Part shown: one piece after another, positions 1-36,944 of the stretch
Position numbering within the stretch: position 1 is the stretch's first letter
Layout of the letters: each line of letters begins with the position of its first letter
NCBI GenBank assembly: GCA_017553685.1
Contig: JAFZKH010000009.1
Coordinates: 1-36,944 of the forward strand
Direction: 5' to 3'
DNA from: Bacilli bacterium
GTDB taxonomy: Bacteria > Bacillota_I > Bacilli_A > RF39 > UBA660
Length of the DNA: 36,944 nt
Notes under the pieces: model-generated
Database searches by the model: none
What the model saw: the letters and a program-made list of their open reading frames with translations, nothing else
Told to the model about the DNA's origin: nothing
Program-made: the position numbers and the translations under genes

Positions 1-11
1 ACTACTTTAAA

Positions 12-44
12 AATAAAAAAAAAGTCTTTTTTGCAAAAAACTTT
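12..44 (-). terminator. Probable terminator after the DUF402 gene
   Basis: Read on the minus strand, AAAG-TTTTTT-GC-AAAAAA-GA-CTTT forms an AT-rich imperfect hairpin followed by a run of T. It overlaps the stop codon of the DUF402 gene. The stem is weak, so confidence is moderate. Confidence 0.45.
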
Positions 45-570
45 ATTTTTTTTCATTTATTATTTCATTATACATTTTTTCATAGTTTTTAATAGTTTCT
101 TTATTAAATGGGAACTCTTTTGCTTTATAGTTTTCTATTAATTCTTTAAGCTTAGTATTAAGTATATGAGCTAAATCTTTTGAATAATGCATAAGTCTAC
201 GATTAACTTCAAATTCATCTCTATCTAATATCTTATATTTACCATCCGGATAGATTCTTAGATCTAAATCATAATCAATAAACTTAATTGCATCGTCTTC
301 TATAATAGCAGGAGACGCTATATTACAGTAATAATGTATACCATTTCTTTTAAGCTGACAAACTATGTTAAACCAGTTCTTTTTAAAATAAACTAGTATT
401 GCTGTTTCTCTAGTTGTCCAGCTACTACCAAAGTTTTTTCTAACTTTAGTTCCATTATTACCAAATACATAGTAATCATCTGTTTCTTCTAAAAGAATAG
501 CTTCATCCCAAATTTTATATAAAGTTCCATCATGTTTATAACCATGAATTACATATTTTTTATCTTTCAT
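43..570 (-). CDS. DUF402 nucleoside tri-/diphosphate phosphatase (YgaC/Ntdp-like)
   Basis: A 175-residue protein of the DUF402 family, close in length and sequence layout to Bacillus YgaC and Staphylococcus Ntdp. Family members hydrolyse nucleoside tri- and diphosphates with divalent metal. Visible hallmarks are the N-terminal YKHDGTLYKIWDEA, the GSSWTTRETAILVYF segment, the core HYYCNIASPA, and the acidic metal-binding stretch FIDYDLDLRIYPDG (about residues 97-111), followed by the DEDE-like segment LDRDEFE. The start is supported by a GTGAT-type Shine-Dalgarno a few bases upstream. It is monocistronic, with its own -10 box directly after the terminator of the upstream S41 gene. Family assignment is confident; physiological substrate is not shown by the sequence. 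Confidence 0.9.
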   Translation of the reverse strand: MKDKKYVIHGYKHDGTLYKIWDEAILLEETDDYYVFGNNGTKVRKNFGSSWTTRETAILVYFKKNWFNIVCQLKRNGIHYYCNIASPAIIEDDAIKFIDYDLDLRIYPDGKYKILDRDEFEVNRRLMHYSKDLAHILNTKLKELIENYKAKEFPFNKETIKNYEKMYNEIINEKK

Positions 571-587
571 CTCTCATCACTTCTTTG

Positions 588-593
588 ATTATA
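588..593 (-). promoter_or_regulatory. -10 box for the DUF402 gene
   Basis: TATAAT on the minus strand, preceded directly by TG. It lies about 11 bases past the T-tract of the preceding terminator. The implied leader is only about 12-15 nt. No good -35 hexamer is visible because the terminator stem occupies that position. Confidence 0.5.
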
Positions 594-603
594 CATTATT
601 TAT

Positions 604-631
604 AAAAAAAATAAAAGGTTTAACCTTTTAT
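604..631 (-). terminator. Intrinsic terminator after the S41 protease gene
   Basis: Minus strand reads ATAAAAGG-TTAAA-CCTTTTAT followed by eight T. The hairpin abuts and overlaps the stop codon of the protease gene. Confidence 0.75.
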
Positions 632-1815
632 TTTATTACTTCTATTGCCTTTTGTAATTGAGCATCATTATTCTTGTCTAATGGATCTTTTAAATAATCT
701 TCAGTTAATTCTACTTCTACATCAGGAGTAATACCTTTATCATTGATACTTTCTCCCTTAGATGTTAACCATTCTTCAGTAGTATATTTAAGCATACCAC
801 CATTAGATAATTCTTTAGTTAATTGAACTGTTCCTTTACCATATGTAGTTGTTCCAACTACTGTAGCACCATATTGTTCTTTTAAGGCTGCAGTCATTAT
901 TTCTGATGCTGATGCAGTTTGTTCATTAACTAATACTACAACTTTATAGTTCTTAGTATTATTATTAATAGACATATATTTCTTAGCCTCAGTTTTTTCA
1001 TCTACTTTTGTTTGAAGTACTATAGTATTAGAATCTAAGAACTCTGATGCCATATAAAGTACTGTGGATAAATAACCACCACCATTATCTCTTAAATCTA
1101 TAATAAGAGACTTCATACCTTGGTTTTCTAGATTATTTAAAGTACTAACAAATTCTTGATATGTACCTTCTCCAAATGTATCAATTACTACATAACCTAT
1201 ATTATTATCTAACATTTCACCACTAACACTCTTTAGAGGTACTGTAGATTTTGTTATTTCAAATGTTTTTTCTTCACCGTTTCTCTTTACTACTACAGTT
1301 GCTATTTGAGATTTACTACTTTTTAAAGTACTAGCAGCTTTTTCCACAGTCATATCTTTAGTAGATTTACCATCTATAGATATTATTATATCTCCTTTTT
1401 GAAGACCAGCTTTTTGAGCAGGTGAATCTTCAAATACTTTTTTAATAGTTATTCCTTCTTCGCTTATTCTAAATATAATTGCTCCTATACCATAATATGA
1501 ATCAGATAAACTATCCATAAAACTCTTAGCTTCATCTTTAGTAAGATATTGTGTATGTTTATCACCAATAGAAGCTACTAGTCCACTTGCTGCTCCTTCT
1601 ATTAATTCATCTTTATCTATATCCTTATAATACTCTTTATCAAGTATACCTGTAATTTCATCTAGGATATCATATTTACCTGGATTAGACTTAATTGTTC
1701 TAGTTCCAGTATTGTAATAAAGATACATACCCATAGCACCTAATAAAAAACATACTAAACACATAATTGCATATTTAGATATATTTAATATTTTGCTATC
1801 TTCTTTATTATCCAT
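628..1815 (-). CDS. S41 family C-terminal processing peptidase (CtpA-like)
   Basis: A 395-residue membrane-anchored serine protease. One N-terminal TM segment (about residues 13-34) puts the rest outside the membrane. A PDZ domain follows (about 105-180, with SPAQKAGLQKGDIIISIDG), then the S41 protease core. The catalytic Ser/Lys pair is visible: Ser302 in TASASE and Lys327 in TYGKGTVQ, with the usual 25-residue spacing. The motif LIIDLRDNGGG (about 237-247) is also typical. Such enzymes trim the C-termini of secreted or membrane proteins and can control signalling proteolysis in Bacilli. It lacks the C-terminal peptidoglycan-binding domain of some CtpA proteins. It is transcribed alone, between two terminators. 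The start has the SD GTGGTGAT. Confidence 0.93.
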   Translation of the reverse strand: MDNKEDSKILNISKYAIMCLVCFLLGAMGMYLYYNTGTRTIKSNPGKYDILDEITGILDKEYYKDIDKDELIEGAASGLVASIGDKHTQYLTKDEAKSFMDSLSDSYYGIGAIIFRISEEGITIKKVFEDSPAQKAGLQKGDIIISIDGKSTKDMTVEKAASTLKSSKSQIATVVVKRNGEEKTFEITKSTVPLKSVSGEMLDNNIGYVVIDTFGEGTYQEFVSTLNNLENQGMKSLIIDLRDNGGGYLSTVLYMASEFLDSNTIVLQTKVDEKTEAKKYMSINNNTKNYKVVVLVNEQTASASEIMTAALKEQYGATVVGTTTYGKGTVQLTKELSNGGMLKYTTEEWLTSKGESINDKGITPDVEVELTEDYLKDPLDKNNDAQLQKAIEVIK

Positions 1816-1835
1816 TTTTATATCACCACATTATA

Positions 1836-1844
1836 ATTATAACA
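1836..1844 (-). promoter_or_regulatory. Extended -10 promoter of the S41 protease gene
   Basis: Minus strand reads TGT-TATAAT (TATAAT at 1836-1841). It immediately follows the seven-T tract of the upstream terminator, so the -35 position falls inside the terminator loop. The predicted leader is about 15 nt. The same 18-base block occurs upstream of ftsK. Confidence 0.65.
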
Positions 1845-1870
1845 TAAAAAAAGACTAGTGATACTAGTCT
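1845..1870 (-). terminator. Intrinsic terminator after the thioredoxin-fold gene
   Basis: Perfect eight-base stem AGACTAGT-ATC-ACTAGTCT on the minus strand, followed by seven T. It abuts the stop codon at 1872. Confidence 0.85.
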
Positions 1871-1871
1871 C

Positions 1872-2417
1872 TTAGTTTTTTAACATTTCTTTTACTGAAG
1901 ATTCTCCTTCTATATATTCAGAAATACTTCCGTTTTTAATCCTAATTATAGTAGGAGCAATTACTTTTAATTCAGATACTTCTTTAGCTTCTCTATTAGA
2001 ATCTTTTTCTACAATATATTTAGCATTCATTTTGTTTTTACTATCTACTTTATATATAGTAGTATCAGAATTCTTACCAGAATAATAATTTAACCATGTA
2101 GTAATAGTTTGATCTTCTTTATTATTTATATCATAAATAACTACTAAATATTCTTCTTCTTTTTGATTGAATATATTACCTATTAATATAGTACTCTTAT
2201 CTGTAGTAGCTACTGTAGGTTCTTCTTTATCTTTACCAAACTTAATAGTTTTAGTAACAAATATACCTACTAATAAATATGAAATAACTAATACTATTAA
2301 TACACCAAATATTGTTCCTACAAATCTAGTTATAATGTTTTCATTATCTTCAGTATAATTATTTCTTAGTTTTCTTTCTTTTTTCATGTTTTTAAGTATT
2401 TGTTTTCTGTTGTTCAT
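1872..2417 (-). CDS. Membrane-anchored thioredoxin-fold protein lacking CxxC
   Basis: About 181 residues from ATG 2417, which has the SD AAAGGTGAT; an upstream in-frame ATG at 2435 precedes that SD and is unlikely. A basic cytoplasmic N-terminus is followed by one TM helix (about 34-55), so the C-terminal domain (about 75-181) is outside. That domain ends in IAPTIIRIKNGSISEYIEG, which matches the cis-Pro/beta4-beta5 part of thioredoxin folds, and carries YLVVIYDI where thioredoxins have the strand before the active site. No Cys is present where CxxC would be, so a redox role is unlikely. It could be a chaperone-like or binding domain. Assignment to the fold is inference from motif shape. Confidence 0.6.
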   Translation of the reverse strand: MNNRKQILKNMKKERKLRNNYTEDNENIITRFVGTIFGVLIVLVISYLLVGIFVTKTIKFGKDKEEPTVATTDKSTILIGNIFNQKEEEYLVVIYDINNKEDQTITTWLNYYSGKNSDTTIYKVDSKNKMNAKYIVEKDSNREAKEVSELKVIAPTIIRIKNGSISEYIEGESSVKEMLKN

Positions 2418-2433
2418 ATCTATCACCTTTTTC

Positions 2434-2442
2434 ATTATAACA
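2434..2442 (-). promoter_or_regulatory. Extended -10 of the thioredoxin-fold gene
   Basis: TGT-TATAAT on the minus strand (TATAAT at 2434-2439). The predicted transcription start would fall close to or inside the SD AAAGGTGAT, leaving a leader of about 10 nt. No clear terminator separates it from the upstream paralogue gene, so read-through is possible. Confidence 0.5.
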
Positions 2443-2494
2443 TATTTTTTTATCTCTTACTAGAATTTAACTCTAAAATATATGCTTTACCTTT

Positions 2495-3031
2495 TTAAGA
2501 AACAGCACTTAATGCTGATAAATTTTTTTGATTATTTTCTAAAGAATAATTAACATTAAAACCTAATATAGTTTCTGCAAAATTAATTGTGTCTGCTTTA
2601 AAACATTGTCCTATAGTATCAGTTTCGCTTTTTATTCTAAATATAGATTCTCCCTTTGCATTTTTTTCTTCTTCTTTAGAAGTAACTTTACTAAAATCTT
2701 TTTCATCTGCATTTATTAAATTCAAATAATGTTTTGCTGGATCTTCACCAATTAATCTTAATGGTTCACATTGAGAACCTTGATATATTGTGAATAAATC
2801 TTGTTTATTTAGTACAAAAAAGCTATTACTAGTTGATAATAATAATTGATTGTTTGGAAGTAAACGATATCCACATGGAGGATAATAGTCTTTATTATAG
2901 CGTTCTAATACTTTTAATGATTCTCTATAATATACTTTTTCATATTCTTCTCTTACAAATTTATTTAATCCAGTAATATTACCTGCTTCTATATACCCAA
3001 TAATCTTTTCACAATCTTCTCTTGTTAACAT
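2495..3031 (-). CDS. Conserved hypothetical protein, paralogue A
   Basis: A 178-residue soluble protein without signal peptide or TM segment. I do not recognise its family. It is a clear paralogue of the next gene upstream. Shared positions include the N-terminal helical segment (GNITGLNKFVREEYEKVY versus GEIDALKDFLKEEYTKGY), a central Y-P-x-x-GYR motif, L-T-x-x-S-x-F, and the C-terminal motif TDTIGQCFKADTINFAETILG. The start is backed by a strong SD (GGAGGG), and the 15 bases around the SD are nearly identical to those of the paralogue. It lies 20 bases downstream of paralogue B and is presumably cotranscribed with truA and the ECF ATPases. Confidence 0.75.
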   Translation of the reverse strand: MLTREDCEKIIGYIEAGNITGLNKFVREEYEKVYYRESLKVLERYNKDYYPPCGYRLLPNNQLLLSTSNSFFVLNKQDLFTIYQGSQCEPLRLIGEDPAKHYLNLINADEKDFSKVTSKEEEKNAKGESIFRIKSETDTIGQCFKADTINFAETILGFNVNYSLENNQKNLSALSAVS

Positions 3032-3051
3032 ATTGCCCTCCTGATTAATAA

Positions 3052-3642
3052 TTATTGTTTATTAGTACTTCCAATTCCAAATATAAGTACTTTTCCTTTT
3101 TCAGATTCACCAAATAATTCTGGTTTTCCATTTCTTAAATTAAAACGAGTTTCTTCTCCTAATATAGCCTTTGAAAAATTAATTGCATCCCTTTGAATGC
3201 ATTGCCCTATATTATCCGTAACACTTCTTACTCTATATTGAGGATATCTAGAATAAGTTGTATAAGTTTCTTCAATAGAAATTACTCTACTATATTCTGC
3301 TTTGCATATTATAGATCTTTTAATAGACTCTAAATAGCTCTTTAAGGCATGATCTGATATATCTCTTAATTCTTTTCCAGTTATTAATCCATATTCAGTA
3401 ACTAATTCTCTACTCTTTAAATAGAATATACTATCTCGAGTTGTTAAAACTGTTTTTCCATCATAAACAAACCTATAACCTGCTTCAGGAAAATAGGTTT
3501 TACAATAGTTTATTAATGCACTAATATCAGGATTACCTATATATCCTTTAGTATACTCTTCCTTTAAAAAATCTTTTAAAGCATCTATTTCACCTGAATC
3601 TATTTTTTCTAATATTGTCTTATATGTATTTGTATCTAACAT
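3052..3642 (-). CDS. Conserved hypothetical protein, paralogue B
   Basis: About 196 residues from ATG 3642. I chose this start because AGGAGGG lies four bases upstream; the longer in-frame reading from 3666 would place the SD inside the coding region and overlap truA. No membrane segment is visible. It shares a long alignment with paralogue A, including GYR, the segment T-x-x-S-x-F-x-L, and DNIGQCIQRDAINFSKAILG near the C-terminus. Both keep one Cys in the IGQC motif, which may be functional (inference). It follows truA with its SD directly after the truA stop codon, so translation may be coupled. Confidence 0.75.
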   Translation of the reverse strand: MLDTNTYKTILEKIDSGEIDALKDFLKEEYTKGYIGNPDISALINYCKTYFPEAGYRFVYDGKTVLTTRDSIFYLKSRELVTEYGLITGKELRDISDHALKSYLESIKRSIICKAEYSRVISIEETYTTYSRYPQYRVRSVTDNIGQCIQRDAINFSKAILGEETRFNLRNGKPELFGESEKGKVLIFGIGSTNKQ

Positions 3643-3655
3643 GATACCCTCCTGA

Positions 3656-4384
3656 TTAATACTCAACTTTATATAAATATAAACCTTCTGGATTAGCTGT
3701 TCTAATCTTAGATCTTTTTGTTTCTTTAAATCTTTCTTTTATATCATTATCTCTTTTATTTAATCCTATTTCTATTAAATAACCTACCATAGTTCTAACC
3801 ATATATTTAAGAAAACCATTTCCAGTAAAGTAAATATATAATGTATTATTATCTTTTTTAATATATGCATCATATATTTCTTTTATGCAATCTTCTTTTT
3901 TATCTTCATTAGAACAAAATGCAGAAAAATCATGTTTACCTATAAAATCTTTTATAGCTTTATTCATTTTATCTACATCTAATTCCCTGCATAATTGATA
4001 AGATATATTTCTTTCTATAGGATTATATTCTCCCATATTTATTCTATACATATATGTCTTCTTTTTAACCATATATCTAGCATGAAACTCATTATCTACT
4101 TCTTCTACTGAAAATATGTGTATATCGGCCTCTAAAAGGCTATTTAAAGCCCTTTTTAGCTTATATGGAGTAATATTTACATCTATATCAGTATGAGCAC
4201 ATTGATCTAATGCATGTACTCCTTTATCTGTTCTACCTGATGCTGTTAATTTAGTATCTTTTCCATTATTAATATACTTTAAAGCTTCTTCTATTTTGCC
4301 TTGAATAGTATTCTTATCTCTTTTTTGTTTTTGAAATCCATTATAACTCGTTCCATCATAACTAAATCTAATTAAGTATCTCAC
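3656..4384 (-). CDS. truA: tRNA pseudouridine synthase A
   Basis: TruA isomerises uridines 38-40 in the anticodon stem of many tRNAs. About 242 residues starting MRYLIRFSYDGTSYNGFQ. The catalytic Asp is in GRTDKGVHA (Asp53). Other family motifs are FHARY and FCSNED. I chose the GTG at 4384 as start: it is preceded by the SD AGGGTGAT and gives the standard N-terminus, whereas the in-frame GTG at 4393 lies within that SD. The SD overlaps the TGA stop of ecfA2. Position after the ECF ATPases is the normal Firmicutes order, except that ecfT is missing between them. Confidence 0.95.
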   Translation of the reverse strand: MRYLIRFSYDGTSYNGFQKQKRDKNTIQGKIEEALKYINNGKDTKLTASGRTDKGVHALDQCAHTDIDVNITPYKLKRALNSLLEADIHIFSVEEVDNEFHARYMVKKKTYMYRINMGEYNPIERNISYQLCRELDVDKMNKAIKDFIGKHDFSAFCSNEDKKEDCIKEIYDAYIKKDNNTLYIYFTGNGFLKYMVRTMVGYLIEIGLNKRDNDIKERFKETKRSKIRTANPEGLYLYKVEY

Positions 4385-4389
4385 TAATA

Positions 4390-5061
4390 TCACCCTATTT
4401 CTCTATATATAGTCTTTATAAGTTCATTAATAGAATCTACATTATCTATATTAATATTATTATCTCTCATTATAGATATGAATTCTACTATATTAGGAAT
4501 TCTAATTCTATTTTCTTTTAATAAACTATATTCTTTATATACTTCTTTTTTATCTCCCTCAAGTAATACTTTAGCATTATCTATTACAATTATATCATCT
4601 ACATATTCATATACTGAATCTATATCTGATGTAACAAAATAAATAGTCTTATTAAAGAACTTTTTAAGTTTACTTGATAATTTAAATAATCTTTGTTTAT
4701 TCTCTTCATCAAAGAAACAAAGAATATCATCAAACACTATTACTTCAGGATTATATAATAATACGCTTCCTATTAATACTTTATAGTATTCTGATTCACT
4801 AATATCAAATACATCTTTATCAAGTATTCTTTCACTAATACCAAGCATCTTTATTATTTCATTAAATCTATCTTCTAAAATATCTAATCTATATTTATAT
4901 TTCTTAACATAATATAATAACTGATCTCTTACTATATTTTCTTTAATAGTATCATCATTTATTATACCTACTTTTTTACTGATCTTTTGATTCTTAATAA
5001 ATGTTGATTTACCTGCACCACTATTACCTACTACTGCTACTATCTTATTATCATATTTCAT
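4390..5061 (-). CDS. ecfA2: Degenerate ECF-type ABC ATPase (EcfA2 position)
   Basis: A 223-residue ATP-binding protein, shorter than typical EcfA2 (about 280-290). Walker A is intact (GNSGAGKST, residues 12-20) and Walker B is VIVFDD (107-112) with Asp where the catalytic Glu normally sits. The ABC signature LSGGQ is replaced by ISESE (88-92), there is no recognisable Q-loop, and the H-loop His is replaced (VTSD). It may bind ATP, but canonical hydrolysis is doubtful. In ECF vitamin transporters two such ATPases drive a T subunit plus S subunits. Its ATG overlaps the TGA of ecfA1 by four bases, so they are translationally coupled. Assignment rests on position before truA and on the ABC motifs. 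Confidence 0.75.
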   Translation of the reverse strand: MKYDNKIVAVVGNSGAGKSTFIKNQKISKKVGIINDDTIKENIVRDQLLYYVKKYKYRLDILEDRFNEIIKMLGISERILDKDVFDISESEYYKVLIGSVLLYNPEVIVFDDILCFFDEENKQRLFKLSSKLKKFFNKTIYFVTSDIDSVYEYVDDIIVIDNAKVLLEGDKKEVYKEYSLLKENRIRIPNIVEFISIMRDNNINIDNVDSINELIKTIYREIG

Positions 5062-5846
5062 TTTAGTAAGTCCTCCGCAAGATCTAATACATTATCATAT
5101 TTCTTACTAATTAAATTATACATAATTAGTTTTCTAGATAATTCTTCTATAAATGGTAACTTCTTAGTAACATCAAGTAATCTATCATCATTTAATAATG
5201 TTTTTGGATCAGCATCTAAATATATTTCTTTATTCTTAAGAACTATAACTCTATCAAATAAATATATATCATCTAAATTATTAGATGCATATATAACTGT
5301 TATATTATTCTTTAAAGCATATTTTTTAATGAATTCTAATATTTCTGTTTTCTTATCATAATCAAATCTAGAAAAGGCATTATCTATAAATAATACTTTT
5401 GGTTTTTTAATCATAAATTTAATAACCCCTACTATTTGATTTTCAGCATATGATAAATCAAGTGGAGATATTCCTTCAATAGAAGACAAATTAAAATCAT
5501 CCAATAGTTTTCTAGCCATACTAACATCTACATCAGTTATTTCATTCTTTTCAAGTAATATTTCATCTAATACTGTTTTAGAAAAGAATTTATTATTTGA
5601 TGATATAAATGCAATCTTATTATTTATAACATCCATATTAAATTTATTTATTTTAATCTTATCTACTTTAATATTAGAGTCTGTAATAATACTTCCACTA
5701 AGTAGTTTTAAAAGGGTAGTTTTCCCTACACCATTTCTACCATATATATTAACAAAACTACCTTCTTTTATTTTTAAGGTAATATTATTAAATATAGTAT
5801 TATTATCATAAGAAAAGTTTAAATTGTATGCCTCTAATATACTCAT
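5058..5846 (-). CDS. ecfA1: Degenerate ECF-type ABC ATPase (EcfA1 position)
   Basis: About 262 residues from ATG 5846, chosen because AGAGGT lies seven bases upstream; an upstream in-frame TTG (5867) is less likely. Typical ABC start (LNFSYD, then NITLKIKEGSFVNIYG). Walker A is GRNGVGKTT (36-44) and Walker B VLFIDN (151-156). The catalytic Glu is Asn156, the signature is LSYAE (131-135) instead of LSGGQ, the Q-loop Gln is absent (IAFISSNN), and the H-loop His is replaced (IYASNN). Both partner ATPases are degenerate at the same functional sites, which argues for a shared altered role rather than sequence error. First gene of the ecfA1-ecfA2-truA operon. Confidence 0.78.
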   Translation of the reverse strand: MSILEAYNLNFSYDNNTIFNNITLKIKEGSFVNIYGRNGVGKTTLLKLLSGSIITDSNIKVDKIKINKFNMDVINNKIAFISSNNKFFSKTVLDEILLEKNEITDVDVSMARKLLDDFNLSSIEGISPLDLSYAENQIVGVIKFMIKKPKVLFIDNAFSRFDYDKKTEILEFIKKYALKNNITVIYASNNLDDIYLFDRVIVLKNKEIYLDADPKTLLNDDRLLDVTKKLPFIEELSRKLIMYNLISKKYDNVLDLAEDLLK

Positions 5847-5873
5847 AATAGATACCTCTTCTAACAAGTTTTT

Positions 5874-5879
5874 ATTATA
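5874..5879 (-). promoter_or_regulatory. Possible -10 box for the ecfA1 operon
   Basis: TATAAT on the minus strand between the terminator of the preceding gene and the ecfA1 SD. The -35 region is poor (TTTCTT at 17 bases), and the surroundings are so AT-rich that a chance match is possible. Confidence 0.35.
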
Positions 5880-5890
5880 TATAAAAATAT

Positions 5891-5923
5891 AAAAAAAAGA
5901 AACTGTTTTTTAACAATTTCTTT
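5891..5923 (-). terminator. Intrinsic terminator after the 84-residue protein gene
   Basis: Minus strand reads AAGAAATTGTT-AAAA-AACAGTTTCTT followed by T-tract. The stem is about eleven bases with one G-T wobble. It marks the end of the coiled-coil/84-residue operon. Confidence 0.75.
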
Positions 5924-5925
5924 TA

Positions 5926-6180
5926 TTATCTTAAGCCTTCTCTTGCTTCTTCTATTTTAGTTCTAAATCTACCTTTTAAATAAGATATATTTAGTAAATC
6001 TTTAACATCGCTAAGAACAACTTTTCCATCAATAACTTCTTGCATAACAATCTTAACATCAGATTCATCTTCTACATTAAGTATAAGATTATAGATATCA
6101 TAGTTATCACTTATTTCTTCAATAACGAAGTATGATTTACCATTCTTTAGAGTTACTATACAATTCTTAATATTTTCCAT
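5926..6180 (-). CDS. Small hypothetical protein (84 aa)
   Basis: An 84-residue acidic soluble protein. It looks all-beta at the start (CIVTLKNGKSYFVIEEI, then IYNLILNVEDESDVKIV) with a basic helical tail (LKGRFRTKIEEAREGLR). The arrangement resembles small SH3-like, DUF1292-type Firmicutes proteins, but I cannot assign it to a family. It starts eight bases after the coiled-coil gene and shares its promoter and terminator. A functional link with that protein is inference from the operon only. Confidence 0.7.
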   Translation of the reverse strand: MENIKNCIVTLKNGKSYFVIEEISDNYDIYNLILNVEDESDVKIVMQEVIDGKVVLSDVKDLLNISYLKGRFRTKIEEAREGLR

Positions 6181-6188
6181 AATAGCAC

Positions 6189-6986
6189 CTACCCTAAATA
6201 ACTTTCTAGACTATTATTAACTTCTTCAGATAATAATATATCTTTTTTTTGATCTTCATCAACAGGAGTCTTATCAACTATTTCAAATGGACTAGATTCT
6301 GTTTTAGGAATATCATTAAATTTGATATCTTCTACTTTAGGTTCTTCATCTTCTGATTTTAAAGCATTTATCTTTTCATCTATTCTTCTGATAATAGCTT
6401 CTAAATCTTCATCAATAGATTCTTCTTTAGGTTCATTTTCTTTTTCTAGATTATCTATCTTTTCTTGAATAGATTTAATGATAGCTTCTATTTCAGCATT
6501 TGATTCTTCATCATCTTCATTATCTATTTTATTTATAACAGGTTCATCAGATTCTTTATTTAGGAATGATGTTAATTCAGAAATCTTAGTTTTAATAGCA
6601 CTTGATTTAGCATCAAGTTCTTCTGTCATCTTTCCTTTTTCTTCTTCAAGGGCACCTTTTAAAGCAGAGTTAGTAGAAGCTATTTCTAAAGCTTTATTAA
6701 TAGCATCCATTTTATCTTGATAACTATCATAGATTTGTTTTAATGCTATCTTATAACTTTCTTTTAAGTTTTCTATTTCAGCTTTAGTATCCTCTATCTT
6801 TTTAGCTTCTTCTTCAGCCTTTAATAGTCTTTCTTCGTTTTCCTTTTTAATCTCTTCAATATTAGAGTTTACTTCTTTTTCACCGTCTTTAATTTTTGTA
6901 TCTGCACTATCAAATACATTATAATACCCTTCTAATTCTTTGATTTCTAAATCAGATGTATCAATTAATTCTTCTTTAATATCCAT
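6189..6986 (-). CDS. Acidic coiled-coil protein with an internal repeat
   Basis: About 265 residues from ATG 6986, which has the SD AGAGGTG; the longer in-frame reading to 7043 runs through the promoter. No signal or TM segment, so cytoplasmic. A long coiled coil covers about residues 35-145 (heptad-rich, Glu/Lys-dominated). The C-terminal part is very acidic and contains a repeated helix: EIEAIIKSIQEKIDNLEKEN (165-184) and DLEAIIRRIDEKINALKSED (195-214). The last segment is Pro/Asp-rich and probably disordered. No enzyme motif is visible. A scaffold or cell-division/chromosome-associated role is possible but not shown. Confidence 0.8.
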   Translation of the reverse strand: MDIKEELIDTSDLEIKELEGYYNVFDSADTKIKDGEKEVNSNIEEIKKENEERLLKAEEEAKKIEDTKAEIENLKESYKIALKQIYDSYQDKMDAINKALEIASTNSALKGALEEEKGKMTEELDAKSSAIKTKISELTSFLNKESDEPVINKIDNEDDEESNAEIEAIIKSIQEKIDNLEKENEPKEESIDEDLEAIIRRIDEKINALKSEDEEPKVEDIKFNDIPKTESSPFEIVDKTPVDEDQKKDILLSEEVNNSLESYLG

Positions 6987-7014
6987 CACTAACACCTCTT
7001 TTATTCTATACATA

Positions 7015-7043
7015 AGTATAACAATTTTAAATAGTAAAGTCAA
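7015..7043 (-). promoter_or_regulatory. Strong sigma-A promoter of the coiled-coil operon
   Basis: On the minus strand TTGACT (7038-7043), 17-base spacer, TGT-TATACT (-10 at 7015-7020). Five of six matches in each hexamer plus an extended -10 TG. It lies directly after the terminator of the preceding gene. Confidence 0.85.
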
Positions 7044-7054
7044 TAAATAGACAT

Positions 7055-7083
7055 AAAAAAACTTTAGTAAAACTAAAGTTTTT
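7055..7083 (-). terminator. Intrinsic terminator after the VCBS/FG-GAP-like gene
   Basis: Minus strand AACTTTAG-TTTTA-CTAAAGTT followed by T7. It starts at the stop codon of the gene. Confidence 0.8.
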
Positions 7084-7855
7084 AACGCAAGTATAATCTA
7101 TTAAAATTTGAACCATCAAAGTTATATAGTTCATATTCATTTTGTCCAAATTCGCTATAACTTTTACTTATAATATATTCGTAATTACCGTCACTATTGA
7201 AATCAATAATTCCAAAAAGATCCACAACAGTTTTTTCATCATCATCTGAATTGCTAATGTCTGCTACTATTGAATAGTATTTTCCATCTTTTTCCATAAC
7301 TACTTCACTGAAGTATTCGTTATTATTATAGATTACTCCATACGAATAAATACGTTCAATAATTCCATCGTCATCTATATCGAATGAATTAATACTACCA
7401 AAGTCTAATTTAACTGTCTTAACATCTATATTGTTTTTTAATAATGATGTAACTATTCTACTTATATCATCTATATACTCAGTATTAAAGCCTATTATAG
7501 TTAGTTTTAAGTCATCTGTATATGCAAATGCATATGGATCATCAGATAATTGCTTATTACTTTTATTATACATATGAAGACTATTTTCTAAACCTGAAGA
7601 GTCTTCTTTTTCTGTTTTAATATAACCATCAATTATTTTATTATTATATAAGATTTTTACTTTTTGTTTTTTTACTTTTATATCATCAGTAGATATAGTT
7701 ATATCATTTCCATCAATAGTATATTTAGTAACATTACCAATAAATATTGTCTTTTCAAATTTTTTCCCTGAAAGGAAAAATATTATTGTACCAACAATTA
7801 TACATATAACAACAATTGCAATTAATATATAAATTATTCTTTTTTTATTACTCAT
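7082..7855 (-). CDS. Membrane-anchored protein with VCBS/FG-GAP-like repeats
   Basis: 257 residues. The N-terminal TM helix (about 7-28) lacks a cleavage site, so the remaining 225 residues face outside. Two Asp-rich turns resemble FG-GAP/VCBS Ca-binding loops: FDIDDDGIIERIYSYG (about 176-191) and IIDFNSDGNYEYIISKSY (about 219-236). Between them are strands typical of beta-propeller blades. It starts only nine bases after the stop of the NlpC/P60 surface protein and is therefore probably cotranscribed with it. No catalytic motif is visible. An extracellular binding role is inferred. Confidence 0.7.
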   Translation of the reverse strand: MSNKKRIIYILIAIVVICIIVGTIIFFLSGKKFEKTIFIGNVTKYTIDGNDITISTDDIKVKKQKVKILYNNKIIDGYIKTEKEDSSGLENSLHMYNKSNKQLSDDPYAFAYTDDLKLTIIGFNTEYIDDISRIVTSLLKNNIDVKTVKLDFGSINSFDIDDDGIIERIYSYGVIYNNNEYFSEVVMEKDGKYYSIVADISNSDDDEKTVVDLFGIIDFNSDGNYEYIISKSYSEFGQNEYELYNFDGSNFNRLYLR

Positions 7856-7864
7856 ATTTGCTCC

Positions 7865-10672
7865 CTACCTACCATTATATCTTAATGCAAATGCAAACCC
7901 TTTTTTATTTAAGCTTTGTGTTAAAGAATGTTGAATACTAGTTCCTCCAGTATTATATGTTTTACCATTTCCAGCATATATTTCTACATGTCCAGGATGA
8001 TATGTTTTTCCACCAGCTTTAACAGCAGGTTTATTAGATCTATTTTCAAAAATTACATCACCTGGTTGTAAATCTTTAGTTTTGGTAATAACTGTCCATC
8101 CTTTAGCAACTAAAAATTTAGCCATACTATTAGCAGAGTTAATATTACGTACTGCACTACCACCTGCTACATGGTTAACTTCATAAGCAGTATATATGCC
8201 TGAATCATATAAAGAAAAACTTACTAATGATGCACAAGAATATCCACCAACATATTTTCCATATTTTTGTTTATTACCATATAAGTTTTCAACAGTTTTA
8301 GTAGTACATGCAGGATTAACTACTTTTTTCTTTGTACATTTTCCTTTTTTGTTCTTTTGAACACATTTTGTTCTCTTAGAACACCAGAAAGTTTTACTTC
8401 CAGATTTACTTGTTAATTTTTTAAGTTTTTTAGCAGAATTTGCTAAAGCAGTTCTTTTTGCTTTTATTTCAGACTCAGTTAATACAGGTGTTTCAAGTTC
8501 TGTTATTACTACAAATGGAGATTCTTCCTCCTCTTCTTCCTCTTCCTCTATATCATCATCATCTAAATCATTATTGTTATCTAAATCAACAGTAGTATCA
8601 TCTTCAAGTTCATCTACTTTAACATTTATTGTTACAACATCATATGTGTTTTCATCTAATGTTGCTATTATATTAATGGTATTATCTCCATCAGTTATTT
8701 CATTAAATCCTTCACCAGAAATAACATCTACACCATCAGTTACAGTTTCAGTATCTATTTCTAAGTTACTAGTTCCATTTGGTACTTCAATATCTATTAC
8801 TTTATCAGTTGCATCATAATCAAGCTGTTTGCCATTAATAGTTACACTCTTAATTAAGTTTGGAGATTCTTTACTAGTAGTATCTGTTTCAACAGTTTTA
8901 ACTAATGTTGAAGTATTATTACTACTGTTACTCTTAGTATCAACAGTTGTAGTTTTTGTTGTAGTATTTGTTGATGAACTCTTATCTACTTTTTGATGAA
9001 TATCAGTTCCATTACCTACTACTACACATTTTAAATAAGTCATATTCTTAACAGAACTATTCTTAGATAATGTATTAATTAATATATGAATTAATATAGG
9101 AGTTATTATTAATAGTATTAATGCTATTAATCTTCTAAATAATTTTGATCTAAATTTAGATACTTTTTTAGGATCTCCACTCATAATAGATCTTATTAAA
9201 TCAAATGTTACAAATAACATAGTAAGAATAGGAGCAGTTATAGTAATTGCCCTATATATAATATGAAATGCATTTAAATTATCACACTCAATTTGTGCTT
9301 CTTTATTATCTCTTTCATCATAGAAATCAGGTACACCATTATAACCACTATGAGTTATATTTTTACAATACTCAGTTTTGACTTTATTTCCATCTTTATC
9401 TTGTGTTTCTATAGTTTTACATTGTTTATATGTAACATCTAATGCAGATTTCTTACATTGTGTCCAATCCCATTCAGTTAATTCAAATTCACAACCTAGC
9501 TTTTTCTTTGTCCAAACAGTAGTATTATACATTGGATGAACTCCAGGTAAAAAAGTATATCTATAGCAGTGATAATTTCCATCTTTACTATCACCAGTAT
9601 AACATGATTTAAGTGCATTAGTTTTTGACATTCCCATTAATAGTAGTCTTGCAAAATCATCTTTTCCTTCTTCTCTATTTTCATCTTCTATAGTATTATC
9701 TATTACTGTTGAATCTAAACCTGATTCAGCAGCAAGTCCTGAACATGTTTGAGAATCAGTTATTAAATTACCACTACTATCTACTAGGAAATAAACATTA
9801 CTCTGATTTCCACTATATGCAATTTTATCTAATTCTTCAAAAGTAATTGTACTATCATCAGCATATGGAAATCCGTCTATTACAATTTTTCCTTCTTCTG
9901 CATCACCACGTCTACTTGGAGAACTAGTTATACTAACACCACTAAAATTAATAATTGCTTTTTTATCAGAATCGAATTCTTTTACTAAAGTATTATATGT
10001 GGAATCATCTTTATCTCCTGCACCTCTATAGTCAACAATAAACATTGGATAACCATAGTAAACTGCTAAAGGATATGCAGAATCTTGTCTATACATTGTA
10101 GCAGCATAGCAAAATTGTGTATCATCTTTAAAATCACTATATATATCATTTTTTATTGTCTGCATTTCAGAATCTGTATAGAATTCAGAATTACTTTTAG
10201 CCTCTACAAATAATATTTGATTATGATATTTTCCACTACCAGTACTTGATGTTATCATAGATGCAGCTATACAGTCTTCCATTGTTGAAAAATACTTATT
10301 TGACTCAGATATTTTTGAACTCCAATTTGAATAAGAATGATATACTGTTTTTTTAATCTCAGAATCACTAAGACTAATTAACGTTTTATTAAAATCAAAG
10401 AAACAGTTTGGACTATCTAAAAACGCATCTTTATTATTATATATACTATCAAAACATCTAGGAGTAGGTTTATCAGTTGAATAACCAGCATACATTCTAT
10501 ATGAATAGTAAGGATCATATGAATTAGCACCTTCACTATCATTTGCTAGTAAATAGCAATAATATCCATCTTTAGATTCACTTAATTTTATACTATCTGT
10601 TTTAATAGCACTAACACCTATTGGCAATAAAACTACTAAACAAAGTAATAAATACTTGAATTTCTTCTTCAT
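7865..10672 (-). CDS. Large surface protein: Cys-rich ectodomain, two-TM pilin-like module, cadherin-like sandwich, NlpC/P60 hydrolase
   Basis: About 935 residues from ATG 10672, preceded by AGGGTGAT; the in-frame GTG at 10681 lies inside that SD. Order: signal peptide (about 1-22, ending VSA); N-terminal Cys-containing ectodomain (23-340); Cys-rich module (about 350-465) shared with the next upstream gene; two TM helices (about 471-494 and 514-535) around a basic loop SGDPKKVSKFRSKLFRR; Thr/Ser linker; cadherin-like beta-sandwich (about 605-687); Asp/Glu run (about 696-717); basic Cys-rich segment; C-terminal NlpC/P60-type papain-like domain with Cys813 (GGYSCASL) and His895 (PGHVEIYAG). Both ends should face outside. 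It probably cleaves peptidoglycan peptides, though DCSG is altered to SCAS. The TM pair resembles VirB2/TrbC-type pilin segments. Confidence 0.85.
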   Translation of the reverse strand: MKKKFKYLLLCLVVLLPIGVSAIKTDSIKLSESKDGYYCYLLANDSEGANSYDPYYSYRMYAGYSTDKPTPRCFDSIYNNKDAFLDSPNCFFDFNKTLISLSDSEIKKTVYHSYSNWSSKISESNKYFSTMEDCIAASMITSSTGSGKYHNQILFVEAKSNSEFYTDSEMQTIKNDIYSDFKDDTQFCYAATMYRQDSAYPLAVYYGYPMFIVDYRGAGDKDDSTYNTLVKEFDSDKKAIINFSGVSITSSPSRRGDAEEGKIVIDGFPYADDSTITFEELDKIAYSGNQSNVYFLVDSSGNLITDSQTCSGLAAESGLDSTVIDNTIEDENREEGKDDFARLLLMGMSKTNALKSCYTGDSKDGNYHCYRYTFLPGVHPMYNTTVWTKKKLGCEFELTEWDWTQCKKSALDVTYKQCKTIETQDKDGNKVKTEYCKNITHSGYNGVPDFYDERDNKEAQIECDNLNAFHIIYRAITITAPILTMLFVTFDLIRSIMSGDPKKVSKFRSKLFRRLIALILLIITPILIHILINTLSKNSSVKNMTYLKCVVVGNGTDIHQKVDKSSSTNTTTKTTTVDTKSNSSNNTSTLVKTVETDTTSKESPNLIKSVTINGKQLDYDATDKVIDIEVPNGTSNLEIDTETVTDGVDVISGEGFNEITDGDNTINIIATLDENTYDVVTINVKVDELEDDTTVDLDNNNDLDDDDIEEEEEEEEESPFVVITELETPVLTESEIKAKRTALANSAKKLKKLTSKSGSKTFWCSKRTKCVQKNKKGKCTKKKVVNPACTTKTVENLYGNKQKYGKYVGGYSCASLVSFSLYDSGIYTAYEVNHVAGGSAVRNINSANSMAKFLVAKGWTVITKTKDLQPGDVIFENRSNKPAVKAGGKTYHPGHVEIYAGNGKTYNTGGTSIQHSLTQSLNKKGFAFALRYNGR

Positions 10673-10744
10673 TAGTATCACCCTATTTTAATTATATAAT
10701 ATTTCGTATAAAAATAACACTATTCTTTTATTTTATTTACAAAA

Positions 10745-10774
10745 GAAAAAACTTTAGTATTTTACTAAAGTTTT
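10745..10774 (-). terminator. Intrinsic terminator after the C39-like gene
   Basis: Minus strand AAAACTTTAGTA-AAA-TACTAAAGTTTT followed by a T-rich tract. The twelve-base stem includes the end of the coding region. Confidence 0.8.
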
Positions 10775-12491
10775 ATTTTATTACCGAAGCATAATTATAT
10801 CCTTTTTTAGAACAAGGATGATTAGAAATAATTATACCGTTACCATTTATTTTTCTACTAGTACTTGTAATTGGTTTAAGTAAGCCGGTCCAACTATCTA
10901 GTATTAGAAAGTCCTTGTAAGAAGTTCCTGTTGAACCCTCTTTAAATCCAACTACTGTTACAAAGTGTCTCGAATATGTACCTTTAGGCGCAGAGCATTT
11001 CTTATTACCACCTTTACATCCAGTAACATTAATAATTACAGGATGTCCACTTCTTACATTTTTAATAACGTATTGAACAAAACTTGATTCATCTTTAAAA
11101 CACTTACCACCATATCCAAATGAAGTAGAACAACCATTTGAAGAATTATTACATTTACCTTTACCTTTTGAAATATTCGCAGTAGTAACGTCTTTCCCTT
11201 TATATAATCCACATGCTTGAAGAGTAGATATACCTCCACAACAACCACCTGGATTACTTATATTAGAATATTGTTTTTTATGACTATCTAAATAATCTTG
11301 ATAAATATGATTCTTATGAATCATTTTTTGATATCCTACTACTCCACCAGGATATTTTGTATCTACAACAACATAGTTTTTTCCACTATATTTAATAACC
11401 TTTGATCCTTTAGCTTTTCCATACGTTTTTGTAGATGTTGTTGTCTTTGTATTGGTATTTGTTTTTGTGGTTGTATTTGTTTTAGTTTCTACTTTCTTTT
11501 CTCTTGTTACTTTTAAAGTAATAGTATCATAATTAATATTATCCGCTGTAGCAACAATTTTAATAGTATTACTTCCTTCTTTTAATTCTTGAGTTCCTGT
11601 ACCTGAAATAATTTGAGCATTATCAGAATTAAGTGTTGCAGTAACATCTATACTAGTTTTAGAATTTGGAACAGTAATAGTATAAGACTTAGTAGTAGTC
11701 TTAAATCCAGATACTTCTACTCCATCTACTTTTACACTTGTAATTAATCTTGGTTTTTCTATTTCTTTTGGTTGTAAAGTAACTGTAGGATCTGTCTTAA
11801 CTGTATCAGTATCATTATAACCAAGTACTACACATTTAAGCATTTTAGAATCTTTAATAACATTATTTTTTGATAATGTATTAACAAGCAAATGAATTAA
11901 TATTGGAAGAACTATTAATACTAATAATGCTATTATTCTTCTTAATAATTTAGATCTAAATTTCGATACTTTTTTAGCATCTCCAGAAACAATAGATCTT
12001 ACTAAATCAAATGTTACAAATAATATTGTTAATATAGGAGCCATTATAGTTATTGCTCTATATAGAATATGAAACGATTTTAAATTATCACACATAATAT
12101 CTTTATCTTTACTTACTCTTTTATCATAGAAATCAGGAGTACCATTATAACCACTATGTGATATATTTCTACAATACTTATCTTTACATTGTTCATATGT
12201 AATATCTAATGCTGCACTCTTACAAGATTCATAATCCCAATCAGTTAATTCAAAACCACATCCCATAGTTTTACTTGTCCATACTGTTGTATTATACATA
12301 GGAGTAGTTATACCTGGTGAAAAAGTATATCTATAACAATGATATGCATCTGAGTCTCCTGTTACACAAGCATCTATAGCCTCTGATTTAGTCATTTTAT
12401 TTGTTAATTTTCCAAAATCATCTTCTGCACTAACCCCAATAGGTATTAATATCAAAACAAATAATATTAAATACTTTATTATTCTTTTCAT
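10773..12491 (-). CDS. Surface protein: Cys-rich module, two-TM pilin-like segment, cadherin-like sandwich, C39-like cysteine peptidase
   Basis: About 572 residues from ATG 12491 (SD AGGTGAT; the upstream in-frame GTG 12500 is inside the SD). Order: signal peptide (1-22); Cys-rich module (about 30-135) with CYRYTF, MYNTTVW and HSGYNG in common with the downstream paralogue; two TM helices (about 147-167 and 185-205) with basic loop; cadherin-like beta-sandwich (about 250-330); Thr/Lys linker; C-terminal papain-like domain resembling peptidase C39 family 2, with a Cys pair in GGCCGGIS (about 417-418), His509 (SRHFVTVVGF) and Asp532 (LILDSWTG). It probably cleaves proteins or peptides outside the membrane. 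Same architecture as its neighbour but a different enzyme at the C-terminus. Confidence 0.83.
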   Translation of the reverse strand: MKRIIKYLILFVLILIPIGVSAEDDFGKLTNKMTKSEAIDACVTGDSDAYHCYRYTFSPGITTPMYNTTVWTSKTMGCGFELTDWDYESCKSAALDITYEQCKDKYCRNISHSGYNGTPDFYDKRVSKDKDIMCDNLKSFHILYRAITIMAPILTILFVTFDLVRSIVSGDAKKVSKFRSKLLRRIIALLVLIVLPILIHLLVNTLSKNNVIKDSKMLKCVVLGYNDTDTVKTDPTVTLQPKEIEKPRLITSVKVDGVEVSGFKTTTKSYTITVPNSKTSIDVTATLNSDNAQIISGTGTQELKEGSNTIKIVATADNINYDTITLKVTREKKVETKTNTTTKTNTNTKTTTSTKTYGKAKGSKVIKYSGKNYVVVDTKYPGGVVGYQKMIHKNHIYQDYLDSHKKQYSNISNPGGCCGGISTLQACGLYKGKDVTTANISKGKGKCNNSSNGCSTSFGYGGKCFKDESSFVQYVIKNVRSGHPVIINVTGCKGGNKKCSAPKGTYSRHFVTVVGFKEGSTGTSYKDFLILDSWTGLLKPITSTSRKINGNGIIISNHPCSKKGYNYASVIK

Positions 12492-12557
12492 TAGTATCAC
12501 CTATTATAATTATATATTAATATTATAATAAATAAAATAAGTTTTTTATTAGTATAC

Positions 12558-12610
12558 AAAAAAAAAGACGTTAGTAATTATACTAATTCTAGTATAACTA
12601 CTAATGCGTC
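12558..12610 (-). terminator. Terminator of the S10-spc-alpha operon, overlapping the rplQ 3' end
   Basis: The last codons of rplQ form the left arm. On the minus strand GACGC-ATTAGTAGTTATACTA, loop GAAT, then TAGTATAATTACTAACGTC and nine T. The stem is about 19 bases with one mismatch and a small bulge. The stop codon TAA lies in the right arm. Confidence 0.85.
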
Positions 12611-12919
12611 GTCTCCTTTTCTTTCGTCTAATTTAATAATTCTAGTATAACCACCGTTTCTTGTTTCATAACGTTTATTTAAATCATTAAATAATTTATT
12701 AACAACTGTAGTATCGTTATGTAAGAATGCAAGTGCTTTTCTTCTAGAAACTAAATCGCCATTCTTTCCATATGTAATCATTTTATCTACAAATTTTCTA
12801 ACTTCTTTTGCTCTTTCTTCTGTAGTTTTAATAGATTCATTTAGGATAACAGCTTTTGTTAAATTTGCAAGCATACTTCTTCTATGTTTGCAGTCTCTTC
12901 CAAGTTTTCTATATGCCAT
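12578..12919 (-). CDS. rplQ: 50S ribosomal protein L17
   Basis: 113 residues beginning [20 protein letters not shown], the L17 signature, with the C-terminal GGYTRIIKL and [11 protein letters not shown]17 sits near the peptide tunnel exit on the 50S subunit. It is the short bacterial form. Last gene of the operon, 14 bases after rpoA, with the SD GGAGG. Its final ten codons are also part of the terminator stem, which constrains both protein and RNA. Confidence 0.98.
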
Positions 12920-12933
12920 TTTATCCTCCTATA

Positions 12934-13884
12934 CTATTCTTCAGCCTTGAATGATAATCCCATAGATTTAACTTTATCAATTACTTCTTTTAGTGATTTC
13001 TTTCCAAGGTTTCTAATCTTCATTATTTCGCTTTCTTTCATGTTAACTAGATCTTGCATAGTATTAATATTAGATCTCTTTAAGCAGTTATATGCTCTAA
13101 CTGAGAATTCCATATCATCGATAGAAGTTTCTAAAGCTTTAACTTTTGGATCTTCTTCTTTTTCTGCCATTAATCCAGTTATATCAGCGATTTCATTTAA
13201 ATCAGTTAATATATTAAAATGTTCAATTAAAATTCTACTAGCTAAAGCAATTGATTCTTCTGGTTTAATAGAACCATTAGTCCAAATTTCCATAATTAAT
13301 TTATCGAAGTTTGTAGCTTGTCCAACACGAGCATCTTCTTCATAATAATTAACTCTTTCAATTGGTGAATAAATTGAATCAATAGCTATTGTTCCTAGCT
13401 TAGCATTCTTTAATAATTTTTGATTTTCTTCTGCTCTAACATATCCTCTTCCGTTTGAAACAGTCATTTCCATAGATAGTTTTCCACCTTTAACAACTGT
13501 ACAAATAAAATGATCCTTATTGATTATTTCAATGTCTGAAGGACATGAAATATCTCCAGCAGTAACGATTCCTTCTTTATCAACATTTAATGTTAATACT
13601 TGATCTTCATCAGAATGATTTTTAATAACAATTCCTTTAAGAGCAAGTACTATAGAAGTTACGTCTTCATATATACCATCAATAGTTGCAAATTCGTGAC
13701 TTACACCTTCAATGTAAACTGATGTAATTGCACTTCCTGGTAAGCTTGATAACATTACTCTTCTTAATGCATTACCAAGTGTTCTAGCAAACCCTTTTTC
13801 AAGTGGTTCTAGTTCAAATTTTCCGTAGCTATTACTTTCTACGTATTCTGTAACTTTATATTGTGGTTTTTCAAATTTAATCAT
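12934..13884 (-). CDS. rpoA: RNA polymerase subunit alpha
   Basis: 316 residues, normal for Firmicutes (Bacillus 314). N-terminal assembly domain with LEPLEKGFARTLGNALRRVMLSSLPG (about 27-52) dimerises and scaffolds beta and beta'. The C-terminal domain (about 250-312) contains the helix-hairpin-helix (ELxxRAYNCLKRSNI-like stretch and IRNLGKKSLKEVIDKV) that contacts UP elements and regulators. The linker carries EKEEDPKVK. Strong SD GGGAGG. Lies between rpsK and rplQ as in all Firmicutes. Confidence 0.99.
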   Translation of the reverse strand: MIKFEKPQYKVTEYVESNSYGKFELEPLEKGFARTLGNALRRVMLSSLPGSAITSVYIEGVSHEFATIDGIYEDVTSIVLALKGIVIKNHSDEDQVLTLNVDKEGIVTAGDISCPSDIEIINKDHFICTVVKGGKLSMEMTVSNGRGYVRAEENQKLLKNAKLGTIAIDSIYSPIERVNYYEEDARVGQATNFDKLIMEIWTNGSIKPEESIALASRILIEHFNILTDLNEIADITGLMAEKEEDPKVKALETSIDDMEFSVRAYNCLKRSNINTMQDLVNMKESEIMKIRNLGKKSLKEVIDKVKSMGLSFKAEE

Positions 13885-13900
13885 ATATTAACCTCCCTAA

Positions 13901-14284
13901 TTATCTACGTGGACGTTTTGGTGGACGACATCCATTGTGTGGAATTGGTGTTACATCAATAATTGATGTAATTTCTAATCCTGCTACTTGAAGAGCTCTA
14001 ATAGCAGTTTCTCTACCTGGTCCTAGTCCTCTAACATAAACATCAACTTTTCTCATACCTGCATCGTAAGCAGCTTTACCAGCAGCTTCTGCAGCAACTT
14101 GTGCAGCATATGGAGTTGATTTTTTACTACTTTTGAATCCAACTGCTCCTGGAGCTGACCAAGATATAGCATTACCAGCTGGATCTGTAATAGAAATTAT
14201 TGTATTATTGAATGTTGCATGAATATGAGCTTGTCCTTCAGGAACATTCTTTTTAACTTTACGTTTTCTTGCTTTATAAGCCAT
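13901..14284 (-). CDS. rpsK: 30S ribosomal protein S11
   Basis: 127 residues. Typical S11 core: [20 protein letters not shown], the [14 protein letters not shown]-like segment (here [14 protein letters not shown]), and the C-terminal [13 protein letters not shown]11 forms the 30S platform with S18 and S6 near the mRNA exit. The basic start [14 protein letters not shown] is typical for the family. 16 bases separate it from rpsM. Confidence 0.98.
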
Positions 14285-14300
14285 AATTTACCTCCTATTA

Positions 14301-14666
14301 TTATTTCTTCTTATTAGCTACTGTTTTTCCTTTACCTTTACGAGTTCTAGCATTAGTTCTAGTTCTTTGTCCTCTAACAGGTAATCCTTTTTTGTGACGT
14401 AAACCTTGATAAGATCCGATTTCCATTTTGTTCTTAATATTAAGAGCAACTTCTCTTCTTAGGTCACCTTCAACCATATACTTATCAATTTCTTTACGTA
14501 TACTAGCTACTTCATCATCTGTTAAGTCTTTTGCTTTTTTCTTCATATCAATATTAGCATTAGTTAAAATTTCTTTAGATAATTTTTGACCAATACCATA
14601 AATTGATGTTAAAGCAATCCAAATACTTTTTTCATTTGGAAGATCTACACCTTTAATACGTGCCAT
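14301..14666 (-). CDS. rpsM: 30S ribosomal protein S13
   Basis: 121 residues. S13 of the 30S head, contacts S19 and the P-site tRNA and bridges to L5. Signature: [11 protein letters not shown] at the start, YGIG near residue 24, GDLRREV, the [27 protein letters not shown] segment, and the Lys-rich tail GKTVANKKK that reaches the P site. First of the alpha-operon ribosomal genes after rpmJ. Confidence 0.98.
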
Positions 14667-14681
14667 AAATAATACCTCCTA

Positions 14682-14795
14682 TTAACCTTGTCTTTGTTTA
14701 TGTTTTGGATTACTACAAATAACCCAAACTTTTCCATTTCTTTTAATAATTCTGCACTTGTCGCACATTGGTTTAACTGAAGCTCTAACTTTCAT
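14682..14795 (-). CDS. rpmJ: 50S ribosomal protein L36 (zinc form)
   Basis: A 37-residue gene, easily missed because of its size. It reads [14 protein letters not shown]..., ends in NPKHKQRQG and stops with TAA. The zinc ligands Cys11, Cys14, Cys27 and His32 are all present, so it is the zinc-binding (C+) L36. It lies between infA (12 bases) and rpsM (15 bases), its standard place, with an SD (GGAGG) upstream of the ATG at 14795. Confidence 0.97.
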
Positions 14796-14807
14796 ATTTT
14801 ACCTCCA

Positions 14808-15026
14808 TTATTTCTTATTCCAAATTATACGCCCATGTGTTATATCAACTGGTGACAATTCAATAACAACTGTATCACCTGGTAAGATGCGAATGTTATT
14901 CATTCGTATTTTACCAGAAACATGAGCTTCTACAGTATATTTATTTTCAAGTTCTACTTTGTATTTACCACCTGGTAAAACATCTATAACTTTTCCTTCT
15001 ACTTCAATAACGTCTGTCTTAGCCAT
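14808..15026 (-). CDS. infA: Translation initiation factor IF-1
   Basis: 72 residues, exactly the usual IF-1 length, starting [21 protein letters not shown] single S1/OB fold that occupies the 30S A site during initiation. I chose ATG 15026, although longer in-frame readings to 15062 exist, because it gives the family N-terminus and has AGGAG about twelve bases upstream. The start overlaps the TAA stop of map, so translation is probably coupled. Conserved [11 protein letters not shown] and HGRIIW are visible. Confidence 0.97.
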
Positions 15027-15780
15027 TACTTTTATCATCTCCTGTAAGAATAATAGGTCCATCTTTTGTTATCGCAATTGTATGTTCATATTGAGCTACA
15101 TTAGATCCATCTTCAGTAAATGCTGTAAGACCATCATCTAATATATATAACTCTGCACTATGCATACTAAGCATTGGTTCTATAGCTATAACCATACCTT
15201 CTTTTAATAACATTCCTGTACCTTTATCACCATAATGTGGTACTTGTGGATCTTCATGAACTGAAGTACCAACTCCATGTCCAACAAATTCTTCCACTAT
15301 ATCCATATTATGTTCTATTGCATATTGTTCTATTGCATATCCAATATCACCAACTCTGTTACCTACTTTAGCAGCCTTAATACCTTCATATAAAGCTTCT
15401 TCTGTATATTTAAGAAGTAGTTTATCTTCTTCAGATATTTCTCCTACTGAATAAGTCCATCCAGAATCTCCGTGATATCCCTTATAACAAGCTCCTATAT
15501 CAATAGTGATAATATCACCATTCTTTAATTTATAGTTACTTGGTACACCATGTACTACACAATCATTAACAGATGTACAAACGGCATTTGGAAACCCTTC
15601 ACATCCTTTAAATGATGGAGTACAACCTTTACTTCTAATAAACTCTTCACATAATCTATCAATCTCTTTAGTAGTTATACCTTCTTTAATAAAAGGTTTA
15701 ATATATTGATGAGTTTGATAAACTACATTACCTGCTACTTTTAGAAGTTCAATTTCTCTTGGAGATTTATAAGTCACCAT
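15019..15780 (-). CDS. map: Methionine aminopeptidase type I
   Basis: Removes the initiator Met from nascent proteins. About 253 residues from ATG 15780 ([17 protein letters not shown]), which has AAGGGG nine bases upstream; upstream in-frame ATGs at 15789 and 15807 are less fitting. The five metal ligands are present: Asp94, Asp105, His168, Glu201, Glu232. His77 in CVVHGVP and His175 complete the active site. No N-terminal SH3-binding or zinc extension, so type Ia. Overlaps the end of adk by about 14 bases and the start of infA by 8. Confidence 0.98.
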
Positions 15781-16339
15781 TCTTCTCATCCCCTTTAAAT
15801 AGCTCATCTAATTGTTCATATAAATGTTCTAGAGTACCATTATTATCTATTTTATTAAAATCAGTATAATAATTTAAAAGTGGTAATGTATTTTCTTCAA
15901 ATACTTTATATCTATTATTATAAGCTTCTACATTATCATCATTTCTAGATTCTTTTTTACTTCTTTCAATCATTCTAGACATAGCTATTTCTTTATCTAT
16001 ATCAATAAATATTTTCTTAGTTATTTTAATATCATATTTAGATAATACTTCATCTAAACTTTCAGCTTGTGAAAAGTTTCTTGGAATACCATCTAATATA
16101 AAATCTTTATCAATACTTCCTAATTTTCTTTCTAATACTTTAAATACAATTTCATCACTTACTAGTTCTCCCCTAGAGAGAAGTTTTTCTATTTGGATAC
16201 CAATATCAGTTCCAAGACTAACTTCCTCTCTAAGAAGATCTCCAGTTGATATATGATCAAAATTATAATTATCACTTATGTATTTAGAAATTGTTCCTTT
16301 ACCTGCCGCAGGGGCAGCTATTAAAACTATACAATTCAT
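15767..16339 (-). CDS. adk: Adenylate kinase (short LID)
   Basis: 190 residues. Interconverts ATP + AMP and 2 ADP. The AMP-binding segment STGDLLREEV (about 31-40), the DGIPRNFSQAE motif (about 83-93), and the LID RSKKESRNDDN are visible. The LID is the short form without the four-Cys zinc site of most Bacilli Adk. The P-loop reads AAPAAGKGT (8-16) instead of GxPGxGKGT, so two Gly are Ala; the GKGT part is intact. Starts at a TAATG overlap with secY. Position after secY supports adk over other nucleoside monophosphate kinases. Confidence 0.93.
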   Translation of the reverse strand: MNCIVLIAAPAAGKGTISKYISDNYNFDHISTGDLLREEVSLGTDIGIQIEKLLSRGELVSDEIVFKVLERKLGSIDKDFILDGIPRNFSQAESLDEVLSKYDIKITKKIFIDIDKEIAMSRMIERSKKESRNDDNVEAYNNRYKVFEENTLPLLNYYTDFNKIDNNGTLEHLYEQLDELFKGDEKNGDL

Positions 16340-17595
16340 TAAAATCTTCCTTTATATTCTTTTTGATCTACTACGCTTTCAATTTGTTTAAATGTTTCTA
16401 GCGCAACTCCAACAATAATTATTAATGATGTTCCACCAAGTGAAATACTTGTATTTCCTACATTTGAAAACTTTTGGAATAATATTGGAAGTGCTGCTAT
16501 TACTACTAGGAATAAAGTACCAAATGTAGTAATTTTTAGTAAAACACTTGTAATATATTTCTTAGTTTCTTCTCCTGGTCTAACACCTGGAATATATCCA
16601 CCATTTTGTTGTAAGTTTTTAGCAATCTCTTCAGGTCTAAATTGTAATATTGTATATACATATGAGAATATAACTATTAATACTAAATAGATTACTAATC
16701 CCCATGTATTATTATAGTTTGTATATGTTCCTACAAACTTTAGAAATTTTTCATTTGTTATGAAATATGTAAGCATTTGTGGAATAGTCATTACAGCAGA
16801 TGCGAAGATTACTGGAATAACACTTGCTGCATTAACTTTAAATGGTATATAAGTTTGTTTTGCACCATATGAACTAGTTGTCTTATTAGCATATTGAATA
16901 GGTATTCTTCTTTCAGATTCTGAAATAAATACTACTCCTGCTACTATTAATAAGTAAACTAGAATATATACTGTAAATGTAACTATACCTATAAATAGAT
17001 TTTCATTTCCTAAAACGAATGTTTTGAATGCTTCAGTAACCATATATGGGAATGATACAACAATACCAGACATAATGATTAATGAAAGACCATTACCAAT
17101 TCCTTTTTGTGTTATTTGATCTCCAAGCCATAATAGGAATGCAGTACCTGCAGCCATTATAATAGATACTCTAATATATTCGAATGCAGATGCTCCTGTA
17201 CCTAAAATAGTTAATGATAGAGCAAAACCTTGTATTAATGCTACTAAGATACCAAGGTATCTAGTAATTCTATTAAGTTTTCTTCTTCCATTATATCCTT
17301 CTTTTGCTAAATCTGAGAAGTATGGGAATATATCCATTTGAAGTAATTGTACTACGATAGATGCACTAATATATGGCATAACACCTAATGCAAATATTGA
17401 TGATCTCTTTAAAGCTCCACCACCAATTACATTTAATAATTCTAGAAAATCTAATCCACTATCTTTACTTACAGTTCCAGGAACTTTAATATTAGTTCCA
17501 ATTATGAAAATTGAAAGGCATATTAATGTAAATAAAATTCTCTTTCTAAGAGGTTTATTTCTCTTAGCAAATATTTGTTTAAATTTAGAGAACAT
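16339..17595 (-). CDS. secY: Preprotein translocase subunit SecY
   Basis: 418 residues with ten TM segments, the SecYEG channel in the cytoplasmic membrane. Conserved parts: NIKVPG after TM1, the plug/TM2 region with FALGVMPYISASIVVQLLQ (about 63-81), the first family signature around GNGLSLIIMSGIV, the cytoplasmic loop with ERRIPIQYA (about 228-236), and GYIPGVRPGEETKKYI. SD AGAGGTGATC upstream. Three bases separate it from rplO; it overlaps adk by one base. Confidence 0.98.
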   Translation of the reverse strand: MFSKFKQIFAKRNKPLRKRILFTLICLSIFIIGTNIKVPGTVSKDSGLDFLELLNVIGGGALKRSSIFALGVMPYISASIVVQLLQMDIFPYFSDLAKEGYNGRRKLNRITRYLGILVALIQGFALSLTILGTGASAFEYIRVSIIMAAGTAFLLWLGDQITQKGIGNGLSLIIMSGIVVSFPYMVTEAFKTFVLGNENLFIGIVTFTVYILVYLLIVAGVVFISESERRIPIQYANKTTSSYGAKQTYIPFKVNAASVIPVIFASAVMTIPQMLTYFITNEKFLKFVGTYTNYNNTWGLVIYLVLIVIFSYVYTILQFRPEEIAKNLQQNGGYIPGVRPGEETKKYITSVLLKITTFGTLFLVVIAALPILFQKFSNVGNTSISLGGTSLIIIVGVALETFKQIESVVDQKEYKGRF

Positions 17596-17597
17596 TA

Positions 17598-18038
17598 TTA
17601 GATCACCTCTACTTTTCCACCAACTTTTTCTATTGCTTCTTTAGCACTCTTGCTAAATTTATTTGCTTTTACTGTTAATTTCTTAGTTAATTTACCATTA
17701 CCAAGTACTTTAATACCATCTAATTGTTTCTTAACTAATCCCATTTCTTTTAATAATTCAGGTGTTACTTCAGCACCATCATTAAATCTTTCTAAATCAC
17801 TTAAGTTTATGCAAGCATATTTAGTTTCAAAATTATAGTTATTGAAACCTCTTTTTGCTACTCTAAATACTAATGGATTTTGTCCACCTTCAAAACCAAT
17901 TCTAACTCTTCCTGAACGAGCATTTTGGCCTTTCATACCTTTTCCAGATGTTTTACCATGTCCAGAAGAAGTACCTCTTCCTAATCTTTTAATATTTTTT
18001 GTAGATCCTTTAGTATATTTTAATTCATTTAATTCCAT
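17598..18038 (-). CDS. rplO: 50S ribosomal protein L15
   Basis: 146 residues. Gly/Lys-rich N-terminal tail with [21 protein letters not shown], then the globular part with [22 protein letters not shown]15 is a late-assembling core protein of the 50S subunit. Its ATG overlaps the rpsE stop (TAATG), so L15 follows S5 directly; the usual rpmD gene between them is absent. Confidence 0.98.
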
Positions 18039-18556
18039 TATCCTAAAATCTCCTCTACAGTTTTTCCTCTAAGTTTTGCTATATGTTCAGCAGACTTTTG
18101 TGAAGTTAATGCTTTCATAGCAGCTTTTGAAGTATTTATTTTAGTATTTGATCCAAGTGATTTTGATACTACATCTTTAAGTCCAGCAAGTTCTAAAACG
18201 ATTCTTATTGGACCACCAGCTATGATACCAGTACCAGCTTTAGCAGGTCTTAGTAATACTTTAGCAGCTCCTTGAGTACCAATCATATCATGAGAAATAG
18301 TTCTGTTTTCAACCATATCAATAGTCTTAACATTTTTAACAGCTTGAGCTCTTGCTTTTTTAATTGCTTCTACTACTTCAGAAGACTTTCCTGATCCTAT
18401 ACCTACTTTACCTTTACCGTCACCAACAGCAACAGTTGCAGAAAAGTGAAGTGTACGACCACCTTTTGTTACTTTTGTAACACGACGAAGAGATAAAACT
18501 TCATCTTTGTAATCATCTTTATTAACGTTACGTGGGTTTACATTTTTCTTTTCCAT
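18038..18556 (-). CDS. rpsE: 30S ribosomal protein S5
   Basis: 172 residues. Double-stranded RNA-binding domain near residues 16-80 ([38 protein letters not shown]), then the C-terminal domain with [30 protein letters not shown]5 contributes to decoding fidelity and mRNA entry. Short tail compared with some homologues. Ends in the TAATG junction with rplO. Confidence 0.98.
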
Positions 18557-18565
18557 ATTACCCTC

Positions 18566-18922
18566 CTAAAATTCTAATCCATTTTCACGTGCAGCATCAG
18601 CTAATGCTTCTACTCTACCATGGTATTCGTATCCACCTCTGTCAAATACAACTTTAGTGATTTTAGCTTTTTTAGCTTTTTTAGCTATTTCTGCACCAAC
18701 TTGTTTAGCTGCTTCAATATTTCCACCATTCTTTAATTTTAATTCCATTGAAGATGCTGAAACTAAAGTATTTCCATTTTCATCATCAATTAATTGAACA
18801 GTAATATTTTTAGCAGATCTAAATACATTTAATCTTGGAATATCTTTTGTACCGTAAACTTTATCTCTAACTCTTTTATGTCTTTCAACACGAGCTTGAT
18901 TACGTGATACTTTTTTAATCAT
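18566..18922 (-). CDS. rplR: 50S ribosomal protein L18
   Basis: 118 residues, standard bacterial length. Binds 5S rRNA together with L5 in the central protuberance. Basic N-terminus [19 protein letters not shown], then [19 protein letters not shown] and the C-terminal [28 protein letters not shown], all typical. Nine bases upstream of rpsE. Confidence 0.98.
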
Positions 18923-18943
18923 ATATAAGACTCTCCTTTTCTA

Positions 18944-19483
18944 TTATTTAGATGCTTTCTTTCCTTCTTTACGACGAATGAATTCATCTTTGTAACGAAT
19001 ACCTTTACCTTTATATGGTTCAGGTTTTCTAACTTTTCTAACCTTAGCAGCGAATTCGCCAACTAATTCTTTACTAATACCTTTAATAGTAATTTCATTG
19101 TTGCTTACTACTTCAACAGTTAAACCACTAGGTACAGTAATTTCATCAGTGTGAGATTTACCAGAACTAACAACTAGAGTATTTCCTCTTAATTGGAATC
19201 TGTAACCAACACCAACGATTTCTAATGATTTTTCATATCCTTTACTAACACCAGTAATCATATTATTGATTAAAGCATTAGTTGTTCCATACATAGCTTC
19301 TAGTTCTTTATTATCTTCAGTTTTTTCAACTTTTAAAGAACCTTCTTCAACTTTAACATTTAATCCATTAACTAAGTTTAGTGATAATTCTCCCTTAGGT
19401 CCTTTTACTGTTACAACGTTATCATTAACTTCAACAGTAACACCTGTAGGAATAGTTAAACTTCTGTTTCCTATACGACTCAT
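18944..19483 (-). CDS. rplF: 50S ribosomal protein L6
   Basis: 179 residues made of two homologous alpha/beta domains. Starts MSRIGNRSLTIPTGVTVEV and ends with the diagnostic RKPEPYKGKGIRYKDEFIRRKEGKKASK. L6 lies near the sarcin-ricin loop and the GTPase centre. SD AAGAGG upstream; ten bases after rpsH. Confidence 0.98.
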   Translation of the reverse strand: MSRIGNRSLTIPTGVTVEVNDNVVTVKGPKGELSLNLVNGLNVKVEEGSLKVEKTEDNKELEAMYGTTNALINNMITGVSKGYEKSLEIVGVGYRFQLRGNTLVVSSGKSHTDEITVPSGLTVEVVSNNEITIKGISKELVGEFAAKVRKVRKPEPYKGKGIRYKDEFIRRKEGKKASK

Positions 19484-19493
19484 TATTAACCTC

Positions 19494-19880
19494 TTACCAA
19501 ATGTAAGCTAATACTTCTCCACCAATTGATTGTTTACGAGCTTCTTTATCAGTCATAACACCTTTAGATGTTGAGATAATAGCTATTCCTAAACCATTTA
19601 ATACTCTAGGAATATCTTCAGCTTTAGCATAAACTCTTAAACCTGGTTTAGAGATGCATTTTAATCCTGAAATTACTCTTTCTTTATTATCACTATATTT
19701 TAATGTTAATGTTAATGTTCTATCTTCAACTACATATTCTTTAATAAAACCTTCGCTTTTTAATATGTTAGCTATTTCAACTTTCATTTTTGAAGTAGGC
19801 ATACTAACTGTTTCATAATGAAGTTCATTAGCATTTCTAATTCTAGTTAACATATCAGCTATTGGACTTGATACTACCAT
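19494..19880 (-). CDS. rpsH: 30S ribosomal protein S8
   Basis: 128 residues. Primary binder of 16S rRNA helix 21 and, in many bacteria, translational repressor of the spc operon. Signature: [14 protein letters not shown] at the start and the C-terminal [31 protein letters not shown]. Whether it autoregulates here is not visible. Confidence 0.98.
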
Positions 19881-19896
19881 ATTAATATCCTCCTTA

Positions 19897-20082
19897 CTAC
19901 CAACTTGATTTCTTTACGCCTGGTATTTCACCTTTATATGCAAGTTCTCTAAAGCATATACGACAAATACCATATTTTTTAAGTACTGAGTGAGGTCTAC
20001 CACATCTTTGACAACGAGTATATTCACGTACTTTAAATTTTTGTTTTCTTTGTGATTTTACAATCATACTTTTCTTTGCCAT
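19897..20082 (-). CDS. rpsN: 30S ribosomal protein S14 type Z (zinc-binding)
   Basis: 61 residues, the short zinc form. Cys24, Cys27, Cys40 and Cys43 form the zinc site (CQRCGRPHS and CRICFRELA). Ends in the conserved [11 protein letters not shown]. Located between rplE and rpsH as in Firmicutes. The zinc form, together with zinc-type L36, suggests zinc-replete life or a different zinc-sparing strategy. Confidence 0.98.
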
Positions 20083-20098
20083 AAATCAATTTCCTCCA

Positions 20099-20638
20099 TT
20101 ACTTTCTAAAAGGAATTCCGATTTCATTTAATAAATCAAACGCTTCCTCATTTGTTTTTGCAGTTGTAACAAAAACAATATCCATTCCACGTGTTTTTAC
20201 AATGTTATCGTATTCTATTTCTGCAAATATCATTTGTTCCTTGATTCCTAAAGTATAATTTCCTCTTCCATCGAATGATTTAGAAGATACACCTCTAAAA
20301 TCACGTACTGAAGGTAATGCAATTCTTATTAACTTTTCTAAGAATGTATACATTTTTTCTCCACGTAATGTAACTTTACATCCAATTTCTTGACCTTCTC
20401 TGATTTTGAAACCTGCTATAGATTTCTTAGCTTTAGTGATAACTGGTTTAGAACCTGTAATAGCTTCTAATTCAGCTACTGATGCTTCTAAGAATTTTCT
20501 ATTTTCTTTAGCATCACCAACACCAATGTTAATAACGATCTTTTCAAGTTTTGGAACTTCCATTACAGAAGTATATTTATACTTTTCAATTAACTTAGGA
20601 ACTACTTCCTTATTATATTTTTCTCTTAGGCGGTTCAT
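20099..20638 (-). CDS. rplE: 50S ribosomal protein L5
   Basis: 179 residues, normal length. Binds 5S rRNA and contacts P-site tRNA and S13. Conserved [16 protein letters not shown] (about 28-43), the [23 protein letters not shown] segment, and [24 protein letters not shown] at the end. Confidence 0.98.
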
Positions 20639-20657
20639 ATTTGACTACCTCCTTCCA

Positions 20658-20969
20658 TTACTTAAGAATTTCGCCAGATTTAACGGCTACTCTTACTTTA
20701 TTACCTTTTTCATCAATTTTATGAGCTATTCTGGTTCTCTTTTTAGTTTTTGGATCAATTATCATTACATTTGAAGCATCAATAGGAGCCTCAGTTTTAA
20801 TGATTCCACCATTTTCGTTAGCAGCATTAGGTTTAACATGTTTTGTAATAATGTTAGCACCTTCTACTATAACTCTATTTTCTTTCTTAAATGTTTTAAT
20901 TATTTTTCCTTCTAAACCTTTTGATTTACCAGCGATAACTACTACTTTATCTCCTACTTTAAAGTTCAT
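20658..20969 (-). CDS. rplX: 50S ribosomal protein L24
   Basis: 103 residues. KOW motif at the N-terminus ([24 protein letters not shown]). Assembly initiator that binds domain I of 23S rRNA. The second half carries [31 protein letters not shown], typical of bacterial L24. Confidence 0.98.
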
Positions 20970-20987
20970 TGTTACCCTCCTATATTC

Positions 20988-21353
20988 CTATAGCACTTCT
21001 TTAGCAAGTGATACTATCTTCATATAATCAAGATCACGAAGTTCACGAGCTACAGGTCCTAGTACACGTGTTCCAACTGGACTCTTATCGTCATTGATAA
21101 TAACACATGCATTGTCATCAAATCTGATATAAGAACCATCAGGTCTTCTAACAGCATCCTTAGTTCTTACAACTACAGCTTTAACAACTTTTCCACTTTT
21201 GATAGTACCATTTGGAGTTGCTTTTTTAACTGCACAAACAATTACATCACCAAGACTACCAATTTTTTTATTTCCACCAAGTACATTGATTACTAATACT
21301 TCTTTTGCACCTGAATTATCTGCCACTTTTAAGCGACTTTCTTGTTGAATCAT
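20988..21353 (-). CDS. rplN: 50S ribosomal protein L14
   Basis: 121 residues, starting [27 protein letters not shown]. Conserved [39 protein letters not shown]14 sits at the subunit interface and takes part in bridges to 16S rRNA. First gene of the spc part of the cluster. Confidence 0.98.
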
Positions 21354-21378
21354 AATATCCTCCTTTTCTTTCCTGAAA

Positions 21379-21636
21379 CTATAGAATAATTGCTTCTTCT
21401 ACAATCTCAACTAGTACATATCTTTTAGTTTTAGATAGAGGCCTAGTTTCAACTATACGTACTTTATCTCCAACTTTAGCAGCATTCTTTTCATCATGAG
21501 CAGTATATTTCTTAGTTGTTTTAACACGCTTACCATATTTTGGACTTTTCTTATAAGTTTCTACAGTAATAGTAATAGTCTTATCAGTTTTAGCACCAGT
21601 TACTATACCAATAACTTCTTTATGTTTACTTTCCAT
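21379..21636 (-). CDS. rpsQ: 30S ribosomal protein S17
   Basis: 85 residues, one OB fold. Signature: [23 protein letters not shown]-like [19 protein letters not shown], and the motif [19 protein letters not shown]. Early 16S rRNA 5'-domain binder. The C-terminus [10 protein letters not shown] is hydrophobic, as in Bacilli. Confidence 0.98.
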
Positions 21637-21645
21637 TTAAGCCTC

Positions 21646-21843
21646 CTACTTATTTTCTATTTCGCGTTCACGAATTATTAATTTAATTCTAGCGATTGTC
21701 TTTCTTATATCTTTTACTTTTGAAGGTTTTTCTAAGTTACCAGTTGCAGAAGCAAATCTTAAATTATAAAGTTCTGCTTTTAATTCTTCAACCTTGTTTA
21801 GTAACTCTTCAGTGGTTAACTCTCTTAATTCTTTAGCCTTCAT
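21646..21843 (-). CDS. rpmC: 50S ribosomal protein L29
   Basis: 65 residues, two long helices. Starts [25 protein letters not shown] and continues [32 protein letters not shown]-like. Near the tunnel exit, next to L23. Its ATG lies within the last codons of rplP (11-base overlap), so translation is probably coupled. Confidence 0.98.
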
Positions 21844-22264
21844 TTACTTCACCACTTTCTTTTTTTACAAATTTACATTTAACAGGTAATTTGTGTGAAG
21901 CAAGTCTTAAAGCTTCTCTTGCAGTAGCTTCATCGATTTCATCTACTTCAAACATAATCTTACCTTCTTTAACAACAGCTACCCAGAATTCTGGATTACC
22001 TTTACCTTTACCTTGTCTAGATTCAGCTGGGTGACGAGTTAATACGAAGTGTGGGAAGATATTAGTATAAACTTTACCTCCTCTTTTCATATAACGAGTC
22101 ATAGCTACTCTGGCAGCTTCGATTTGTTGTTGAGTAATCCAAGCACCTTCTCTAGCTTGTAATCCATAACTTCCATAATGAAGTTCTAGATTTCCTTTAG
22201 CTTTACCATCATGGTAAACTCTATGAGGTTTTCTATATTTAGTTCTTTTTGGAATTAGAGCCAT
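21833..22264 (-). CDS. rplP: 50S ribosomal protein L16
   Basis: 143 residues. Contacts the A-site tRNA elbow. [24 protein letters not shown] at the start, then [31 protein letters not shown] and [26 protein letters not shown]. The start region overlaps rpsC by 26 bases; the SD (AAAGGGGG) lies inside rpsC coding sequence. Confidence 0.98.
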
Positions 22265-22919
22265 CTATATTACCCCCTTTTCTATTTTTCTTAGCAAGTA
22301 CTTCACCTTTATAAATCCATACTTTAATACCAATTTTACCGAATGTAGTATCAGCTTCTGCTTCACCATAATCGATATCTGCTCTTAAAGTTTGAAGAGG
22401 AGTAGTACCTTCATGTTGACTTTCTGCTCTAGCTATATCAACACCATTTAATCTTCCTGATGCTAAAACTTTAATACCTTTAGCTCCAGCTTTCATAGTG
22501 TTTCTAACAGCTCTTTTTGAAGCCATTTTATAAGATCCACGGTTTTCAATTTGTTTAGCAATATTTTCAGCAACTAAAACTGCAACCATATCTGGATTCT
22601 TAATTTCAAATATTGATACATTAATATTTTCTTTTGTTAATTTATTAAGTTCGTTTTTAATTTTTTCAATTTCTTCTCCACCGTGTCCAATAACAACACC
22701 TGGTTTTGCAGTATGAATAATAACTTCTGTTTTCTTAGATGTTCTATTGATTTCAATTTGAGCAACAGCAGCATCTTTTAATCTCTTTGATAAGTAATTT
22801 CTAATTTTAATATCGTTACCTAATTTACCAGAGAAATCTTTTTTATCTGCATACCATTTAGAAGACCAATCTTTGTTTATTCCAATTCTCATTCCAATTG
22901 GACTTACTTTTTGTCCCAT
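22239..22919 (-). CDS. rpsC: 30S ribosomal protein S3
   Basis: 226 residues. N-terminal [24 protein letters not shown], a KH domain (about 40-110, with the GxxG loop in [14 protein letters not shown]), and the C-terminal domain with [12 protein letters not shown] and [25 protein letters not shown]3 lines the mRNA entry tunnel and has helicase activity with S4. Its C-terminal tail (after about 210) contains Lys-Lys-Asn-Arg-Lys and Asn/Ser-rich residues shaped by the overlap with rplP. Confidence 0.98.
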
Positions 22920-22933
22920 AAATTAACCTCCTT

Positions 22934-23398
22934 CTAGTTTTCCTTCTTAGTTTTAGTAGCTTTCTTAGTTGCTACTTTTTTAGTAGTTTCTTTCTTAACT
23001 ACTTTCTTTTCCACTTTTTCTTCTTTTTTAACTTCTTTAACTGGTTTTGTAGCTTTAGCTTTAACAGCTCTTTCTGCTACTATAACAGTTATATGACTTG
23101 TTTTCTTATCATGTCTATCAATATGAGAACGAGATCCGAATCTATGTCTTTTTAAAATAGGACCATCATTAACATAAGCAGACTTAACATATAAATTATT
23201 TCTATCTAATTTTAGATTATTTTCAGCATTAGCTGTAGCAGATAATAATACTTTATTTACTAAGCGAGCTGATTTTTTATTCATATTACTTAACATATTA
23301 GTTGCATCTTCAACACTCTTACCTTGAATTAAACGAGTAACTAAACGTGTTTTTCTTGGAACAACTAAAACTGTTCTAGCAGTTGCTTTTGCTTCCAT
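22934..23398 (-). CDS. rplV: 50S ribosomal protein L22 with a Lys-rich C-terminal extension
   Basis: About 154 residues; typical Bacilli L22 is about 113. The start could be either of two adjacent ATGs (23398 or 23401); I chose the second, seven bases from GGAG, which gives the family N-terminus MEAKATARTV. The core carries the tunnel-lining hairpin and DGPILKRHRFGSRSHIDRHDKKTSHITVIV. The last 40 residues are almost only Lys, Glu, Val, Thr and Ala (for instance KKEEKVEKKVVKKETTKK), a disordered basic tail. L22 lies at the peptide exit tunnel, so the tail could reach out at the exit (inference). Confidence 0.97.
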   Translation of the reverse strand: MEAKATARTVLVVPRKTRLVTRLIQGKSVEDATNMLSNMNKKSARLVNKVLLSATANAENNLKLDRNNLYVKSAYVNDGPILKRHRFGSRSHIDRHDKKTSHITVIVAERAVKAKATKPVKEVKKEEKVEKKVVKKETTKKVATKKATKTKKEN

Positions 23399-23422
23399 CA
23401 TTTATCTCCTTTCAAGTCCTAA

Positions 23423-23692
23423 CTATTTCTCATCTTTATTTCCATGTCCACCAAATTTTCTTGTTGGAGCGAATTCACCTAATTTATGACCAACCATATC
23501 TTCAGTTACATAAACAGGTATGAATTCTTTACCATTGTGAACAGCAAATGTATGTCCAATAAATTCAGGAAAAATAGTTGAACGTCTTGACCATGTTTTT
23601 ACAACTTCTTTTTTTCCATTTTCATTCATTTCTTGAACCTTTTTAAGTAATCTATCGAATACATAAGGTCCCTTTTTTAAACTTCTAGCCAT
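23423..23692 (-). CDS. rpsS: 30S ribosomal protein S19
   Basis: 89 residues, starting [19 protein letters not shown]. Conserved [50 protein letters not shown] in the body (read as several consecutive segments). Head protein that pairs with S13. Standard position between rplB and rplV. Confidence 0.98.
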
Positions 23693-23713
23693 TATAATTT
23701 TTCCTTTCCTTTA

Positions 23714-24544
23714 TTATTTATTACGACGAGTAACAATTAATTTTGTTGAACTCTTTTTATTATTACGAGTCTTAAGACCAAGTGCAGGTTTACCCCAAGG
23801 AGTAAGTGGTTGTTTATGACCAACTGGTGTTCTACCTTCACCACCACCATGAGGGTGATCGTTAGGGTTCATAACAGATCCACGTACTGTAGGTCTAATT
23901 CCTAAGTATCTAGTTCTACCTGCTTTACCAAGTCTAACTAATGAGAAGTCTTCATTACCAACTTCACCAATAGTAGCCATACAAGTTCCAAGAATTTTTC
24001 TTGTTTCACCAGAACTTAATCTAACCATTACATATTTATCTTCTCTACCAAGAATTTGTGCACTTTGTCCAGCACTTCTAGCAATTTGTCCACCTTTTCC
24101 AAGAGTTAATTCAATATTATGAATAACTGTACCTACTGGAATGTTCATAAGTGGGCAAGCATTACCAACTTTAATATCTACTTTTTCACCAGATACAACT
24201 TTATCATTAACTTTTAATCCTTTAGGAGCAATAATATATCTTTTTTCACCATCTGCATAGTTAATTAAAGCTATATTAGCTGATCTATTTGGATCATATT
24301 CTATAGATGCTACTGTACCTACTATATCGAATTTATTTCTTTTGAAATCAATAACACGATATTTTCTTTTAACTCCGCCACCTTGATGACGAACAGTTAT
24401 TTTACCAGTATTATTTCTACCAGCATTTTTCTTAGCAATCTTTAGTAAACTTTTTTCAGGAGCAGTTTTAGTTAGCTCAGTGTTTACTAATGTGCTTTTC
24501 TTTCTTTGTCCAGGTGTTACTGGGCGAAAATGTTTAATAGCCAT
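23714..24544 (-). CDS. rplB: 50S ribosomal protein L2
   Basis: 276 residues, full length. Needed for subunit association and peptidyl transfer. [17 protein letters not shown] at the start, [19 protein letters not shown], and the catalytically important loop [18 protein letters not shown] with the conserved His (about residue 231) near the C-terminus. Confidence 0.99.
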
Positions 24545-24558
24545 ATCCTAAAACCTCC

Positions 24559-24840
24559 TTAAATTTCAATTTTACTTCCTTCAGCTAAAGTAATAATTGC
24601 TTTCTTATAAGCTGAAGTCTTTCCTGTATAACGTCCAACTCTCTTTGATTTTGGTTTAACGTTAATTGTATTTACATTTTTAACTTTAACATTATATATT
24701 TTTTCGATAGCTTGTCTAATTTGAACCTTGTTTGCACTAGGTTTAACTTTGAAAACCATCTTATTACCAGCTTCTGCAATCATTGCTGATTTTTCAGTAA
24801 TAACTGGAGCTAATATAATATCTCTATAATCTCCTATCAT
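24559..24840 (-). CDS. rplW: 50S ribosomal protein L23
   Basis: 93 residues. Docking site at the tunnel exit for trigger factor and SRP. Typical [26 protein letters not shown] at the start, then the [21 protein letters not shown] motif. Its ATG overlaps the rplD stop by one base (TAATG). Confidence 0.98.
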
Positions 24841-25463
24841 TATAGTACCTCCTCAAGCATTTTAACGGCTTCTTCAGTAATAACTATATTCTTATAGTTA
24901 AGTACATCATAAGTGTTGATTTCATGAGATTCAATTACTTTAATATCTTTTAAATTACGAGATGCAAGAATTAATTCATCAGTTAATTCTTTAACTACTA
25001 CTAAAGTTTTACCTTCTAACTTAAGAGTATTAAGTAGTTTAATAAATCCTTTAGTCTTAGAATCTTTAACATCAAATTTTTCTACAACTGTAATAGCTTT
25101 ATTACTTAATTTATAAGATAAAGCTGATCTTAAAGCTAATCTACTTTCTTTTCTATTTTGTTTCTTTTCATAATTTCTTTCAGTAGTTGGTCCGAATACT
25201 ACACCACCATGATACCAATGTGGAGCTCTAATAGAACCTTGTCTAGCTCTACCAGTTCCTTTTTGTCTCCATGGTTTGATTCCTCCACCACTAACTTCAC
25301 TTCTGTCTTTAACAGCATGTGTTCCTTGTCTTAATGATGCACCTTTTCTAACAACAGCATCATACATTACTTGGTTATTTGGTTCAATACCAAAAATTTC
25401 GTCATTTAGTTTTATATCTTTTACTTTTTCACCTTTTAAACTTAAAAGTGCTACCTTAGGCAT
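24840..25463 (-). CDS. rplD: 50S ribosomal protein L4
   Basis: 207 residues. The tunnel-constricting loop is visible: [20 protein letters not shown] followed by [13 protein letters not shown] (about 65-98). L4 is the classical autogenous repressor of the S10 operon in gamma-proteobacteria; here this could act on the leader upstream of rpsJ, but that is inference. A 47-base gap separates it from rplC, the longest within the block, with a short AATAG-TTAA-CTATT inverted repeat at the rplC end. Confidence 0.98.
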
Positions 25464-25510
25464 ATTAATTTCCTCCTTTCATCACATTAACATTATTATT
25501 AAATAGTTAA

Positions 25511-26341
25511 CTATTCTTGTGATGATTCTTCAGTTGTTTCAACTGGAGTTTCTTCAGTAGTTTCTTCTACAGGAGCTTCTTCAGCAACTGGTTCTTCAAC
25601 AGTTGTTTCTTCAACTGGAGTTTCTTCAGTAGTAACTTCTTCAGTTACTTCAACTGGAGCTTCTTCTGTAGCAGTAGCATAAGTAACAAGTTCATCTAAT
25701 TCATTAACTTGTCCTTCATGCTTAATAGCAGATTTAATAATAACTAATGACTTTTTAGGACCTGGAACATTACCTTTAACAAGTATAATATTTTTGTCTA
25801 AATCAATTTCAATTACTTCTAAGTTTTGAACTGTAATTAATTTATAACCCATATGTCCTGGTAATTTCTTACCTTTTAAAACACGCATTGGTCTCATAGT
25901 ACCTAGTGATCCAACACCTCTATGGTATTGTGAACCATGTCCCATAGGACCTCTACTTTGATGATGGCGTTTAATAACACCTTGAAAACCTTTACCTTTA
26001 CTCATACCAGAAACGTCTACCATTTCTCCAACAGTAAAGATGTCAGCTTTAACTTCTCCACCTAATGTGTATGCGCTAACATCAGCATTTCTGATTTCTT
26101 TAATGAAGCGCTTAGGTGAAACATTTGCTTTCTTTAGATGACCAAGTTCAGCTTTAGATGTATTTTTTTCTTTAGCATCACAGTAAGCAAGTTGAACAGC
26201 ATTATAACCATCAGTTTCAACAGTTTTAATTTGTGAAACATAATTTGGTTCAACTGAGATTACTGTAACAGGAATTAATTTACCATTCTTAGCGAATACT
26301 TGAGTCATCCCGATCTTACGACCTAAGATTCCTTTTCTCAT
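25511..26341 (-). CDS. rplC: 50S ribosomal protein L3 with a long acidic repeat tail
   Basis: 276 residues; normal bacterial L3 is about 209. The core (1-210) is regular: [16 protein letters not shown], the central loop with [33 protein letters not shown] (about 115-147), and [16 protein letters not shown]. From about 212 a tail of roughly 65 residues follows, made almost entirely of Glu, Thr, Val, Pro and Ala with repeats such as EETPVEETT and EEAPVEE. It is strongly negative and surely disordered. DNA of the tail keeps near-identical copies of a 20-base unit, so it grew by internal duplication. SD GGAGG upstream. Confidence 0.97.
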
Positions 26342-26368
26342 TTTTTCCTCCTATAAATCTTTAAATAA

Positions 26369-26671
26369 TTATTTAATACTTATATCAACACCACTTGGTA
26401 AATCCAAACGAGTAAGTGCCTCGATTGTGTCTTTACTTGGGTTATTGATGACAATTAATCTTTTGTGAGTTCTCATTTCAAATTGTTCACGAGAATCTTT
26501 GTATTTATGAACAGCTCTTAAGATTGTAACTTTTTCAATCTTAGTTGGTAGTGGAATTGGACCACTAACTTCTCCACCTGTTCTTTTAACAGTTTCTACA
26601 ATCTTAGCAGCAGCTTTATCAATAACTCTATGTTCATAAGCTTTAAGATTGATTTGGATTTTGTTTGCCAT
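26369..26671 (-). CDS. rpsJ: 30S ribosomal protein S10
   Basis: 100 residues from ATG 26671 with AAAGGAGG upstream, giving [21 protein letters not shown]; a longer in-frame reading to 26737 runs back through the leader. Conserved [44 protein letters not shown]10 belongs to the 30S head and, with NusB, to transcription antitermination. First gene of the 29-gene S10-spc-alpha transcription unit. Confidence 0.98.
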
Positions 26672-26807
26672 AAATAGCCTCCTTTCGCCTATATCTTGTA
26701 TAGACTTGCTCAATGCAAAAACCTGATAAATGGTCATTTTATGTTATTTTTAAATAACAACTTAACCCGGTGTATCAGCAACCTTGCACATCATAGCCAG
26801 TCACACA
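26672..26807 (-). promoter_or_regulatory. Structured 5' leader of the S10 operon
   Basis: About 135 nt between the predicted transcription start and rpsJ. The first 50 nt (ATGTGTGACTGG, GCAAGGTTGCTG, ATACACCGGG) are close to half G+C, far above the local average. A clear hairpin GTTATT-TAAA-AATAAC follows at about 26747-26762, then a small stem TTGC-ATTGA-GCAA. These features fit a conserved regulatory leader, probably for feedback by a ribosomal protein such as L4 (inference by analogy; I cannot verify a match to a known RNA family). Confidence 0.6.
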
Positions 26808-26813
26808 TAATTC

Positions 26814-26842
26814 ATTTTAACACTGTTTTTCCTTTATTTCAA
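26814..26842 (-). promoter_or_regulatory. Sigma-A promoter of the S10-spc-alpha operon
   Basis: On the minus strand TTGAAA (26837-26842), 17-base spacer, TGT-TAAAAT (-10 at 26814-26819). Good match to both hexamers plus extended -10. It sits directly after the terminator of the preceding gene, as expected for an independently and strongly expressed operon. Confidence 0.87.
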
Positions 26843-26859
26843 GCCTTTTTTTCACTTTT

Positions 26860-26896
26860 TTTCAAAAATAAAAATAAGCGAAATTACTCGCTTATT
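26860..26896 (-). terminator. Intrinsic terminator after the pseudopilin-like gene
   Basis: Minus strand AATAAGCGA-GTAATT-TCGCTTATT followed by TTTATTTTT. The nine-base stem includes the last codons of the gene and its stop (26884). Confidence 0.75.
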
Positions 26897-27690
26897 ATTA
26901 TTGGATCAACAATTGTACCTACACCTTTTTCATATGAAGCATCTTTATCTATTTCAACAACTAGTTTTAATGCAGCTTCTTCATCTGTTTCAGTTAATGC
27001 ATTAACTACTTCATAACCATTGGATGTATTAACAAAATACTTATAATTAGATTCTAAATATGTCTTATCATTTAAAATAGTATTATTATAATCACTTATA
27101 TTTAATAAAGTTACATTCTTAACATAAGAATAATACTTTCTATTCTTAAACATTTGAATATAAGCATCAATTTTATTCTTATTAACAACTTCTTCTTTAT
27201 CATTATTTATTATTAATAAGTTACCATCACTATTTACTTTCATTATTCTATATAGACCATTATTAAACATAATATAATTGTCTGCATTTTCCCCTACATA
27301 GAAATAACTATTATCTTTAGAAACAAAATTACTTGAACTTACTTCATTCATTAAATAATTATTAATACTTCTATTTTTAATATAAGCATCTGTTACTAAA
27401 CCAGCGTTTACAATAACATATACTCTAGAAGTTTTATCTAATTTACTATCTTCCTTAATAATAGAATTTACTAATAAATCATTCTTAGTAAATATAATAG
27501 TTCCATCTTCATAATTCTTTATATTATTTGTTACATATGTTTTAACGTCATCAAGAACAGTAGTAGCTTCCATTTCTGATAAAGAAGCTTTGTTTCTTAC
27601 ATTATCAAATATACTTGAAGAGAAAATGAAATATGCTAGTACAAATACAAGTACTACTAATATAACCCAATATATAAATTTTTTTTTCAT
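26884..27690 (-). CDS. Membrane-anchored pseudopilin-like surface protein
   Basis: 268 residues. A short Lys-rich start and one hydrophobic helix (about 5-25) lead into an amphipathic segment (SLSEMEATTVLDDVKTYVTNN), a layout like type IV pilin/pseudopilin N-termini but without a clear prepilin peptidase site. The outer part has ENADNYIMFNNGLYRIMKVNSDGNLLII (about 134-161), which resembles the W/YRI-x-K/R-xN-xDG module found in many surface proteins of Bacilli and Clostridia, and ends in GTIVDPIII, also typical of these. No enzyme motif. It follows the WG-repeat gene by 11 bases and shares its promoter. Confidence 0.65.
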   Translation of the reverse strand: MKKKFIYWVILVVLVFVLAYFIFSSSIFDNVRNKASLSEMEATTVLDDVKTYVTNNIKNYEDGTIIFTKNDLLVNSIIKEDSKLDKTSRVYVIVNAGLVTDAYIKNRSINNYLMNEVSSSNFVSKDNSYFYVGENADNYIMFNNGLYRIMKVNSDGNLLIINNDKEEVVNKNKIDAYIQMFKNRKYYSYVKNVTLLNISDYNNTILNDKTYLESNYKYFVNTSNGYEVVNALTETDEEAALKLVVEIDKDASYEKGVGTIVDPIIISE

Positions 27691-27701
27691 GAAACCACCC
27701 T

Positions 27702-29753
27702 CTATTTAGCAGAATAAATAAGTTTGCTATTATAATTATAGTATTTATTATTAACAATTACATAATTATCTTTAATTTGAATATCACTATCATTATCTAT
27801 ATTTATTTCTTTTTTATTAACTAAATTTAGTAATACTGGTTCACTACCATAGTAAACCTTAACAAACGGATATTTATTATCAACAATCTCATATGAATTA
27901 TAAGTAGCAGGTATATATTCTTTATTCTTATTAGTTATAAAACCTACTTTATTATTATCTGATCTAAATGCAAATAACTCTAATTCATAATTATTCTTTA
28001 ATGTTTTATATAATTCTTTATCTAATTGTTCTATACTTACATAACTAAGCGAAACTACTTCATTTGCTTTAGTATCTAGAATACCATATTTTTCGTTATT
28101 TGCAACTACTGCATAACCATTTTCTTCAAAATTATCTGCTACATCATAAGATTTATCACTAATAGTTTTTCCTTTAGTATTTACATAGTTATATTTATCT
28201 TCATAAACTATAACTTTAAGCATTCCTTTATAGAATAACTTGTCCACAGGATTAATTGAAGAAAACGATCCAATCTTACCAGTATAATCAATAATATTAT
28301 ATACATCTGTATTTAGATTAAAATCATGTGTCTTTTCTAAAACAATTCCATCATGGTAATAGTATTCATTATTATCATTATTATTAATTATTTCTCCATT
28401 AGTTAAATTAATATAATCTACTTTAGAATTGTTTTTAATACATAATGCAATATTAGAATTATAATCATCTATTCTTATAACTTTATATAAATTAGTAGTA
28501 AATTTAACTTCATCGTCTTCTATATATATATAAGTATTATTTTCTTTTTCTGGATCCTTAATAGAGAATATATTATTATCTAATACCCCTATTTCATTCA
28601 TAGTAAACTTATATACAGTTTTACCTGTATCTATATTAAGAATAGATGTAGATTCATTAACTTTAATTCTTGCATATTTATTTTTAGATTTAGAATTTGA
28701 TACCTCTAGAATAATATTTTTATCATCTACTTCATCTAATTCATATGCATATATTTCTTTACCGGCACTATTTAGTACTCCTACTGTAGCATCTCTTCTA
28801 AATGTAAATATACCATTATTAATATATGATATATTATCATATTTAAATTTAGTTATATTATCTAAATCTTTATTAAGTAAAGCTTGTTTTAAACCGTCAT
28901 TAGTTATTTTAGATGCAATATACTTTCCATCATATAAACCAATATATGTATAATTTCCACATGGTACTTCAAAACCACCTTTACCATTTAAAACACAGTA
29001 TAAATTATTATCATTTTTAACAATAGCAAATCCATTATAGAATTCAGTTCCTGATAAGTATTTAGATTTAACTACTATAGTACCATCACTATCCATATAT
29101 CCAACTTTGTTATATTCAGTTATTTTAATTAAATTAACTGTTTTAGCAGATGATGATGATATAAATAAATATATACCTAGAATAACTGCAAATAAGAATG
29201 CAATAACTGGTAGTAATATAGATTTATGTTTTAATGAAAATACATTCTTACCAAATACACTCTTCTTATCTTTTTGAACCATATCTTTTGTATTAGATAC
29301 AGCATCTACCTTAACATCTGAATTATCAAATGATACATTTTGATAAGCAGGATTATTCTTAATTCTGTCATCAATAATCATGTTACTATTTTCAGATAAT
29401 GATAAACCAGGTCCTACTCTATCTTCAACTTGATTATCAGATACTTTTTTATTATAAATAGGATTATTAGTTATTCTTTCATCTATTATAGGACCTGTAA
29501 TAACAGGTTTAACTTCTTCTTTAGGTTCTTCCACAGGAGTTTCAACTATAGGTTCTGTAGGAACTTCAGGTATAACCTCTTCAGGTTTTTCTTCTACTAC
29601 TGGTTTTTCTTCTTCAGTAGTTATTTCTTCAAAAGGCATTTCAATAGGAGCTGATTCTGATTTTGTTTCTTCTGTAACAATATCAGTTTCCTCAGTAAAA
29701 GGCATTTCTATGGCGTCATTCTCTACAGATTTAATTTTAGCGTTATCATCCAT
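27702..29753 (-). CDS. WG-repeat membrane protein with acidic Pro-rich cytoplasmic region
   Basis: 683 residues. The N-terminal 170 residues are cytoplasmic, rich in Glu, Pro and Thr, and contain duplicated short motifs: IEMPF-T/E-E (15-21 and 37-43) and IIDERITNNPIY versus IIDDRIKNNPAY (89-100 and 127-137). One TM helix at about 179-200. The outer 480 residues contain WG-type beta repeats such as KVGYMDSDGTIVVKSKYLSG, KYNYVNTKGKTISDKSYD and KYGILDTKANEVVSLSY. No enzyme motif is seen. WG-repeat proteins are usually extracellular binding or sensing domains. A signalling role linking outside repeats to cytoplasmic motifs is inference. Strong SD GGAGGG. Confidence 0.78.
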   Translation of the reverse strand: MDDNAKIKSVENDAIEMPFTEETDIVTEETKSESAPIEMPFEEITTEEEKPVVEEKPEEVIPEVPTEPIVETPVEEPKEEVKPVITGPIIDERITNNPIYNKKVSDNQVEDRVGPGLSLSENSNMIIDDRIKNNPAYQNVSFDNSDVKVDAVSNTKDMVQKDKKSVFGKNVFSLKHKSILLPVIAFLFAVILGIYLFISSSSAKTVNLIKITEYNKVGYMDSDGTIVVKSKYLSGTEFYNGFAIVKNDNNLYCVLNGKGGFEVPCGNYTYIGLYDGKYIASKITNDGLKQALLNKDLDNITKFKYDNISYINNGIFTFRRDATVGVLNSAGKEIYAYELDEVDDKNIILEVSNSKSKNKYARIKVNESTSILNIDTGKTVYKFTMNEIGVLDNNIFSIKDPEKENNTYIYIEDDEVKFTTNLYKVIRIDDYNSNIALCIKNNSKVDYINLTNGEIINNNDNNEYYYHDGIVLEKTHDFNLNTDVYNIIDYTGKIGSFSSINPVDKLFYKGMLKVIVYEDKYNYVNTKGKTISDKSYDVADNFEENGYAVVANNEKYGILDTKANEVVSLSYVSIEQLDKELYKTLKNNYELELFAFRSDNNKVGFITNKNKEYIPATYNSYEIVDNKYPFVKVYYGSEPVLLNLVNKKEINIDNDSDIQIKDNYVIVNNKYYNYNSKLIYSAK

Positions 29754-29781
29754 AAAAATCCCTCCTATTCTTACATATACT

Positions 29782-29790
29782 ATAATATCA
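29782..29790 (-). promoter_or_regulatory. Likely extended -10 of the WG-repeat operon
   Basis: TGA-TATTAT on the minus strand (-10 at 29782-29787), downstream of the ftsK terminator. The -35 at 17 bases (TTTTTA) is weak. Other -10-like hexamers lie nearby, so exact position is uncertain. Confidence 0.45.
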
Positions 29791-29801
29791 TATTTTTTGT
29801 A

Positions 29802-29830
29802 AAATAAAAAGATGTATTTCTACATCTTTT
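29802..29830 (-). terminator. Intrinsic terminator after ftsK
   Basis: Minus strand AAAAGATGTA-GAAA-TACATCTTTT followed by a T-rich tract; ten-base stem with a GNRA-type GAAA loop. It overlaps the ftsK stop codon. Confidence 0.85.
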
Positions 29831-32048
29831 ATTCTTCATCTAATTCTACTAAGACTTCTCTAGGTTTAGATCCTTGACCAGGTCCTACTATTCCTCTTTC
29901 TTCCATCTTATCAATAAGATTAGCTGCTCTATTATAACCAATTTTAAATCTTCTTTGAAGAAGTGATGCTGATGCTTTTTTAGTCTTACAGACGAACTCA
30001 ACAGCATCATTATATAAAGGGTCATCATTATCTACATCATTTTTGTTTGATGATGCACTTTCTGATACTTTATCTAAATTGAATTTTTCATCATATACTG
30101 CAGAATGACCATCACAACAATAATTTACTAATCTTTCTACTTCTTTATCATCTATAAATGCACCTTGAATTCTTTGTGGAACACTTTCACCCATTGGTAA
30201 AAATAACATATCCCCTTTACCAAGTAATTTTTCTGCACCACCCATATCTAGGATAGTTCTTGAATCTATTTGAGAAGATACCGCAAATGATATTCTAGAC
30301 GGAATATTAGCTTTAACTAAACCTGTAATAACATCTGTTGAAGGTCTTTGAGTAGCTACTATTAAGTGAATACCAGCTGCTCTAGCCATTTGAGTAATTC
30401 TAACTATTGAATCTTCTACTTCTTTTTTAGCAACAACCATAAGATCTGCTAACTCATCTATTATTACAACTATATATGGAAGTAATGGATATTTAGATTC
30501 ATCTGCCATTTTTTTATTTTTGTTTTCAAGCATAGCATTATATGCTTCTATGTTTCTTACTTTAGCATCTTCAAATTTTCTATATCTTTCTTCCATTTCT
30601 TCAACTATTTTTTGAAGTGCAGCCGACGCTTTTCTTGGATCAGTTACAACTGGCATAAGTAAATGAGGAAGACCATTATATCCAGAAAATTCTACTTTCT
30701 TTGGATCTATCATTACCATTTTAACTTCATCTGGTTTAGCTCTCATAAGTATTGAACCAATAATACAGTTTACACATACTGATTTACCAGAACCAGTAGC
30801 ACCTGCTACTAATAAGTGAGGAGTTTTATTAATCTCACAATATCTTGGAGTACCCATAATATCTTTACCTAAGGCTACTACTAATTTATTACTATCCTTT
30901 TCATGAGGAAATGAATCAATGATTTCTCTAAATGGTACTGCAGAATTAACTTTATTTGGTATTTCTATACCAACAGTACTCTTTCCTGGAATTGGAGCTT
31001 CAATTCTAACATCTTTTGCAGCCATAGCTAATGCTATTTCAGATGATAAACCTTTTACTTTATTCATCTTAGTTCCAGATTTAATTTCTAATTCATATTG
31101 AGTTACAGATGGTCCTACATGAACTTCTCTTACCTTTGCTATTACCTCGAATTCTCTAAGTACTTTTTCTAGTTGAGGAATATTTTTCTTAATTTCTATT
31201 TCATTTTCTTTTGCTTTATCTTTTGCTGACTTAATAGGATTTAAAACCTTATCAATATTATGATAAATTGGTGGTTCATAATTCTTATATAATTGTGTAT
31301 TAACAGTTGGAGTATAAACTTTATTTTCTACTTCACCCTTCTTATCATTACTATTAGTTAAAGATATTTTAACTTTTGATGCCTCTAAATCATCAATTTC
31401 TCCTTCTTGATATCCATCATCATCTTCTTCATCATCACCATCTGGTATACCATTACCATCTTTATCTTTACTACCAAATTTTTCTTTTATTGTATAAATT
31501 ATATCTGATATAGAAATATCTGTTATTAAAATAGCTCCTATAAAGATAATAATACATATAACTATAATAGAACCTATATGTCCACAGTATTTATTAAATA
31601 AAGCAGAGAATAATGTTCCAATCATTCCTCCACCAGAAAAAGCAGTTTCCTCTGTCATAGCTATTTTAAATGTTTCCCAAGCACTAATTAATTCTTCTTT
31701 AATAGTTAACTTTTCTGTTAAATGTTCTAAATTAAAGAAAGCTAGTACCCCAATAGAAACTAAATATATACCACATTTAGTAAATGTAAATACCTTTGGA
31801 AACTTATTCTTTATAAATATATATCCACCTAAAAGAATTAGTACTACTAGAGGAACATAATAAAATGATCCTGCTATAAGCATACCAAATCCTTTACAAA
31901 ACTTACCTACTATATTTGCTCTATAACCTAATAAACCAAATACACCAATAGCCATAAATAAGAAACCTAATACATAAAACATTAGATTACTATTTTTTCT
32001 ATGTCTTCTTCTATGTGTAACTTTTCTAGGTCTTCCTCTCTTTGCCAT
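29829..32048 (-). CDS. ftsK: DNA translocase FtsK/SpoIIIE
   Basis: About 739 residues from ATG 32048 (SD GAGGTG; an in-frame ATG at 32063 precedes it and is less likely). Pumps DNA during chromosome segregation and septation. N-terminal four-TM membrane domain (about 20-180); an acidic linker with KDKDGNGIPDGDDEEDDD (about 195-212); alpha domain; RecA-like motor with Walker A GATGSGKS (416-423) and Walker B VVIIDELADLMV; C-terminal winged-helix gamma domain (about 670-735) for sequence-guided direction, ending PREVLVELDEE. Stands alone between two terminators. Confidence 0.97.
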   Translation of the reverse strand: MAKRGRPRKVTHRRRHRKNSNLMFYVLGFLFMAIGVFGLLGYRANIVGKFCKGFGMLIAGSFYYVPLVVLILLGGYIFIKNKFPKVFTFTKCGIYLVSIGVLAFFNLEHLTEKLTIKEELISAWETFKIAMTEETAFSGGGMIGTLFSALFNKYCGHIGSIIVICIIIFIGAILITDISISDIIYTIKEKFGSKDKDGNGIPDGDDEEDDDGYQEGEIDDLEASKVKISLTNSNDKKGEVENKVYTPTVNTQLYKNYEPPIYHNIDKVLNPIKSAKDKAKENEIEIKKNIPQLEKVLREFEVIAKVREVHVGPSVTQYELEIKSGTKMNKVKGLSSEIALAMAAKDVRIEAPIPGKSTVGIEIPNKVNSAVPFREIIDSFPHEKDSNKLVVALGKDIMGTPRYCEINKTPHLLVAGATGSGKSVCVNCIIGSILMRAKPDEVKMVMIDPKKVEFSGYNGLPHLLMPVVTDPRKASAALQKIVEEMEERYRKFEDAKVRNIEAYNAMLENKNKKMADESKYPLLPYIVVIIDELADLMVVAKKEVEDSIVRITQMARAAGIHLIVATQRPSTDVITGLVKANIPSRISFAVSSQIDSRTILDMGGAEKLLGKGDMLFLPMGESVPQRIQGAFIDDKEVERLVNYCCDGHSAVYDEKFNLDKVSESASSNKNDVDNDDPLYNDAVEFVCKTKKASASLLQRRFKIGYNRAANLIDKMEERGIVGPGQGSKPREVLVELDEE

Positions 32049-32073
32049 ATAAGCACCTCGCATTATTACCTTT

Positions 32074-32082
32074 ATTATAACA
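32074..32082 (-). promoter_or_regulatory. Extended -10 promoter of ftsK
   Basis: TGT-TATAAT on the minus strand (TATAAT at 32074-32079), directly after the T-tract of the RNase J terminator. A weak -35 (TGCAAA) lies within the terminator loop and stem at 17 bases. The leader is about 20 nt. Confidence 0.6.
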
Positions 32083-32083
32083 T

Positions 32084-32108
32084 AAAAAAAGATGCTTTTG
32101 CATCTTCT
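32084..32108 (-). terminator. Intrinsic terminator after the RNase J gene
   Basis: Minus strand AAGATGC-AAAA-GCATCTT with seven T following. It lies a few bases past the stop codon at 32115. Confidence 0.85.
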
Positions 32109-32114
32109 TTTACA

Positions 32115-33761
32115 TTATATTTCATTTATTAATGTAATAACCATTGGTTTACATTCAGTTTCATTATAGAAGAATGTTCCAAGAACATCTCTTAAATCAG
32201 TTTTAATCTTACTATAATCTACATAATTATTAGATATATTCTTATTAATTATTTCAGATGACATATCTTTTATTTGATTAATAAAATCAATATTATCTTT
32301 TACATAAATAAATCCTCTAGTTAATATTTCTGGTCCTGCTAAAACTTTTCTTGTTTTCTTATCAAGTGTAGCACATACTATAACAATACCATTTTCACTA
32401 AGCATTTCTCTATCTTTTAAAACAAGCTCTCCAATATCTTTAGTAGAATTACCATCTATTAATAACTCATTTATAGATACTTTTTCTGTTTCATCAGTTA
32501 AATTACCATTTTCAAATATAGCTACATAACCATTTTGTTTTAAAATAATATTTTCTCTTGGAATATCCATACTAAATGCAATATCTGCATTAGAAACCAT
32601 ATGTCTATATTCACCTGCTACTGGAAAATAATATTTTGGATTCATTAAATTAATCATTAATTTAATATCTTCAATTGATGCATGATTAAGTAAATGCTCT
32701 TTTGGTGATAGATATACTACTTTTGAACCAAGTTTTGCTATTTCATCACATAGTTTAATAGCTATTCTTTCGTTATTAACAGACACTGGATCTAAATAAA
32801 ATACTGTATCTGTAGGTAATATTTTAATATATTTATCATAACCATTTACTATTCTTTCTAAGTTTACAAATGGTTTTTCATTTTCATTAGATATAAGTAT
32901 TACAGCATCTTTATCAGATATGTTATTAAGTGTTCCTATTCTATCTTTATTAAATGTTACATATCCATTATCAATTACATAATTAATTAATTGTTGTAAT
33001 CTTTTACCCATTATAACTACTCTTCTTTGAGTAGATTCTATTTCTGTTAATAATTCTTGAATTCTACTTATATGTGCAGAAAATACTGTTACTATAATTC
33101 TACCTTCATTATGATTAAGTACATCTCTTACAGTATCAGACATTCTATTCTTTGGTACTGTATATCCAGGTCTATCTGCATATACAGATTCATTTAATAA
33201 ACAAAGTACTCCTTGTTTACCAATATAAGCAAGTTTACCAATATCTGTTCTATAATTACCTTGTAAACTTGAATCAAATACATAGTTACCTGTATAAACA
33301 ATAGCACCATCTTCAGTATTTAAAACATAACCAACATTATCTGGAATTGAGTGAGTTAAACTAACTGGAAATACACTATTCTTTCCAAAGTTAATTACTT
33401 TATGAGGTTCTATTTCATGTAAGTTATTAAACTTAATGTCTGCATCCTCTAATTCTCTTCTTATAATGTCACATGTGAATTTGCATGAATAAACATCAAT
33501 ATCTTTTACTTCAGTAATTATATCTACTAAAGCTCCCATATTTTCATCATGACCATGTGTAATAAAGATACCTTTAATATTCTTTTTGTTTTGTTTAATA
33601 AAATCATAATCTGGAATAATATAGTCTACTCCAAGCATCTTTTCATTAGCATATTTTAAACCCGCATCAAATATAAATATATCGTTGTTAACATCTACAA
33701 CATACATATTTTTCCCGTTTTCATTTAGTCCTCCGAGACTAAATATTTTAATTTTGCTCAT
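32115..33761 (-). CDS. rnjB: RNase J2-like metallo-beta-lactamase/beta-CASP protein with substituted active site
   Basis: 548 residues, normal length and architecture for RNase J: beta-lactamase part, beta-CASP insertion and C-terminal domain (DGNSTKDIGELVLKDREML... GPEILTRGFIYV). RNase J1 is a 5'-exonuclease/endonuclease in mRNA decay. Here the metal-binding motif HxHxDH reads HGHDEN (69-74). The GDFKFD-type Asp is Asn159 (TGNY), the beta-CASP segment before HVSGH is altered (NHASIED), and the final His ligand of HGEYR is Ala382 (VAGEYR). His69, His71 and His137 remain. This pattern resembles but exceeds RNase J2, the poorly active partner of J1. Probably a structural subunit. Good SD and own promoter. 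Confidence 0.88.
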   Translation of the reverse strand: MSKIKIFSLGGLNENGKNMYVVDVNNDIFIFDAGLKYANEKMLGVDYIIPDYDFIKQNKKNIKGIFITHGHDENMGALVDIITEVKDIDVYSCKFTCDIIRRELEDADIKFNNLHEIEPHKVINFGKNSVFPVSLTHSIPDNVGYVLNTEDGAIVYTGNYVFDSSLQGNYRTDIGKLAYIGKQGVLCLLNESVYADRPGYTVPKNRMSDTVRDVLNHNEGRIIVTVFSAHISRIQELLTEIESTQRRVVIMGKRLQQLINYVIDNGYVTFNKDRIGTLNNISDKDAVILISNENEKPFVNLERIVNGYDKYIKILPTDTVFYLDPVSVNNERIAIKLCDEIAKLGSKVVYLSPKEHLLNHASIEDIKLMINLMNPKYYFPVAGEYRHMVSNADIAFSMDIPRENIILKQNGYVAIFENGNLTDETEKVSINELLIDGNSTKDIGELVLKDREMLSENGIVIVCATLDKKTRKVLAGPEILTRGFIYVKDNIDFINQIKDMSSEIINKNISNNYVDYSKIKTDLRDVLGTFFYNETECKPMVITLINEI

Positions 33762-33805
33762 TTTTTCTCCTTTCTTAAAAATTTAAATAGAAACACGCAT
33801 AAGTA

Positions 33806-33834
33806 ATTATATCAAATTATTTTAAATTTTTAAA
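33806..33834 (-). promoter_or_regulatory. Sigma-A promoter of the RNase J gene
   Basis: On the minus strand TTTAAA (33829-33834), 17-base spacer, TGA-TATAAT (-10 at 33806-33811). Perfect -10 with TG extension, moderate -35. The leader is about 35-40 nt with AAGGAG before the ATG. Confidence 0.72.
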
Positions 33835-33841
33835 GTTTTTA

Positions 33842-33868
33842 CTAAAAAAACTAACTAGTATTAGTTTT
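33842..33868 (-). terminator. Terminator after the hybrid histidine kinase gene
   Basis: Minus strand AAACTAA-TACTAG-TTAGTTT followed by T-run. Seven-base AT-rich stem that includes the stop codon. Confidence 0.6.
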
Positions 33869-35678
33869 TGAATATCTTAGTTAGTTTCTCTTTTATTTCA
33901 TCTTTAGTAAATGGTTTTGCTATATAATCATCAAAACCAATAGATAAATATTTTTCTTTAGCACCAGATACTGCATCTGCAGTTAAAGCTATTACAGGAA
34001 TATTATATCCTCTTTCTTTCATAGTAATTAAACATTTATCACCACTTACTTCAGGCATCATGATATCCATTAATACTAGATCATAATTATTAGTGCTAAT
34101 CATATCTAATGCTTCTTTAGCACTATGAGCACATTCTGAACTAATTTCTAAGAATGTTAATGCTTTTTGTGCTACTTTTATGTTTAATTTATTATCATCT
34201 ACTATTAATACTTTCTTACCCTTAAATAAGTCATTATCAGGTACAGTTAATACTTCCTCTACTGTATCAGGTTCCATCTTACTAATTCTTTGAGGTATTT
34301 CTACCATAAATATAGAACCTTCTCCTAGATTACTTCTAACACTAATTTTACCTTTCATAGCATCTACTAATTTCTTAGTAACAGAAAGTCCAACTGTATC
34401 ACTATCTACTTTTCCATCTTCTTTTATAGATGCATTAAATAGTTTTTCTTGTTCTTCTTTAGAGATACCTATACCTGTATCAGATACCATTATAATAAGG
34501 TTACATATATCGTTAGTATTAGTATATTTAACAGTTAATTTTATTTCACCTTGATTAGTATATTTAAATGCATTACTAAGTAAATTATTAACTATTTCTT
34601 TAACATTTACTCTGTCCCCAATTAACTCATATGGAAGCCCTTGTTGGAATTCAATATTAAATTTAATTGGTTTACCATTTATCTTAGTAGCATTTAATTT
34701 ACATAGCTTAATTATTTCTTCTTTAAATAAGTATGGTGTTTCTACAAGATTAATATTAGAATTTTCTATCTTATTAATATCTAAAATATTATCTACTACT
34801 TCTAATAATGATGTAGAAGCATCTACTAAATCTTTTGCATCTTCTTTAACACCTTGAGGAAGTACATCAGAATAACTTCTAATATCTTCTGATAAACCTA
34901 CTATAGAGTTTAAAGGAGTTCTAATTTCATGAGACATAGAATTTAAAAATTCTGATTTAGCGTTATTAGCTTTCTCAGCTTCTTCTTTTGCTTTTTTTAA
35001 TTCTTCTACCATTTTCATATCAGGATTCTCTATTGTAAAATACATAAGAGTAATTACTAATGTTTCAAATGGAGCAATAAGTAAATAAGTAGGATTAATC
35101 ATTTGAGATATTATACCTGCAGCAGATAAAATTACATATGCAAATAAAGGTAAATATTTTGATGATTTAACTCTCTTATAGTTTCTAAATAAACAATATA
35201 TCATGAATACTGTTCCAACAAGCATACCAATAAACATCACAAAGAATGATGCTCCTGTTGGATAATAATATCCATTAATAATTTCTATATCCATCGGTGC
35301 AAAAAACATAACTACTGCTACTATTCCAGATATTATTAAATATGCAATAGTTTGTCTTCTTTTAAAACTTATATTTTCTTTAGTATTAACATCAAATGAT
35401 ATAGCCCATACATATAATCCAAATATTATTTCAAATGCAAAATATACTAAGAATAATACTTTTAAAATATATATGTATATTGGACTTTCAGAGAAATCTG
35501 GAAAGTATAATCCTACATAATATATTGCAAGTTGTGAAAGTAATCCTACTAAGTTAGTAATAAGTAAAGCAGTAAATAAAGAGTTTTCTACTTTTCTTTG
35601 TTTAGGCTTAGTGAAAAAGACTATCATTATGATAATCAAAAATATTAATGCACATATCGCAATAATAGTACTTTCCAT
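33861..35678 (-). CDS. Membrane hybrid histidine kinase with receiver domain
   Basis: 605 residues. About seven TM helices at the N-terminus (roughly 4-22, 33-56, 68-92, 108-128, 144-164, 175-195, 198-215) without a large outer domain, so the signal is probably sensed in or at the membrane. Then a short coiled coil, HisKA with His250 ([10 protein letters not shown]), and HATPase with N box [12 protein letters not shown]1 VSDTGIGI, and G2 as [12 protein letters not shown] (canonical GLGL-type Gly partly lost). The C-terminal receiver (485-605) has the acidic pair (VDDN), Asp538 (LMDIMMP), Thr566 and Lys588. No output domain, so phosphate must pass on elsewhere. Follows ezrA by 27 bases. Confidence 0.9.
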
Positions 35679-35705
35679 ATTATTTCCCCTTTCTAGTCTT
35701 TTAAA

Positions 35706-36944
35706 CTATTCTTTTTCATCAAATACTTTTAATAATTTATTATGTATACCAGGTTCAATATATTCTATTGAGTTTAAAGTAAGTTCAAGTGATTTTTTAT
35801 ATTCCCCTTCCATAAATAAACTTTCAGCTTTATCTAAACCTTGATCTACTGTTTGTTTAATACCTCTATATCTATTACCATAAACCATAGTTTCTTCTGC
35901 CATCATAACAGACTTTATTAAACCATTAACAGTATTATATACTTTGAATGCTAAGTCTCTAGCAGTATCTACTCTGATATTTAATACCTCTATAGTAATA
36001 GGTTTTCTATTTAATTCTTTATTTATTTCTTTAATTGCATCATTAGCATCATTTAATTCAACATAATAGTTATTAGGTATAACAGGTATGTTATAACATC
36101 TAATTCTATTCTTAGTTTTCTTAATTAATTTCTTAATATTATCTAATTGTTCTCTAGCTCTTGCTTCATCATCTTTCATACTACCAATAGTATGTACATC
36201 ATAATCTAGATTTTCATCTATCTTAGATAATTTAATAATAAGTAAATCTAATTCCTTAATTAACTTAGTATATGGGAATGTATGATTCTTACTATAATCA
36301 GTTAATTCATTATAACTATTTTTAATATTAGTTACTTCTTTATCAATTATTTCAATTCTTTCTATATTTTCATTAGATAGTTCATAATTAGTTTTAAGTT
36401 CATTAATTTGAGATTTAATATTCTTAACAACTTTATCTGTTTTAGTAAGTTTAGTCTTAAATGATTTCATATTAGAATCAAATTTCTTTTTAGACATTTT
36501 CTCATTTTCAAAATCAGTATAAAGTGAATCAAAATAATTAAGAATTGTTTTAAGTTCAAAGACTACATCTTCTAAGTTAAGAACTTTAACTCTATCAGTA
36601 ATATCTTTTAATTTTTTATTAGTTTCCTCAATATTATATTCAACATTTAAATAATCTAGTTGATACATATTTCTAGTCATTTCTATATATAAATTAGATA
36701 TATCAGAAATCTTATTTGGAATTAATTCATTACACATAATTATGATAGCAGGTATTTCTTTAACAACATAATCAGCATGTTCAATCATTTCATCTATACC
36801 CTTAACTATATAGTTAATCTCATCATAATCTTTTTCATCCATAGCAATCTCAAATTCAGAAAATCTTTTTTCAATACTTTCAAATTCAAGATCTATTTGA
36901 TTTGTAACAGAGCCATATGTTTCTTTATTCTTTTCATATTCTGC
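35706..36944 (-). CDS. ezrA: Septation ring formation regulator EzrA (C-terminal part, 5' end outside window)
   Basis: The reading frame stays open to the window edge, so the Met at 36842 is internal and at least 412 residues are seen of a normal length near 565. EzrA is anchored to the membrane and organises the FtsZ ring through spectrin-like triple-helix repeats. The visible part is almost all coiled coil, with the repeat-specific segment EIPAIIIMCNELIPNKISDISNLY. The C-terminal hallmark is VYGNRYRGIKQTVDQGLDKAESLF followed by EYKKSLELTLNSIEYIEPG, which matches EzrA. The N-terminal TM is beyond the edge. Cotranscription with the histidine kinase is likely. Confidence 0.92.
   Translation of the reverse strand, partial: AEYEKNKETYGSVTNQIDLEFESIEKRFSEFEIAMDEKDYDEINYIVKGIDEMIEHADYVVKEIPAIIIMCNELIPNKISDISNLYIEMTRNMYQLDYLNVEYNIEETNKKLKDITDRVKVLNLEDVVFELKTILNYFDSLYTDFENEKMSKKKFDSNMKSFKTKLTKTDKVVKNIKSQINELKTNYELSNENIERIEIIDKEVTNIKNSYNELTDYSKNHTFPYTKLIKELDLLIIKLSKIDENLDYDVHTIGSMKDDEARAREQLDNIKKLIKKTKNRIRCYNIPVIPNNYYVELNDANDAIKEINKELNRKPITIEVLNIRVDTARDLAFKVYNTVNGLIKSVMMAEETMVYGNRYRGIKQTVDQGLDKAESLFMEGEYKKSLELTLNSIEYIEPGIHNKLLKVFDEKE

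Follow-up and report, generated by a model that had tools for sequence, protein, structure and literature searches.

Tandem genes of a Bacilli bacterium fuse a T4SS pilin-like module to two different predicted hydrolases

According to a 2025 FEMS review, VirB2 is absent from the T4SSs of Gram-positive bacteria, the Patescibacteria being the sole exception (PMC12857230). For these bacteria, the available part of a T4SS study that made use of PF18895 describes arrays of 2-11 pilins and does not mention enzyme fusions (PMC12102498). The proteins analyzed here resemble the VirB2-like pilins (PF18895), as portrayed in the review and in that part of the study, by their two-TM pilin domain and by their several divergent copies per genome. 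The setting is also similar, a chromosomal T4SS in a small-genome monoderm, and the host genome is without a PF03432 relaxase. They differ from the Patescibacteria pilins by their occurrence in Bacillota, their large Cys-rich ectodomains and their C-terminal enzymes. VirB1-type hydrolases such as CwlT of the Tn916 family, TraG of pIP501 and PrgK likewise contain NlpC/P60, CHAP or M23 domains, are membrane-bound and are presumed to open the wall locally. However, these are separate proteins, whereas in our proteins a pilin-type subunit carries the enzyme, whose catalytic family is swapped between species. Evolved VgrG/Hcp proteins of T6SSs and polymorphic toxins share with our proteins the combination of a secretion-machine part with exchangeable C-terminal enzymes, but the machine is a different one, the enzymes found here are almost only of predicted wall-active types and their delivery is putative. 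Matches of the module and of VirB6 to proteins of the Mycoplasma ICE (Mbov_0395/0396, MMCAP2_0566; NF045849, NF045889, NF045848) were weak and all below the cut-offs, and the VirB4 of the host is closest to NF045975 (Mbov_0397, also of the Mycoplasma ICE). Unlike this ICE, for which no enzyme fusions are known, the host possesses a vertically inherited chromosomal locus with a split VirB4. A study on related uncultured Bacilli orders makes no mention of secretion or pilins (PMC10868615). In agreement with the preliminary description of the locus, whose author knew of no family of this design, a literature search that left most subscription journals uncovered found neither such a family nor any pilin-hydrolase fusion.

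The window, i.e. the whole stretch of DNA that was analyzed (36,944 nucleotides), belongs to the draft, metagenome-derived genome G000 (0.95 Mb, nine contigs, 94.7% complete) of a gut-type bacterium with a small genome. The ribosomal alpha operon (rplQ at 12578-12919) precedes P0002 and P0001, which are followed by P0003 and a coiled-coil protein gene:

10773-12500, reverse strand: P0002, 575 amino acids, start codon GTG
11814-12407, reverse strand: shared module of P0002 (Cys-rich ectodomain and two TM helices)
11865-12098, reverse strand: pilin-like core of P0002; its basic loop (11949-11987) reads SGDAKKVSKFRSK
11499-11738, reverse strand: cadherin-like beta-sandwich of P0002, residues 255-334 (PF12733, 24.0 bits, cut-off 24.2)
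10776-11375, reverse strand: C39-like domain of P0002, assigned by Pfam PF13529 and motifs
7865-10681, reverse strand: P0001, 938 amino acids
9008-9646, reverse strand: shared module of P0001
9059-9292, reverse strand: pilin-like core of P0001; its basic loop (9143-9181) reads SGDPKKVSKFRSK
7868-8539, reverse strand: NlpC/P60-like domain region of P0001, assigned by predicted fold and motifs
7082-7855, reverse strand: P0003, extracytoplasmic, with one TM segment and two D-x-D-x-D-G-like motifs
6189-7043: coiled-coil protein gene, next after P0003

The end of P0002 given previously (12491) corresponds to an in-frame ATG, while the GTG start extends the gene to 12500. P0002 consists of a signal segment, the Cys-rich ectodomain, the two-TM pilin-like hairpin, the cadherin-like domain, a Thr-rich linker and a C39-like cysteine peptidase. 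In P0001, the signal segment is followed by an ectodomain of its own (~340 amino acids), the Cys-rich/two-TM module, a diverged cadherin-like domain, an acidic linker and an NlpC/P60-like enzyme. The two adjacent genes had been reported to share a highly similar block, and a local alignment of residues 340-703 of P0001 with residues 26-350 of P0002 indeed scored 851, compared to 86 for the best of 100 shuffles. Identity amounts to 68-71% in the module core and to 31-38% in the cadherin-like region; the alignment stops short of both enzyme ends. The shared module comprises about 210 residues and contains every motif listed before (CYRYTF, MYNTTVW, HSGYNG, SGD(P/A)KKVSKFRSK) as well as two hydrophobic segments flanking the basic loop. 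The cadherin-like domain said to follow it was recovered in P0002 marginally below the PF12733 cut-off, and in P0001 as the diverged counterpart. Many cadherin-like repeats of the kind present in P0002 also occur in a 1846-aa surface protein of the same genome (L023:268-5808, contig C7). In G010, a sister species, both fusions are located at the same place (L028, L056, L141). The G002 counterpart of P0001 (L047:427-2190) possesses the ectodomain and the module but ends just past the second TM helix, without cadherin-like domain and enzyme.

The assignment of the two enzymes to different families was upheld. The C-terminus of P0002 matches Peptidase_C39_2 (PF13529) with 32.1 bits (cut-off 24) and contains candidate Cys, His and Asp residues within GGCCGGIS (11226-11249), RHFVTVVGF (10944-10970) and LILDSW (10890-10907). 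The motifs CC, RHF and (L/V/I)DSW are kept in the relatives L028, L022 and L139. By profile and motifs, this domain is predicted to be a C39_2 peptidase; a full-length model of P0002 was poor (pLDDT 54), and the fold search gave no match above noise. The enzyme of P0001 had no Pfam match, and since a B3 domain match on this protein was spurious, the enzyme was assigned by its fold instead. With an AlphaFold2 model of residues 715-938 (pLDDT 65 overall, 77-90 in the best blocks), the first eight Foldseek rows were all NlpC/P60 hydrolases (probability 0.80-1.00), and VIA-align against NlpC/P60 proteins yielded Z scores of 10-12.3 over 108-129 residues, the best alignment (Z 12.3) covering 126 residues at 2.9 Å rmsd. 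Candidate Cys and His residues, located in GGYSCASLV (8222-8248) and HPGHVEIYAG (7970-7999), are invariant in seven homologues. The model thus predicts an NlpC/P60 fold with Cys and His for the C-terminus of P0001.

Within the host genome, searches with the module revealed a 423-aa pilin-C39 paralogue on contig C2 and a stand-alone copy of 224 amino acids at ~124 kb of contig C9 (L021:4829-5503), ~110 kb distant from the two fusion genes. The latter is surrounded by a complete T4SS-like gene set, which lies on the same contig as P0001 and P0002, ~100-114 kb away. The statement that no secretion-system gene is nearby therefore holds true for the window but not for the contig, and it had been missed that the module has a paralogue among the genes of a complete T4SS locus on this chromosome. 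The stand-alone module adjoins virB6, being encoded directly upstream of it. Besides the VirB6/TrbL-like protein (852 aa; NF045848, E 6e-15), the locus encodes a small two-TM pilin (125 aa) and a two-TM protein rich in Cys (426 aa). A small membrane protein of PrgI size (101 aa), which had no profile match, owes its assignment solely to its position. VirB4 (NF045975, E 1e-106) comes in two parts of 181 and 596 aa, VirD4 was identified by NF045973 (306 bits, over the cut-off, 4e-91), and a protein of 1306 aa contains an M23 domain that scored 28.0 bits (cut-off 28.7). The split VirB4 corresponds to two overlapping genes (G000:C9:118514-120846; L027:12515-14305 and L021:1302-1847). No relaxase was detected in the locus, nor in the genome using PF03432, the sole relaxase family searched. 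In eight species of the genus the locus is flanked by trmL, and in many genera virB6 is preceded by a small pilin and an ectodomain-pilin, in this order. The stand-alone module is about 67-68% identical to that of P0002, the Cys-rich ectodomain included. The modules of P0001 and of P0002 grouped separately in a small tree, next to the T4SS-locus copies (support 95/98 and 83/91), suggesting that the duplications are older than the split of these species. Identity and tree strongly support paralogy between the module and a gene in the chromosome's T4SS locus. Since P0001 and P0002 themselves are located outside this locus, they lack one attribute of VirB1, to be encoded within it.

The proposed similarity of the two-TM segment to VirB2/TrbC-type pilins was corroborated by the T4SS_pilin profile PF18895 (cut-off 26.6 bits), to which the C2 paralogue (L022) scored 39.1, L137 32.6 and L140 29.7 bits. 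The stand-alone module (17.0 bits) and the modules of P0001 and P0002 stayed below this cut-off. As in T4SS pilins, there are two TM helices and a short basic loop. The loop carries a net positive charge in all small pilins and in 59 of the 63 fused cores (see below), and Cys residues border both outer flanks of the core in almost every small pilin, ectodomain-pilin and fusion. From this inferred topology both ends, ectodomain and enzyme, are predicted to be extracytoplasmic. None of the searches assigned the module to a known family other than pilins; no solved relative emerged from a PDB profile search with the core, and nothing useful from PHROGs. An origin from a mobile element was discarded, as no relative of the module was found in viral contigs, plasmids and phages by searches that reach close relatives only. 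Together, these similarities strongly support that the two-TM core and T4SS pilins are homologous.

To survey the core, a profile of it (A4) was applied to a family sample of 145 genomes from 144 genera, 130 of which were positive. The core was also detected in 28 of 247 genomes of the class and in 17 of 392 genomes of the phylum, all 28 and all 17 from the host's family, and it was absent from ~370 sampled genomes of the phylum's other families. VirB4 was present in 123 of the 145 family genomes, mostly in the same split form of ~600 aa; this short split VirB4, recurring in most of the family, is a mark of one vertically inherited T4SS. Core and VirB4 were both found in 117 genomes, only the core in 13, only VirB4 in six and neither in nine, an association (Fisher p 2e-5) that is not corrected for kinship. 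The 22 genomes without VirB4 remained negative with a second query. In nine of the 13 that contain pilin cores VirD4 was identified, so VirB4 may have been lost there or may be missing from the assembly.

The search for C-terminal partners suggested in the preliminary description disclosed an exchange far wider than the two cases of the window. In the fetched proteins, a sample and no census, a core followed by at least 150 residues was found in 63 proteins from 29 genomes and 18 genera, PF18895 matching 21 of them at E<=1e-3; two more proteins with Cys-rich tails only were left out. Pfam assigned CHAP to eight, C39_2 to eight, NlpC/P60 to five, M23 to four and GDSL to three fusions, while esterase/S9, an endolysin-like domain, D,D-carboxypeptidase S11, lysozyme, glucosaminidase, L,D-transpeptidase, GH99 and GH114 occurred once or a few times. 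By these assignments, the fused domains are mostly of peptidoglycan-active types. A pilin core with a GH99-like glycosidase (L194:1751-3313, G079) is among the few fusions without obvious peptidoglycan action. Genome G079 has at least ten pilin-enzyme genes. A further weak core match of the host itself (L189:2919-3839, contig C6) carries a C-terminal domain of ~200 amino acids.

For P0001 and P0002, a pilin origin and an extracytoplasmic enzyme are well supported by the sequence comparisons. We further propose, with about even confidence, that both are subunits of the pilin type which display wall-active enzymes on the outside of the membrane, probably together with the T4SS. The pilin-like protein with an ectodomain whose gene immediately precedes virB6 would have been duplicated, and an extracytoplasmic peptidoglycan-active enzyme added. 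The fused subunits may sit at the T4SS or be assembled by it, and their NlpC/P60 and C39-like domains could open the cell wall, the cell's own or that of a partner, at the channel, so that the job of the VirB1 hydrolase would be done as part of a pilin. In solved conjugative pili, the pilin has its two ends on the outside and its basic loop toward the lumen, an arrangement sterically compatible with large domains at both ends. In favor of a function coupled to the T4SS, the fold matches of the P0001 enzyme include CTn1-Orf17 (4hpe) and CTn7-Orf16 (9ubf), hydrolases of Tn916-like elements that work with T4SSs. The proposal is also favored by the recurrent gene order before virB6, the co-occurrence of core and VirB4, the predominance of peptidoglycan-active types among the fused domains and the enzyme swap beside hpf (see below). 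On the other hand, a protein with an M23 domain is already encoded in the T4SS locus, and the sub-threshold Pfam scores of the P0001 and P0002 modules also count against this proposal.

A tenable though less probable explanation is that these proteins are membrane-anchored housekeeping wall enzymes, the pilin core being a mere two-TM anchor on the outside of the membrane without any T4SS role. Several observations fit this explanation and speak against T4SS coupling. P0001 and P0002 are encoded behind the ribosomal alpha operon and not in the T4SS operon, and the enzyme mix is wide, D,D-carboxypeptidase and L,D-transpeptidase included. Fusions are present in G046, G104 and G134, in which neither VirB4 nor VirD4 was found in searches; G104, with at least eight fused genes, is 96% complete. 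Moreover, Asp31 and Arg54 are kept in 91-95% of small and ectodomain pilins (small ~95%) but only in 55% of fused cores, being lost in 45%. It is therefore probable, judging from genomes and residues, that some fusions are now plain membrane anchors. By contrast, P0001, P0002 and the hpf-locus fusions discussed below retain the pilin-typical Pro, Asp and Arg, and in P0001 and P0002 the Cys-rich ectodomain known from the T4SS subunit is present in full. Besides, unrelated anchors would do equally well, yet the pilin core was re-used repeatedly and co-occurs with VirB4.

A pilin-enzyme gene is located beside hpf in 12 genomes, 11 of the genus and G127. Its enzyme is C39-like in G000 and G002, NlpC/P60-like in five genomes (by homology to the P0001 domain), CHAP in two (Pfam) and of a second C39-like type in three (by motif). 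G000 and G010 share 100% identity in hpf and 78% in the pilin part, but beyond about residue 225 identity drops to 16-24%; in the pair G000/G002, identity is 76-77% in either half. When the N-terminal half was used for a search across the family, mostly pilin cores were retrieved, full-length matches being confined to the genus and G127. As judged from these alignments, enzymes are exchanged at this locus on a constant pilin part. It might be argued that the proteins are polymorphic antibacterial effectors, in which the pilin part acts as a trafficking domain, the T4SS carries exchangeable wall-degrading enzymes onto neighbours and a P0003-type protein protects the producer. We consider this quite unlikely, even though different enzymes following the same pilin part at one locus, with a sharp breakpoint after residue ~200, fit it. 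The same applies to tandem fused genes with different enzymes, four in L191 (G079:C1:75500-85500; GDSL, NlpC and C39 in one protein, two others) and those of L235 (G104:C1:222500-233000; GDSL, GH114-like, two more), to the faster evolution of the enzyme (P0002 of G000 and G010: 43% identity versus 82% in the module) and to the fold of the P0001 enzyme, which VIA-align also found in the T6SS amidase effectors Tae1/Tae3. However, nucleases, deaminases or other non-wall toxins were not encountered among the 63 fusions.

The P0003-type gene allows a similar ambivalence. It follows the pilin-enzyme gene at nine of the 12 hpf loci and at two loci of G000 (window 7082-7855; L022:4890-5624), and in the closest hpf trio its product is 68% identical where the enzyme is the same versus 45-49% where it differs. 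This co-variation is seen in a few pairs and missing in others, no P0003-type gene was detected at three hpf loci, and the P0003-type proteins form one conserved family whatever the enzyme class, unlike typical immunity proteins. A partner or an immunity protein are both possible. Finally, misassembly or chance similarity, conceivable for a draft genome, has a negligible probability and was ruled out, because the fusions, far from being absent in close relatives, are conserved in the independently assembled MAG G010 and the design recurs in 18 genera.

Taking pilin-type subunits that present wall-active enzymes as the preferred reading, a bolder version can be formulated, which we regard as rather doubtful: a family-wide, vertically inherited T4SS whose VirB2-type pilins are the socket for exchangeable wall-degrading enzymes shown to other cells, i.e. 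an "evolved pilin" used as weapon or feeding device. The pilin domain gives a sequence handle for finding such wall enzymes. If true, this would be the second Gram-positive case of VirB2, near-universal in a family of Bacillota, with the pilin domain as a socket for many wall enzymes, and it would change the view of how Gram-positive T4SSs cross or attack the cell wall.

Follow-up and report, generated by a model that had tools for sequence, protein, structure and literature searches.

The locus considered here raises the question of what a full-length RNase J homologue does once most of its metal ligands have been replaced. The purpose of RNase J2 is itself disputed, the active site being dispensable in S. 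aureus, needed in E. faecalis and that of a one-metal endonuclease in S. epidermidis, as far as the excerpts of the reports cited below extend. The gene was found in a window of 36,944 nucleotides (contig JAFZKH010000009.1), and its product is an RNase J2, a known kind of protein, from an uncultured gut Bacilli lineage.

Gene, fold and metal ligands

The open reading frame starts with ATG, contains no internal stops and predicts a protein of 548 residues (Table 1); the initial annotation was silent on its minus-strand orientation. The predicted protein scores 449.5 bits against TIGR00649 (cut-off 400), and Pfam RNase_J_C, RNase_J_b_CASP and RMMBL all match above their gathering scores. The MBL, beta-CASP and C-terminal domains of the RNase J family are therefore present at full length, which bears out the earlier reading that length, order and C-terminal domain are intact. 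The closest solved structures by sequence are chains of S. epidermidis J2. An AlphaFold2 model built from 31 input sequences (the window's own and those of 30 loci) is of moderate confidence, with a mean pLDDT of 81.7, a pTM of 0.73 and low values at residues 433-456. It matches RNase J structures, the top match being chain A of 9a5v (E 3.4e-56), an RNJ2-RNJ1 integrative model that we take to be of the B. subtilis complex.

Table 1. Features of the RNase J2 locus, with positions in the window and the basis of each assignment.
Feature	Position	Strand	Basis or remark
RNase J2 gene, rnjB-like	32115..33761	-	548 aa + stop; domains, profile score, J2 clade in both trees
HxHxDH motif H69-G-H71-D-E73-N74	33540..33557	-	H69, H71 retained (site 2); D78 to E73, H79 to N74 (site 1)
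H137 (J1 H142), site 2 ligand, retained	33351..33353	-	Alignment and family conservation
N159 (J1 D164, ligand common to both metals), Asp to Asn	33285..33287	-	Alignment; family D 91, N 67, H 4, S 1 (n=163)
H360 (J1 H368, catalytic/phosphate-binding loop), retained, invariant in family f1	32682..32684	-	Conservation; role from excerpts of PMC7864078
A382 (J1 H390, site 1), His to Ala	32616..32618	-	Alignment
C-terminal domain, RNase_J_C, residues 447-548	32118..32423	-	Pfam; more constrained than the J1 domain in family f1
ftsK/spoIIIE-type translocase gene	29829..32063	-	Directly downstream of J2; context, not part of the function

In B. subtilis J1, one zinc is bound by H74, H76, H142 and D164 (referred to here as site 2) and the other zinc by D78, H79, D164 and H390 (site 1), according to excerpts of PMC5383250. 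Alignment to B. subtilis J1 places H74, H76, D78, H79, H142, D164 and H390 at H69, H71, E73, N74, H137, N159 and A382 of the window protein, respectively. Four of the seven ligands are replaced, conservatively only at E73, and all four are ligands of site 1, the Asp shared by both metals having become Asn. The three histidines that serve site 2 alone are retained. As the ligand string is HHENHNA in place of HHDHHDH, with fewer than the seven ligands of J1, the protein was not classed as a canonical RNase J or J1. Two-metal catalysis is predicted to be lost.

The loop equivalent to HxSGH reads H356-L-L-N-H360, in which His360 corresponds to J1 His368 and Leu replaces J1 Ser366. In S. epidermidis J1, S366A and H368A reduce activity but H364A does not (excerpts of PMC7864078). 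The motif and residues picked out in the initial annotation (HGHDEN, Asn159 and Ala382) all agree with the alignment. Its description of the HVSGH segment as remodelled holds for the change of Ser366 to Leu, but both histidines of the loop remain. Ligands that are shifted but intact, which it had named as the finding that would overturn its reading, were not found in the alignment, where the motifs of the window protein line up with the reference motifs. Three relatives, 94, 93 and 88% identical to the window protein, match it at every ligand position but 382, which is Ser, and this recurrence rules out sequencing error as the source of the changes.

The J1 partner, the J2 clade and gene order

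Exactly two RNase J genes pass the family cut-off in the genome that includes the window (950,311 bases, completeness 94.68), namely the window J2 and L002, whose products are 32% identical. L002 retains all seven ligands and is thus the canonical rnjA for which the initial annotation had proposed a search; a lone RNase J is rejected, and the window protein is a second RNase J beside a canonical J1. L002 adjoins a frame for a putative polynucleotide phosphorylase. RNase Y is also present in this genome (700.7 bits).

The nearest named records of the window J2 come from uncultured Bacilli and Firmicutes MAGs, the best being a sheep-rumen MAG (94% identity), and more distant named relatives include Candidatus Onthousia. 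Within the window's family, designated f1, J2 was detected at E <= 1e-120 in 178 of 193 genomes, the other 15 having no such match, and in 131 of the 140 with a completeness of 90% or more and a contamination of 5% or less. The J2 sampled from this search (30 as loci and 60 by region) are a subset of the places found. In a draw across the whole class, one or more RNase J were detected in 197 of 198 genomes and exactly two in 184 (hand count), and hence an RNase J pair is the rule. Four genomes of family f11 (G222, G233, G244 and G252) gave three RNase J matches instead of two; two of the extra copies, L215 and L220, have all seven ligands intact and make up a separate basal branch of the J1 clade in the FastTree tree.

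The phylum-wide search gave genomes of the same class alone, and the sole named J2 in the alignments is that of S. epidermidis, B. subtilis J2 being absent from them. In a FastTree tree of 220 rows, 46 seven-ligand RNase J group in one clade, adjoined by S. epidermidis J2, and the remaining rows lie on the opposite side, the f1 J2 making up a single clade of 125 rows. Ligand invariance in those J1 (46/46) is circular in that they were selected by ligand pattern, and was used since the same 46 form one clade. A quick IQ-TREE tree of 82 rows recovered the same J1/J2 split and placed the J2 of families f4 and f15 together (support 99), nested in a set that also contains the f1 J2. The 20 J1 from f4 and f15 in this set were chosen by position and similarity to B. 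subtilis J1, not by ligands. The window protein groups with J2, in a supported split from the J1 clade, in both trees. Both trees put S. epidermidis J2 at a point intermediate between J1 and J2, and orthology with staphylococcal J2 therefore rests on the partner and the ligand pattern, not on the branch.

Adjacency to ftsK/spoIIIE, treated as a non-strict mark of J2, is seen in the window. The gene lies beside J2 in 11 of 80 named loci, which were assigned to f1 by 58-94% identity and not by family code, and in 2 of 30 further sampled loci. It was also found in 18 of 78 other loci, among which the J1 locus and that of the window are counted; short flanks can miss the conserved FtsK part in such counts. 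It stands directly after J2 in most loci from the same genus, and in f6, f8, f11 and two of the f7 loci it is on the same strand. This shared order supports one ancestral J2 gene, and rnjB presumably adjoins spoIIIE in B. subtilis and S. aureus as well; for J2 orthology, gene order with ftsK is limited support.

On the other side of J2, a hybrid histidine kinase with a receiver domain is encoded at 33861-35678 (minus strand), between RNase J2 and an EzrA-like gene; such a kinase is immediately upstream of J2 in 3 of the 80 and 4 of the 78 loci. The EzrA-like gene (35706-36842, minus strand) predicts 378 aa that match positions 185-553 of the 557 in the EzrA profile, and the interval separating it from the next gene revealed no frame for the N-terminal part that it lacks. 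Elsewhere in the window, a 938-aa protein encoded at 7865-10681 (minus strand) has no Pfam match at E 0.001 and adjoins a C39-peptidase-like and Cadherin-like protein at 10773-12500.

Constraint on the two metal sites and stages of site loss

Removal of duplicates reduced 300 rows to 258, comprising 46 J1, 163 f1-type J2 and 49 other J2, S. epidermidis J2 among them. In the f1-type J2, the equivalents of H74 and H76 are His in all 162 lettered rows (one gap) and that of H142 in 163/163. The D78 column holds E 70, S 42, G 27, K 16, Q 5, A 1 and N 1, and the H79 column N 97, Q 33, H 13, Y 7, A 6, S 4, V 1 and E 1. D164 is retained or replaced as listed in Table 1, and His is found at the H390 position in none. 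The window protein, with degenerate site-1 ligands and retained site-2 histidines, has the same pattern.

Changes were counted as the parsimony minimum on a FastTree tree of 162 distinct f1 J2 built with the ligand columns omitted, and the counts are approximate. The equivalents of H74, H76, H142 and H368 (the last being H360) show none, compared with 28 at D78, 18 at H79, 4 at D164 and 30 at H390. The median column has 21.5 changes and 48 of 548 columns have none, so that the ligands serving site 1 alone have change counts close to that of the median column. Four site-1 positions are replaced in 60 of these J2, three in 100 and two in 2. Site 1 thus appears to be drifting beside a site 2 under strict selection. 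Pairing of positions 164 and 390, with Asp accompanied by Lys or Arg in 86/162 and Asn by a neutral residue in 66/162, resembled a salt bridge replacing metal 1; as it rests on 2 changes at 164, 6 at 390 and only 1 independent pair on supported branches, no such bridge is claimed.

Different degrees of loss were seen among 238 J2 rows from the class (S. epidermidis J2, two duplicates and one J1-type row were left out). H390 alone is lost in 16, and at least two site-1 ligands are lost with the site-2 trio retained in 195. The trio is partly lost in 6, reduced to 0 or 1 of its 3 His in 20, and falls in a gap in 1. One J2 row, L210, retains His at 390. The 20 trio-less proteins are all the rows examined from f4 (13; L303-L315) and f15 (7; L325-L331); they are full-length and have no site-2 His, except for one of three in L327 and L330. 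Nearly all of them require TGA to be read as Trp, and the catalytic-loop His is also lost in the f15 J2 and part of the f4 J2. All 20 J1 fetched from these two families have seven of seven ligands and an HTSGH loop. As the trio has gone from 20/20 of these J2 at RNase J length, the fold does not require it, and the f4 and f15 sequences speak against a purely structural reason for its retention in f1. They may themselves be pure scaffolds that partner an intact J1.

Constraint has also shifted between domains. Over 22 paired f1 genomes, the ratio of change in J2 to change in J1 is 1.50 for the N-terminal MBL part, 1.73 for beta-CASP, 1.04 for the C-terminal MBL part and 0.81 for the C-terminal domain, and the contrast between core and C-terminal domain was reached by 0 of 5000 column shuffles. 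In f1 J2, constraint has eased on the nuclease core and risen on the C-terminal domain, a pattern to be expected of a protein kept for its part in assembly, and this fits a role as partner of J1. The contrast is weaker in 17 paired genomes from other families (1.19, 1.27, 1.01 and 1.05; reached by 77/5000) and absent from 19 of f4 and f15 (1.61, 1.50, 1.46 and 1.44; 969/5000).

The relatives of the window J2 show unusually clearly how stepwise decay may turn a nuclease into a partner subunit. A single path for the whole class is put forward tentatively, as a scheme for which doubt slightly outweighs belief. H390 would be lost first and then the rest of site 1, followed in the families reading TGA as Trp by the trio and often the loop His, with J1 keeping all seven ligands. 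Family f1 would be held mid-stage, with an invariant one-metal half-site, a fast-changing core and a C-terminal domain under tighter constraint than its J1 counterpart, as a nuclease becoming an obligate partner subunit. No report of a class-wide survey of stages, of ligand-free J2 in TGA=Trp lineages or of constraint moving to the C-terminal domain was met in the open-licence PMC literature, as far as its excerpts (PMC4014445 included) extend, which is weak evidence of novelty.

Function and comparison with known RNase J2

The window J2 is probably the non-canonical half of a J1-J2 complex, with site 1 lost, site 2 and His360 under selection, and what remains amounting at most to weak (endo)nuclease activity with one metal or to a site that holds RNA. 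Its C-terminal domain and surface would pair with the intact J1, and J1 would perform the two-metal 5'-3' exonuclease reaction. Since site 2 (three His and Asp/Asn159) and His360 are retained by selection, the pocket probably still holds one metal and binds RNA phosphate. We infer the complex with J1 from relatives, and the partner role is the best-supported main function. Against a half-site, Asn at 159 is a poorer metal ligand than Asp or than Glu166 of S. epidermidis J2.

The initial annotation had suggested that catalysis is lost and that the protein is a pure scaffold for J1. Partnership with J1 and a broken two-metal site are both supported, but invariance of the site-2 trio and H360 in 162/162 f1 J2 tells against "pure" and against complete loss, as does the need of E. 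faecalis J2 for H69 and H71 (excerpts of PMC5383250). A protein that has no catalytic metal and only holds J1, its histidines being a remnant or serving the fold, is accordingly an unlikely reading, although four of seven ligands are replaced, the C-terminal domain of J2 is more constrained than that of J1 in f1, and J2 of f4 and f15 lack the three histidines. It also draws on S. aureus, where Ala in place of both first histidines of J2 leaves growth as in wild type even though deletion of J2 is harmful (excerpts of PMC3937233), which argues by analogy that even retained histidines can be dispensable. This reading would leave unexplained why site-2 histidines and H368 never change over 162 f1 J2 while ligands serving site 1 alone change like the median column, and a need of the fold for the trio is countered by the f4 and f15 proteins. 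In E. faecalis J2, moreover, H69A and H71A abolish activity whereas D73A does not, and the site-2 histidine equivalents are required for one phenotype; binding to J1 persists in the inactive mutants, at KD values of 81 and 89 nM against 74 nM for wild type (excerpts of PMC5383250).

Much less probable is an active one-metal endoribonuclease with its own substrates that works independently of J1. S. epidermidis J2 is mostly monomeric and has endonuclease activity, though it also pulls down J1 (excerpts of PMC7864078), and the invariance of site 2 and H360 in f1 would suit such an enzyme. However, the amount of change in beta-CASP and the N-terminal MBL part, 1.5-1.7 times that of their J1 counterparts, would not be expected of an enzyme that has essential substrates to itself, and S366, important in J1, is Leu in the window J2.

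NG86 dN/dS between the window J2 and its three close relatives is 0.079, 0.084 and 0.174; eight J2 pairs gave 0.071-0.174 and six same-genus J1 pairs 0.056-0.102. A pseudogene is rejected on these values, in keeping with the earlier view that the protein is under selection and not decaying. A decaying gene heading for loss can be practically dismissed, short of a very recent event, for although more ligands are changed in the window J2 than in some relatives, dN/dS is low, J2 is found in most f1 genomes as given above, and the listed rows are all free of internal stops.

The class offers a natural comparison between lineages in which the half-site is strictly selected and lineages in which the site has gone beside an intact J1. 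If J1 activity were raised even by ligand-free J2, partnership would prove separable from the chemistry of J2.

Reports on J2 of S. epidermidis, E. faecalis, S. aureus and S. mutans make clear that loss of site-1 ligands in J2 is already known. In excerpts of these, the main 5' exonuclease of S. aureus is suggested to be a complex of J1 and J2 (PMC3937233), and S. mutans J2, which is closer to consensus, is active and has J1 as its strongest partner (PMC6759994). J2 of S. epidermidis and S. aureus (6k6w) resembles the window J2 as a full-length paralogue beside a canonical J1 with the site-2 histidines retained. S. epidermidis J2 (∼34% identity) is replaced at the same four site-1 positions, by D78H, H79A, D164E and H389/390Q (excerpts of PMC7864078), giving His, Ala, Glu and Gln where the window J2 has Glu, Asn, Asn and Ala, and the S. 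aureus motif is HGHEHA (excerpts of PMC3937233). The window J2 is therefore not a stronger form of the Bacilli pattern, and the contrary suggestion in the initial annotation, that J2 of Bacilli is milder, is true for some lineages only, such as the 16/238 rows that have lost H390 alone. The 5'-phosphate loop is SSH in S. epidermidis J2 and LNH in the window J2. Activity and metal were measured for the former, with one Mn at His-76, 78, 80 and 144 and Glu-166 (excerpts of PMC7864078). E. faecalis J2 is likewise a J1 paralogue and has histidines at the same numbers, 69 and 71, but residue 73 is Asp where the window J2 has Glu, and its function was shown with mutants (excerpts of PMC5383250).

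L002 and B. subtilis J1 (3zq4) share the three-part architecture and length of the window J2, but have seven of seven ligands and the HxSGH loop compared with three of seven. A more distant fold match to the model is INTS9-INTS11 (8r22; TM-score about 0.5), which belongs to another family and serves as an analogy only. There, a beta-CASP nuclease is paired with an inactive paralogue, an arrangement like that proposed for J1-J2.
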